64,000 nt of DNA, from NCBI GenBank assembly GCA_030062745.1, contig CP099847.1, forward strand, positions 1,968,304-2,032,303, given 5' to 3'. Position numbers and translations under genes: made by a program. Every line of letters starts with the position of its first letter. Position 1 is the stretch's first letter. This DNA comes from Capitulum mitella (taxonomy: Eukaryota > Arthropoda > Thecostraca > Pollicipedomorpha > Pollicipedidae). This document shows, piece after piece, positions 1 through 64,000 of this stretch. The notes under the pieces were generated by a model. That model saw only the letters and a program-made list of their open reading frames with translations. It was not told where the DNA came from and searched no databases.

Positions 1-181
1 CAGGAACCATTTCCACTCCACCCGGAATCCATGTGGGAACTCTGCACTGGCCTGCGCCAGGGACGCGCAGACAGTTCGAGGAGACGGTGAAAAGACCAAG
101 AAGAAAAAGGAAAGAGGGAAATGGGCAAAGGGAAAGTGGCCGATGAGGTAGAGAAAAAAGGTTGCAAAGACCAAATAACGC

Positions 182-183
182 AC

Positions 184-260
<77 letters not shown>
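182..260. repeat. (GA)n microsatellite
   Basis: An almost pure GA dinucleotide tract of about 39 units with one AA interruption near its left end. The flanks at 61-181 are also purine-rich. Nothing else is visible between the window start and 700. Confidence 0.97.
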
Positions 261-262
<2 letters not shown>

Positions 263-719
263 GAACGAAAATGAAGTGATAACAGAAGTGTACATTGCAC
301 GATCAAGTAACTTGGCATTTGATTGTTGTATTCTTCCTCTGTAATCTAGGTTAACATTCAGTTTGCCATTGCGCATAGCTCATGGGAACCCTTTGCTTTC
401 GGGAACCGGTTACATCCGTTTACATCATGAGCAACTACTCATCATATAACATCAAGTTAGGTACATAAGTCCCTGCATTTAATCTATGTGGAATATAAAA
501 AAACGCCACAAAAAAGTCTATGACGACTTGCGAGTAATGCATCCACCGTTGGCTCATTGTGAGTACATATTCACAAACAAACATTTTGGAAGACATAAGC
601 AACCAACATGAGCTGCGCCTTCACGAAACTTGAAACCTTCATTGACAGAAAAAACTTCATTGTCATTGCAAATAAATTAACAAAACTAAACGTAACTGTA
701 ATTGTAACTACACAGTCAT
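261..719. other. Non-coding stretch, nothing recognised
   Basis: AT-leaning DNA. Short open frames here have no recognisable domain, and I see no repeat or RNA signature. Confidence 0.6.
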
Positions 720-1700
720 ATGCATTCGTCATCGCTGATGAGTCTGCGAAATGCGGTGGTCAGACACGAACCGCAGCTGACGCCTCGACTTCCGTCGCCT
801 GACAAAGCCGCCGCCGGCCTCCGCTCCATGCAGGGTCAGCTCCAGACGACGTTCTTCGCGCGACGCATGACGTCGTCCTTTAGCGCCGTTGCAAGAGACG
901 TTTACGATCGCGGCGGCGGGCCGGGACGGGACTGAACGTCGCCGGCGGGCTCTGTCGACCGGCGGCGGCCGGCGCCGAGCTCGCGCCCAAAACTGCCGCG
1001 ATCCGACGTCGACGGCGGCGGCCGGCGCCCCGGCCTGCGGCGATATGAACCAGCTGGCGGACGGAGTCATCAGAGATATCCGCCTGATGGATCCCCGGCT
1101 GTCCCGGGGGCATTTAGGTCATCAATTCAATTAAAAAGACCGAGCGCCGGACATCGATTTGATGATTTTCCGGGGCCGGCGCGGCTCGTTTCCGAGGCCG
1201 GCGCGGCTCGTTTCCGGGGCCGGCGCGGCTCGTTTTCCGACTGCGGGCCGAGAGGCCGGCGGCGCGAGACGATCAGACGACCCCCTCCGGCGAGATCAGG
1301 CTCGCGGCAGTCGAGAAGCCAGGCAACGGCTCCGGGCCGGACGGTGGCCGTTCGGCGGCCATGGCGGGCTAATGGCCGGATCGCCGTCTAGAAACGTCAG
1401 ACGGCCGGTTACACTGGCCACATGGCCGCCCGGCAGGCCGCACATGGCGCCGTTACAGGACCGGCCGGCCGTCTACGGTGCCGCAGTGATGTGCCATGAA
1501 TGCCGGCAGCGCCGACGGCGGCGTTTCGTCCAGCCCTCTGAGTCGGTTCGGATGGCAGTTCCAATGACGTCCCAGTCGGACGGCGTTGTTTTTTGCGGTC
1601 GCGAGCCTTGGGGAACGGCGTCAGGACTGAGGCGACGACGACCAACCTGCGACTCTGCATCCTTTTTCCGCGCCGAGTTCTGTCCGATCAAAAATGCATG
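720..1700. other. GC-rich, CpG-rich island 1
   Basis: A strong shift to GC-rich sequence with dense CpG and repeated GCCGGC/CGGCGG words. All open frames in it (the longest is 183 codons, 1159-1710 plus strand) are rich in Arg, Ala, Gly and Pro as expected from composition alone, overlap on both strands and match nothing I know. It lies on the 3' side of the exons of the minus-strand Sidestep-like gene, so it is presumably intronic. A regulatory role is possible but not shown. Confidence 0.6.
1169..1236. repeat. 22-bp tandem repeat, three copies
   Basis: Three consecutive near-identical units, each ending in GGCGCGGCTCGTTT and starting CCGGGG or CCGAGG. Embedded in GC island 1. Confidence 0.9.
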
Positions 1701-1710
1701 GGTAGTCTAG

Positions 1711-3074
1711 CGATCTGACGACTGATACTGTGGAATGTTGCACCACCGCCCTTGAACCTCACTGAGCATACCTCACGATTTTTCGTAACTACAAACATGT
1801 CGTGTAAATTCGTTTGTGCCGTCAAGATGACCATTGAAGTTTGATTAACATGTAGTCTTTGACAGCATATGTTCAAGCACTATGCATTCAACCACAAACC
1901 ACGTGAGCACTGTCTTTTAACAGTACCAAGCAACGAAAGATTTGCAATTTGTCGTCAGTCATTTGCTTTAGCGTTGCAATTATGCGTACATCGGAATTAT
2001 GATCATAAGTATGTTGCGGTAGGTATGACGACACACGACACCAAAAAGTGATGAAGGTAATGTTTAAAAGAACATAACGAAAGTGCAGTATAGAAAGGGA
2101 TAAAAGAGAAACCATCGGATTAATCCGTGATACGATCGGATTTATAACTCGTTAACAGAATGATTTATATCAATTTTTCAATGTTTGCCGTTAAGTCCTT
2201 CAAAAGTTTGCAGAAGTAGATATGAGACTAAGCCGCTGTTGTCCCATTACATGTGAAACAAAGAATGTGGAGTGTTAAATACAAACACAAAAATGCTGTC
2301 AGAAAACAAACCAAAAGTGCCAAAAGCGGCTTAAATATTCTCCGCTGATTAGATATAGCCTTTGCAATGTCTGAATAGATGTGAACTACATAATCGGCAA
2401 TGCAGTCATTTGAAACAAACGTTATTTCCGGCATACATCATCAAAACGTTTTATCTAAGCTACATTCTTGGGTGCTCATCCGTTAAAAAAGTGAACTGGA
2501 TTACCCGCCTCTCCTTATAAACAAGGAATTTAGCCTAGTCATGGCAAAAATAAAATACCAAATAATACAAAACCCGTCCACCAGGGTGCAGGTAACACCG
2601 ATTCATTTGATATGCGAAGGTAAACGGTTCCGCGGGCTCGGATGATAGACCATGGTTCCAGCCAAGAAGAGGGATAGGACGCCGTTAACCCTGAGGAAGA
2701 TGGAATATTTTACCATCGCATCAGCATTTCATTGGGGTCAATGTTGCAGAAAACGCTCTCCGGGCTTGGTGTCGGCAATGCACTTACCCGGAGCCGAGCT
2801 TTAGCGAAGGTGGAACGGTACTTTACGGCGATAGAAAACCCGATTGCGCTGCGTTCGGGGTAAAAGCAGGCATGTCAGTCAACGTAGACGAAGCTTATGG
2901 GACGTTGTTCCGGCAATGGGTAATTGATCCAAGAAGACCTTCGTCTTGGAGGTGTCCGTCCTAAATCAGCATGGCTTTGATCGGGCCCAGCCGCAGATTA
3001 ACAGCCGAGCAGTGGCGCTGTGCAGTCTCGGCCTGATTCGCAGTGTTTGCCTCTCCCCTACGCCAGACGGAGAA
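1711..3074. other. Non-coding stretch, nothing recognised
   Basis: Mixed-composition DNA with no domain-bearing frame, no tandem repeat and no RNA gene that I can see. I looked on the minus strand for a second Ig-domain exon of the Sidestep-like gene and found none. Confidence 0.55.
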
Positions 3075-3600
3075 ATCCCCAGTGATCAGTGTTTCATTTA
3101 TGCAAATGGGCCGGCAAACTCGTTCATTTAAGACCGGGCAGCCTGACGTGGGCCGACTGCGTCATTCCCATTCAGCGGGCGGCGGTCTCCGCCCACCGAC
3201 ACCTCGTCGGGCTTTGGACTCTGGCAGCGTGCCCCACGCCGCCGCCGCAGCCCGCCCGTCAGCCCCTCTTGGGCACGTGCGCCGGCCGGGACGCCGTCGC
3301 CAGGTGCCGTTCTAGCTGAGCCGGCCGATCCCGGGCGTCGTGCCGCATGAATACGGCCCCCATTAGGCGGCCGCCTCTTCATCCGGGCGCCGACCGGCCA
3401 TTGCAGGCCCCGGAGCGGGCCGCGGCCGCTTCCCTATTCTGCGCGGCGTCGCGGGGCGCGCGCTAACGGCCGCGGCCAGCCCGCCGCCGCCCCCGCCTCC
3501 GGCGCAGCGCCGCCTCGGGCCTGCTGGGACGGCCCGGCTGCGCTCCGCCGGCGGACAGCTCAGGGCGGGCCAGCCAGGACAGGGCACCAGCGGACGTGCG
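3075..3600. other. GC-rich island 2 with an octamer motif at its edge
   Basis: The GC-rich block is 3130-3600. At its left edge the POU-type octamer ATGCAAAT sits at 3100-3107 in an AT-rich pocket, followed by TCATTTAAGACC. The open frames are composition-driven. Candidate regulatory element by composition and motif only. Confidence 0.45.
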
Positions 3601-4348
3601 TCTGTAGTGATAAGGCCGAACCAACGGCTGGGTCGGTCTGGAGACTTTTGTAGCGCTGTGTTCTGATGGTGGAAAAGAGGAGCGGAAACCGAAAATGACG
3701 ACGCTGGGATAAATTCACCCTGAAAACGGCGTTGATCCAGTATCGGGGTTAGTGGGACAGTCACAGTCAATGCCATATATCATTGCACAAATATGTGTTG
3801 TTAAAACAAGTTTTAAAGCAACGTTCTGTTTTTCCAGACGCATCAGAACTTTCAGAATATTCAAGAACATTGGTTCACAAGTAGTTACTACACCAAAGCC
3901 CCCTTTGCTTAGCAGTTTCACAAGCCGCGTATAATATTCCAAAATCTGCGCAGTGTCGCCGTTAGCCTAAAAGTAAGACCAGCAGGATGGGAAATTTGCC
4001 GGTCGCAGGGCGGTTAACTGTGGAAACCACGCCCAAGAAACTGCCGCAGTGCTGAAGCACCTCCTAAATCCTGCGACGGTTCGGGCCTGAGCACGCCTGG
4101 GCGGTCAGCGCGGCACCGTAAAGACCGGCTCAGAAAGTGGCGACCACGGCTGGCTGCGCCTGAAAGCTGATGCATGCATATGCTGTCAGACGTAGTGTGG
4201 CTAGACAGGATATTCGATTATGCCGCCTGTCTTCAACCGTTAAGATGCTGGTGTCCTCGATGTTGTTTTGTGACGTGTGTGACCACTGCCAGGCATGTGT
4301 TTTGGTCAACTTCGTCCTGAGATGACAGGATTCTGAGTATCTCACCCT
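3601..4348. other. Presumed intron of the Sidestep-like gene, nothing recognised
   Basis: Sequence downstream (minus sense) of exon 3 and of its donor-side minisatellite. No further exon of the gene is recognisable here. Confidence 0.5.
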
Positions 4349-4700
4349 TCGTTCTCATAAACGACAGGTTTTCGCGAACCTCTCGTCTGACAGTGAGACT
4401 GTGAGGTTCTGCCCCATAACGGTGAGACTGCGGGCCTCTCGCCTACAACGGTGATATAATGAGCCTCTTGCTTGCAACAGTGAGATTGCTAGCCTTTTCC
4501 ATGACGGCGACAAAACGAGGTTCTCATCTATGACAGTGAAATTCTGGGGCTATCACCTACAGTGGTGAAATAGCGAAATAGTCATGGTCTGCCTGCCATG
4601 ACCATGAGACTGTGAGACTCTCACCTACAAAGGCAAAAAAGCGAGGTTCTCTCCCACGGCGGTGAGACTGCGAGGTCCTCACCTATAACGGTGAGATTGA
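4349..4700 (-). repeat. 29-bp minisatellite grown from the exon 3 splice donor
   Basis: About twelve diverged units on a strict 29-bp register: the conserved GGTGAG-like word on the plus strand recurs near 4421, 4450, 4506, 4535, 4603, 4632, 4661 and 4690, with one unit longer by about 10 bp and one shorter by 2 bp. The right-hand unit is part of the gene: in minus sense it supplies the last codons of exon 3 (encoding NLTVI) and the donor ATAG|GTGAGG. Two further units (near 4562 and 4625) still carry an intact AG|GTGA donor core; others have lost the GT. The array therefore repeats an exon-intron junction into the intron. Confidence 0.88.
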
Positions 4701-4861
4701 CCCGGGCGTTGAGCGTCGGCGAAGTCCGGAAGTCGGCTCTGCATCGGTAGACGCCCTCGTCGCCCTCCTCCACGTCCTTGATCTTCAGCACGGGCGACTT
4801 GGGCCTTGGGTCGAACTCCGACCTTTGTCCCAGTGAGTCCTCGTTGGCCCAGTGCGTGCCT
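4683..4861 (-). CDS. Sidestep-family protein, exon 3: second half of the first Ig domain
   Basis: The exon is 179 nt: 1 nt completing a codon split with exon 2, 59 codons, then 1 nt. It encodes GTHWANEDSLG, then SPVLKIKDVEEGDEGVYRCR, ending in VNLTVI. The D-E-G-V-Y-R-C motif gives the conserved Asp, Gly, Tyr and second disulfide Cys of an Ig domain (Cys128 counted from the first Met). The exact shape HW..ED..G....F followed by YRC(R)xDFRxSPTxN and VNLTVI is diagnostic of the first domain of the arthropod Sidestep cell-surface proteins, which act as ligands for Beaten-path receptors in motor axon guidance. Splice sites: acceptor CAACTAG|A, donor ATAG|GTGAGG. N143 in NLT is a possible N-glycosylation site. 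The donor is the first unit of a 29-bp minisatellite. Later Ig, fibronectin and transmembrane exons must lie left of the window. A paralogue number cannot be assigned. Confidence 0.92.
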
Positions 4862-5374
4862 CTAGTTGATTTACGACCGCGGATGTCGTAACTGGAAACA
4901 GGAGGAGACAGCCGCGTCGTTTGCTGACATGAAGTGTCTCAGACAGGCAGCATAAAGACGGCATGAGTAAACGAGTTGGTAATACGGGAGCTCCCACGTT
5001 TTTCCGAGTTCACTCATCGCCCGCGGCACAAAATCGAGACAAAATGTGTTGAAAGCCTCTTTCCCAGAAATGATGAGTGGAAGCGAGATAGTGTATCACT
5101 TTTGCCTAACCAGAACTTGAATGGATATTTTCGCGGCGAATGCAAACAAAGCTCTACAACCATGCGCTGAGAAAACAAGAGCGCGAAACTACTCTAAGTT
5201 TTATGCTAACAGAGCGAAAGCACACGCACGCATGCATGTTTTTTTCATGCACCTGGTTTGGCTTAGCATGGATTTTGATCTCTAAGTCACCGTAGCAAAC
5301 CATTCTGGTCAAGTCTAAATAAACACTTTCAAACTAAGCATCTCACTGCGCAGCTCTGCACTGGCCGGACTGAC
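4862..5374 (-). other. Intron 2 of the Sidestep-like gene
   Basis: A 513-nt intron joining exons 2 and 3, donor ACAG|GTCAGT and acceptor CAACTAG|A. The codon split 2+1 gives Arg88. The polypyrimidine tract at the 3' end is weak. No other feature is seen. Confidence 0.88.
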
Positions 5375-5507
5375 CTGTAGAAGGGGGCGCCGGTGTTGTC
5401 CTTGTACCACAGCACCAGTCTCATGACGTCCCGGGAGGCGTCCGGATCCACGTGACAAGGCAGCTCCGCCTCACCGCCAGTTACTGCCGTCACCGGGGTC
5501 ACCTGGC
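5375..5507 (-). CDS. Sidestep-family protein, exon 2: first half of the first Ig domain
   Basis: The exon is 133 nt: 2 nt completing the Gly codon begun in exon 1, 43 codons, then 2 nt. It encodes QVTPVTAVTGGEAELPC, then LVLWYKDNTGAPFY. The ordered TAVxGGxAxLPC (first disulfide Cys, Cys61) and VLWYKD (core Trp77) are the standard A', B and C strands of Sidestep domain 1. Acceptor CTGTGGCAG|GC follows a C/T-rich stretch; donor ACAG|GTCAGT. Phases agree on both sides (exon 1 ends +1, exon 3 starts +1). Compared with family members, the stretch after PxY, usually SxDARGR or similar before HW, is missing and replaced by a single Arg across the exon junction. The first 10 bases of the exon and the acceptor are repeated upstream in a 43-bp minisatellite. 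An in-frame stop follows in the intron, as expected. Confidence 0.9.
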
Positions 5508-5952
5508 CTGCCACAGGAGGACGGACAGGGTCAGTTGGAGGTCACCTGGCCTGCCAGAGGGGGACGGACAGGGTTAGTTGGAGGCCACTTGACCTGCCAG
5601 AGTAGGACGGACAGGGTCGGTTGGAAGTCACCTAACCTGTCAGAGGACAGGCGAGGTCATTTGGGGGCATCTCACCTGATAGAGGAGGAGGGACAGGATT
5701 AGTAAGAGGTAACTTGAGCCATTATAGGAGTAAGAGGGGCAGGGCAGTAAGAGGTCAGCTGACCTGTTGGACGATGGACGAAGTCAGCTGGGGGCATTTG
5801 ACCTGATGGAGGAGAAGGGACAGGATCAGTCGGGGGTCACCTGAACTGTGATGGAGAAGGGAGATGGGCAGTAAGAGGTCATCTGACCTCCTGGAGGAGG
5901 ACAAACAGGGTCAGCTGCAGGTCACCTGAAATGTCGGAAAATGGACGGGGCC
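5498..5952 (-). repeat. 43-bp minisatellite grown from the exon 2 splice acceptor
   Basis: About ten and a half units, the first four on an exact 43-bp register (starts 5498, 5541, 5584, 5627), later ones more diverged and slightly variable in length. In minus sense each unit carries a C/T-rich run, an AG and a copy of the start of exon 2. The unit next to the exon is functional: its GGCAG is the acceptor and its GCCAGGTGAC is the start of the exon. At least five more distal units keep a pyrimidine-rich CAG or AG at the same place, so intron 1 ends in a row of acceptor-like sites. Confidence 0.9.
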
Positions 5953-6269
5953 AGATGAAGCTAAAATAGTTTTTTAAGATGTCCTTAAACTGCGGAAAGT
6001 ATTTCCTCCGCCGTTGATTACATACTATGATGTCAGTCGTTTCGGTCGACATTGGATTGCATGGGCGTTTAGCAAAATCGTCCACATCTTTGCCATAGAT
6101 GCAAAAATTGCATTTATCAGTGATAAGGAGCCTGTACAGTCGTACTAAAATGGTACCACTTGCTATGAAAAGGCCCCCAAGTGGACAGAGCAAGACGAAT
6201 GGATATGTGGGCCAGATGGCGCGTCATTACCTAAAGCCAGGTTTATAAACATGATAATTTTGCAGTTCA
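5953..6269. other. Spacer between minisatellite and piggyBac-like element
   Basis: An open minus-strand frame of 104 codons covers 5879-6193, but it has no domain I recognise and its start lies over the minisatellite. Nothing else seen. Confidence 0.5.
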
Positions 6270-7490
6270 TTAACCCGCCCTCGACTGGGGGGGGGGGCGG
6301 TTGACCGACCCCTGAGGTTTTCCCGAGATTGCAAGAGAACAAAAAAACGAAGCGCCACGAAACTCTGAGTACCTTTTGCTTGATTATCTTTACATCTTGT
6401 ATCAAATTTTTTACTTCAGGTCAAGTCAGGTGTCTGACCTAGGTCAGGTCAAATGGGCCTGTGTCTAAAAGAGATTAGCGTCCTGCAACGTTTTTGGTTA
6501 ACATGATATGATAATAAAACTTTTATGGGTTGACAATTTTAAAAAATGCAACAGATCTGCTATCTCGGATTTTTCGGAACTTGCCGGGTCATTGATCTAA
6601 AGTTAAGCTCGTTTTCAACACATGTCGTTTTTTTTGAAAATTGACGGAATGTGTTACAAAAACCTCAATGTGGGAAAATGCAGACATCCAGTTGCCGTCA
6701 ATGAACAAAGTTTCAATGACCTACGACCACTGACCTGAGGTCAGGCCACGAATAACCGTCATGAGCCAAAATGCACTGCCATCAGAATCGACGATGAACG
6801 ACTCAGGTCGGGTAGAAAATAGTGGAACTGACTCGCACAACCGTGAATCATACCAAAAAGTTAAAAAAGTTTCAAAAATCGCGTATTTTGGAAATAAAGA
6901 AGCCCTCGCGAATGAAGTTCCAACAATTGTGTGGATTTATAACCAACTACTGAAATTTTCAACATTAAAGCACGAGAAAGCATCACAAGAACCATTGGGA
7001 TCAAGAAACAACACTTGGAAAGGCTTATTTCGCGAAAACAAAGGGACGCTAAAATTAGTTCCCGTTAATTCCATTCGCATTCGGCTACGGCGCCCGCCGT
7101 GCAGCGGTGCGAAAATCGCAGTGTCTTTAACTCACCGTTTCCATGTATATATTGAACAAATCAGAAAAATTAGACGTGCATCGGCATCTGTGGACTTTTA
7201 CCTGTTCGCTGGTGCCTTTACCTAGACTTTATTAGTCACAGCCTTGAGATCCAGGCCGTTTCTCGGTCTAATGCAGTCGGCTATGAGAAAACATATATGG
7301 GGAGTATATGGCTTACGTATTATTCGAAACTAAAAAATGGGGTCAGTCTTGAGTTTTATTCGTCACAAGCTTTCCAACGGTGTACTTATTTTTATCGTGC
7401 GGCCAACTGTTCGTGAGTTAGAGGAGGGCCGTCAACCCCCCCCCCTAGTCGGGCGTGCATGGCGCTGACGTCCATTCAGACGCGGGTTAA
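6270..7490 (+). mobile_element. piggyBac-like non-autonomous DNA transposon, copy 1
   Basis: The body is 6274-7486 (1,213 bp), flanked by TTAA at 6270-6273 and 7487-7490. The ends begin CCCGC and close GCGGG. A subterminal inverted motif GACTGGGGGGGGG followed by GTTGAC is present just inside the left end and, inverted, about 28 bp further in on the right, giving the asymmetric termini typical of piggyBac-type elements. A second alignable copy lies at 58911-60130. No transposase is recognisable. The longest frame (6761-7225, 154 codons) is not conserved as an open frame in copy 2, so it is probably chance. The interior is rich in TGACCT/AGGTCA words. Inserted in intron 1 of the Sidestep-like gene. 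Confidence 0.85.
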
Positions 7491-10400
7491 GTCCACTTCA
7501 GAATTCGCGTCAGTCTAGGAAATATGGCAACTAAATAACGTAATGGGAACGTAATTAATGTAAAAGGAATGTAGGTGCACATAAAACGAAAGATTCACGA
7601 AGCAATTCAACAGAAGTTTCCATTGGTTTGATGGACAAGGAGGTAACAATGCCAGTTTTCATCAAGCCATAAATTCTGCAAATAGACACTCTTATTGAGC
7701 GATGTATTAACTGCATGAAATTCACAAGTGTCTGTATGTATGCTGTAATGTCAGCTTGTTCCGAGTGTAATGTACGGCCGCTAAGGGAAAGTAACCACTG
7801 TTGGCCAATGTTCACTTTCTCTTCAAAACAAAGCACGACTACAGTCAACTATAAAATGTAATGATTCGGATAGCTGGCTGAGTAGAGACAGCTACTCCAA
7901 TCTCTCTCGATTTCCATTTATATGTAGCTGGTAGAGATAACTCATAGTTTGCATGTTTGAGTGGCCCGTAAATTCCCGGCATGGCCTGGATCATGATGGG
8001 TGATTCCTTACGGCAGTGATTTACACGGGAAGGAAACGCCGAGCTTCCACTACCAAAGACAGTGCCGGAGAGTTAGGAGGTCTCGCTGGGAGACGGCGTA
8101 TGAAGATTTAAACCATTTTTAAACTTTGCTCGGAAATCAACATCATTGTTTCATTTACCCGGTTTACATGGGCAGCAGTAATTCGAATTTACAACGTAAA
8201 CGGTGTGCTATCGCAACTGATGACCAATGTAAACGCCCTTTTATCATCCGTCAACTTCGGATTTAACCCGGAAGGAAACCTCTTCCCTTTTATATTATAA
8301 TCTCTGTCTGTTAGATTACCTTACCTCAGAAAATTACCTCGGAAAGGAAGGATTACTGGGATCTAAACGGATTTCATTCCAATTCACCAAGCTAGTCAGA
8401 AATCCTTTCCGTAATATACGATGGTGCTCATGCAATGTGATTATATAATTCACCTGCGAAGGAGTTTATTTTATTTTGCACCTGTGGAGTTTGCAACATT
8501 TGCAACAAATGGCCACGCAAGCGATTAAGATAAAATCTTCGTGTGATATATCTCGTGCAGGAATGCGAGTTGTATGTTGTTGTATGTTGTAAGTACGTTG
8601 GTTCGCCGACGCGCAAATTGTGATCGAGTGTAAAACAGCACAAAAAGTTTGCTGAGGCAATTCGTTGAGAATCGAGCTGATGCGGGGAATAAAAGAGTGC
8701 TATGGAAAAGGGCGGAGAAAAAGGAAACGGACGTTTCGAGCTGGCAGTTGTCCCATGCTACTGAAGAAAGCACAGGAGCGGGCCGCGTCTCCCGCTTCCA
8801 GATGTAGACATGAGCGTTATCATGGTGTCTCCAGAACTCAGTCAGCAGCGGCGCCCAGTGCCAGTGCTTTCCCTGCCAGTGGTTAAAGCCGAGCATTGAA
8901 CGAACGACAGCGCCCAGCCCAAGGCCGTGTCCAGCCTGACCAACAATTGGGGCTGTCTGTAGACGGGAAGGCTGACCCCAATGCTGCTTGTCACAAACCT
9001 GGATATAACGGCGTCTGCAAGCGGCGGGCGGCAAAAGACGCCGAGGAACGTTGTCTGGCTGCTGGCTGTTTACCGGGAGGTCGCCGCTACCACTTTCCAG
9101 CATCAGTCACCGATAGCGTGGCCCATGCCATGAACATTGTGGGGGCCATTTGGATCCAAAAGTATGCCTCGTATCCACTGAGTCCTTCTTCCTGTATCCA
9201 ATGTATCTGTATCCACTCTTCAAGTCGGCATAACCATGTCGTCTTGAAGAGAGGTCAATGAGGTCAATGAAATTCGGTGTGATATGTCAACACAATGACT
9301 GTGCGTTCCGACACCATGAAATTCAGCACGAATGCGATGTAGTGTTCTGCTACGCTAATGGTGTGGTGTTATTTTACCGCTGTCGAAACATATCAAAGTT
9401 AAGCTAGTGTAACCAGCCTATAAAACTAACGTCCTCAAACATATATGTTCTGCCTGGGCAAGCTTCGTTTTACGTAGTGGTGTACAAATTATTCGGCCAT
9501 TCCCACACGCCTTAGTCACAAGGGCAACATGACGCGCGGTAAAACGAAGTGCAGCATGTCTGGATGGTGGAGACGCCCTGCTTCAGTATGCCCTTTCTCC
9601 TCAACCTGCATGCTTATGAGGCTCATGAGTAAACGGTAGAATAGCCCAAGACGGACTTCATACAAAGTCTCTCTCGGGGAAACGTATTTTACAAGTGGTT
9701 CATTTATTACAGCTATCAGAGATATATCAGCTATCGTTCGGCAGAGGAAGGTCATCACGTGACAGCAGCGTGAAGTGCGTGATACAGACGAAATGATGAG
9801 AAATCCATTTCCGCTTCGATTTCAGCCATGCGTTCATCGCCAAGTAACTGCGATCGTAATTCGAATTACCCTTGTGAGCGGTTCCACAGAACGGAGCGGG
9901 GTACCGAGTTCGACCCGTTCTTGGTTCGCGTTTACTCCGAACGTTCATGTAAACCGGGCAATTGCCATAATACTGGGATGACATTGCCAATGGTGCCGCT
10001 ATGAAACCATGTCCAAGAACCCATGAAAGGTTGCCTGATCACCAGTAATAGATATCAGTGTTCTATTATTAATAGGCACATACATTCATGAATGGATGTT
10101 AACCAAGTCATATCGATAAATGTTGTCACGAAGCACACAATTCTGCAGCTTCTTCGGACATGTCACCGAGCACAGGCCCTCTGAGGTTGGTGTTGTGGCG
10201 AGTTCGGATCACTGTGTCCTTTCTTATTAGGTACGGAAACTGGCCGCTGCTACAAACGACCACTTGAGTTTCCCAACTGGAGCGAGACAATGGGGAAAAG
10301 GACGGACAGCGAGTGGAAATAGCGTCATAAAACATTTCGGACCGAAAAGGTTGGCTTGGTGTGTAAAATGTCGAGGCCGAAAGAGCACATGTGTCCCCTG

Positions 10401-11249
10401 CAAGATTCCACGAAACAGTCATTCGTTCCAGAACGAACTTTAGCAGCATGACATGGAAACGTTATCGTCACGTTGCCTGAGCATCCTGAGCGCCTGGATT
10501 ATATCTGCATGCTCTTACACACATGTTCCTCGCAACAAAAGCGGTAAGAAATCCAGGCTGACATCATACACATGAAGTATGCCAAAGCGAAGCTACTAAG
10601 GGAGTGGCCTCTCCTCTGATATTATGAAACCCGCATGACAAGAACGTTCTATGCACCATTGAAACTAATCAAAAATGTGATTTTGATCATGAAAAATTCA
10701 ATGGCTTCCCTGACAATGGGTCCACAGGCACAGACGCACATCTGGCTTTCGACATGATTCATCCATCAAGAAAGCTAAACCGCCGCTTCCATTGTTTTGA
10801 TGTATTCAGGACAAAATCTGACATTTTCCCATGGGTCTGTTCTTGAAGAAAACTTTCGGAATATAATGGACGCAGTGGAACCTGTTAACTCCGTTCTGCC
10901 ACTGAAACAGTCCCACGCCCCTAAAAACTAAAAATCACCGCTGATTTTTGATATAATACAATACTGATAAGCTGTCTACACACTCAGACAATATGTGTTT
11001 GGAATTATCCACTATCACATAATTTTCAACAAAATATAGGGTCAAAATAAACAGAAAAATAGGATTTAAAGTGATAGTAATAATACTCATTACCACATGA
11101 GGCGGAAAGAGAGCCATATCACGCATATTGCGCCACTGCGTCAGCATAAAACATTTGAAAACCTTTTAGACGTAGCATTTTCAACATTACTTCCGCGAAA
11201 CAATTCCAGTTGCTCGTTCAATTAACGCTGACGCATTTCACTGGTTCTT
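7491..11249. other. Intronic stretch, nothing firmly recognised
   Basis: Plain DNA with many short chance frames. The longest is a minus-strand frame of 192 codons at 8525-9103, in a mildly GC-richer patch (8750-9130). It has no family signature I know and no obvious codon bias, and its C-terminal part runs into AT-rich DNA. No tandem repeat or RNA gene seen. Confidence 0.5.
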
Positions 11250-12060
11250 ACTGCATACTGCGTAGTGCGCTTCCGCTGTAGCGACCGCTGAGGTGCTGAG
11301 GCGCTACAAAATAGCGGCGTCAACGGAACTCTTCCGAAGGCCGAACTTGCACGTATTACGCCGAGCCCCGGAGAGAGGCAATTGCATCCCGCAGGCGATG
11401 CAGCGGAACATGGTGACGAAGGAAGAACGAGCCGTGCGACAAGGCGGAGCACCACTGGGCAGGGTAGAGCACGGCCGTACAGAGCGTAGTCAGACCGCGC
11501 GGCATTGCCGCTGGCCAAACAAGAGGCGAAACGAAACCGAGTGCAGAAACCTCCAGAACACTGAACAGCAGAAATCCGCCGGACCGAGCTGCGGGCGACG
11601 CGGAAGTGGAGGGAGCAGAGCACGGCCGGGTGTCATTATGGTCGGACAGGACGCCATCGACCTCACAGGGCCACGGTCAGGCGGGACAGAGCTCAGTCGG
11701 GCAGGACGGCGCACCGCCGAACAGAACGACGGCCGCTGGCCAGGCTGGAGCGGCGCTGGCGGGAGAGAGCGCCCGGCCACCGCCCTGGCCGGGACAGAGC
11801 CCGGCCAGCCGATACAAAGGGTATTCGGGCCGAGCGGCGCCGAGATCGGCCGCGGCTGCCGCAGAGTGCTGCCGACTGGGGCCGATCGGCGGTCCATCAC
11901 CGGCCTGGAGCGGGTGTCCGCACCACTGACCGCCGACGGCCGACGCGCGCCCCCTCGTCGCCGCCGACGATCGACGCGCCAACGGCGCCGGCCGGCCGAG
12001 CCGCGTGGCACCGGGCGGCAGAAAAGGACGGCGGAACTAACCATTGGTGAGTTGTGGACG
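11250..12060. other. GC-rich island 3 (intronic)
   Basis: CpG-dense block with loosely repeated GGGACAGAGC/GGACGGC words. Long frames exist on both strands (268 codons plus, 184 codons minus) in the same DNA, which is what stop-poor GC-rich sequence produces. No domain recognised. Confidence 0.55.
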
Positions 12061-12799
12061 GCGCGTTCGTACGGACGCCGATATGGTTGTCTGCAGTGAA
12101 GGTTTGTAAGGGCGTCTGTCGCGCCAGTATTATCGAAATCACACGACTGATAAGGATGAATTTGAGTGCATTTTGATCTCTGATTAATCTCACCACAACG
12201 GACTTCGTAATGAATATATTGACAGAAGGGTACCCCTTCTCTTGACCGAAGTGATAACCAACGTATGTACCTGCAAGCTAGGAAGAAGACACCGTTTTCT
12301 GGAAAAAGACAGCCTTGTAATTAATGAGGCACCCAACATAAAGTATCAAGAGGGTTGGCTACGCCAAGTAAGTTTAAAGAAGAAAAGTTGGCCGCGGTAT
12401 CTGGAATGATATAGGACTTTATAAGGCCATATAAAACTATCTACGGTCCATGCCTTGAAAAGCCCCAAAAACTAACACGATGATGATGGCCATTAACTGG
12501 GTGAAGACACTCGGTTGCATGAAACCAAAGGGTTGTGATAACGTCAATAGGCTATCGAAAACCGCTTTGAACTGAGAGGTGGCTTGTGATATCTTATGAG
12601 TGATCGCCTCCGACTCGCCTTCGTTCCAAGCCTTGCTAATGGACGATGCATTCCAGCTCGCGGTCAGATGTGTTCCCTGAGGCCCCCTCTGTCCGGCCGA
12701 TGACAGATGGATCTCTCCTGCGCCTGTTGCCAAGTGGTGATTGATCAGCTGCTGCCCGGCCCAATTTTTTAGTCGGCAATACACGTAGCTTTTAGCCAA
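12061..12799 (-). other. Intronic stretch with one unassigned minus-strand open frame
   Basis: A 124-codon frame (12437-12811) on the same strand as the gene encodes a polar, Ser/Thr-rich region followed by a hydrophobic run (MAIIIVLVFGAF) near the C-terminus. I recognise no family. It could be chance or an alternative exon. Otherwise nothing is seen. Confidence 0.35.
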
Positions 12800-14230
12800 G
12801 GGAATTTGCACCGCCTCTCAGTAGGGACGAGTAGAGCAGGCTGGGATGCTGCGGCGGCCGCCTCCACCGTGGCGTGCAGCTGAGCAGCCGCTGGGCGGTC
12901 GCCGCCCGCAGCTTCCCGGGGCAGCTGCAAGGCCGCCGCCTGCGCAGCTTCTCGAGCGAGGAGCCGTCACCGACCGCAGCGGCTACTCCGGTCCGAAGGC
13001 CGTCCGTCACCCGGGACGGCCGCCGCGCCGCCGCGTCACAGGCCCGGCCCGGCCCTGACGCTGGCGACAGCCTCGTCACAGCGTGGCAGCTCAGAGGCTC
13101 AGCTCTCGTAGCGTGGAGCTGGGCAGTCGCGGCTGTAGGTCTGGAATCCCGCGAGCCTGCACGGGCAGTTCGGCGAACTGCGGCGGGAGACGACGCAGCG
13201 TCTTGACTGACAATGCCTGGCCGTCATCGCATCGGCGCTCAAACGTGGCGCTGGGGTCATGGCTGAAGGTCGAACCTTTCATCGCGGAGACACGTCTCCC
13301 GCGGCTCAAAGAAGATCCGAGGAATGCCGCACCTTTCAGCACGAGTCGGCACGCAACATCCGGCTTAGCGTGCTGGTCTATTGGCGCGCGATGCGGCGAT
13401 AAGGGGCCGGACACAAAAGCGCGCCGGCGCATCACGCAACACTCGGACGGTTTACACGCCGTGGCGCATTAGCCGCCGCCGCCCCGGCTCACCTGTCGAC
13501 GGCAATAGCGGCGCACGCGTCGGCCGCCGACAGCGTCCAGCGGCCGGTCGGTGGCCAGTGCCGCGACGCCGCGCGGGACACCACAGATCGGTGGTCAGTG
13601 TGGCGGGCTCGGCCGGCGGCGGCACACCAGCCGTAAAGGTTGACGGCCGAGGAGCGGGCGCCGGCATGCCAGACGGTGGTAAACGGGCCGGCGCCGGCGC
13701 CTGCGACCGGGCTCCGAGAGCGACGGCCGCGTGCACGGGAGCCTTATGTCGCGCGCGCCGACCGCCGGCCGCGTGAGCTGAATGGGATGGCGGGCCGGCC
13801 GCCGGCCAGCGGCCATCGATTCCGGCCCGCGCGCACTCAGAAGGCACAATCGGTCGGCCTTTGGGGACGAGTTGTGTCGCCGCCTCTCGCTCCATGCCTC
13901 ACGGCCGGCAGTCGGAGTCGTCGCGACCAGCGGCGAAATATTAACGGCCGCCTGCCGCGGGGCAGATCGCGAGGCTGTCCGAGGGTGGGGGGATGGGGCG
14001 CCTTCGCTCGCCTTTAAATCGGTTTCGATGCGCCGGGGAGCAAGCCTTGACCGTTCCGTCGGCCTCGACGCGAACAAAGCGAGCGCCGGCGAGTGGACGA
14101 ACGGCCGACAAAAGGCCGTGGTGCTCGAGATAGCCGGAAGGGTCTCTGAACAGCCGCTTCCGGCCTTGCACGGGCTGCAGCAGGACGGTCCAGGCAGAGC
14201 GCGATTCGAACCACAGTAAGACGAAAAAGA
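12800..14230. other. GC-rich island 4 (intronic, 1.4 kb)
   Basis: The longest GC island inside intron 1, CpG-dense throughout. Frames of up to 220 codons overlap on both strands and are all Arg/Ala/Pro/Gly-rich. A small AT-rich pocket GAAATATTAACGG sits near 13936. No gene recognised. Size and position fit an intronic CpG island or enhancer, but this is inference. Confidence 0.55.
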
Positions 14231-14849
14231 CGCAGTTCCTCGCGTTCGATGCGGCACGGTTCTAAGAGACGTTCTTGTGCTGCCGAGATGATGTTATAGG
14301 TTCAGGACATGCAAAACCCGCCACACACGCCGACTTGCGTACAGCGAGTAAAGCGTTTCTTCGTGCTTCTTTAAATGATTTATGTGAATAATGAACTTTT
14401 CAAGCCGATTTAGACGGCGCATTTTTAGCCGAAAAAGCGTGACATAACACACGCTTTTCGACAGCGCGGATGAGTCTTTCAAAGTGGATAGGCACCTAGG
14501 TTTTCATAACCATCTCGTTGTTAAGCCATGTTCGTACCAAGGGTAATTTTCACTGAGCCAGTGACGACCCCATTCAGCGTCCTTTGGTCTCGCCGAATAA
14601 CGGGCGATCGACACAATCGATAGAACATCTGGCAATCTCAGCCGCGCCTGGGATCTCCCTTCCCCTCCAAAGTGGCGAGCATCTCCGCACGACGGACAGA
14701 GGCAGCGGAACAAGTGCAAACAAATGGGTGAGTAAACAGAAAATATCGAGCGGGAAGAGACGGAAAACTAACGCCGGAAAGGCCTGAACATGAATATAAG
14801 AACAGCAAAAATGACCGATGTAACATAAATAAGAAAAAAGGGAAAACGA
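14231..14849. other. Intronic stretch, nothing recognised
   Basis: No repeat, RNA gene or domain-bearing frame seen. Confidence 0.5.
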
Positions 14850-14978
14850 ATGGGGAAGAGAGAGAGAGAGAGAGAGGGAGAGAGGGAGAGAGAGAGAGGA
14901 GAATGAGGGAAGAAAGAAAGAGAGAGAGGAAAAGAGAAAGAGAGGTAAAAAGAGAAGGAAAAAATAAAAGAAACGAGA
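14850..14978. repeat. Purine-rich (GA)n-derived tract
   Basis: Imperfect GA/GGGA/GAAA repeats over about 125 bp, nearly pyrimidine-free on the plus strand. Confidence 0.92.
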
Positions 14979-15039
14979 CGGTGAAAAGCAGGGTTTGCAT
15001 CTACTTTTTCATGTCCTACCCCCTCCCAGTCCAAAATTC

Positions 15040-15480
15040 TGGACCTGTACTTGTTCACCCCCTTCTGCTTCCATTCAAATTTTCCGTCGTACTCCGCACG
15101 GCGACCGGCGGGCAGCCCGGTACAGCGCCGCGTGCCGCGCCCGACTCCTGCCATGAGCGGCCGCCGCCGGGGTTGACCATTAAGGCTACACGCCGAGCTG
15201 TCGGCGCGCTGAATGGTCCTCTGATTGAGCGGCGGCGCATCAGGCGCGCGCTCGATGGCTGCGGTGAGCGGAACAAGCCGTGGCGCGTGCTCGCCACCGG
15301 AACGCCCCGGGGCACGGGCCTGGCACGACCCGGCGCGCCGTCCGCGGAGGAGGATCCAGCGGCGCTCCTCTGTCGGCCGCGGCCGGTAAGAGTAAGGGGG
15401 CTGGGGTGAAGGGAGGAGCCCGGGACGGCATGTGCGCCGGCCGGGCGCAGACCCAGAATCGATACGAGGCATTTGTAGGG
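15040..15480. other. GC-rich island 5 (intronic)
   Basis: CpG-dense block. Frames on both strands up to 234 codons run into the neighbouring purine tract and are low-complexity there. No domain recognised. Confidence 0.55.
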
Positions 15481-16935
15481 CCCGGTCCTAATGGGGTGGA
15501 AACTGGCCTGTCCATCCACCACTGCCATGAAGTAGAGGTGCGGTTTGGGCTAGGGATGTCTAACGTTTGGGCCTTTTTAAGTCGCGTGCTGACCCAGTCT
15601 CTAGGAGACAAGTGCCCAGAGTGCTCATTTACCCGGTACTATATTTACAAACACCATCGTGTATGAAAACAAATGAAATCAAATTTTGTCACTAAGCAAA
15701 ACGGAGGCATTTGTAAGATCTTATAAATTGCTAGTAAGCAATGGTAATGAAGCAGCATGGCGTTTCTATCATGATCGGGCGATAGCATGCATCACTTGCT
15801 GGCGTGCCGAGGCGTTTTTACCCTTTTTTTGCTCCTGTCCTGTGGGTAAGTGCTAACAAAGAACATTTTGTTTATCAGTGACGAAAATCGCAATGGGCTT
15901 ATGCACCAACTCCTAAAATCTGCTCTGTGAGCAGAACTTTGTTCAGGAGGTGCGAAAAGACACGAGCATTGTTTATTTGATACCCTTTAGATCAAAGTCC
16001 TGTGCAAAGCCTGTCGGACTTGTGGATCAACCGTGGACAAATGGCGTCTACCTCTGACCAAAGCTGCAAACACGCTGTTCCTTTTATATTCCAAATTTAC
16101 AACAAGGCTGTTGTCCTGAAGCAAGCCAGAGCAATATGACGACTGAAGAATAAATCACACGTTTTTAAAGTTAGAACCAACGTGTAAAAAAAAACGTCAA
16201 ACTGCGGCAAGTCAAGAGTCCATTTACGGACATTCTTGTCGAAACAAGGAACAGGAAGCGTCCTAAAACTAAACTGAAATAGACTGGCGCATCGAGACCT
16301 TTGGACATTGATGCATTTGTGCTCGGAGTTGTCGTTTGATCTATTTTACTTCTGAAAATCAGACCACTGTGTTCTTTCTTTCCTCGCAGTGACAGTTCAA
16401 AACGTTCTTTTAGACTTTTCGAATTTTTGGAAAACGTTCAAAACTTTTGGTCCCGACTGCCGCGTGATAAAGCCTCCGCATCCTTCTGCATGACAAGAAT
16501 GAACGTTAAGATACTATACAAAGATGTCCGATAGAAGAAAAATGTTTGCAACGCAAGCTGACACATTAAAACCAAGAAAACAAGTCTGCACAAACTTAAA
16601 CAGGTTTCAGGGTAACCCTAAAACACAGTGAGGAAGTGGCGCTGGACTGTCTCCATGGCATTTGTTATTTCCGAAGTTACAGCTTGAAATAAATCCATCA
16701 GATGCCGGGCTCGTTTGTCAAACGACGGGACGTTTCTCACAAGAAGGCTACACAAATAGATTAACTGGGAACAATAGTTCCGGACTTTTAAACCCCATGT
16801 TCCCTGTACAAAATGCATTATGTTATTCCAAGAACAGCGCCATTTGTCTCATCCAACCAGCAAAGAGCCTGCATATTCAAATGAAATCGAAGATACGCCC
16901 GGACACGACATTGGTTACCACTTTATTGACCTCAC
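15481..16935. other. Intronic stretch just inside intron 1, nothing recognised
   Basis: AT-richer DNA between GC island 5 and the signal-peptide exon. No repeat or conserved frame seen. Confidence 0.5.
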
Positions 16936-17065
16936 CTGTGTCGAGGTCGCTGGCGTCTTGAAAGCTGAGGATGTCGTAGTCGTACGCCTGGCTCTGCGCC
17001 TCGGCCGCGGCGGCCAGCGCCGCTGCAGCCAAGCACGTCATTAGCCACGGCCCCATCTGACGCAT
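16936..17065 (-). CDS. Sidestep-family protein, exon 1: signal peptide and N-terminus
   Basis: The exon is 130 nt from the first ATG: 43 codons plus 1 nt, then donor ACAG|GTGAGG. It encodes MRQMGPWLMTCLAAAALAAA followed by AEAQSQAYDYD. This is a classical signal peptide: a short basic start, a hydrophobic Leu/Ala core, and AEA before QSQ as the likely cleavage site (after residue 23). The mature N-terminus is acidic (SFQDASDLDT). The final G plus GC from exon 2 makes Gly44 and continues directly into QVTPVTAVTGG, the expected start of the first Ig domain. Met1 is the first Met in this frame; Met4 is an alternative start and would also give a good signal peptide. The assignment rests on strand, phase and the missing leader of the Ig exons. 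It could in principle belong to another secreted protein. Confidence 0.75.
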
Positions 17066-17420
17066 GGCCGTCCGAGGCCGGCGCCGGCGGCCGGGGGCGT
17101 GCCCCGCCGCGGCTGATTACCGCCCTGAGCCCGCCTCGCCCCGGCGGCGCCAACACATCCGCCTCTATTGAATCCGAGCCCGCCCCGCCCGAGACTGCCG
17201 GCACATCGTCACGGAGGAATCGCGGCCGGCTCCGGCGGATTCCGCGGACTCGAGCGGGCCTCGGCGGACTCCGCGAACTGGCGCGGACCTCGGCCGGACC
17301 TCGCGGACTCTTGCAGACTTCAGCGACGCGCGGGAGGAAGCGTGCGGAGTTTTTCAGGACTTCAGGGGACTTGCGAAAACTTGTGCGATTTGCTGCGTCG
17401 ACCCCGGAGAGTCGATTGAG
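17066..17420 (-). promoter_or_regulatory. CpG island over the start of the Sidestep-like gene: putative 5' UTR and promoter
   Basis: A GC-rich, CpG-dense block immediately upstream (minus sense) of the first ATG and running into exon 1. No clear TATA box. The transcription start cannot be placed from sequence alone. The association of an island with the 5' end of the only recognised gene supports a promoter role for it. Confidence 0.5.
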
Positions 17421-18179
17421 TCCCTGAAAAAGGACAAAAGCTGTGAAGAAAGGGTCCACAGATGTTACGAGTTGTGCAATATCATTGCGGACGAATAGTT
17501 ATTGTTTGATGCTTCGTGCGGTTCGCAACCAAGGGTGGAGCCGAGATTTCTTAAGGGGGGGGAGCTCAGTGAGGACTGTGAGAACCCCCTCTGGCAGCGC
17601 CGGTGTTCGTAACAGCATGTGGGCGCACCAAATTATGAATATCTTTCGTCCAGGGTGAGAACAAAACGCCCAACGTTAGTTTCCCACATAAGAAACCTGT
17701 GTATGAATGATTGTAATCTAAATTTCCAAAATGCCTCTGTCTTAAACGGCTTTTTTATTAGTAACTTGCGACGGGCGCCTGAAAATCTGTCCTCAGATTC
17801 AATTAAGCATGCAAATGGATGCAATTAAGCCGTCAATTACCCTTTTGCGTTTCTCCGCGACGAATTAGCATATCACTTCCATATGGTCACGATGAATCTT
17901 GTGCGTAGTCATTATGCAAATCCAACACATTTTCGAGGCAGTTTGCAAGCAAAATTGATAGTCTGCAAGCAGCAAAGCAAAACTGATGCGTTTGAAATGT
18001 CTGTAGATAAATATGCCTTTGTCTCAGGCATTTAAGTTCTGTAATGCGCAGAATGACACGCATAGTACGAGAGCAGCGAAGTTCCATTGTATGGTCAGAA
18101 CAATGTCTCGAGCTAATTTGCTTATCACTGGGTTTTAGCTGGACTGAAATATTTCTGCTCTGGTCGGTCTTCAACCAGG
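17421..18179. other. Upstream flank of the gene, AT-rich
   Basis: Contains the homeodomain/octamer cluster listed separately. No repeat or gene otherwise seen. Confidence 0.5.
17795..17925. promoter_or_regulatory. Cluster of homeodomain cores and POU octamers upstream of the Sidestep-like gene
   Basis: Four AATTA cores at 17801, 17823, 17835 and 17863 and two octamers ATGCAAAT at 17809-17816 and 17914-17921, within about 130 bp, some 0.74-0.86 kb upstream of the start codon (minus sense). The first octamer sits between two AATTAAG words. This fits a POU/homeodomain-bound element, plausible for a neural guidance gene, but short motifs occur by chance in AT-rich DNA. Confidence 0.4.
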
Positions 18180-18800
18180 CAAGCCCAGCCACAGCGAGAA
18201 CACTGCAGCAGAGGAGCGGACCAGGCGCTATCCCAGCCTTCGCCTCGGCTCCCACCCTAACGGACACCCTGTCCGTGGCCGGTCCGCTCCGTCTGGCGGC
18301 GCCGCGCCCGGAGTACCTCCGGCGTCTCCCGGCAGTCCGGCGTGGTGCGTCTGGCCGCCAGCCAGTGACGGAGGCCCCGGAATCGGCCGTGACCCGACCT
18401 CGGCCGGCCTCTGGCGGCGCCGATTGGCCGCAGAATGGCGGTCGATGCCTGAGCTGAGCGGCAGTCACCGCCGACCCGAGCCCCTGCCGCCGCACCGCCG
18501 GAGCAGCGCCGGACTCCGCCAGGCGGCCGGCACCGTGACGCGACGTGACCGCCGTCACAGCCACCGCCGGACCAGCCCGTGGCGGTCCGGCGGGCGCACT
18601 GTCCCGGCCTGACGCCGGCCCGCGCCCGAGCCGGCTGCCAGTGAAGCGACCGCGCCAGGAAGTCATGGAGTCGGCGACGAGGTCCGGACTTCCTGCCGTC
18701 GTCAGCGCCGATGATAAATGGGACGATGGGGCAGCGTTCCGGGCAATCGCCTGCGACCGGTGCGTCGTTTCGCTGGCCTGGAGCGCATAGCGAGACTTAT
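18180..18800. other. GC-rich island 6
   Basis: CpG-dense block 1.1-1.7 kb upstream of the Sidestep-like start codon. Overlapping composition-driven frames on both strands; nothing recognised. Could be a distal promoter or an unlinked island. Confidence 0.55.
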
Positions 18801-19879
18801 CGTAGGCAAACGTGTCGGAGATGGCCCGGCGTGCATTGGTCTGGTGTAGTGAAAGAGTTAGTGGGGATTAGTAAAGTGTTCCCTCTATTTAAGGTCGAGA
18901 ACTGTCCTCTTTTAGACAACTGGGGTGTCAATCTGTGCCGCCTGGAAGGCATTCGCGCCACCCGCTGGCATGGCAGACTGGCATTAAGAACAACTTTGCC
19001 TTGACATGCATTGGGTTTTCTGGATGGACCATGTTTGATTTAATGAGGCCAAATTAGGATGATTTATCGTGACAGCGACATAAATTATGTACCTTTTATC
19101 GCGCTGCCTAATAATGATGTTCACCCCGCGCAAAAGCATCATGACCATTTTCACTCACTCACTGTTGGCCTTTTGGAGCCAAAGGGCCAGTGTAACGTCG
19201 TCAGTCGTCCCATTGTAGTCGTTTTTGAAATCAGCAAACTAAACGTGATGGGGCAATTTAATTGATCGTCGGTGTCGCTTTTCGGGGCGATCGCCAGGCG
19301 GTGGGCTTGGATGTTGCGGGGCAGGATGCAGGGCTGCCGCGTCGGACGCGGAAATAGCCACAGGAACGTGGATGCTGCGGACAAGACATCATGGAGATAA
19401 TGGTGCGAGGTTGGACGGGATAGGTGGGGGGGGAGCGAGAAACATGATGCTCCGGACGTCGTGGCCATTATATGCGTTACGACTGAGGACTGGGAGTGCT
19501 CCTTCCCTCATTGCCCATCTGTGGACTAAACACAGTGGCGATTTTCAAGCACTCCGGTCACAAGAGGAACTCTCACCCAATGGTTTTAGCGACAACATAA
19601 ATGATATTACCGGCTGTAATGGATCGTGCACCAACTCTATGGCCGGGATATAAGTTCTCGCCTCGAACCTAGGTGCCTTGGGCACAAACCGGCCCAAAAG
19701 ACCACCAGAGGATGACGACGCGCTGAACGTATGTCCGTAAATGGACCGCCAGGAAGCTTCATCAGAACTGAGAGCACCGTTGTCTGGTCTGCTGCCCACT
19801 CTTCACTATGTGACGCCATTTTGTCTCGCCTTTGGATGAACGGACGTGATGCGTCTTCATGAAATACCGCGGTCTATTG
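18801..19879. other. Non-coding stretch, nothing recognised
   Basis: Mixed DNA, no repeat or conserved frame seen. Confidence 0.5.
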
Positions 19880-20850
19880 CGGCCGTTGGTTTTTGCGCAA
19901 ACCGCGCCCGCACGCCGAAATGACTCGGTTTCTCACACGCGGCAGTCATTCCAGCAGGCGGCCGCCGTTTCGACGGCCTGAAATTGCGCCGCGAAGCAAT
20001 CGCCTCCGCTCAGGAGTGCGCTCTGAGGCCGGACGGGTCGTACCTTGGCTCCGGACGGCCCGCTCGGAGCCGCCTTTATTAGGAGCTGTGTCCGTCGCCG
20101 TCAGTTAACCTGATTCACTCTGATCGCTCGCCGAACGGGCACGGCAACAGGCCCACGGGCACGGCAACTTTGAGAGCATTGGAGAGCGGGGAACGAATTC
20201 GAGGCCGGTTGGATGTCCGCGCAGCACAGTGATCTGCATGGTCTTAGAAAGGCGGATCTGGCGATTTTGCACTGGCAAACAATGAAATGGGGCCCAAACG
20301 CCAGACAAGTTGCTTTGTGTGCCATTTCTGAAGCAGGTAACCGTCTCAAGGATCTGGTAAAAACAAGAACTGTCAGCAGCCAGCAGTCAGCTCAATAAAA
20401 CAAACACCCGACACGCACAATGCTAACACAGATGACGCCGTGCGCCGTTCAATGGTCTCAGTACAGAGCCAGCTCCCCGCGCCGGGACCCTGTGAAGTCA
20501 TCACGTTCTGACAGCTGCGGCCGACGGCGGCCTGGCCGGCGACCTTCGCCGGCCGCTGACGGGCAATCGCCGCCGACAGGGCGGTCTGAGCCGGCCGTTC
20601 CGGCGATCGACGCGCCACTGAGTCGATGACGGCTGATTTGATTAACTCTCGGCGCGTGCGGCGGCTGTCGGCGGGGCGCCCGCCGGAAGCCGCCGGCCCC
20701 GCTTATCTGCATGTCAATGTGGCGGCGCGTCGGCAGGCGGCGCGCGAAGCCAGCCGCGGTTGCCGCGTCTCGGTGCGGTAGGTCAATAGGGGCCGGGAGG
20801 CCCGTTTGAGAGGGGCCGACTGCCACGCCGGTATCGCCGGCACACAGAGC
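19880..20850. other. GC-rich island 7 (two blocks)
   Basis: Two CpG-dense blocks (19.88-20.11 and 20.48-20.83 kb) around an ordinary spacer. AT pockets GATTTGATTAACT (about 20635) and TTATCTGCATGTCAATG (about 20702) stand out in the second block. The right edge has a run of ten or more G near 20861. No gene recognised. Confidence 0.5.
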
Positions 20851-21499
20851 CCACACTGTTGGGGGGGGGGGCTTGACTCTCACCGGCGGCGAGCGAGGGG
20901 ACAGGAAAGAAAGGAGGGGGACCATCAGCAAACATGGGATATGAGCGTTCTCTCGCCATGGAACAGTCAGGGCGATTGAGGGAAACATGCATACGGTGTA
21001 CACCTATTCTATGCAAGCATGGAACAGCAGTGTAACGGTTTCACTTTAATTCAGAATGACTATGTCTCTGAAGCTGCGTGGAAGCTATGGCATTTGAGAT
21101 TTATATCGTGAAGGTTTTTCTATCACTGCGGTCATTATGACCGGCATGCTACCATAGGTTTGCTCTTCGTCTGCGGAAAAACTTTCTGAACTCCTAAGAC
21201 AAATTTGACTTCCCAGGCTATCAAAGCTCTCATAAGCGATTAGGCTAGCTGACAGAAGACCGCAAAAAGCCATGTGGGATCCAAAAGCCCAAAGGCTGCG
21301 AGCTTGTGGGCTCACAAGTGGTAGCTCTTCTATCAAGATGCATGCCATATGCTATTAATTGTCTTTGGTTTGCCAAAGGCCAGACAAATCCTACTAAACG
21401 TCCAGTTGTGACGCAAATGCCTCCGGGGCGTTATGCATCTGTAGGGAACGTTGCGCCGTTTCAAAGCTCCAACGTGTATCCCTTTTTCAGGATAGGCAT
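20851..21499. other. Non-coding stretch, nothing recognised
   Basis: No repeat, RNA or recognised frame. Confidence 0.5.
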
Positions 21500-21850
21500 C
21501 GTACCAGAAATGCCCCACAAGCACCCCAGTCGACCGCCGCAACTGGCGAAACGCGTCGACGAAAGACGCGGCTGCGAAACAAACAATACCGCCCCCTAAA
21601 ACGTCAGAGATAATTGCAGACGAAACCCGTCGGGCCGCGCTCCGGCCAGCAGACGCCGCTCGGCCGCAGATCGCCGCAGCTGGTGCGGCGACGCCGACGG
21701 CGGAACGTCGACGAGGCGTCTCGTCGCTGGCGACGCCGAGAGAGCGTCGATTGCCGGAAAAACTGCCGTCAGGGAACGGGGGCGAGAGGACGGCTGTCGG
21801 CGCCAAAACAGTCGTAACGAAATCTGCCACTGCGGCTACGGCGACAGGCC
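21500..21850. other. GC-rich island 8
   Basis: CpG-dense block with frequent CGTCG and CGACG words. Frames on both strands only. Confidence 0.5.
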
Positions 21851-23639
21851 TTTTAACAGGAAAGACACTGTGGAACTCGGCATTGGGCCACTAATAGCAT
21901 GGCTTTTTGGTCAATGAATTGTTTGTTCGGGATCACGATCTTTTTATCGCCATATAAATCGAGATAAACGCCGAAGAGAGGAGCGACTGTACGTCACTTC
22001 GGTGGCAGAGCTTTTTGGAATAGTTAGGAGTCCTGAGGGGCAACTATTCGGTGGAATGGTTTTGTTTTGTGTTGTTGTTCTCGCACTACAAACGCAATTC
22101 GGTCTCCAAACACCAGTCGACAAGGCTCATAGACTCTGAAGTACCACAAGTTGCGGTCTTTGCTGCAACGAAGCGTGCGGCAACGTAAAAGCATAGAAAA
22201 TGTTAAACACCTTTTAAGGTCTTACAATTGTCACTCATTCTCGTAAATAGAGTTGCCAAACGTCTTCTGACTACTCGTTCACGTAATATCATACGGCAAT
22301 GTGTGGCCAATATAACTGCATAAATTAGATTATTTATATGAAAATATAAACATAAAATATGTGGTCTGTGTAATATTGCCCATACGAGTAATATGCCCAG
22401 GCATAGTGCGCCGTGGAACTCTTTGGAGCTCATCTTCCCTGACGTCTGCGGAAAGATGATGTCAAAACGTACCACAAAGTTCAAGGTATTGCATCATTTT
22501 GCGCTCATGGCAATGCACTTTGTATTTACCAGGGTAGTGCATGGTCAGAACAAATCGCTTTTTATAGATGCAGTGCATGAATTAATACTAGAAGCTGGCA
22601 CTTGAAACTGGCAGCCAACACTAGGTGCGAAGCCTTAGGCAATGATGTAAACTCTGTCACTCCTCTCTTTCGTTTGTTGTATACTATGACGATCCTGTCC
22701 AAAGATCAAAAGGTTTCATATTTCGGTAAAGGCAATATGGAAACAGCTTTATAACATTGCAAAATACATTATTTGCCAAAGGCAAGTCATGATCAGTATG
22801 ATGATTCGGTTAAAATATGCATAGCATGGTACGTCATTGTATTTTCGTTCCCATGTGTACTTGTAATAAATAGACGTATTCCGCATAGACATTAACCATT
22901 CGAAAATGATTCGGAAATATTTGTAGGCAACACTGTTACAATGGATGAAGACCTGAGTGTACAAGGCAATATCATGCACACTTAATACCGAAGCTGTTTC
23001 AATACCCTCGTCTGACCCGCGCAGTTTTCGTCTTTTGCCTAATTCGGAGGGTGTCATGAAAGTTATGAGGCGAACAGCTTCTGCATGCGGCAGTTAACCC
23101 CTCTGACGTCGTCTCGTGGATGAAAGGGCTGTCCATTTTCCCAAACTCGTTAAGATGAGCCGAAAAGATGGGGACGAAATGCCGAGTTTTCCTGTAGACG
23201 GCTCACAAGGGAGCCCTTGAGGATCTCCGAACTTGGGCCAATTCGCCTGTTCCAGACCGAAAGTGGCTGGCGATTATCATCGCTGAGGTGAAAGCCGGTA
23301 GGTTTTGGGTTCCCTGACGGCCCGACGTTTCAGTACTATGCCACACCGGAAATTAGGGACAGCGGACACTTTAGGACGTACGGAGTAAATTAGGCTTGAG
23401 TAATAGTGAGGACCTGGCATAATAGTAGAGATCTGAAGGGATGATTAATTGCTTGTTATCTAATCTGTTTGCTACGATAAACCATGCGAAAAGCGAGGTA
23501 GACGCTGGAAATTGAATTAGTTATCTGCCTGTGTATACTAAAAAAGCCTCACTACAGAATAGTTCATTAAGAAGCAATTTGAAGTTGCGTCTAATCAGAT
23601 CTGCTTCAAAAAACACAGCAACCGCCTCAATTTCTCATT
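21851..23639. other. Non-coding stretch, nothing recognised
   Basis: AT-rich DNA. No repeat or conserved frame seen in either strand. Confidence 0.5.
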
Positions 23640-24010
23640 GACTCTACGCTCCAGTTTTCAAACGCTGGTACGCCGGTGAGAGTGGCGTTTGATTAAAACA
23701 GACAGCGGCGCAGCGAGATGGTTGATTCATGGCGACACAGCGTTCGATTGGTACCGGCCGGGAGGTGATACCTGGCCTCAGCCGGTCCCCACCGACCAGT
23801 GACGGCCGGTCGCCGCTGGGTGCCAGCCTCGCCGGGTTTCCGGAGCTGGAGGTACCACCTGACTGGGGAGAGGTTGGAACTGGTGCGCCTGCGACTGGCA
23901 CGCACGGCACCACTGCGAGCTCTGGGAGACCTGCAGATACTCACTCACGGGAGACGGGCTCGACAGCCGTGATGAGAGACCTGGAGTGGTTCAGCGGTTG
24001 GCTGCAGACG
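23640..24010. other. GC-rich island 9
   Basis: Moderately CpG-rich block with overlapping frames of about 100 codons on both strands. No domain recognised. Confidence 0.45.
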
Positions 24011-24469
24011 GGGATACCAAGATACATGAGCAGGTAGAGTAGGCATTCATTGCATCATGCGTGTCATATAAACATTAAACGTGCCAGGATACCTTGGGAT
24101 TTTGGGACTTTGAGAATTAACGGTTTTCCCTTGAAACCTCACGAGAGACATAACTTTTCTTTAACCCTCTTGCGGGTGTTCAGAAGACACCTCTGTTTTT
24201 TGCTTGCCATTGCCGGGGTTTTTGAAAGCAGTTTCACGAAAATTGGTGACTTTTCCTATCTGTTTGCCCTTAGTATTATGCCAAATTTTCATAACCTTAT
24301 TTTGTGCAGGAGCGAATCCAGGCCAAGTTTTTGAGAGGCACCTCAGACCATTTTTGGCCTGTTGAAGGCAAAAGAAAAATGGCTTCCAAAAATGTGTTTC
24401 TTAGATAAAGCTTACGATATGATATGAGTGCATAGATAAATAAATGGGAAAAATACCAAAACAATTTCA

Positions 24470-26600
24470 TTGACCTGAGATCATTTTATAAGGTTCCGCT
24501 CATGAGGTCAGACACCAAAATTTGTTTCCAAGGAAATGTGCTTGACGCTTATTTTTAAAATGCAAGATTCTGGAACATATGTGATTCAGCAAAGTGCTCT
24601 CTAATTGTGTTGCTTAAGTTTGAAGTTCATATCAGGTCGGGTCACGGAGCTATGACCTAAAATGTCCACTGGTGCACCCTATATCACGACCATAGACGGA
24701 ACTTTTCGAAAAATAGCCAATTCAAATGAATGGGAACGTTCCCAAACACTATGGAAGGAACTCAAGCCCATTCTATGCGACTCTGAGGCCATTCGAGGTC
24801 ACTGAAAGTCAAAGAAGTTCCCCCATTTTCATATCCCTGACGTCGCTTATGCCAGCATTTTACGAACAGCGCAATACCATTTGCATTTCGTAAGTGTAAT
24901 ATGACTAGTAAAAATTAAAAAGGGAATTCCTGACATTTTCCAAGCCTTGTGAACGCCTAGGCATTCCCTCGTAAAAATTCCAAACTTATTGCTGAGTAAC
25001 AGGGAAAGGTCCCCTAAAGTGCTTTTCGATTAATGGCAATTACATAAAAATTTGTCAGTAAACGTCGGAGTTGTAGCAAATAAAAATATCCCTTTCTGAC
25101 TTTTTTGACGCTTGTACCCACACCCTTCAAGCCTTTCAAAACTTCTTTTCACAGAAATGTAGTTTACATCATGGCAAATCCATTGTTATTTGTTGCGGTA
25201 AAATCAGGCGGGAAGTTCTCGAGATTTAAGCGGGGGGAGACGAATAAACTCCCCATACGGGAATGCGCCCTAGCGTTTTCAGAACGGAAATATGGTCTTA
25301 AGGTTTGTGCCAGGCGGCCGTAACGCCGAGATGTCGTGAGTCTTGTTGAGTAATTTGTCGCGCTGTCTGGTGCAGCTTTCATTGAGTTTCCTTAGACTTG
25401 TGGCAATCTGTATTCCGTCTGGTAGTGGTGTTTAATGGTCAAATTGTTTTCGAGGAACTACTCTCGCTGATGATAAACCTTGAAATGGGCTGAGCTTTAC
25501 TTTGTCATTTCTCTTCTGGATTTACGTGGCTGTTTTGCATCCCATGCGAGTAACATTTTTGTCTCTATAATGGTGTCCTGACCTATACGAAGCAAGCACT
25601 CATTATTGTTGACCCATGTCTTCAAGAGGAGGGAGACATGCTGTTATTTGTTAATCCCCTATTTCCGTTCCCATAATTTTAGGACGTATTCCCGCGTGGG
25701 AGGCTTATTCTCCCCCCCCCCCGAGATCTCCAGAACTACTCGTCCGTTGTCATCGCAACAAACAACAATCGATTGGCCACGAAGAAAACCACATTTTTAT
25801 CGAAAGCAGTTCTGAAAATCTTAAAGAGACAGACAAGGGGGGCAAAAAGTCAGAAACGAAGGTAGCAGTTTACTTCTTTTAACTCCGCTGTTTATGGAAT
25901 GATTTTGATGCAATTGGCCTGCATCGATAGCTAATTAATTGGACATTTTCCATTGGCCCAAACGTTACGAATTTTGAAAAAAATCATTGGCATTTGCAAG
26001 GCTTGGAAAATGGAAGGGGCAGTTTTTTTTTGAAAACTGAACTAGCATGAGAGTTAAGGACGCTTTTGAGCTTTCACTTATCATGTTATACTTAACAAGA
26101 ACAAATGGCATTTCACTGTCTGAATAGCACTGGCATGGGCGGTGCCAGGGACATGAAAAAGGCAAAACTGTAATGATCGCCTGTTTATCACATCAACTTA
26201 ATACTTTTGACCTGAAATGACCTCAAATGACGCCAGAGTCACATTGGAATGCTCTTTTATTCATTTTGTAGTGTATAAAAACGTTTCCGATTACATGAAT
26301 TGGCTAAATTTTTAAAAGTTCTCGTCATGGCCGGCGTGATATACGATACGCGCGCGGACAGATCGGGTGATAACTCCGTGACCCGACCTCAAATCGACCT
26401 GAATCTTGATACATAAGTCAAAAACATTGGTTATACCATACATGTTCCGTGTTTTGCATGCCAAAAATCAGTGTAAGAAAATATTTACTTTAACCTGATT
26501 TTGACTTTTCATCCTGACTTGGCCTCGTGACGTGATCTCGGATTAATAAAAATATTTGTGTTGGCCCTAGCTTGGCATGACGACATGATCTCAGATCAGC
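24470..26600. mobile_element. Foldback-type element: 2.1-kb long inverted repeat
   Basis: The left arm (about 24470-25300) and right arm (about 25655-26600) are diverged reverse complements over most of their length, around a 350-bp centre. Matching landmarks include GGTCGGGTCACGGAG (left, about 24635; inverted on the right about 26390), ACATTTTCCAAGCCTTG (left, about 24932; inverted about 25993) and the inner pair around GGGGGGAGA / CTCCCCCCCC (about 25232 and 25710). No coding capacity is seen. Terminal duplications could not be fixed. The arms have drifted enough to suggest an old insertion. Confidence 0.75.
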
Positions 26601-28489
26601 AAGAATGTTTTTGCTTATTGACACATTTTTACAGCCGTACTTTTACTTTTAAAGTTTTATGTTTTATCTTAAATCCCTGTCTTTACAGCCATTTTGCTTT
26701 TACCCTCAAAAATGCCCAAACCCTCTGAGGTATTTGGCGAAAACCTAACCTGGTTCCGTTCCTGCACAGAATGACATTATGAAAATTTGTCAGATACGAG
26801 GAGAAAATGAAGCCTTCTGAAGCAGTTTTTGTCAGTTTCTGTCTTCATACGGGGATAGGGTTATGCGTACCGCTTTCCAGGAGCCATCGGCATTTTTGCA
26901 GCTGATAAGATTGAGTGGGACGGCGCATTATCGCTTCTGAACTATTTTGGGCATGGCATTGTTGTTGTCTAGTCAAACTGCATAGCACATTTTCGTGGAC
27001 ATTTTCGATAGTTAACGTCTCCACTAATTCTGCTTAACTTGGCTTTAGAGTCAGATTTCCAGCTTCCGGTAGTCGACAATTTCCAAGTTGTTGACGAATT
27101 CGTTTGAAGCTTGTTCAGCTTTGCATTGCGTGACGAAAGCTCATATTGGCAACACGGGACCAAACAAACAGAGTCGCCACATCAAAGACCGCATTCAGGA
27201 CCTTGTGTGGCATACTATGGCCGTTCGTGTGTAACGTTACCTGCTTGATCAATATCAGTCCCCATCAAGAAAGGGGAGATTCCTTTCGATTCACCTCTGA
27301 GGAATAACAAAAGACTACATAGCTAGGCGCTGACATAAATTAATGGATTTTCTTGGCATTAATATGATTCTATGTGGCTGAGGGTTTTCGCCATTGGGTC
27401 GCACGCTGTGATGTCGCATTCTGGATGCTCCAGCCGATTCCGTTTAATGAGGTTATTTATGCTTTGCTTACAGATTCGGACGTGAGTTAATGCCAGACTT
27501 AAGTATGGCAAACGATTTAAGAATGCAGCAAATATAACATGACAGCACACAGTACAATGACGACTCTGAGAAGAACTGCATTGCATTTGCTTGATGTCAT
27601 ATGCTTTAGCTTATTTTGTTTTTTATATTTATCTTTTTTGTTTACCTTTTACTCCAAATAATTAAGGTCACAGCGCTTCGTGTATCATCTCACGTTTTCC
27701 CATTCACGTGTAAAACGCATCTTGGCGAATGCTAAGATGGCTAAGCAACTGGAGAGACGACGATGCATGGCAATGCACTAATGAAATGGCGCTGGGCTGT
27801 GCCATCATCAGACACAGCCATTCTGATGGCATCAGACGCATGCCGTCAGGAAAGACACTAGTGCACTATACGCTACACGTTGAGCCTTCACGCCGTCCAG
27901 GCAGCTGGTGTCATCGCGAGGCCGTCGGAGAAGAGCACGAGCGCTGACTGACAGCTGCACGAGAGACCGGTGAACTCAGAACACATTTCTGACGCAGGCC
28001 CTGTCCGCGGCAGCTGGCGACGGCGCAAGTTTGCAACAGAGGGGCGAGGATGGCAGACCCTTTGTACGATGTGACCCCGTACACTGTTTGCCCGTGACAA
28101 TGTTTACTGTTGACGTTTGATGGGATCCTTGGCATCACGAGTCCGGACTGATCTCGAGACTCATGTTTGGTGATTTACGATGATGTGGGGCTTAACACCT
28201 GACCATAAAACCTCAACTTTGATAGCACACAAGTCGAAAGCAGCAGCCGTTGGCATCACGCTCCAGATGGCGGTGTCGAGCTGAAAAAAAACCTGCCAGT
28301 TAAAGCTCTAAACATTGTCAATAGTACCGCGTGAAGCCCTCTGGGCCCTTTAGGACCCTCTGCGACCAATGGCCGCAGAGAGCCCTAAAAATCGAGAGCT
28401 AAGCTGTTTGCTCTTCCGGTCGACACACAGCCACAATTCATGTTTGCCTCCCGTCGACTTCGATCCATCGAGTCCTTGTTTGATCATCA
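26601..28489. other. Non-coding stretch, nothing recognised
   Basis: AT-rich DNA with a mildly GC-richer patch at 27.88-28.08 kb. Nothing recognised. Confidence 0.5.
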
Positions 28490-28860
28490 TCTCAGTTCCC
28501 GGGCCCTTGGTGACCACCGCAGCCGTCCGTGCTTTTCCGCCGGAGGTGTAACAGCGCCCCAGGCGCCGCAATCTCCGCCGCAAGAGCCACCAGCGCAGTG
28601 AAAGTGCCCGCTGGTCGCGCGAAATGGTGCGGCCATAACACGCCGCGATCTGAAGCGGGAACGACGCCCCTCGTTTGCCGTCTTCGCGGCTTGTCCCGGC
28701 CGATTTCGGCGTTCTTTGTCAGAGAGCACGACAAGTCTGGCGGAAACGCCGCCTGGAATTGGGAGGAGTCCACAGGGCGGGACATTAGAACGTGCCCCAA
28801 CTGCCTCTCCCCGTGCCCCACGAAGATACCTTCGGTGTCCTGCAGCAGGATTTCTGAACT
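28490..28860. other. GC-rich island 10
   Basis: CpG-dense block. A minus-strand frame of 185 codons (28487-29044) spans it and the AT-rich DNA to its right but shows no domain. Confidence 0.5.
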
Positions 28861-31339
28861 CTGAATATACTTTAAAAGGATCTGAATGCAAAATATTTAA
28901 GTTGTTTGCAGCCACTTTGCCCTCAAGGCACACATTTGCAAGAAGGCCCATGAATCTGAATGTCTCAGGAACGATATCCCTGGAAACTGACTGGAAAATT
29001 AACCGGGAAGTTAAAATTGGAAGGACGAAAACCTTGCATTTCAAAATGGATGACTGCAGGCCCGACGCGAATATATTTCTAGGGATGTAGGTACGTAAGC
29101 CACAGTTTTCCTTTGTTCAGAAGACCCCAAGCATTTCACGCTGTGGTTCCGGTTCCTGGATCTACCGTTTCGCATGTGCAGCGGAGCGGAACACGAGTCC
29201 AGAGGCTGCCTTCAGCAAGAGGAGCCTCACCCTCGGCTCATGTCAGCTTGCCAAAACTGAGACTGTCGTGCTGACTCATTTCTATGTTTGTGTGAGTTTA
29301 GTCTGACTTCCTAAAACATCACCTTGTTTTCTACGTTAATGCGTATTCGCGTATCTACTGATCAGAGAACAACAGGCCAGGGCGCATTAATAAATTGCAT
29401 GCTAAAATCTGGTTGGCATACTATATACCAACTGAAAATACCCGAACGACACACGTAAATATTCGCCACATTATATCACAAGTATAGAATTCAAATGTGT
29501 CCATACGCAAGACCGTACCCGGATACGAAGAGCATACACCGGCCAGAATACGTGTATATACGTCCACTGCAGAGTGCGTCGAGCATATGTGCTGTGCGCA
29601 GTCCAGGGCCGTGCGCCTGTCCCGCTAGACTGTGCCGCAGTGCAGCACTGCCGAGAGCAGCATCGCGGTCAAGCTGGCGGAAAAACCTACAGGCCGCATG
29701 GCGGATCCCATGCATCAGATGTGAATGTGCCACGGTTTAGGGAACGCGTAAGGCACGAGATTTCGACAGAAGGAAGACCTACAATTGAAAAATGAGCATG
29801 TTCAGGTTATCTGGTTTGTTGACCGGAACTGTTCCACTAAAAACATTGCGAGATATTTTCTACTGATGGAGCATTTAGAAATACTTTTGAAACTACCAGC
29901 GTAAGCACTGAATCTTTAAATTGGATTGACGAATTGCATTGCCTGGGAAGGGCAGATGAAAAGCTACCTAAGATATTACCAGCGTACTTGTTTATTCCGT
30001 AATAGCGCTTTTACTGAGTTGCTGAGCACCATTTTCGGAGGACACGTTAGTAAAATTTTCGTTTGTTGGTATGACAGGCACAAATATTTCGGCACAACTT
30101 GACACGAGTTTTCCAGTTAGATCCACTAGCGGATCCAGGCCGTGTGCTGTGGTGGGGTCAAGTATCCTTCCGTGTAATCTTACCCATTCTAAAATATTCA
30201 TTTTTTCCCGGATTTCGTTAAGTTTGTTTCGCTATTTTATAAAATGTCTTTTATGGTGACAGATTTTCAGCTTGAAAATAATAAACCTATAATATGAGTC
30301 GGAAAACTGAGCTAAAAAGCAACGTTACCCTCGGTTTTACAACGAAACAACGGCCATGACCTCGATGGCCCCTTGGTAGATACGCCAGTGGTGGGGTCAG
30401 TTATCTGATCGTATTTACGAAAGCATGTCAGGTTATGCCGAAACATTTCGACTTTTTACAACATCAAACAATCATTTTACTCAAATCTGCTCAGCGGCAC
30501 TGATTATCGTGCACACTATATTTTCACACCGATCTTGATATCGTGTCGACGTTTCCACTATTTTGTTCCACAGACCGCAAGAGAATTCGTCCTGACAAAG
30601 TTCGTACTTAATCCGAGAGTAAGCTTGGAAATCCTGCAAAGCATTTAACTTTTTCCATCTAAGTAAAAAACTGGCACGTAGTTTGATTCAGGGGAATAGA
30701 CGCAGGCAGACCTTGTGCCACTTTCCGCAAAAACAAAGCAGCGCGACCCCGCAACCTCGTAAAAAACAACGCCTCACAACCACCATTTTACCGAAGTAAT
30801 TCTTAAGCCGGACCACTTTGTGCCGACGAATGGTTGGTAATTTTTGAACAAAGTCACCTAAAGAAGGCACACACTCCCAGTTTGGCTGCCCGCGTCTTTC
30901 GTTTCCAACATTGGACGCAAGGTTAGACTGCAGCAATGGACTGAGCGAACAGCGTCCAGCTGAAAAATACGCAGTTCAGTTCGAACAGAAAATTAGCAAC
31001 AATTAGCCAAACTGTAACAGAGTTACGACAGCTGAAGCGAGATTTCCGCGAAGTTATGTGCTTGAAGGGGCTAATTAATATTTCATCGCCTCATGGTGTT
31101 TCTTTGACAAATGGCAGATGGTGAGCCGAATCGATATCTTAATTTTCTGATTGAATTCCGAACCCATGTTGATACAAAGGGAGGGTTATGGTTCCGTTCA
31201 CCTAAACAGAAAAGCATCTGCTGGAAAATTTACATACACCGGGAGAAAAAGTTGTCTTTGAAAAGTGAGCAAATGCTTCAGGTTGTAAGTCTGAAGTAAG
31301 TTTGGCCAGACGGACCTCTTGTTACATTCAGCCCGACGT
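28861..31339. other. Non-coding stretch, nothing recognised
   Basis: A GTGGTGGGGTCA word recurs at about 30149 and 30390, the only internal similarity noticed. No gene or RNA recognised. Confidence 0.45.
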
Positions 31340-31700
31340 ATTCCTTGTCAGCTAACTCCATGCTCCAGCTCCTCTCGCAGCGCACCGAACCGACCGCGGA
31401 CTCGGAGACCGGTCGGCAGTAGTCAGCTGACGTACCACCCGGCCGTCCCGAGCCGACCGATCCTTCCGTTCTGGGTCGATCCGCCCTGGTCGCCTGCATT
31501 TGCCTGACAGCCGCCTGACCGGCCGCTAGTGTCCGGCTGAACTGGCCATCGTTCGCCCTAAGGATTCCGATCCATGGTCTCTCCTGGGACAATAAACGGC
31601 GTCCGCCGCCGAGGACAAAGTGGAAAATGGTCGGTAATTGTTTGGTCCGACTTTTTCGCCAGACGGACGTCGTGAGCACCAGCGATTATGTGGGGAATCC
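31340..31700. other. GC-rich island 11
   Basis: Short CpG-rich block. Composition-driven frames on both strands. Confidence 0.45.
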
Positions 31701-32819
31701 TCTACAGTCACATGAGCAGATTGGACACTTCGGCCCGGGTCGTCCTCGATACCTTCAATTTTGGCATTGATCAGTCATTATTTCCGACCATGCGATTATT
31801 TACGGTGGTCCTAAATTTCGCCTGACCTTTAGAACTAGCGAGAATGTATCAAGATCACGTTCAGGTTTCCTCTGTTGGAATGGAAGGTAGTCTATTTTCA
31901 CGACAGGTGGCAGTGTTTCAGTCTACACTGGCAAACTTTCCCACGAAGCCTTGTGTTTACCCGAGTTATCTAGAACCTGCTTTTCTTGCTACGAAAATCC
32001 ATCTGAACCATTTGTTTTATTTGTTTCATTTTACTCTTCGCAGAACAATTTAAACAATGGTTTAATCCAATTTCGTGGGACAGCAATAACTCCTTGTCTT
32101 TTCAGTCTCTTTTTTATGTTTTGTTGCTTGGTCTTTTATTTTTACCAGTGAAAAAGGCTCAGACGAGATGCGAATGACCCTGAAACTCGGTCAACACAGA
32201 GCGAAAATTTCACATTCCCTTTGCACACATCTAATTACAGCGTAGTAGACGACAGGTAGAACTTGATTGTCTTCCATCTCGATAAAAACCCATAGTCGTC
32301 GGTGATGGCAATGACTATGGGACGCAACGATAACCAGGGCCTTGCGTTTTGTCTGCAAATCGGTAATCATATTGAAAGCTTTTATCAGGTGCCATTTTAT
32401 ATGAATAGGTTCGTAAATTATACGCGGAATGTAGTAAAGCTATTATCCGATTGTGTATGCCGACAATGCGACCTGATTTAGTGTAGTCGAAATGTACCGA
32501 ACGCCTATTAGAATATAAAATATGTGTACTGATCACACGTTACAGTGACTCAAGACTTTTGCACTCACAGCAGTTATGATGTTGATGCGGGGTTACGTTT
32601 TCATTTGGGATGTTGAAGTTTTGGGAATTTAACTGATTTCAAAAGATGGCATGTATGGATGTGTCCATAAAGGAAATTTCTTGGAGTACAAATATGATTT
32701 AAACGCCTCATGTCGGCACCATGATCATCTATCTTCCCAAACAACAACTGTGACACCATGACTACAAAACCAACACAGTAGCAAGACATTACAATTCTTG
32801 GACTTCTTAAAGTGGAGAA
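31701..32819. other. Non-coding stretch, nothing recognised
   Basis: AT-rich DNA without recognised features. Confidence 0.5.
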
Positions 32820-33791
32820 TTAAATAATGGCACGACGTGGGAACTGTCACACCCTTCGTAGAAACTGCGTCCGTCAATTCGGACAGCTCCGAGGGGCGGA
32901 TGCAATCGTCACAGCTCGGGGCCCAGTGTCGGCAGCTGGAACCACAGACCATCCGAAATTGGCAAAAGCACGTAGTCCGCAGCTGGTGGGAGATGGTCTC
33001 TGTTTGGCCAAAACGGGGAAGCCGAGACTGGCCGCTGCCACCGCGCCACCGTCCAAGGATACCCAGACAGAGCTCATGACCTTTGGCGCGTCACAGAGCG
33101 AGTCCCTGGAGCTTCGCCGCAACAGTGGTCAGACGTGCTGACCTTTACTGTGGCGCGGAACAAAACAACAAAGCTTCGCTGCGAAACTGAACGGGACGTG
33201 GTCTGTATGAAAGCGGACGTGTCTGTTTGAAGATGATTAAGTTTGGAACACCAATATGACCCGCCTCGGCCTGGTCTCGTCCTTCCCGTCTGATGAAACC
33301 CGGATTCGAACAGCTCGCGAAAAACGCCGAGTTTCAAAGACAAATCAACACTGCACGTACCTCCCTTCTGAAAGCATCTGCCGAGGGCGCAAAACTGCCT
33401 GATTTAACCGCGCACAATCGCACGGGACACATTTGTCCTCCATCGAACACCCGTTTGCGACATCACATGCATGTCATGCACGCCCTCCAAGTTCCAGCGC
33501 ACCAGCCCACCTCCGCACTGTGCACAGTGCGCAGTGCACAGAGCACAGCACGACCCATCACCGCATCGTGGCGACGCTGCGAGGCCCCTCCGTCTGCGGT
33601 CGAACCTCCTCCCGGGGCCGGCTCTGACGGTCATCAATCACAGCCGCGCTCCGAACGGCGCGACGAGCGGGCATTAGAGACGGCCGCTGCTTGACATTCC
33701 GAGCCGCTCGCCTCCATCCCTCGCGGCGGCCGGGGCACGCCGCCGGCGAGGCCGCAATGAAACCGTGATCGCCGCCGGCCGTACCCCGCCA
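32820..33791. other. GC-rich island 12
   Basis: GC-rich blocks at 32.82-33.10 and 33.39-33.79 kb with a short GTGCACAGTGCGCAGTGCAC near-palindrome at about 33520. No gene recognised. Confidence 0.5.
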
Positions 33792-34083
33792 CAGGGTCAC
33801 AGACGGGAGTCTGGTGGGTCTCAGCCGTCTTCACAGGGTCACGGACGGGTGTCTGGTGAATGTCGGCCATCCGCACTGGGTCGCAGACGGGTGTCTGGTG
33901 GGTCTCAGCCATCCATACAGGGCACAGACGGGTGTCTGGTTGGTCTCAGCCGTCCGCACAGGGTCACGGACGGGTGTCTGATGGGTGTCAGCCATCCGCA
34001 CAGGGTCACGGATGGGTGTCTGGTAGGTCTCAGTCATTCACACAGAGTCATAGATGGGTGTCTGGTGGGCCTCGGCCGTCTAA
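33792..34083. repeat. 42-bp minisatellite, seven units
   Basis: Seven consecutive units on a 42-bp register (starts 33792, 33834, 33876 and so on; one unit is 1 bp short), each containing GACGGGTGTCTGGTGGG or a close variant. Because 42 is a multiple of three, long stretches stay open on both strands and would encode 14-residue repeats (HRVTDGCLVGLS-like, plus). The single-base slip changes the frame within the array, which argues against a protein-coding role. Degenerate relatives continue to about 34330. Confidence 0.92.
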
Positions 34084-34739
34084 GCAGACTTGCAGACCGC
34101 CGCTTCCGGCTGATCAGTCTCAGACGCGTTTCTGCTGTCAATGCGAAATCTGAACCCGGTCTCACCCGTCTGCAATAGCGGATCTCGGCCGTATCAGGAG
34201 TCGGGCCGTCTGCACCGTGTGCCGTCTGCAACCGTCTGCACCGAGTCGGACTCGCATCTGCCTCTGTTGTCTGCGCTGGCGCTGAGACGGGTATCAGCCA
34301 TTTGCACCGAACCGCAGTTTGTTTCGAAGCGAAACACTTCACATCAGTCCGTACCAGAGTGTAATTCAGGCATGATGTTTAGTCTCAGTTTTGGCCGCCT
34401 TTCGCAGCAGACAAGTGACACGTGGATTTTAGTTATTCGGTTACCGAGCCATTAGACTGACATGTTTCGTCGCCAGACGAGATTTCGGTGACCACGTCGG
34501 CAGACAAGAAATAATATTTCATATGTGAAACATCCTCAGTAGCACTTCGCGACCATCGTAGTCATGTATCATTTCTGGAAGATTCTAAATCATACCCGGA
34601 CCTGTGCAGACGATGAAATGGTGTGGCATTTCATTTAAGACCTCATCCCGGGCTGTGTTGGTTTTTCGTCATCAAATCCACCGGCTAGGTAAAAGGCATT
34701 GCGTTAGCCTTCGAACTTTCAAATGCATCACCCTGCGAC
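34084..34739. other. Degenerate repeat tail and plain DNA
   Basis: To about 34330 the DNA is rich in CCGTCTGCA words (CCGTCTGCACCG, GCCGTCTGCAACCG) that look like worn tandem units. The rest shows nothing. Confidence 0.5.
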
Positions 34740-35560
34740 TACCGTGCATGGCTACAGCCGAAGATCGATGGTCGGCATTAGCTAGACGTCCGTTCCCTCA
34801 TCGACCAGTGCAGCCAATCCCAGGGAACGATTTTAAAGTTGACCGCGGCCGGCCAACTTTTGCTTATTATCTCGGCTTGGTCGCGCTCGTGACAGGCCAA
34901 GGAGCGGGCCACTGGCAGGCGGAGCCATATTGTTCCCAACCGCCGGCCTGCTCCGTCCGAAATACGGCGTCGCTTGACCGCCGAAACTTTGACTGGTCGA
35001 ACACCGAGCAGTGACCGATGCAGCGATCAACGTTGCGATCAAAGACCAGCAAGCGACGGCATTTTAGGGCACTAGATGGCCCGGCGTGCGTCGAAGTCGT
35101 CCGGCGGTGGTGCACGACGAGCGTGAATGCTGGCGCGCCGTAACCGCCCACTTACGGAGTCCACCGCGAAAATGAACCCACCCGGCGCACGACCCAAACG
35201 GCCTCTCCAATGCATACTGCAGGGCCTGGTTAGCTCAGCGATGCTCCCCAGAGGCTGCCCGGTACTATTGCCTCCGGCCTCCGGCGGCGCGAATAGACGG
35301 CCGAAAACGAGGGCATTTCCCTCCGACGGCACCAAAATAGCGTGCTTAACAAACGCCCGGCACCTGTGCGGAGCGTGCGATTCGGCCACGTTTAGGCGCT
35401 GCCGTAAATCGGATCGCGCGGCTCCTAAAGCGCGCCGATAGCCGGCCGCAGACGGCCGCAATCGGCCGCCGCGTCCGACGGCGCGGCGGCATCGCAACAA
35501 ACGCTGCTATCCCCGCCGGGCATCGGTGCCAGATGTCCGGCCGCTTAGCCGGGCCCGGAA
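34740..35560. other. GC-rich island 13
   Basis: CpG-dense, strongest at 35.09-35.56 kb. No recognised gene. AT pockets at the right edge (AATGTTTATGAATG near 35573, GCGATTAGCTGG near 35635). Confidence 0.5.
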
Positions 35561-35999
35561 AATGGGAGTCGGAATGTTTATGAATGGGGCACAGCTTGCG
35601 CTAATGCGCGCGGGTGTTGATGCATGGGCGTGTTGCGATTAGCTGGCGACCTTGCCGCGTCGGGTAAAAACAATGTATCCTGGACGGAATGAAAAGCGGG
35701 TTTCAGCTCGTGTAGGTCTCATAGCTCTCTCTTTGTGACTTTACACATTGGATAGGGAGGGTTTTCTGAAGCTAGTTTCAGTGGTTCCGGGAATCACTTT
35801 TGGTAGCTCCAGATTGGATTGGATTCAGGAATGGCTATAAAGCTAATTCCAGAAATTTTACAGATCACTTTTGGAAATGTCAAATGACGCTCTGCCTTCA
35901 ACGAAATGCAAATTTCCGACATATACGCTTTCCTCAATGATGAAGGTCCAATGCCTTTCACACGATATGGTAACAATAACGCTTGGTAACAGAGCAAAG
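35561..35999. other. Spacer between GC islands
   Basis: No feature recognised. Confidence 0.5.
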
Positions 36000-36900
36000 G
36001 ATTGGACGGATCCGCTGTACCTTTCACTGCCGCTGACGTCGGCGCCGCTGAACGTTCGCTCAGAACCGTCAGGCCGGCCCCCGGCGGCGCGTCACGACTC
36101 GCCACTCACGCGGTCCGTCCCGGAGACCTCCGAGCCGCCACCCGTCACTCGTCCCCGCGCTGTTCACCAAGGTGCGCCGCCCGCCCGCGCCGGCTCCTCG
36201 ACTTTCGACGATCCGCGCGCGCGACGAACCGCAGCCGACGCGCATCGACGAACCACTGGCGCGGCGTCGGCGGCGACGGGCGCCGTCGGCGGCGGCGCGG
36301 CGGCGCGGCGGGCCGCCGCCTCCGCCGGAACCGACCGAGCGCCGTCGCCGCCGCAAAAACCTGTTTGCGCCGGCCGGCGGGCACGGCGAAATAGCCGGCG
36401 AGGCGTCACGCCGAGCGCCGCAAACGTCACGTCGGCGACGGCGGCTCCGGCGCCATTCAAACGGGCCGGCCGGCGATCCGCCGGTGATCAATGCGACGCC
36501 CGCGCGCGGTCGGCGGCGGTCGGCGCTGCGAAAGCCCGACTTAGGTCGGCGGCGGTACAATGCAGCCGGCCCGGGTCATCCCCAGACGGACACAATGCGC
36601 CGACAGACAGCGGATAAACGGCGGCCGGCCGCCGGCCGTCCGCCGCCGGCGTCACTTTTGTGATGGAAATCGCTCGCACCGGGCGGTCGAGGGGGGGGGG
36701 GGGCGGCGGCGGGGCGCCGCCGCGCTTCGAACGCCGGCGGCCGGGGGGGCGGCGGGCGACCTGGGCGGCCCGGGAGGCCTGGGCTGGACGCTCGAGAGCG
36801 GCCTGCAGGGGAGGGGATTACAATGGCGGCTCGTCGCCGGGCTGGCGGTAATCTCGCGCCGTCAGGCTCGCGCTGGAGCTCACTGTTTGACGCGGAGACA
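36000..36900. other. GC-rich island 14 (strongest in the window)
   Basis: Extremely GC- and CpG-rich, with GGCGGCGGCG runs and a G13-like run near 36692 that could form a quadruplex. Frames of 248 (plus) and 163 codons overlap on both strands and are almost pure Arg/Ala/Pro/Gly. No gene recognised. Confidence 0.6.
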
Positions 36901-37369
36901 ACGCTGCTCTGATAGAGGGGTGTTTTGGGATCCCGCGCCAGGCAGCTGGCCGAGGCAGCGACTCCCGTTCGTGGTTCCCCAGAAGATATCCTTAAGATGT
37001 CTGTTATTCAATAACGCCGGATGGCTTTGTTAATTTATGTCGTTTCGGCATAATCAAAGCTAATCTGAATCTGTTCCGACTTGGTAACCATGAATCTACC
37101 GAAGCTGACCTTCCAGTTTCCGAGAGGTAGCATGGTCCCATTGGCGGCTGAAATGCTCTTGAAACAAGGATCTCATTTGATCATGTCTGTTGAATTCAGC
37201 ATGATCTCGTTTGTGCATCGCATCAGAAGAGAACTCAACGACTCAAGACTTGCTAATGCAGGCGAGACAGGCGGGATCACGTCTCTTGGCGGCTGTAAGT
37301 TCAAAGGTCGCAAAATGCACCGAACCATCCGCCGCCTCCGGCAGGCTCTCAAACGTTGCACTCCGGCTC
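36901..37369. other. Spacer between GC islands
   Basis: Ordinary composition; the 105-codon plus frame at 37081-37398 has no recognised domain. Confidence 0.45.
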
Positions 37370-37880
37370 GAAGTCCAGGCCGTCACACCGCCGCCTGAGC
37401 TTCAGTGCCCGGACCGGAGCCAGGTCACCACCCTCTGCCCCAGTTTCCGGCGGCGATCGTTCCCCCGCCGTGCGTCGTCCGACGGCCGCGTCCGGCCGGC
37501 GGCGCGTCCCGGTGTCATTTGCGGCCGGTCGGCCGGCGGCCGGTGACATTTTCGGCCGCGTCGCACGGCGCCGCCGTCCTGCGGTCGGGAGCGGCCCGGT
37601 CTCGCTCGTTAACGGAGCCGGCTGGCCGCTGAATCGTTTACATTTCCCGCGACCGGTAAATACTGCAGGACATCAGCGGGGCAGCTCTAAGGCGGCCCGC
37701 CGTCGCCGACCGCGACGCACAACGACCCGGTTCACTGCATGTTTTATCAGTCAGATAAGCAATCGGTATTTCTGGTGCGATTTGCCCGGGCGCGGCTGGG
37801 GGCGGCGCCGAGGAGGCCAGGTGCGACGTGGCGATGGAGAGTGATGGAGTGCGAAGCGCAGCGCGGCAACAAAGCGTTGA
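37370..37880. other. GC-rich island 15
   Basis: CpG-dense block carrying an AT pocket with CGTTTACAT (about 37635) and GGTAAATA (37655-37662), forkhead-like cores. No gene recognised. Confidence 0.5.
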
Positions 37881-38219
37881 CTGGTGGAAAGAGTCCGGGC
37901 TGCAGACGTTTGTGATGAATTGCCGTTAGTGGTGACGAAGGGGCGTGTGAAGAGTTATCAGGCATATGTTCTATTGTTCTAGAACATGGCACGAACACTA
38001 AAGGCGCAATAAATGACAGACAGTAAGGACGTTTTATTATAGCTTTAGCTCCCTTTGAAAGGGGCAAATTACCGACCATTCCATTTTTGAAGAATTACGC
38101 ACTTTAAAGCATAACTGCGGCAATTATAGAGCTAAGGCTGATCACGTGACATCTATAGACAAGCAGCAATAATATCCCTTCGACAATCAATTACGTTCAC
38201 GCTGAGTCACTAACTAGCC
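37881..38219. other. Spacer between GC islands
   Basis: AT-rich; nothing seen. Confidence 0.5.
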
Positions 38220-38640
38220 CCACCGGATTCCGCAGTCGACGCTCCCCTCTTGGTCGCGCTGAAAGGGTCACTCAACCGGGTCCCCTTCACCGCCGGAAGA
38301 AGGGATCTCTGGGGCCGCGTCAACACAAATGCCGCGATTTCGTGCGCCCGCCGCCGGCAATGCGCGGCGCCGTAAAACTCGGCCGGCACGAACGGCGACC
38401 GCCGCCGATCAGCCGGCCGGAAAGGCGCCTGTTTACGATATCAAATTATAACGGGGGGCCGGCGGCGCGGCGGCCTGTTCTGTTCCGGGCCGGCAATAGT
38501 GGCCCGGGGCCAATAAATAACGCCTGACAACACGGCGGCCGAGCACGCAGGTGGAGTGGCCGAATAGACGCCACTCACGGCAGCGGACGGCCGGCGGCGG
38601 TCCCGGCCGCAGCTGAGTCCCTCCGCCGACCCGACCCGGC
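38220..38640. other. GC-rich island 16
   Basis: CpG-dense block with pockets TGTTTAC (38430-38436) followed by GATATCAAATTATAA, and CCAATAAATAACG (about 38510). It merges into the hexanucleotide-type array to its right. Confidence 0.5.
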
Positions 38641-39600
38641 CCACAGAGACACAGACACAGACAGACATAGGCACAGCCACCGGCACAGGCACAGACACAG
38701 ACACTGGCACAAACACACACACAGACACGGGCACAGACACAGATGAGTTCTCTCCACCGACCCGACCCGGCCCATAGAGACACAGACACAGGCACAGACG
38801 CACACAGACATGGGCACAGATACGGACACGGGTACGGACACAGACACGCGCACAGACACAGGCACAGACACAGGTGAGTTCCTTCCACCGATCTGACCCG
38901 GCCCACAGGGACACAGACACCGACACCGGCACAGACACTAGCACAGACGCAGCTGAGTCCCCTTCCCCGACCCGAACTGGCCCACAGGGACACAGACACC
39001 GACACCGGCACAGACACAAACACAAACACAGACACAGGCACACCTGAGTCCCCTCCACCAATCAGACCCGGCCCACAGAGACACAGGCATCGGGACCGGC
39101 ACAGATACAGACACAGGCACAGACACAGTCACAGACTCGGACACAGACATGGGAGCAGATACAGACACAGAAACAGACACAGTCGCAGGTACAGACACAG
39201 ACATAGACACAGTCGCAGACACATACACAGCTGAGTTTCCTCCGCCGATCCGACCCGGCCCAGAGACGCAGACAATGGCACCGGCACAGATACAGACACA
39301 GACACAGACACTGTCACAGACACACCTAAATCCCCTCCTCCGACCAGAACCGACACAACCGACAGGCCGGCACGAACACAAACGCAGACACAGGCGCCAA
39401 GACTAAACCGACGCAGACACAGAGGCGGATACAGACACAGACACAGACACAGCTGAGTCCCCTTCCCTGACCCAACCGACCCTATCCGATCCGGCTGACA
39501 GACGCCGGGACAGGGCAGACACATACACATTCACAGATACAGACACAGACATCGATACAGACGCAGAATTTGACACCGATGCCGACACCGACACAGTACG
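38612..39600. repeat. Higher-order ACAGAC array with a conserved 40-bp core
   Basis: Blocks of ACAGAC/ACAGGC-type hexamers alternate with a non-repetitive core reading approximately CTGAGTCCCCTCC, CCGACCCGACCCGGCCCA and CAGAGACAC. Eight cores begin near 38612, 38742, 38873, 38952, 39043, 39230, 39323 and 39452. Spacings range from 79 to 187 bp because the hexamer runs vary. Minus-strand frames read as Val-Ser-Val-Pro repeats and are not credible proteins. The core at 38873 reads CAG|GTGAGT, a perfect donor consensus. Confidence 0.9.
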
Positions 39601-40439
39601 AACATGAACACAATGGTGGATCCACCCACACCCCTCCCCTCCCCCGTCCACCGTGAACAGGATTGGTCAAGAGGGGACTGGACACCAGCAATGGGACGGC
39701 TCAACATATACAGCTGAATCGCCCACCATTGGGTCAGCCTGGTGACTACAACAGAGCCACGTGCCCCTCTCCGCCACTGAGAAATGATGACATTCGCAGA
39801 CGTGTCTACCACGAAGCTCAGCCCCTCCCCCTCCCCACCATCCGCCAGCTAGCAGAAACCCTAGTGCGTGTCAGCAAATGGCGATTTTTACAGCGTAGTC
39901 CTTAAATGATTTGGTTGCATGATTTTCGCACCTTCGTGTCACGCCTTATTTCTGGGAATGCGTCAGTGTGCTATTATGCTTGGTTTGCACGCGTGCCCTG
40001 CTGCAAATTGCAAGCTTTGCCTTTGTAATCCATCCAAGAGGAAGCATTGCTTGCACAGAACATTACCAAAAACAATTCGCACAACACATGTTTCTTCGGC
40101 AGACGCAGGCTGGCTTATCACCACCAATGGGCCACTAAAGGTGGAACCAAAATATTTCATTTCTGTCATGTAATCAACAACCTTTCTTGGTAGCTGGTCG
40201 CCAGCATGGAAATGATATTCCAAAAAAACACATTGGTCCAGTAATATGCACATAGGCATGAGCCCTGTCGATACTGTAATGTTAGCTTCTCGTAAAGCAA
40301 TGAGTCAAATGTAAGAGATGTTATTTGTATCTTCATATGCCTCTGAGGTATCATTCGAATTGCCAGATAGAATATTTTCAGTTTCCAGCCACTTTATCGC
40401 ATGTCATCTCTTCATTATCTTACCACTTGAAGAGTGCGA
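39601..40439. other. Non-coding stretch with a possible SINE-like segment
   Basis: At about 39650-39780 the minus strand has a weak RNA polymerase III B-box-like word (GTGTCCAGTCC) and, 74 bp upstream, a poor A-box-like word. Spacing is long for a tRNA-derived SINE, so no call is made. Nothing else seen. Confidence 0.35.
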
Positions 40440-40730
40440 GGACCAGACGGGTTCAGCCTTCTACAGCAGCAAACTCTGCCACGTTCGGATTTGAGCACAA
40501 TGACCGGCCGGGGTGGCCAGGGACGCCATTGTCCAGCGTTCGACGTTCGTCCGCCGCTGTCCGGCCAAAGTTGGCCGCACGTGCCGCCTGGCGTGGCCCA
40601 AACTTGCCGCGCCGCGGCCGCAGTTGCGGATGCTTGTGATGCTGCTCCATGCGCTGGGAGTGTCAAAAGGAAAAGGGATTTCGCCCGGCCAACAGTTTTG
40701 GCGCGACTTTTGGAGCCATTACGACATTCC
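40440..40730. other. GC-rich island 17
   Basis: Short CpG-rich block. Overlapping frames on both strands; nothing recognised. Confidence 0.45.
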
Positions 40731-41359
40731 TTGAAAGTTATGTAAAGCCGAGATGGTAATTGCAAAACTGCATTCCAGGAACCGAGATCAAAGAGCTTTC
40801 TGGCTGCGAAATGCAGATGTGTCGTTGTTGGCAAATTAATCCAATGCGCACAGGCTGTTGAAAATGTTCAATATGTTGTCCACGCCGCGTATAGCTATAG
40901 CTATAGAATGAGGACACGAATATTCGTCCTGTTGTCATTTGCACGTTGGCTTGCTATGCTGTGAGAAAGCTGTCTGAGTAGACATGACCCGACTTAAGGT
41001 CAGACGGGTCCGAAGGGCTTCGAGAGGATGGACCCAGTAATTACTCATCCTCCTGCAAGAAAAAGCTGATTACCCCATTTACCCTGGGATGGCTCACTCC
41101 ACTGGCTCCGTAATAATCCACCTACGCATTTTTTTTTTTTTTTACTTTTACCATGAGGAGAGCGGGAGAATACCAAAATGTGGGATATCGGAAAATGGTT
41201 TTGAAAAGCAAGACCACAAAACCGAGACTAACTGTATGACGCATGCGTGACATTCTCAAAACGCAAATTACAAAGGACTCGGTTTTGTATCAAGCAAGCG
41301 TTTGTGGCAAATCCAAAGTCCGTGTCTCTTAACTTCTCCGCGTAGAAAGATATTCAACC
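40731..41359. other. Non-coding stretch with a T15 run
   Basis: A run of about 15 T lies at 41129-41143, followed by ACTTTTACC. The AGGTCA-type word occurs near 40997. No gene seen. Confidence 0.5.
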
Positions 41360-41732
41360 TGACGTCTTGGCAGAAGCCTGACCGGCAGCGAGTGGGTTCG
41401 CATGTCTGCAGCCGTCGCCAACACAGGAGACTGAACATCTCCAGCGCCAGTCAACCGCCCGCTCGTCAGCTCGCCGGGCTGTCGGAGCCGCCAGCGAGCT
41501 CGGTATGAAGGCGGCACTCTCCGCTGAGCCGACCGCCGCCGTCTGCCTGACTCCGCCGCTGGCGGGTCCGGCTGCGGGCGGCCCTGCGGGCGGCGACCCG
41601 CCGGGACCGGGCAGCGCCGGGTTTGCCGCCAGTGCGCCTGATGGATGGACGGCGTCTGCGAGCCGATGGCTCTGCCGCTCAGATGAACCGGCGGCGCCAG
41701 CAGCGGCGGCGTCCGGCGGCGGAGTCTGCTGG
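41360..41732. other. GC-rich island 18
   Basis: CpG-rich block bordering the minisatellite on its right. Composition-driven frames on both strands. Confidence 0.5.
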
Positions 41733-42110
41733 CACGGCTGAGATGGAGCGGACTCTGACGAAATGGCTGAGACGGAGCAGTGGGCTCTGACGGGCAGCTG
41801 AGGCTGGGGCAAGCTCTAACGGGACGGCTGAGACGGGGCAGCAGACTGGCAGGACGGCTGAGAAGGAGCAAGCTCTGACTGGACGGTTGAGACGGAGCAG
41901 GAGACTCTGACGGGACGGCAGAGACGGAGAAGCAGACTGACGGCACGGCTGAGACGAAGCAAGCTCTGACGGGACGGAGGATGAACAGACAATGCTGGGA
42001 CGGCCGAGACACGGCGAAGTCTGCTGAGGCAACTGGTGTAGAGCAGCCTCCGTGAGAACAACTGAGACGGAGGAGAGCCTGCCAGGACTGCTGTCAGGAT
42101 CTGCCAAGCG
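41733..42110. repeat. 29-32-bp minisatellite
   Basis: About nine units of the type ACGGCTGAGACGGAGCAAGC followed by TCTGACGGG, alternating between 29 and 32 bp, regular to about 41965 and degenerate to about 42110. The minus-strand frame over it (227 codons) reads as Ser/Pro/Val/Arg repeats and is not a credible gene. Confidence 0.88.
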
Positions 42111-43999
42111 TGATATCATTTGTTCCGGAGTATATGACTGCCTACGACATGTTAAGCAGCAGTCGTCGGACGTACATCTGAACTGACTTTACAAAATTCT
42201 GTCAAATTATAGCCACAGACTATGACTTCCTGACAATCGCAGTGGCCACCCAGCTCGGAATCTGGAAGCTCCGCTTGTGGCTGAAACATTGCCCGCAGTA
42301 CGCGTTTTGCAGCAAATTCTGTAGAGCCAACTGCAACGGAAAAACACCGGCATTTTTAATAATTTCCGCTGGTAGTGTCACGGGCTCAGGTTTCCTAATT
42401 AACGCAGACATTGCTGCTGTTTGTTTTCCTGGTCTCCAAAGCTACCCTTCATTTCAACCCGACAGTATGATTCTGGGAACTCCTTCTGAGTTCGGTCAAT
42501 GCGTAAACAGCATACAGAATGCCGCAAATAACATTTAAGCGTACTGGTGCATCAAAGGAAAGGGAGAAATTCCTTCGTAAAGCTGCATCCTCCGCTTCCA
42601 CGCAGGCGTAAAATAAATGCACTAAGACTCCAAAATGGTTGATTCGTTATACCTGGTAACATAGCCTCAATTTCTGCACGCATCGTCTCATTCCGAACAG
42701 ACTCAGGATTGAAACAGATAGCAAAATAGTTGTGATTAGACATCTGAACGTTTCCAGCAATGTCTTTCATGCTCCTAAAAAAATGAAAATAAAAAAAACA
42801 ATTTCGTTCATCGTGGTTTTGTTACTTTTGCTTGTGCTTAGGATACGCAGCATGGGCACCTCGTGACTCTGGAGTCAATGTTACGACTTGGCAACAGTCA
42901 GGGACCATCAGGATTTGGATTACCCCCTGCACATCAGAGAGTAGCCCTGATCGGACGCGCACGAGAGCGAGTCAGCAGGCCGACTGCCCAGCGCTCGCCG
43001 ACCCGCTACTGAGGCCAGTTCGGGGACATCCTGCCAGGCCAAACGTGAGCCTGCCAACGAAAGAGAGGAAAAGGGGCGGAAGGAAAAAGTCGCGCAGATG
43101 AAGCAACAAAACCCGATGCAAAGATCGAGAGTCAAACCTAGTCTGTTCATGAGACTAGCGAGAGTCCTTCCATTCCGTCATCTTGTCAAATGTGGATAAA
43201 GTGGGCAAAACGCGGAACATTTTCCTAATTTGGGGTTGGTTGGTTGGCGAGGGGGACTAAATGTGGACTGTCACCCTCCTAGGCCAAATCCTGACCACGT
43301 CACGGACCACAGCCGGCGAGCTCAGTCAGCATTGGCCAGGCCAGCATGCTGCGTTGAGAGGTTTTCAGGCGCCTCAGAGCACAGAAACTCCTCTCGGAGC
43401 TGGCCGTACTGACAGGCATTGCCAAAAAGTTGGGGGACTGCTCCTATCATTAGAATGCTCCGGATCCCATGCATTCCAGAAGACGATGGCTGGCCGCAAC
43501 GTAAGGCATTGCATGAAAAACGATACAGGTTAGACCTGTCGCTCTGTACCGACGTATTTTCTTGAAGTTTTCGTCAACTTTCAAATTTTCAGGAATTCGT
43601 CAGGTCAAGTCAAGTCAAGTAAGCTGATTTTTTTTTTCATTAACTGCATGCATATGATATAAAAAACTGGGAGCATTTATAAGCTATTCTTCAGGATATT
43701 AAAAGGTATTTTGGGTTAAATTCACCGTTTTCGTCTTTCGTACTGCCTTTAGTGCTGGCTTCCACGACTGACTACGCCTATGTGAAATGTGAAGTTGTGG
43801 CTCATGTCAAAAATGTAGCTTGTGTGAAATGCCAGTCTGAAATGAACTACCATGCTCAAATAGCCATCGGTGCACTTACGCACGTCAGCGATCCAAGTTA
43901 CTCGAAATGCGTTTTGTTAAACACAGACATAGCGCGGTCCTTTATGGCGCGTGAAACGTAAACGAGCTATCTCCTTCACCGTATCGCTGGCGATGGTTT
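42111..43999. other. Non-coding stretch, nothing recognised
   Basis: Contains a short (GTCAA)n run at 43601-43619. No gene or other repeat recognised. Confidence 0.5.
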
Positions 44000-44450
44000 G
44001 CGGAAGACCCCATTCTCTGCTGGCCAAATGCGTACCACACAGCACCCGTCGGCTTTGCCCAACAGTGGCCCTGGGGCCATTAACCCAAATCCCCGGCGCT
44101 AGTAATACGCCAGCCCGGTCCGCGAAATGGCCGTTCTTTTGGAGCTCGCACGACGGCGCCGGTCGGGCAGAGAAAGTTCTCCCATTTACACTATCAGAAC
44201 AGCCCTCTGTTTCCCTCCCGAAATAGCACGGGTCGCGGGTAAAGTTTGCACGCGGCCACGCTAAGAACGCCAGTCGTCCTCGGCATTTTCTACGACTGCA
44301 ACAGCGCCCCGCCTGCACTGAGCGGCCCGGTGCCCGGGCTATAGGTCAGGTCAAATCGGGGACATCCGGCCTGCCGACTTCCGATTGGTCTGTTTCGGCA
44401 AGTTGTGAAGCCCCGGGGAGAGGTTAAAGCCGCCTCGCAGCTGCAACGAC
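44000..44450. other. Mild GC-rich island 19
   Basis: Moderately GC-rich. A 133-codon minus frame covers 43917-44318 without a recognised domain. Confidence 0.4.
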
Positions 44451-45497
44451 CTTGTAGCTTTGGTGATGGCTCGTGAAGGTACCTCACAAGAATGGCTTAA
44501 CGGAATCAGCGGAAGTTGACACGGGTATTCTGACGAGCTAAAGTGACATGACGTTTTGGTATGTTCATGGTTTATAGAGTGATGTGATGATGATGTGTTG
44601 ATGGTGTGTTTATGTCATGTGTGAAATACATGTATCGCTTGAAAAGCTGTGACGAGTTGTACTGAATATCTGCACATAAGACTATATCGCAGTGATGCAT
44701 GATTAAGGAAACCTGGAGAAAAAAGATTGCGCTGAGACAAAACAAAACACAAATAAAACGGTTGAAAAGGAAGGCAGAAGGGAGAAACAGGCGACGATAA
44801 CGAAAGAGACTAGGTAACTGACCAGGCAGCACTCCCGCGCACCTGTTTAAGAACAGCGGGTAGAAAAAAACAAGCATAACCACGCCTTGCCTCGCGCATT
44901 GCAGCCGCCGCGCTTCCTCCCAGAAAATCAACAGACTGTCCGCTGTTGATATGCAAATCAGGGCCGTGTCAGCGCTAAATGCGCCGGGAACGGATCTTTT
45001 CTGGATGCGGAGGCTCTGGGTGAAATGCGGTTGGGCACGACATGGCGGAGCGACTGTCGGTGGCTTCCGAAGCTGCGCCAGAGTCGTATGCCGTCATCAC
45101 TCAGTCCTCTGAGTCCTGGTGACGTAGGTGCTAACCAGCAACCACGCGATCGGTAAACGTGAGCCTGCTGGGTGTTACAGTGGCTATGTAATGCGTAAGT
45201 TTTGCGTTTCGCTACCGTTCGTTTGGTGCGCTTTTAAACGATGTTTCGGGGGGAACGCCGACGGAAATATAATTTAAACGTCATGGACCAGAAGCCAGGT
45301 ATGTTCGTCGCTGGTCTCTTCCCCATGAATGCTCGATAGTTGATGTCCCCTTGCTTTTAAGATAAAATGAAATATTAGCGACGTTTCTTATGGAGCAACT
45401 TAGTCCCCACAAACAGACCAACTTCGTTGCTACCCTTCGTTTTTAGTTTAAGTTTGGTGTATGCTTAAATCGCTCTACTGCGGCTATCGCATTTGTT
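44451..45497. other. Non-coding stretch with an octamer motif
   Basis: A TGATG-rich run lies at about 44580-44620. The octamer ATGCAAAT is at 44951-44958 in GATATGCAAATCAGGG. No gene recognised. Confidence 0.45.
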
Positions 45498-46250
45498 GTG
45501 CTTCTTGGTCAAATAGGGTATTGGCTCGCCCAGGCGGTTGTGATATTTTTCAACACATTTGATCAGGCTGTTCATCTGAGAGATATCAACAGGACTTTCG
45601 TGCATTTCTGCACTCAACACGAACAAATCCGTGTCCGTCTAACCGGAAGGCAAACGGTGGTTGCCAGAGGCATCTCTCTACGTTTTAACAGGTTCACCGG
45701 GCGCACACTGCAAGGTCCAGCCGAACGCATCACAAATTCGCAAACATCCTGGAGGCGGCGCTCTCTGAATAACACCGCCTCGAGGAACACTCCGCTTAAA
45801 ACCGGCAGAATGGAAGACGCCACTCTGATCTCGCTCTCTAGTCCGCCATCAGAGAAGTGGGCTCACCGTGAGCCCTGCCCGGCTCCTCAGAAGCCCTCGC
45901 CGGTGCCGGCCCCGCTCGTTCCGCACTGGCCCGCGTTTTGGCTCGCGGCGCGTGGCCGACGTCAACGCCGACAGGGCTCCTCCCCAAACATTTACCGTTT
46001 TTATCGCGCCTATTTGCTCGCAGCGCGTCGGTTCGACTGGCGCGGACAAATATTTACCGGCGTCGGGGCCGGCTCGCTGATCGCGTCGGCTCCGACGTTT
46101 TGTGGCGGCCGCGGCGAGGCGGCGCCGTCCGGGACGTTAACGAGCGCCGGCGCCGCCGCAGGCCGCTGGAGGAGCGGCGAGCAAGACACCAGCGCCCTGC
46201 TGACTGAGCAGTGGAGGAGGTGCCGCCCGGGGTACCGGTGAAGGAGGAGC
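45498..46250 (+). other. 247-codon open frame ending in GC-rich island 20; gene status doubtful
   Basis: An open plus-strand frame runs 45498-46241. Its first 110 residues lie in DNA of ordinary composition (MLLGQIGYWLAQAVVIFFNT, with a hydrophobic start resembling a signal anchor), the rest in a CpG island (45.85-46.25 kb) and is Arg/Ala/Pro-rich. I recognise no domain. The non-GC half being open for over 100 codons is mildly unusual. The island also holds two forkhead-like words, AAACATTTACC (45986-45996) and AAATATTTACC (46048-46058). It could be a first exon, a regulatory island, or chance. Confidence 0.2.
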
Positions 46251-46356
46251 AGGAGTGACACCACCCTGGGTACCAGTGAAGGAACAAGTAGCACGTCGTT
46301 CTCGATTACCGGCAATGGAGCAAGCAATGCAAACACCCAGCCTTCTGGCTATTCCA

Positions 46357-46417
46357 GATAGAGGTAGAGAGAGAGAGAAAGGGAGACAAAAAGGGAAACG
46401 CACACACACACACACAC

Positions 46418-46450
<33 letters not shown>
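46357..46450. repeat. Compound GA-CA-GA microsatellite
   Basis: Imperfect GA repeats, then (CA)n, then (GA)n over about 95 bp. Confidence 0.95.
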
Positions 46451-46451
<1 letters not shown>

Positions 46452-46839
46452 CCGAGATATAGGTCTTACATGACGTGCCCAAAGAACGTAGACCTGTGAT
46501 GACCAAGTGATAGTCATCGTGATGTATGGTCATCATGACCTTTATCGTAAAAAACCATATGACTCAAACTTTGTCGTCAGCACATGGTGACCCCGCAAGG
46601 CCAACAATTTAGTAATCACCAACAGAATTTAGATGGCCTGCACTTGCAATGCACAGTTACCACGCATGAGGTCGTATAATCCTGTTTCTACGTGAGGAGT
46701 TATTTTCAAAGCAATCAATTTAAGCGTCCAACTTCTGACGGGTCGTATAGCCTTTGCAGTCGAGTAAGCCACATTTTCCACCGCCAATCTACGTCCCTGC
46801 GTGACTCATCCTCCGGAATCTGAGGGACAGAAGCCAGAT

Positions 46840-47090
46840 GAGCGCACCTGCTGGCGACAGAACCCGTTTCCTGCGCCGGTGACGCCGAGCAGAGTGGCGC
46901 GATTGTGGATCTACCGCCATCCCTCTCCTCTCTCCGGTCACGCGACCAACCCGGGCGTGCCGGCACCCGAGACCGGAAACGGCACGCTTCCGGGAGAGAA
47001 GCGAGCCCGAGCCGGGCCGGCGCCGCACCGTCGCCGACTCCTCGAGCGCTGGCCTCCTCCCAGATAGGGCTGCAGATACCAGGGCTCAGG
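46840..47090. other. GC-rich island 21
   Basis: Small CpG-rich block with overlapping frames on both strands; nothing recognised. Confidence 0.45.
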
Positions 47091-48755
47091 CCGGGTTGAC
47101 TGGGGAGAACCTAATAGTCTGGCGATCTTACTCTCGATGGACGGGACTGGCAAATTGACTAAGCTGAGCATTACAAAAAACGTTTCCGACAGTTCAGACA
47201 AAGTACGAGAGACGCTTTTGTATATTAAATTTAGCGTATCTTTCTTCAAAAGAGGGAAAATGTTATATGAATGAAAAATTACAGCAAAATGTAGTAAGAT
47301 GAAGGAGCACTCAGCAGATGCGAATAAACTTTTGCAAAGATTTTGCAAAAGAGAACTGTTAACGTAGGGTTTTAGATTCTGATTTTCAAGATATCTCTAA
47401 GATCGGGGTGTCTATCAAGCAGATATAGAAAACGGCAATCAAATTGCACCAAGGATAGCAGCCTCCTTATTGTTTGCTTGTGCGAGTATTTGGATGGGTC
47501 CATCAGACTGGTGATTAATTCCAAACGTGCTGCAAAACATCGCTGGAGGAGAAGATTTCGTGGAGCCCACCGATTCGAAATGAATTCGGTCGCACTGAAA
47601 CAGCCAACTTCGCGAAGGTTGCCATGGATTCCCGGAACGGATAGGTCCCAAACTTGTGGCCAAAGTCTCTGGCACAGGGCGGGCTCTGGCCAAAGATTCA
47701 GAGGCAGCTGGTGGAGAGTATGGCGGGAACCGGTCATAAACCACCTTGCGTTACTGGGAGGATGAATGCTCATAACAAAAGCAATGTTCTGAAAAAAAGA
47801 TTACGCTCTATTGTGTGTAAACGTGAAGTGCAACATCGTGATAAATGAAATACACCTTGCGTCTTTTCGTGACATCATGCGTTCCACGCGACAACGTTTC
47901 ATTCGACAATTGCTACCGCGGATAAATTCCTGAAAAAAATGGACGCGATCGCGATGATCTCACAAGCAGTAAAATTACTTACTTTGTTCAGAGTCTTTTT
48001 TTTACAAAAAGTCGTTCCATATGTTTAAAGTCACAATTAGAAATTTGGTCATCAGTTCCAGTGACAGGCCAAACGCAACACAAAATCGGATTATTCTGTG
48101 CTGTGACGACAAACGATTTGAATGATGTGCAAATTACCTATCTTAAATGCCCCCTTCTTCCAAAACGTTCATTTCTTCCTAAATCCGTGCACTACCACAT
48201 ATAGTTTACGTTTCAGAATGGAAGCAAATTATTCATGTCATTCCCGCGTGTCATCAGATATATCTCTAATGCACCATTTAATACTGAATATCACGCAATA
48301 GTATTCATGAATCGTAACCATCTTCTCTGAAGCGCTGAGGCTACTTAAGTCAGACATTTTGTCTCCGCTTTCAAAAACGTCAAAGCAGCAACAGCGTTGT
48401 CTATCGCCATCACTGAACGAAACAGGTAGCCCTCAACATGTCTCAAAGGCATTGTGTGCTTACGGCTTATTATCTGTGTTTTCTTATATACAAATCACGA
48501 TGTTCATGAAAATGGACAAATAATTCCATAAAGAAGTCGGCCGCGACTTCAGTGTTGATTTTATCTTTCTTTTCTTGAAAGAAGAAAATTGGGAGATATT
48601 TTTTTCAGTAACGGGACATTTTTATTCAGTAACTTTCCAACAAAATGGTAAAAATTGCTGCAGGCTAAGTTTTAGCTTTGTTGTCAGTTGAACCAAGATG
48701 TCCTTCTATTTACATGGTGTTATATCTCACCTCACTTTAACACGCACATTGAAAG
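47091..48755. other. Non-coding stretch, nothing recognised
   Basis: AT-rich DNA up to the left edge of the palindromic element. No domain-bearing frame. Confidence 0.5.
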
Positions 48756-49063
48756 GAGGGCACTTTTGTGCCATCCGCCACATGTTTCCTTCAGAATCTC
48801 GAGAACGGATCGGAGCTGGTCGCTGCTACTTTGTGGCATTTATGGCAATTGAATAACTCGCCGACTGGCGCGAATAAATCGAAAATGGGCCGGAAATTTT
48901 TGAAGTTTGAAGCACTGGAAGTCAAACAAACATAACGAAAATAACGGTTGTCGCTGACAGGTGGGAACTTTGCGAAATGACTAGGGTTCCACGTAAGATT
49001 ATCGTTTGAACATAATCGGCCGACATCATTTGGGCATAAGTGATGGATGCGCCAATACCAAAG

Positions 49064-49505
49064 CCAGGGTCAGCAAGGGGCAAGGTCATCAAAGGTCAAC
49101 GACAACTATCTTGTGGCCTGGTCCAGATTTGCTTTACAACATGTTGATTTGATGAAATATGCCCTCAAAGACCCTAATAAAACACGCGTGTGCGCATTTG
49201 TACCCTTACATATACCAGAGTCAGTACAGGTCAAGGTAATCAGAGGCCAACGTCAACTATCTTGTTACATGGTCCATATTTGCTTTGTCACACGTTGGTT
49301 TGTATGACATATGCATTCAAAGGCCATAATAAAAGCACTTGTGCGCACATTGATATGTTTATATATGCCATGGTCAGTAGAGGTCAAGGTCACCAAAGTT
49401 CAAGCTGAACTTTTTCGTGGCCTGGTCTAGATTTGCTTCGGAACAAGTCGATTTTACATGAAATGTGCATTCAAAGACCCTAATCAAAGCACGTTTGGCA
49501 CATTG
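49064..49505 (+). repeat. Tandem 151-163-bp repeat inside the left arm, three units
   Basis: Units start near 49064, 49215 and 49378 with CCA-GGTCAG-followed-by-GGTCAAGGTCA and share TGGCCTGGTC and TTTGCTT blocks. The right arm of the palindrome (54377-54540, inverted) has one unit only, so amplification followed the palindrome's formation or the right arm lost copies. Confidence 0.85.
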
Positions 49506-50794
49506 ATACGCATATGTATGTGTGTATATATATGGATGTAATTTTCAGGTTTTATAGCGACCAAATCGTTTGTGTTCATTGTAACGAAGTAACTTTAGCG
49601 CAGACAGTTGACTTACTTTGGGTCAAAAACTTCTCCCGAGGTCGGTGACCTCGCTTCACTTCCTTTGACCTTGCGGAGGTTAGTAAACGTTAGAAGTGGT
49701 GAAATGTACCGAAGTTGGCTATCTTCATTGAAAATACGCCAAAAGGTGCGGTTAGCGCCCTTATTTACACTAAAGCTACACCGATATCCCGTGTTGATCG
49801 GAACCTGAGCTGCAAAAAATGAAAAAAATGATGCCATAAGTCAATGACATGACGTGACCTCGACCCGAAGCCCTCAGTCAAGACGCCAAATAAATGAAAA
49901 TTGTCGTATTCCACGTTTTAACCATTAAATACTCACTCTTTTCCCGTTTCGTTCGCAAAGCCGTATGAAATGGCCTATACAGGTCGAGAAAGTGCCCAAA
50001 GTTGACATTTTCAACCCCATTTGACCTTTAAGATATTGATCTAGGGTCAGGAAAATTGCACACGATGGAAACCCTGATGGCCCTATCCTGTCCATAAGAT
50101 TTCATGTCTCTAGCTCTTTTCGTTTCTGAGATCGAAGGGGGCACTTTTGTGTTTCCTTCCATTGCGCGTTGGCGCGAAACCCCTTTCCACTGCGCGTGTC
50201 AACTGTCATTTCCGTCCACCGCCAATATTTTGTAGTCATTGCAAATCTCATACTTAAGTGTGACAACTGCAATCCGCTGAAAACACAATTTCAGACCTGA
50301 GTTCAGTATTTTATATGGATATGCTTCAACGCAGACCTATTCCGCAGGCAAGCAACAATAAACTACGTTTTCACAAGTGCAGTGGAAGGGTTTTCGCGCT
50401 AACGCGCACTGGAAGGAGGCATTTTTGTGACCCCATCAGATCGCGGAAGCGGAAAGAGCTAGGGACATGAAATTTGAAGGATGGTGTAGGGCCACAAAGA
50501 GTTGCATTATGTGCAGTTTCATGACCCTAGGTCAACATCCCCAAGGTCAAATGGTGTCGAAAACGTCAACTTTGGGCACTTTCTCGGCCCGTTCAGGCTA
50601 TTTCATACTGCTTTTTGAACGGAAGGGGAAAAGGGGGCGTGTTAGAGCGTTAAAACGCGGAATACGACTTAAAGCGTTAAAACGTGGAATACGACGATTT
50701 CCATCCATCTGACGTCTTAAATGGAGATTTCGGGTCGGGGTCAATCAGATCATTGACCTGTGACGTCGCTTTTCGTCTTTGCAGATCAGATTTT

Positions 50795-52180
50795 GAGCAG
50801 CACGAATGCTGGCAAGGGTGTGGGAAGCGGAGAAGAGGGGAGGGGGCCAACAGTTAACTCCCAGCACCTTTGAAATTTAACTTGGCAACGCCTAGGTGGT
50901 GTCAAATAGGGCACTCACCGTTTTTTCGTGACTAACTTATGAACCATTGGAGCCAGTCAAATCAAACTTTCAGTATCCGTTCATCAATCAGATTTAGTTA
51001 TTTTGATATCAAAACCATTTTCATGCTAGCTTACATTATGAGGATATGACGTCATAACTGAACCCTTGTATAAATGTTTTTGTCTCTTAGGGCTGTGTGC
51101 AAACATGCTTTGTTTTTTTTATAATATTCGCGAATATAATGCATGGATTATTTGGATTTAAGTAGAATACGGTTCCCAAAAGGATATACAACCGTGACAC
51201 GTCAACACGTCAACACTAGAGGTCATGCTAGGTTACACTCATAATGACAATTGGACTGCTGCATTGTAGGTGATAGAAGTGGCTGCCGCTGACCTTTCCC
51301 ATCGCTGAAGCCAAACAAGCAAATCTATATTTGTCTTTTAGCAAGGTTCATCAAATGTAACGTGAGGTCATGTCAGGTTATGCCAAAGATGTCAAAGAAT
51401 GTCAAAGATGTCAAAGAAGTAGATGTCAAAACGAAATGAAATACAACATTGTCTGTGTCAAGATCGTTTAGTAGCACACAGAACAATTAATGTCCCTTGT
51501 CAGCAAAAGAAAAATAGTGATGATCTGTCCTAACCTGGCTTGACCTTGATCCGATAAAGAGCGGACAGAGCAGATTTGAGTATTATGAGATGCCATTTTA
51601 GTTATGTACATGATGCGGTCAAGAATTCCCAGGGAGTTATTATTGCTCTTTGGTATGAAGAGTAATGCAGCCTCATCTGACCTGGCCTCGACTGCCCTTG
51701 ACTGGACGAAAAGCAGGTTATTTAAAACTCATCATCAGAAGGTTTCACTTCAGTCTTTTTTGTCAAGTGGATCAAAGCGGCTGTAAGTAGGTATCGATAT
51801 TTGGTATGTAAAGTATGACCAGTGTTTCACTTGACCTAGGCTGACCTTGACCGTACATTCTTTTATCATTTTGTGACGCCGCTGGTGCAGGAGATCGCAA
51901 CTGTTTGTTTCATACCCAACTGAAATCTTAAGACCAATATAGCCGATGATATGATGTACGAACCGGTGTTAGTTTTTTCCTCAGGGTTATCGATTGGTGG
52001 TAGACCGGTTCAGATTCGACGGTTAGATTCCGAGACAACAGGGCGGTGCCCTCTGACACTCTTCCCAGGCGGTAGCGGGTAAAAAACAGGCCAGGCGGTG
52101 CCGGGTTAACACTGACCCTATGGGTGTTGACTGGAAGGGACTGATCCAAAATGCTTCTTTGCCCCCTCCCCCCAACTGCG
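50795..52180. mobile_element. 1.4-kb insertion in the right arm of the palindrome
   Basis: This segment interrupts the match between C'/B' and the contiguous C/B of the left arm. Its ends carry similar inverted words (GAGGGGAGGGGGCCAA on the left, about 50834; GCCCCCTCCCCCCAA on the right, about 52161), as expected of terminal repeats of a small DNA element. Inside, AGGTCA-T-TAGGTTA words (about 51222, 51366) and the opposite TAACCT/TGACCT words (about 51532, 51679, 51833) recur roughly every 150 bp in inverted orientation. No coding frame recognised. Confidence 0.5.
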
Positions 52181-52460
52181 GAAAAGTTCCCGTACCCCTG
52201 GATACAGATGTAGCTTGAGTGTAAGTAAGGGCGCTAAACGCATCATTTAGCATATTTTCGGTAAAGATAGCCAGCATCAGCGCATTTGGCCACTTCCAGC
52301 GTTCACTGACTTTCGCAAAATGAAAGGAAGAGAAGCGAGGTCACTGACCTGGGGTGAAGTTTTTGGCCCAAAGTTTGTTCTATGTCATCTGTTTACACTT
52401 AAACCATTTGGTGATAATGAACCCAGTAACGTGATTTGATTGCTATAAAACGTACAAATT

Positions 52461-52590
52461 ATATCTATATGTATATATATATATATAAATTGTATGTATA
52501 TGTAATAAATTGTGTATTGTATATATATATATATAATATAATATATTATATTAAATAATATATAATATATATAATATATATACGCATATT
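52461..52590. repeat. (TA)n-rich tract, left of the Penelope-like pair
   Basis: Imperfect TA/ATA repeats over about 130 bp. With the tract at 54322-54377 it represents the TA tract that in the intact left arm lies at about 49517-49535. Confidence 0.92.
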
Positions 52591-52599
52591 CGTAAAGTA

Positions 52600-53650
52600 T
52601 GGCAGCTTGTTTGTTTTTTTACACATATTTCGTTAAAAATGACCGCATGTTTCACATTCGGTAGGTTCTTGGCGTACCTTTCAAGTTCTCGGGCCTTTAT
52701 TTTAGGAAGTTCGTCGAGACTACGTATCAAATGTACAAAATCATTCATTTATTTATAAACAAACGTTTCTAGACATTTAACTCATCTTGAGGGTGATGAA
52801 AAGTTGACACAAGTAACTATCTAAAAATTATTTGCGGTGCGCTAGGTTTACACGTAACATATACCGTCAGCAGGGAAATAAATAAGTGGATAAGAAGACT
52901 GATCGAAGCATTGGACTCAAGGGCTAACGCCCTGCTCCCAGTAGGTTTAAGGTGATACAGAAATTTAGAGTTGTTTGCTTAGGGCTGGCGAGGTCTTATG
53001 AATACATCCATTTTCCCATATTTGAAGCTGTCTCACGTCATAACATGCTCGTAATATGGTCTTAATGTCCGTCAGTTGTCGCATTATGGTCTCGTCGTGT
53101 TCTTGTCTCGTGTGTTGTAGTGGCGCGGCGTCACGTTGGTGCGCAGTGAATTGTCTGGAGAGCGTCGTTGTTGTAACACCAACGTAGTGTACTGGGCGAA
53201 GTTTGCAGCCTATTCGCAAGTAGACTGGTACACTACATACGTGCTTTTAAGTTTGTCTGGTCGTGTATGGTTGTTTTTGACGAGGAAATCTGAAGTTTTC
53301 CTGTTTCCCTAATAAATGATTAATTGCAGTTTTCAATCCTGTTTTGGCTGAACATATCTGGATGTGAATTCCCTTATCGCCTTTCCGTCTTGTTTGCAGG
53401 AGGTCATCATTTGGTTTCGACAGAAGAGTGTAATCTGGGTCGATTGGTCATGCTGTGTCGGTTCAGTAAAGTACTTGTCCATGTGTCCTTGTATTACGGT
53501 TTCAGTGCCTGTTTTAGAGAGGCCGTTGTTTATTAGAATTTGCCAACTAGTATTAATTCGGAGTGCGAGTTAGTCCAGTCCGAACAGTGTTTAAATGCAC
53601 GTCTCACAGAAGTCCGAATGACGCTGGTGTTATAACGCTTGGAACAATAC
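52600..53650 (-). mobile_element. Penelope-like retroelement fragment, minus copy
   Basis: Old, broken copy with several breaks. In minus sense it holds the region after the reverse transcriptase (AFKHCSDWTN near 53600), then a GIY-YIG-type endonuclease domain (YVGVTTTTLSRQFTAHQRDA, about 53110-53190) preceded by a DKLKSTYVVYQ linker, then, after a spacer, a second start-like frame with NDFVHLIRSLDEL and NVKHAVIFNE (52600-52748). Having the end of one unit followed by the beginning of another fits the tandem, pseudo-LTR layout known for Penelope-like elements. No complete reverse transcriptase is present. Confidence 0.8.
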
Positions 53651-53654
53651 AAGT

Positions 53655-54291
53655 AAACGACCAAATTTTAAAAACACTAATATGGTGTGCCAATTTACTT
53701 GTGAACATGAAGGCTGCAAACTTCTCCCAGTACACTGCATTGGTGTTACAACAACGACGCTCTCCAGACGATTCACTGCGCACCAACGTGACGCCGCGCC
53801 ACTACAACTCATGAGACAAGAACACGACGAGACCATAATGCGACGACAACTGAAGGACAATGCGACCATAATACGAACATGTTGTGACGTGATAAGGTTT
53901 CAAATATGAGAAAGCGTATATATCCATGGAAACTCGGCAGCCCTAAACCAGCAACCAAATTCATGTATCACCTTAGACCTGCTGGGAGCAGGGCGTCAGC
54001 CCTTGAGTCCAGCGCTTCGATTAGTCATCTTATCCACTTACTTATTTCCCTTCTGACGGTGTATGTTGCATGTAAACCTGGTGCACCGCAGATAATATTC
54101 AGATGGTTACTTGTGTCAACTTTTCACCACTCTCAAGATGAAACAATTAGTGTCTCGAGACGTTAGCATACAAATAAATGAATAATTTTGTACATCTGAT
54201 ACGTAGTCTCGACGAATTTGCTAAAAGAAAGTCCCAAGAACTAAAGCGATACATACACTAGCAAAGTCGGAACACGCGGTCGCTTTTAACG

Positions 54292-54300
<9 letters not shown>
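53655..54300 (+). mobile_element. Penelope-like retroelement fragment, plus copy, head-to-head with the minus copy
   Basis: Old, broken copy. It repeats, in inverted orientation and with drift, the linker, the GIY-YIG domain (TTTTLSRRFTAHQRDAAPL, about 53745-53805), the spacer, and the start-like frame (54170-54260), and then meets a CA/TA microsatellite. The junction between the two copies is near 53650. Both truncations lie at about the same point upstream of the endonuclease. Confidence 0.8.

Positions 54301-54377
<77 letters not shown>
54293..54377. repeat. (CA)n(TA)n compound microsatellite
   Basis: About 15 CA units followed by about 28 TA units, between the plus Penelope-like copy and the distal piece of the palindrome's right arm. 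Confidence 0.97.
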
Positions 54378-54380
<3 letters not shown>

Positions 54381-54790
54381 TATCAATGTGCGCAAACGTG
54401 TCTTTATTACGTTCTTTGGGTGCAAATTTCATACATACTGACATGTTGCAAAGCAAATATCGATCAGGTCATAAGCATGTCGACCTTGAACTTTGATGAC
54501 CCTTTCCTTCACTGACCCTGGCTTTGCTCTTGGTACATCATTCGACAATCCCTGAATGATGCCAGCTGATAATGTGCAAACGGTAATCCTACGCAGAACG
54601 CAGTCTCCTTTTGTGTGCGTCAATCGTAATTTTCGTTGTTTGTTTGACTTCACATGCCTCAAACTTGGAAAACCCCCGGGCGATTTTCGTTTTTTTGCGT
54701 CAGTCGACGAGTTATTGAATTTTCATAAATGTCATAAAGCAGCAATGACCAGCTCCGATCCGTTCCTGAGATTTTCAAGAAAAAACAGGC

Positions 54791-55140
54791 AGGGGTGTTG
54801 TGGGCGGCACAGCCTACCCGCCGACCAGCGACCGGCTGCCGTGTGACGCCAGCGCCACCCGCCGCCGCAGACACTAACCTCCGCCCGGTGACCAGCCCGA
54901 CCCTGCCACGTAATTGGCTGTCACCGGGCGGCTACCACGGCCGCAGCGAATTCCCAATTGGCCGCTACTGTTCCGTGTAATGCGACTTTGTACGTTCGAC
55001 CATGAGAGGGGCATCAGTGTGCCTGGACTCCCTTGGCAATACGCTGCTGCACGAGACGTCTGCCTCTGGTGGCCTGGTGAACAAGGCATAACAGGGGGCA
55101 CAACAGTGCCTTTCGTCCTAGTGCGCGTGTTAGAGCGCTA
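54791..55140. other. GC-rich island 22
   Basis: GC-rich block directly right of the palindromic element. Composition-driven frames on both strands; nothing recognised. Confidence 0.45.
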
Positions 55141-57479
55141 ATTACTGTTCCAGTCTTGAAAAGGTTTTTTTGCCATTTCATTCCATACCATGCTATAGAG
55201 CTAATGTTGACGTCATCCTACGTTTGCAGGGCCGGCCTCAAGTTTCCAGGGCTGCCGCTCTTCCTGCTCTATGAGCCGTTACAAAGTTGAAAGCGCTATT
55301 AGTATATACATATCTTTACCCTTTTTATCGTTCTTTTGCGAATGACGTAGCTGATCATCCCACCCCCTTTCTTGTTAAAAACACATCTGTCTCTTCCGAA
55401 ATATGCTACAACGTACGTCGTGCAAGGCTGCCCAGAGAGTTGAAAATCCATACGGTAACTTAGAAAACATATGCCTTAGCGGGCTTTGCCCGCTACGCCG
55501 CCGTGACGTCACCCTGCCGGATATGCATCCGTATCTGAAAACGGAGCCGTCCAGGTATTCTGCAGGGAAGGTCGGTATCTTTAAGCAATAATCATTGTCA
55601 GCATTCCGACTCCGCCATCATTCGCTGTTCGTTCCTGGACAGTGGATGTGCGATCTTTTGCCACGGCCGGAGCCGATCAATGCTCTCGCCAACGACACTT
55701 TTCTCCCTTGCGGTGCCTGCTATGTGCAGCGTTCACTTTGAAATCTTAAGGATTTTGTTAACTTCGTTATTTGAAGGCACAACTGTTGGTGGTCGACGCG
55801 TGCTGAACTTTCGGGTGGTTGATGTATGATGGCCATCGAGACAAATACAGGCCAATAAAGTCAGACAGCTTGCTGTGCCAGCATCTAATTCAAGTACATA
55901 TCTAATTATGGTAGCATTTTATCTTGTAATATGCTGCCGTTACTTTCAATTATTGTGATGACGACCGAGGCCAAAGGCCGAGTGGGTTTTTATTTCAATC
56001 ATCAAAAACGAAAACACCAACCTGAATGTCCCGATCCGTCTGGTCGGGACGACTTCTGGAGCCAGAACTTCGCAACTACTGGGCGCAAAATCATGAAGTT
56101 TTCTCCAGAAGTTAGTTCACTTCTTTGAATTTTATGACATTTCATTTACAATTTACCTGCTTGCGAACTCTGTTTTCCATGCAGCCATTCCAGCGGTAAT
56201 GTGTCCACTTTCAGGATTATTTTCCCATGTATTCTTTTCTTGTGAAGGGAAGATAATGGTGCACGCAGCAGCGAACAGACCTCGCTCGTCATGCGTCCCA
56301 CAAGGCGTCTGACTGCTAAACTACGTGCGGTTACGCATGTGCTAAGGTTAGTGCTGTGTGCGCGCCCCATGGTTCAATGATGACGAAATTAAATGTAATG
56401 GCCTCAGTGGGTCATTCTCTAACTGCACTTTCCTTAATTGGAAAGAAATGACTAATGGGAGATTAGTGATGCAAAACTGCGGGCAAGTCTAACCAAGTAC
56501 GAATAGAGTCATTACCAAATTACCCAGAAGAACACGGAAACTTCACGACCGTGTCTCTGTTACCTGGGAAAGCCGTCATACTTGACTCTTATCACGACAT
56601 ATCAGACACGGAGTATGAACAGAGGCTTGAAAAATCAGAAACCAGATTATTGTAGCCCGAAACTTCTTGCATCTTCAGTATCATGATACGTTTCCATTCG
56701 TCTCTTACACGAATGCGCATTTTCGCTGGCAGAAAAACACAACCATTAATGTTCTTAATGCGTAGAAGTTGCATTGTCTATAAACTGTGTAAGTAGTTGA
56801 CAAGCCAGGCAGACCAGGACCATTTACTGTTAATCTGGACCACATCGATCTGTTTAGGCCAACTGACTCACCTCACCTCATAAATAATGCCATTTGGCGA
56901 ACTTTTTGTCTCATAAATTCTACACCAGCACCCCAAGACAACAATACGTCGAGAAAAGATGAAATGAAAATGATGCACTTGGCGTATTTGTTATTCCTGT
57001 AGCTCTGTCGCAATATACTCGGCTCGATCCTGGCCTGACCAGTGACGAGTTCGGCTCACGGCGAATCTTATATCCGTCAGTTTGGGATGTAACACCAAAA
57101 AGATTGGCACGCTACCAAGGGCGTTGGAGTCGGGGGGGAGGTTTGCAGGAGAGCAGCTGCCCCCTCCCCAACTTTGGGCAACATTTAACGGTAATCCTAT
57201 GACGTTGCATGAAAAGAAACGGGGTAAAAATCACGTTTGCCGCCCATCTCGATAGAGGTTCTACTGCTCCCGCACATTACAAATCTAGGGCGCAGTTTAC
57301 AAAAATTTCATGGAAATATGGAAAGGAATGTGATGGTACAAAAAGGTGTGTTCAGAATTGGAAAAAATGAAAAATGACCGGTCGCTGGACCTCGAGAAAA
57401 TAACACCGAGTGCAGCTTTAATCCGACGAGGCCCAAACCTAACTGCTAGAAAAGGATCACAAACGCGCTGAGGATCTTT
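55141..57479. other. Non-coding stretch with one short perfect hairpin
   Basis: At 55477-55495 TAGCGGGC and GCCCGCTA form an 8-bp perfect stem around TTT. At about 57132-57175 GGGGGGGAGG and GCCCCCTCCCCAAC form a small inverted pair like the ends of the 50.8-52.2 kb insertion. No gene recognised. Confidence 0.45.
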
Positions 57480-58060
57480 GGGTACTACACGCTGACCGCC
57501 AGACTACGACAGTATCTACCCACTTTGTCCTAAAACGCCTCTTTTCCAACACTGTCCAATCGTGCCTGCTCCTCCAAACGGCCATGCTCTGTTGCTGACC
57601 TCTGTGAGTCGATCTGAGTTCCCGGTGTTGACCGGCCTCCCCGTCGAGTGTGGGTGGCATCACCCAGAGTTCCGGAGACGGCCGCTCCGACCTGCGCCGG
57701 CCGGTCCCGCCTGACCAGCCTGCGGTCCAACCAGCGCCGCGGGCCATCCATTCCAGCACTGCTGGACGCGTCCACCGCCCGCTGAGATACTGTCATGGCA
57801 CCGGAGAGGGAAACCGGGAGATGGGAAGGAGCGGGCGAGGGAGGAAGCAGGAGACTGGTAAGGAGGGTTAGAGAGGGAAGAAACAGATAAGAGGAGCTGG
57901 GAGTACTGGGAAAGAGAGTGCTAGAAGGCAGTGAAGGGGACTGAAAAGAAGTAATGGAGGTGACGTACAAAAGACAAAGACCGAAGCAGACAATGATAGG
58001 AACAGGAGTTTGGCAAGGGGTGGGAAGCGGGAACATAAGGGAAGGAGCAGGATAGAAAAC
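57480..58060. repeat. GC patch followed by a purine-rich GGGA tract
   Basis: 57.48-57.80 kb is GC-rich. From 57800 to about 58060 the plus strand is strongly purine-biased (GGGA, GAAG, GGAG words). The 183-codon minus frame over it is a Ser/Pro/Leu polypyrimidine artefact. Confidence 0.7.
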
Positions 58061-58616
58061 GTAGACTATGGAAGGAGACAAGATCGGATGTGTAGAGGCC
58101 CCTGTATTGCATATCAGTAGGCCCGTATATTGTAGATCAGATGATCCGTCACAGTTGTAGCTGACGTCATTCGCTCCAGGCCACTCCCCTGTAATTCGTG
58201 CAAGTCGTTCATCTCTTTAAATGTCCAAAATACGTGTAGTTCAAGCTGTTTTCTACAAGTGCATACACCTGGCAAAGGCTGGTATGGGAAGTCACTAGTG
58301 AAGTTTGAGGTAATTCTTCTCCGCACAGACCCAAAAAAGATAGGCAGCAATTTAAACAAAAAAATCAGTGGCGTGGTCATGTGATGCTGGTCTACCTTAG
58401 TTTCGTTTTTCCTTGCATCAGAAACCTTCCATTTTTATGTTGCATATCAAGAAACGACACTTACGGGATAGGTAAGTTGTGGCATCTGGCTAGCAATGTT
58501 CATGGGCTATAAAGACTACTGCACAATGATAAAATGTGACAATTTCTCCTCCCCTCTCCAACCAAACAGTTGGGATTTTCGTCGGCGTAGCCAGAATCCT
58601 TTCAAATGGCATGCTT
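58061..58616. other. Non-coding stretch, nothing recognised
   Basis: No repeat or conserved frame seen. Confidence 0.5.
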
Positions 58617-58897
58617 CACGACATAAGATCAAAGGACCTTTCTTCATCGGCAAAACCCCAGTCTTTATACATGTTTCAGTCTTTATACATGTTTCAACAT
58701 CTCATGCAAGCTTTCGAGGACTTCCATATGAAGAGGAATATTCTAAACAAGGATTCTTGGGCTCTTCACGACATAAGATCAAACGACCTTTTCTCACCCA
58801 CAAAACCTTAGTCCCTATGCATGTTTCAGCTTCTCATGCATGCCTTCCGACATTCCCGTATGACGGGAATATTCTGAACAATGCTTCTTGGGCTATC
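58617..58897. repeat. Tandem duplication of about 150 bp next to the piggyBac-like element
   Basis: CACGACATAAGATCAAA starts at 58617 and again at 58767. The two units match to the GGAATATTCT-AA-CAA and TTCTTGGGCT blocks. The first unit has its own 18-bp duplication (TCTTTATACATGTTTCA twice), which explains its greater length. It ends about 10 bp before the TTAA of the neighbouring transposon. Confidence 0.88.
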
Positions 58898-58906
58898 ATT
58901 TTACGC

Positions 58907-60134
58907 TTAATCCGTCCCCGACTGGGGGGGGGGGGGGCAGTTGACTGCCCCCTGAGGTTTTTCTGGGACTGCGAGAGAACCAACAAACACAGAGTCACGA
59001 AATTTTCGGTAGCTTTTGCTCCATTAATTTTACAGCTCGTGTCAAAATTCTGATCTCAGGTCACGTCAGGTGCCTGACCTAGGTCAAGTCAAACAGACCT
59101 ATTTAAAAAAAGTTCAGCGCACTCTAACTTTTTCGTAAAACAAGATATCTCAATAATACTTTCAGGGATTAGTGATCGTGATAGATGCAACAAATCTGCT
59201 ATCTCAGATTTTTCGGAATATTCTGGGTCATTGATCTAAGGTCGAGCCCATTTTTAAGACATATCGCCGTTTTTTTCGGAAATTGACGGAATATTCCATA
59301 ACATTTTTAGTGTGGAATGATGCAGACATCTAGTTACCGTCATTAGGCAAAGTATCAGTGACTTCCAGCCATTGAACTGAGGTCAGGTCACGAATAACTG
59401 TAGTGGGCCAAAATGTACTACCGTCAAAATCGACGATTAATTACTCAGAATGGGTAGAAAATGGCAGAACTAGCTTGCACAGACGTAATTAATACCAGGA
59501 ACCTCAAAAAGTTTGAAAAAGTAGCATATTTTGCAAATAAACAGGCTCTCGCGAATAAAGCTCCGCCAACTTTACAGATTGGCAACTAATGAATTTTTCC
59601 AAAATTTAAGCATGAGAAACCATCACAAGAACCACAAAAATCAACGAAACTGACATAAATCGTCTTTTTTCGCGAAAATAAAGGAACGCTAAAATTAGTT
59701 CCCGTCAATTTGGTGCCGCATACGGCCGCGGCGCACACTGACGGCTGACGAGAGAATTACGGTGTCTTTAACTCAACGTTTCGGCGTATATATTGAACAA
59801 ATCTGGGGAAATTAGACGTGTATCGGCATCCGCGGACATTTACGTGTGCGCTGATGCCTTTACCTAAGCGTTATTGGTCACAGCCCTTGAGATTCAGGCC
59901 ATTTCTCGGTCTGATGCAGTCGGCTATGAGAAAACATATATAGGGCGTAAATTGCTTACATATTATCTAAAATTAAAAATGAGACCAGTTTCCAGCTCTC
60001 CTCGTCACAGGCTTTCCAACGGTATGCTTATTTTTATCGTGCGACCAACCGTTCGTGAGTTAGAGGGGGGCAGTCAACTGTCCCCCCCCCAGTCGCCGAT
60101 GTTCGGGACGGACCGACGGTCTTGCGCGGGTTAA
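58907..60134 (+). mobile_element. piggyBac-like non-autonomous DNA transposon, copy 2
   Basis: The body is 58911-60130 (1,220 bp), flanked by TTAA at 58907-58910 and 60131-60134. It aligns with copy 1 from end to end in the same orientation, including the G-run with GTTGAC at the left, the inverted counterpart near the right end, and interior blocks such as GCCTGACCTAGGTCAAGTCA. The left terminus has TCCG where copy 1 has CCCG. No open frame of note. Length and end structure match a mobilised non-autonomous family. Confidence 0.85.
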
Positions 60135-61510
60135 TTAACTTAAGTGTAGACCTAATGCAAGAACAGTTATGTCTGAACAATTATGTCCTAGAACAATTGA
60201 TGCGAAATGGACAACGTAAAATTTTTAAAATAAAAATTCCTTCAAGACCATTGCCAGGAAATCAAGTTAATTTTACACAGTTGTGGGCTGCGTCAAAGTC
60301 CCCGGCTAAGATTCGTTCCTTAACATATATAAACTCGATATTATTTGATCATTTATGTTGCGCAATTGGTTCACCCAGATGACCTTGCTATAGTCGTTAA
60401 GTAATATTTAAAACGTTCTATCTAGAATAAGTTAGCAGTAAATCGGAACTGCGGAGGATTCATCAAAGTTTTTTCTTATTACAAACGTCTTAAAAACACC
60501 AGATTTTCAGTCTGTCTTTCTTCGTGGGAGCAGTAGTCCCGCTTACGTGCTTGACACAAATACGGTTGTGTTATGTATTTTCCACGGCAATGTCGATCAA
60601 AGTCAGGATAAAATTGACCCTTTGCGGGTTAGTCGGATTTTAGTCTCCTTTAGTTAGTCTCCTCGATCAATGTTGATCATTCGAGGCCATGGAATTAGGA
60701 AGAGAGGTTTGAGTGGCACTTTTCTTGGGCTCCGGAAAGTTTGGGTTTTTGGAATGGCAACTGAGCTTTATTGGGACGAGAGGGAGGATGTTGATATTGA
60801 CCTGGACTCCTGCTCCATACATTTGTTTATTCCATCTGAAGAATATTGCAGGTATATTTCCACGCCTAGTCCATATTTTCTTGGAACCTCCTCTGATAAT
60901 GTGTTATAGCATGAGTAGACAGCGTTTAGCGTGATATAGTCTGTTTAAACTACGCATGGAATTTAAACACTTTCATGCGTTATATTAATTCGAGTTCTTC
61001 TTGAAACATACAGGGAACTTCGGACAGTTTTGTATAGTTCAAATTGAGCTTAATTGCGAGACATTTTTCATTTATTTATTTGTTTGTTTACTTATTTCCT
61101 TACTTATTTTTCGTTTATTTATTTTGAAAGATGGACAACAAATATTCACCCTATTGAGACCCAAGTCGACGAGATGAAAAAAAAACGAACAAATATCAGT
61201 ACACAATGCATACATACACTCAGGTCCACTATCAGCAATGTTAAACAGTTGTAAAGTAGATTGTGATATGGAAACATAACAAATGAGTAAAGAACGCTAT
61301 CAGAGTTAAGCGTTACATGCCACGTTAAAGTCACATAGATTTGACAAAAGTTACTGTCTGTTACCTGGTGCCTTCTAGTCACAAAAAAATCGGCCTCTTG
61401 TAAGTGGTCAAAAAACGTTGGCCATGTTTGGCGCCGTTACAAATATCTCCTCTGCACGGTTTCGACATGAGAGTAAGGAACATGTAACAGGGCAGTTTGT
61501 CGTGCTACTC
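60135..61510. other. Non-coding stretch with TTTA-rich run
   Basis: At 61067-61125 there are imperfect TTTA/TTTG repeats. Two overlapping open frames of 70-80 codons at 60670-60934 have no recognised domain. Confidence 0.5.
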
Positions 61511-61672
61511 TTGTATTTTTGGTATTTTGGTATTAAAAAGTAATTTTGGGACGACTGATATTTTTGTGTTTTTTTTTAGTTTTTTTTGTTGGGGGATATA
61601 AAAATATGCCAAAAATATCAAGAGTATTTTTGGTATTTTGGTATTAAAAAGCAATTTCGGAGAGACTGACCA
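61511..61672. repeat. 111-bp tandem duplication
   Basis: TATTTTTGGTATTTTGGTAT followed by TAAAAAG recurs at a distance of 111 bp (about 61513 and 61624). About 45 bp is alignable. Confidence 0.8.
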
Positions 61673-61769
61673 GCGTAGCAGAGTTCATGAAGCCGCTGAA
61701 CATTTTTTTTGACGAATAATGTGCCATATTTCACGCGGCGATCCGCCAAAGGGCCAACGTGAATGTTTT

Positions 61770-62520
61770 TCTAAGAGCTCTGCATGCTGACCAAAATAAC
61801 TAGCTCGGTCACTTTATCCACTACAGTGACCAGACCACGGAAGAAATCTGCTTCGAATCTTATCAATTCTGCCCAGGTCTCTTTTGGCGGCGTCTCCCCA
61901 GATGACGCAGCCATATGCAAATATGGATCTGGCGTTGCTGAAATAGGCCAGGAGCTCTGCAGCCCCACAGAGCCCGAACTGGGCTGGAAAGTTCGAATGA
62001 GGAGATTAAGGGACCTCGTCGCTTTAGACGCTATGAAATTGATATGATCTCGAAAAGTGAGTATGGATTCAAGAAAGATGCCAAGGTTCCTGATGCGCGT
62101 CACCTGTTCCAGTACTGTGCTGTCTATTGTACCCCTTTTCGAATAGGATTTCGTTTGAGAGCGATGGTGAAGGACTTACACTTTTTCTAATTATCGCCCA
62201 AGATCAGGCAACCAGGAGTGCCCCTCCCTCAGCCCAGAGACGGACAGAACCATACGTTAACAGCAAAGAACATAATGAGCAAGTGGCTGCACTCCCCGCT
62301 AAGAAATGGAAACGAACGTAAACATTTAGATGGGTTAAGTCTGAGTTACCAGTTTGTGGACCCATGTTTTCGACCCATACCCGTTCTCTAGGTCGGCTTG
62401 AAGCAGTAGAATTTCGTGGAATCAGTGACTGTACAAATACTTTTGACGTCGTCCACGAAAAGCAGAAAGCTGGACGAGGGTTGTCCCCAATACTATGGAC
62501 GAATTGGAATGAAGACCTTT
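61770..62520 (-). mobile_element. Non-LTR retrotransposon (LINE, Jockey/CR1-like) reverse transcriptase fragment
   Basis: Minus-strand remains of the palm-to-thumb part of a LINE reverse transcriptase. FVDDVK (62442-62459) is the catalytic Y/FxDD box. About 125 codons further on comes RIRNLGIFLESILTFRDHI followed by IASKATRSLNLLIRTF (about 61990-62100), the standard LGVxLDxxLxFxxHI and KAxxxLxxIxRxF segment after the active site. Then the frame shifts near 61970 and continues as LLAYFSNARSIFAYGCVIWG and DKIRSRF, the usual RxxxxYGxxxW region. The fragment lacks both ends, has at least one frameshift and stops, and is dead. Fingers domain, endonuclease and 3' tail are not seen. Confidence 0.8.
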
Positions 62521-64000
62521 CTACAGTCCTTTTTCATTAACTGAGGCACCTTTGGGCGGAAATCACACGTGCAAAAGATGGCCTCAGTCCAGCACTTTTA
62601 ATTACTGTCACACGAAGGTTGATTGATACTGGATCAAACAGTGCGGGGGCATAAATAAAACCATTTGCTAGATTTCATTTCTATTTCGATGAAATGTTAG
62701 AAGAATTTTCTTCATTCCGAGCCTATTTAAGTCAAAGAATTCCCAACAAGAACATTCCTGACCAACAGTCATATTTCAATGCACCTAATTGTTGGTTATA
62801 GCCACAGCTTATTGCGACTGACAAATTTAAATTAAAAAAAAAAACAGTCAGTGTGGTGGTATCTCAGTCACCAAATATAAAATGAAATGCGTAGGGCTGC
62901 AGAGACAGATAGCCAATTAGTGGTGGACCCCAGTTTCTCGTTGCACAGTGACTACTGAAGCCACTCCTATTGAGTACAAATCTTTACTGGAAAATGACAT
63001 AAGTGTCGAGTGTATTCCAGCAACCCAGCATGACGAAATCGAACAATTTAACCAAAAATGGGGGAGCGCAGTCTCAAATACTGTTTGATGGACGACGTTT
63101 TATGAATGTGATGTTTGATGTCTGATGTGTGATGTTTACGAATATGCTTTGACTGTTACATATGATGGTTCATATTGTAGTTTTATCGAGTAAACATGTC
63201 CCGTTTTGTTTCGATACATTTTCAACGGGCTACTGAAATGGTGCTTGTGTCGTATCATCACAGAATGTAGCTAAATGAAATAAATGGACACCTTACGTGG
63301 GGGGAAAGCGCGAAAAAACATTCATTTGACCATAGTGAGGCCAAATTGACATGCTGAATGGATGATATCACCATGGTGGTATCAGTGCTAGTGTGTCCAA
63401 ATTATACAACTTGGATGGTAAATGACACATAATGGAAGTAATGGTAGTCTGTGCATGTGAAGAACCATATTTTTCCTACCACCGCCTATTATCAGATGGC
63501 CAGGAGTGCTTCCGCCCAATCCACCGCGATGCAAATCACCTTACGTTAACTCCCAGGGAAATCGAAGTTGTAAACCAAAGAGAATAATACGATTCTTGGC
63601 ACCGTCTGTTAAGAAAGGAAGACAAAACAACAATACTCATATACAAAATACCACCCGTGTTAGTAAGTGCTAATCAGCATGAAAGTAGTCCCAGCCAGGA
63701 AGCCTCCGACTGTCCGCTAAAATAAACTGGAGTTCATTGTTAGTGTAAACAAAATACTTGTCACTTTTGAGAAGGGCGGGAACACTCGGAGGCCCCCAGT
63801 CATCACAGCCGACTACTAGGGCAGCCCGTTAGGATTAAACAAGGCTTGTTGTCCGGTGGTCCACCCCAGCGCTGGCCAGTTGATAGCGATGGCCTTATTA
63901 AAATGAGAAACAGCATCCATTCAAACGACCCATACATAAAAAACAAACTCACAGTCTCACCTATCCACAGGCAGAGACACACAAACACACAGACACACCT
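62521..64000. other. Non-coding stretch to the window end
   Basis: A TGATGTTTGATGTCTGATGT run lies at 63107-63140. The octamer ATGCAAAT occurs at 63529-63536. CCAGGAGTGC and nearby words recur at about 62211 and 63500, hinting at two worn copies of one dispersed repeat. The last 50 bp are CA-rich. Confidence 0.45.

Follow-up and report, generated by a model that had tools for sequence, protein, structure and literature searches.

Minisatellites that repeat an exon-intron boundary have already been published for amphioxus. The accessible parts of that report describe "mirages", minisatellite-like tandem copies of the boundary in the globin genes BflGb6 and BflGb9 and in Adh3, which lie at 5′ or 3′ junctions and carry AG/GT signals in many, though not all, copies (PMC3087553). 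RT-PCR suggested that splicing is regular, and length instability was reported (PMC3087553). In lancelet PGBD5, according to the available portions of a second report, imperfect tandem repeats of 60 and 108 bp coincide with or overlap the 5′ and 3′ splice sites; troponin C is cited there as well (PMC3902484). Excerpts from two further papers concern tandem duplication of splice-competent sequence, with novel introns or intron positions proposed, in the near intron pairs of Drosophila (PMC2891723) and in the internal tandem repeats of human segmental duplications, which include minisatellite-type repeats at exon-intron boundaries (PMC2812944). The human repeats are the nearest case outside cephalochordates in the literature searched, which held none under the name "mirage" in the texts as far as they were accessible; this is weak evidence, as most subscription journals lay outside the search.

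The locus considered here belongs to a gene on the minus strand of a 64-kb window, by which we mean the whole stretch of DNA that was analyzed. Its product resembles the axon-guidance protein Sidestep, and the likeness points, tentatively, to a protostome; the first Ig domain of this product is split over exons 2 and 3. A minisatellite with a 43-bp unit occupies the predicted acceptor of exon 2, and another with a 29-bp unit occupies the predicted donor of exon 3 (Table 1). Set against the amphioxus mirages, as far as the accessible text describes them, the resemblance is close in three respects. The repeat unit spans the exon-intron boundary, here at both predicted junctions. The authentic junction is the end unit and the other copies are found outside it, the splice sites of the present gene being predicted. 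Splice signals recur in many copies, with AG in 8 of 10 acceptor copies here and GT in only 2 of 9 donor copies. In contrast, the amphioxus globin mirages have units of 150-160 bp that are 81-100% alike in BflGb6, whereas the present units of 29 and 43 bp are more decayed, and here arrays sit at both outer junctions of a single split domain. Lancelet PGBD5 offers a parallel in that a single gene has tandem repeats at its 5′ and 3′ splice sites, but in the available portions of that report the units are longer, the 108-bp repeat is a triplication, and the animal group is probably a different one (PMC3902484). Unlike the Drosophila near intron pairs and the human repeats, as excerpted, the copies are held here by existing introns, with no sign of a new one. 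The first Ig domain of Sidestep IV, which like the domain encoded here ends in NLTVI, represents a likeness of the host gene family only.

The earlier note had placed one split Ig domain between the two arrays, and the spliced frame agrees: the joined translation of exons 2 and 3 is an unbroken V-set domain (Pfam V-set, 5.4e-12). Among solved structures, its best match is Drosophila Sidestep IV (PDB 9nq2; 1.3e-27), followed by Sidestep VI and VII, and the best non-Sidestep chain reaches only 1.1e-05. The alignment to the first Ig domain of Sidestep IV covers 111 residues, 47 of them identical, and because it crosses the join of exons 2 and 3, both inner splice sites are supported. NLTVI, the last residues of the domain, coincides with the predicted exon 3 donor; the corresponding end in Sidestep VI is NLEVV. 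The start of exon 2 is less sure than the other exon ends. We prefer 5507 to 5502, because exons 2 and 3 then total 342 nt with phase 1-1, the usual arrangement for Ig domains. Further Ig domains and a membrane part would be expected downstream in a Sidestep protein, on the side where the window ends; scanning positions 1-9000 of the minus strand with Pfam gave no other Ig match, but since exon 3 was caught there and exon 2 was not, scans of this kind can overlook short exons.

Table 1. Positions of the predicted exons, the intron between them and the two boundary arrays (numbered from the first base of the window)
Feature	Positions	Strand	Description
43-bp array	5497-5948	-	By unit alignment, ten copies in the intron, the outermost of them incomplete, plus the junction unit at exon 2
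Junction unit, 43-bp array	5497-5536	-	Branch-like CTGAC and a pyrimidine tract, then CAG with the 11 bases of exon 2 at 5497-5507
Pair of blocks, three units each, in the 43-bp array (period about 127)	5663-5916	-	Tandem Repeats Finder period 127 at 5662-5889
Exon 2, first half of the Sidestep-like Ig domain	5375-5507	-	Predicted acceptor GGCAG/GCCAG; alternative start 5502 (CCAG/GTG)
Intron 2, 483 bp, interrupting the Ig domain	4892-5374	-	GTCAGT...TTTCCAG; homology continues through the joined frame
Exon 3, second half of the Ig domain	4683-4891	-	Ends in NLTVI; predicted donor ATAG/GTGAGG
29-bp degenerate array	4390-4699	-	Junction unit, then copies in the intron after exon 3; a weaker tail may reach 4349
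Junction unit, 29-bp array	4668-4696	-	14 exonic bases (4683-4696), donor and 15 intronic bases

The 43-bp array lies in the upstream intron and ends within the first 11 bases of exon 2, which bears out the claim that it begins at the exon 2 acceptor and the first exonic bases. Tandem Repeats Finder places it at 5497-5929, with 10.2 copies and a score of 242. Read in the direction of the gene, the consensus has the look of a small 3′ splice site, in which branch-like CTGAC and a pyrimidine tract are followed by CAG and the opening bases of exon 2. The acceptor AG is intact in the DNA of 8 of the 10 intronic copies; the alignment column gives 9 of 10, a count made with inserted bases dropped from the rows, and the AG of unit 5749 is actually split by a base. 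Branch-like CTRAY is present in half of the intronic copies (5/10), the pyrimidine fraction lies at 0.75-0.90 across all eleven units, and several units continue from CAG into GT, a juxtaposition that might permit recursive splicing. When a profile is made from the intronic copies alone, the 11 bases at the edge of exon 2 match it better than any of 126,982 other places in the window.

Identity to the junction unit is 0.88 and 0.81 in the two copies nearest the exon and 0.65-0.74 in the remaining eight. The outward decay is modest (Spearman 0.60, two-sided p 0.069, ten copies); on rounded values the same trend is 0.66, with a one-sided permutation p of 0.02. Pairwise identity among the units ranges from 0.55 to 0.88. 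In the middle of the array, duplication of a block of three units (about 127 bp) is suggested by unit pairs 5916/5789 and 5831/5704, which are 0.87 and 0.86 identical; the third pair, 5873/5749, is just 0.63 identical.

The 29-bp array starts in the final 14-17 bases of exon 3 and crosses the donor into the intron. Tandem Repeats Finder did not report it, even with a minimum score of 30. Its period is seen in the intron-only stretch 4362-4679, where identity is 0.509 at lag 29 and 0.438 at lag 58, compared with a highest value of 0.370 over lags 5-159 in 200 dinucleotide shuffles. Of the 29 positions in the junction unit, 25 agree with the consensus of the nine intronic copies, 13 of the 14 exonic ones among them, and the 14 bases at the exon edge fit a profile of the intronic copies only, with no outside position as good (0/127,218). 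The earlier account of an array running from the exon 3 donor and the last codons before it is upheld for the junction unit, which is in register, and is weakly supported for the outer end at 4349, since the aligned units extend to 4390. Mean pairwise identity among the 10 units is 0.57, with gaps counted as differences, and the copies are old or rapidly changing. Outward decay shows no trend among nine copies (Spearman -0.08, p 0.85). The donor GT is retained in 2 of the 9 counted intronic copies and its T in 3 of 9; these column counts were made without the 39-nt unit at 4609, which carries an insertion, and with the outermost donor unit (4398) placed by visual alignment.

In a lag scan of the whole window, the two arrays reach z values of 9.3 (29 bp) and 10.1 (43 bp), and the highest value in 10 shuffled windows is 5.06. 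Three claims made for the pair together hold up. The exon edges are in register with the intronic copies, so that in both arrays the predicted functional splice site forms the end unit. The copies extend on the intron side of the junctions: exon 3 has no repeat signal (0.377; highest shuffle 0.475), and the marginal value in intron 2 at lag 141 (0.344; highest shuffle 0.340) is taken as noise. Finally, the 29-bp and 43-bp unit families have no 9-mer in common, and the rest of the window contains no 15-mer of either, so the arrays most likely arose separately and in place. A common origin of both units, or a set of copies elsewhere in the window, was considered and rejected on these grounds.

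The placement of the arrays can also be set against chance. Scanning the 64 kb at lags of 15-100 gave eight regions, five of which were left after removal of three microsatellites; one of the five, at 38.5 kb, has a strong hexamer period too, and the 153-bp repeat at 49 kb falls outside the scanned lags. Two of the five regions end within 20 bp of the four junctions, which random placement would produce with a chance of about 7e-5, a post hoc figure that takes into account only these four predicted junctions. The register of both exon edges is stronger evidence than these odds.

The earlier note had further described the other minisatellites of the window as far from exons, which was not confirmed, since the Pfam scans covered three of the four other larger arrays and can miss short exons. 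In six frames, these scans gave nothing above cut-offs around 33.0-34.7, 40.7-43.0 and 48.2-50.4 kb, and Rfam gave nothing in the window at gathering scores. Several of these regions have features of their own. An open frame of 166 codons on the plus strand (33678-34178) holds a 42-bp array (33790-34077) whose unit is a multiple of three, and another of 254 codons on the minus strand (41329-42093) runs through a 29/61-bp array at 41734-41977; neither has a Pfam match above cut-off. At 38610-39567, ACACAG-like hexamers make up a long nested array in which higher-order periods of 79-131 bp are also present. The 153-bp period repeat (49063-49509) contains many GGTCA words and has no Pfam match around it, and GGTCA-rich sequence is also found at about 6415-6460. 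The open frame at 61771-62175 on the minus strand resembles part of a LINE reverse transcriptase. Among candidate related loci, 11 viral-contig and 93 prokaryote-genome stretches fitted a search pattern, and none was confirmed.

We consider it likely that two separate tandem duplications, each spanning a junction, seeded the arrays, and that the exon-side copy has been held by selection while the outer copies decayed. One duplication would have occurred at each exon-intron junction, both in the same Sidestep-like Ig domain, and the minisatellites would then have grown outward from the junction into the intron via replication slippage or unequal exchange. A duplication across a junction would keep the protein unchanged only if the exon-adjacent copy is the one that is spliced. 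The copy bordering the coding sequence would be held by selection on both protein and splicing, and the copies beyond it, their splice sites presumably unused, would be free to decay. On the donor side, the exon edge is the likely source of the 29-bp array, because the edge of exon 3 encodes NLTVI, which is common to Drosophila Sidestep IV; these bases most likely predate the array.

The alternative that survives best is that ordinary intronic minisatellites expanded as far as the exon edges and encroached slightly on them, in which case the splice site would be a boundary set by constraint and not the source. Minisatellites in introns are ordinary, and the acceptor side leaves room for such a course: just 11 exonic bases are shared there, coding for residues at or ahead of the point where the Sidestep IV alignment starts, and the 43-bp array could have begun in the intron. 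At the donor, however, an incoming array would need chance to bring it into agreement with exonic bases that match the intronic consensus at 13 of 14 positions and encode NLTVI, and the ending of two of five repeat regions at junctions also speaks against intronic spread, given the post hoc odds of random placement. Spread from the intron is accordingly an unlikely origin for the pair.

Seeding by duplication across the junctions would leave decoy splice sites in the introns, and those upstream of exon 2 would carry a cost. All 13 upstream AGs that are preceded by at least 0.70 pyrimidines in 20 bases, the only decoy acceptors considered, lead to a stop codon, either in the extension or in exon 2, if the intron is assumed to be phase 1; under that assumption, the stops would explain why the coding copy is retained. 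Past the exon 3 donor, the frame remains open for 20 codons and then reaches a stop. A purging of decoy donors was also considered and rejected as not significant, with 4 of 28 neighboring pairs, GT included, kept as poorly as GT or worse.

The same 13 stops would suit repeated splice modules with a function of their own, through which the arrays regulate splicing of the Ig1 exons, for example by factor recruitment or poison extensions. The acceptor AG, preserved in 8 of the 10 intronic copies, and the high pyrimidine content of all eleven units point in the same direction. Against such a function, AG is kept no better than the best other dinucleotides of the acceptor array: 3 of 42 neighboring pairs, AG itself included, reach the AG count, in counts made with inserted bases dropped that carry the same flaw as the 9 of 10 figure, and extra conservation of AG above background was rejected. 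Moreover, CTRAY is missing from half of the intronic acceptor copies and GT from seven of the nine counted donor copies, and pairing between the arrays, as in circular-RNA formation, does not exceed that of shuffled sequences, 20 of 100 of which pair at least as strongly. A regulatory role therefore seems quite improbable. An assembly artefact, whether from collapsed or misjoined haplotypes, is hardly credible: one amphioxus boundary array did look aberrantly assembled in the draft genome, according to the accessible text (PMC3087553), but the copies here are too unlike one another within either array for such an origin.

Amplification of exon ends into introns, with the coding copy kept by selection, was the process that the earlier note had put forward. 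The likely exonic source at the donor and the stops behind decoy AGs favor it; the kind is already known, the same structures being published from amphioxus, and the mechanism is plausible, with its main lines in print in the portions of those reports at hand. Only tentatively can it be extended to a general and recurrent process outside cephalochordates, in which the junction copy would serve as a lasting seed and older copies would decay outward. If that were true, introns would grow longer at their ends and accumulate decoy splice sites. The present locus extends the amphioxus mirages to a Sidestep-like gene, perhaps that of a protostome, in which both outer junctions of one domain are affected. 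Should such arrays prove common in this genome, intron ends could be read as a record of former exon edges, and the lengthening of introns and the tolerance of decoy splice sites would become directly testable questions.
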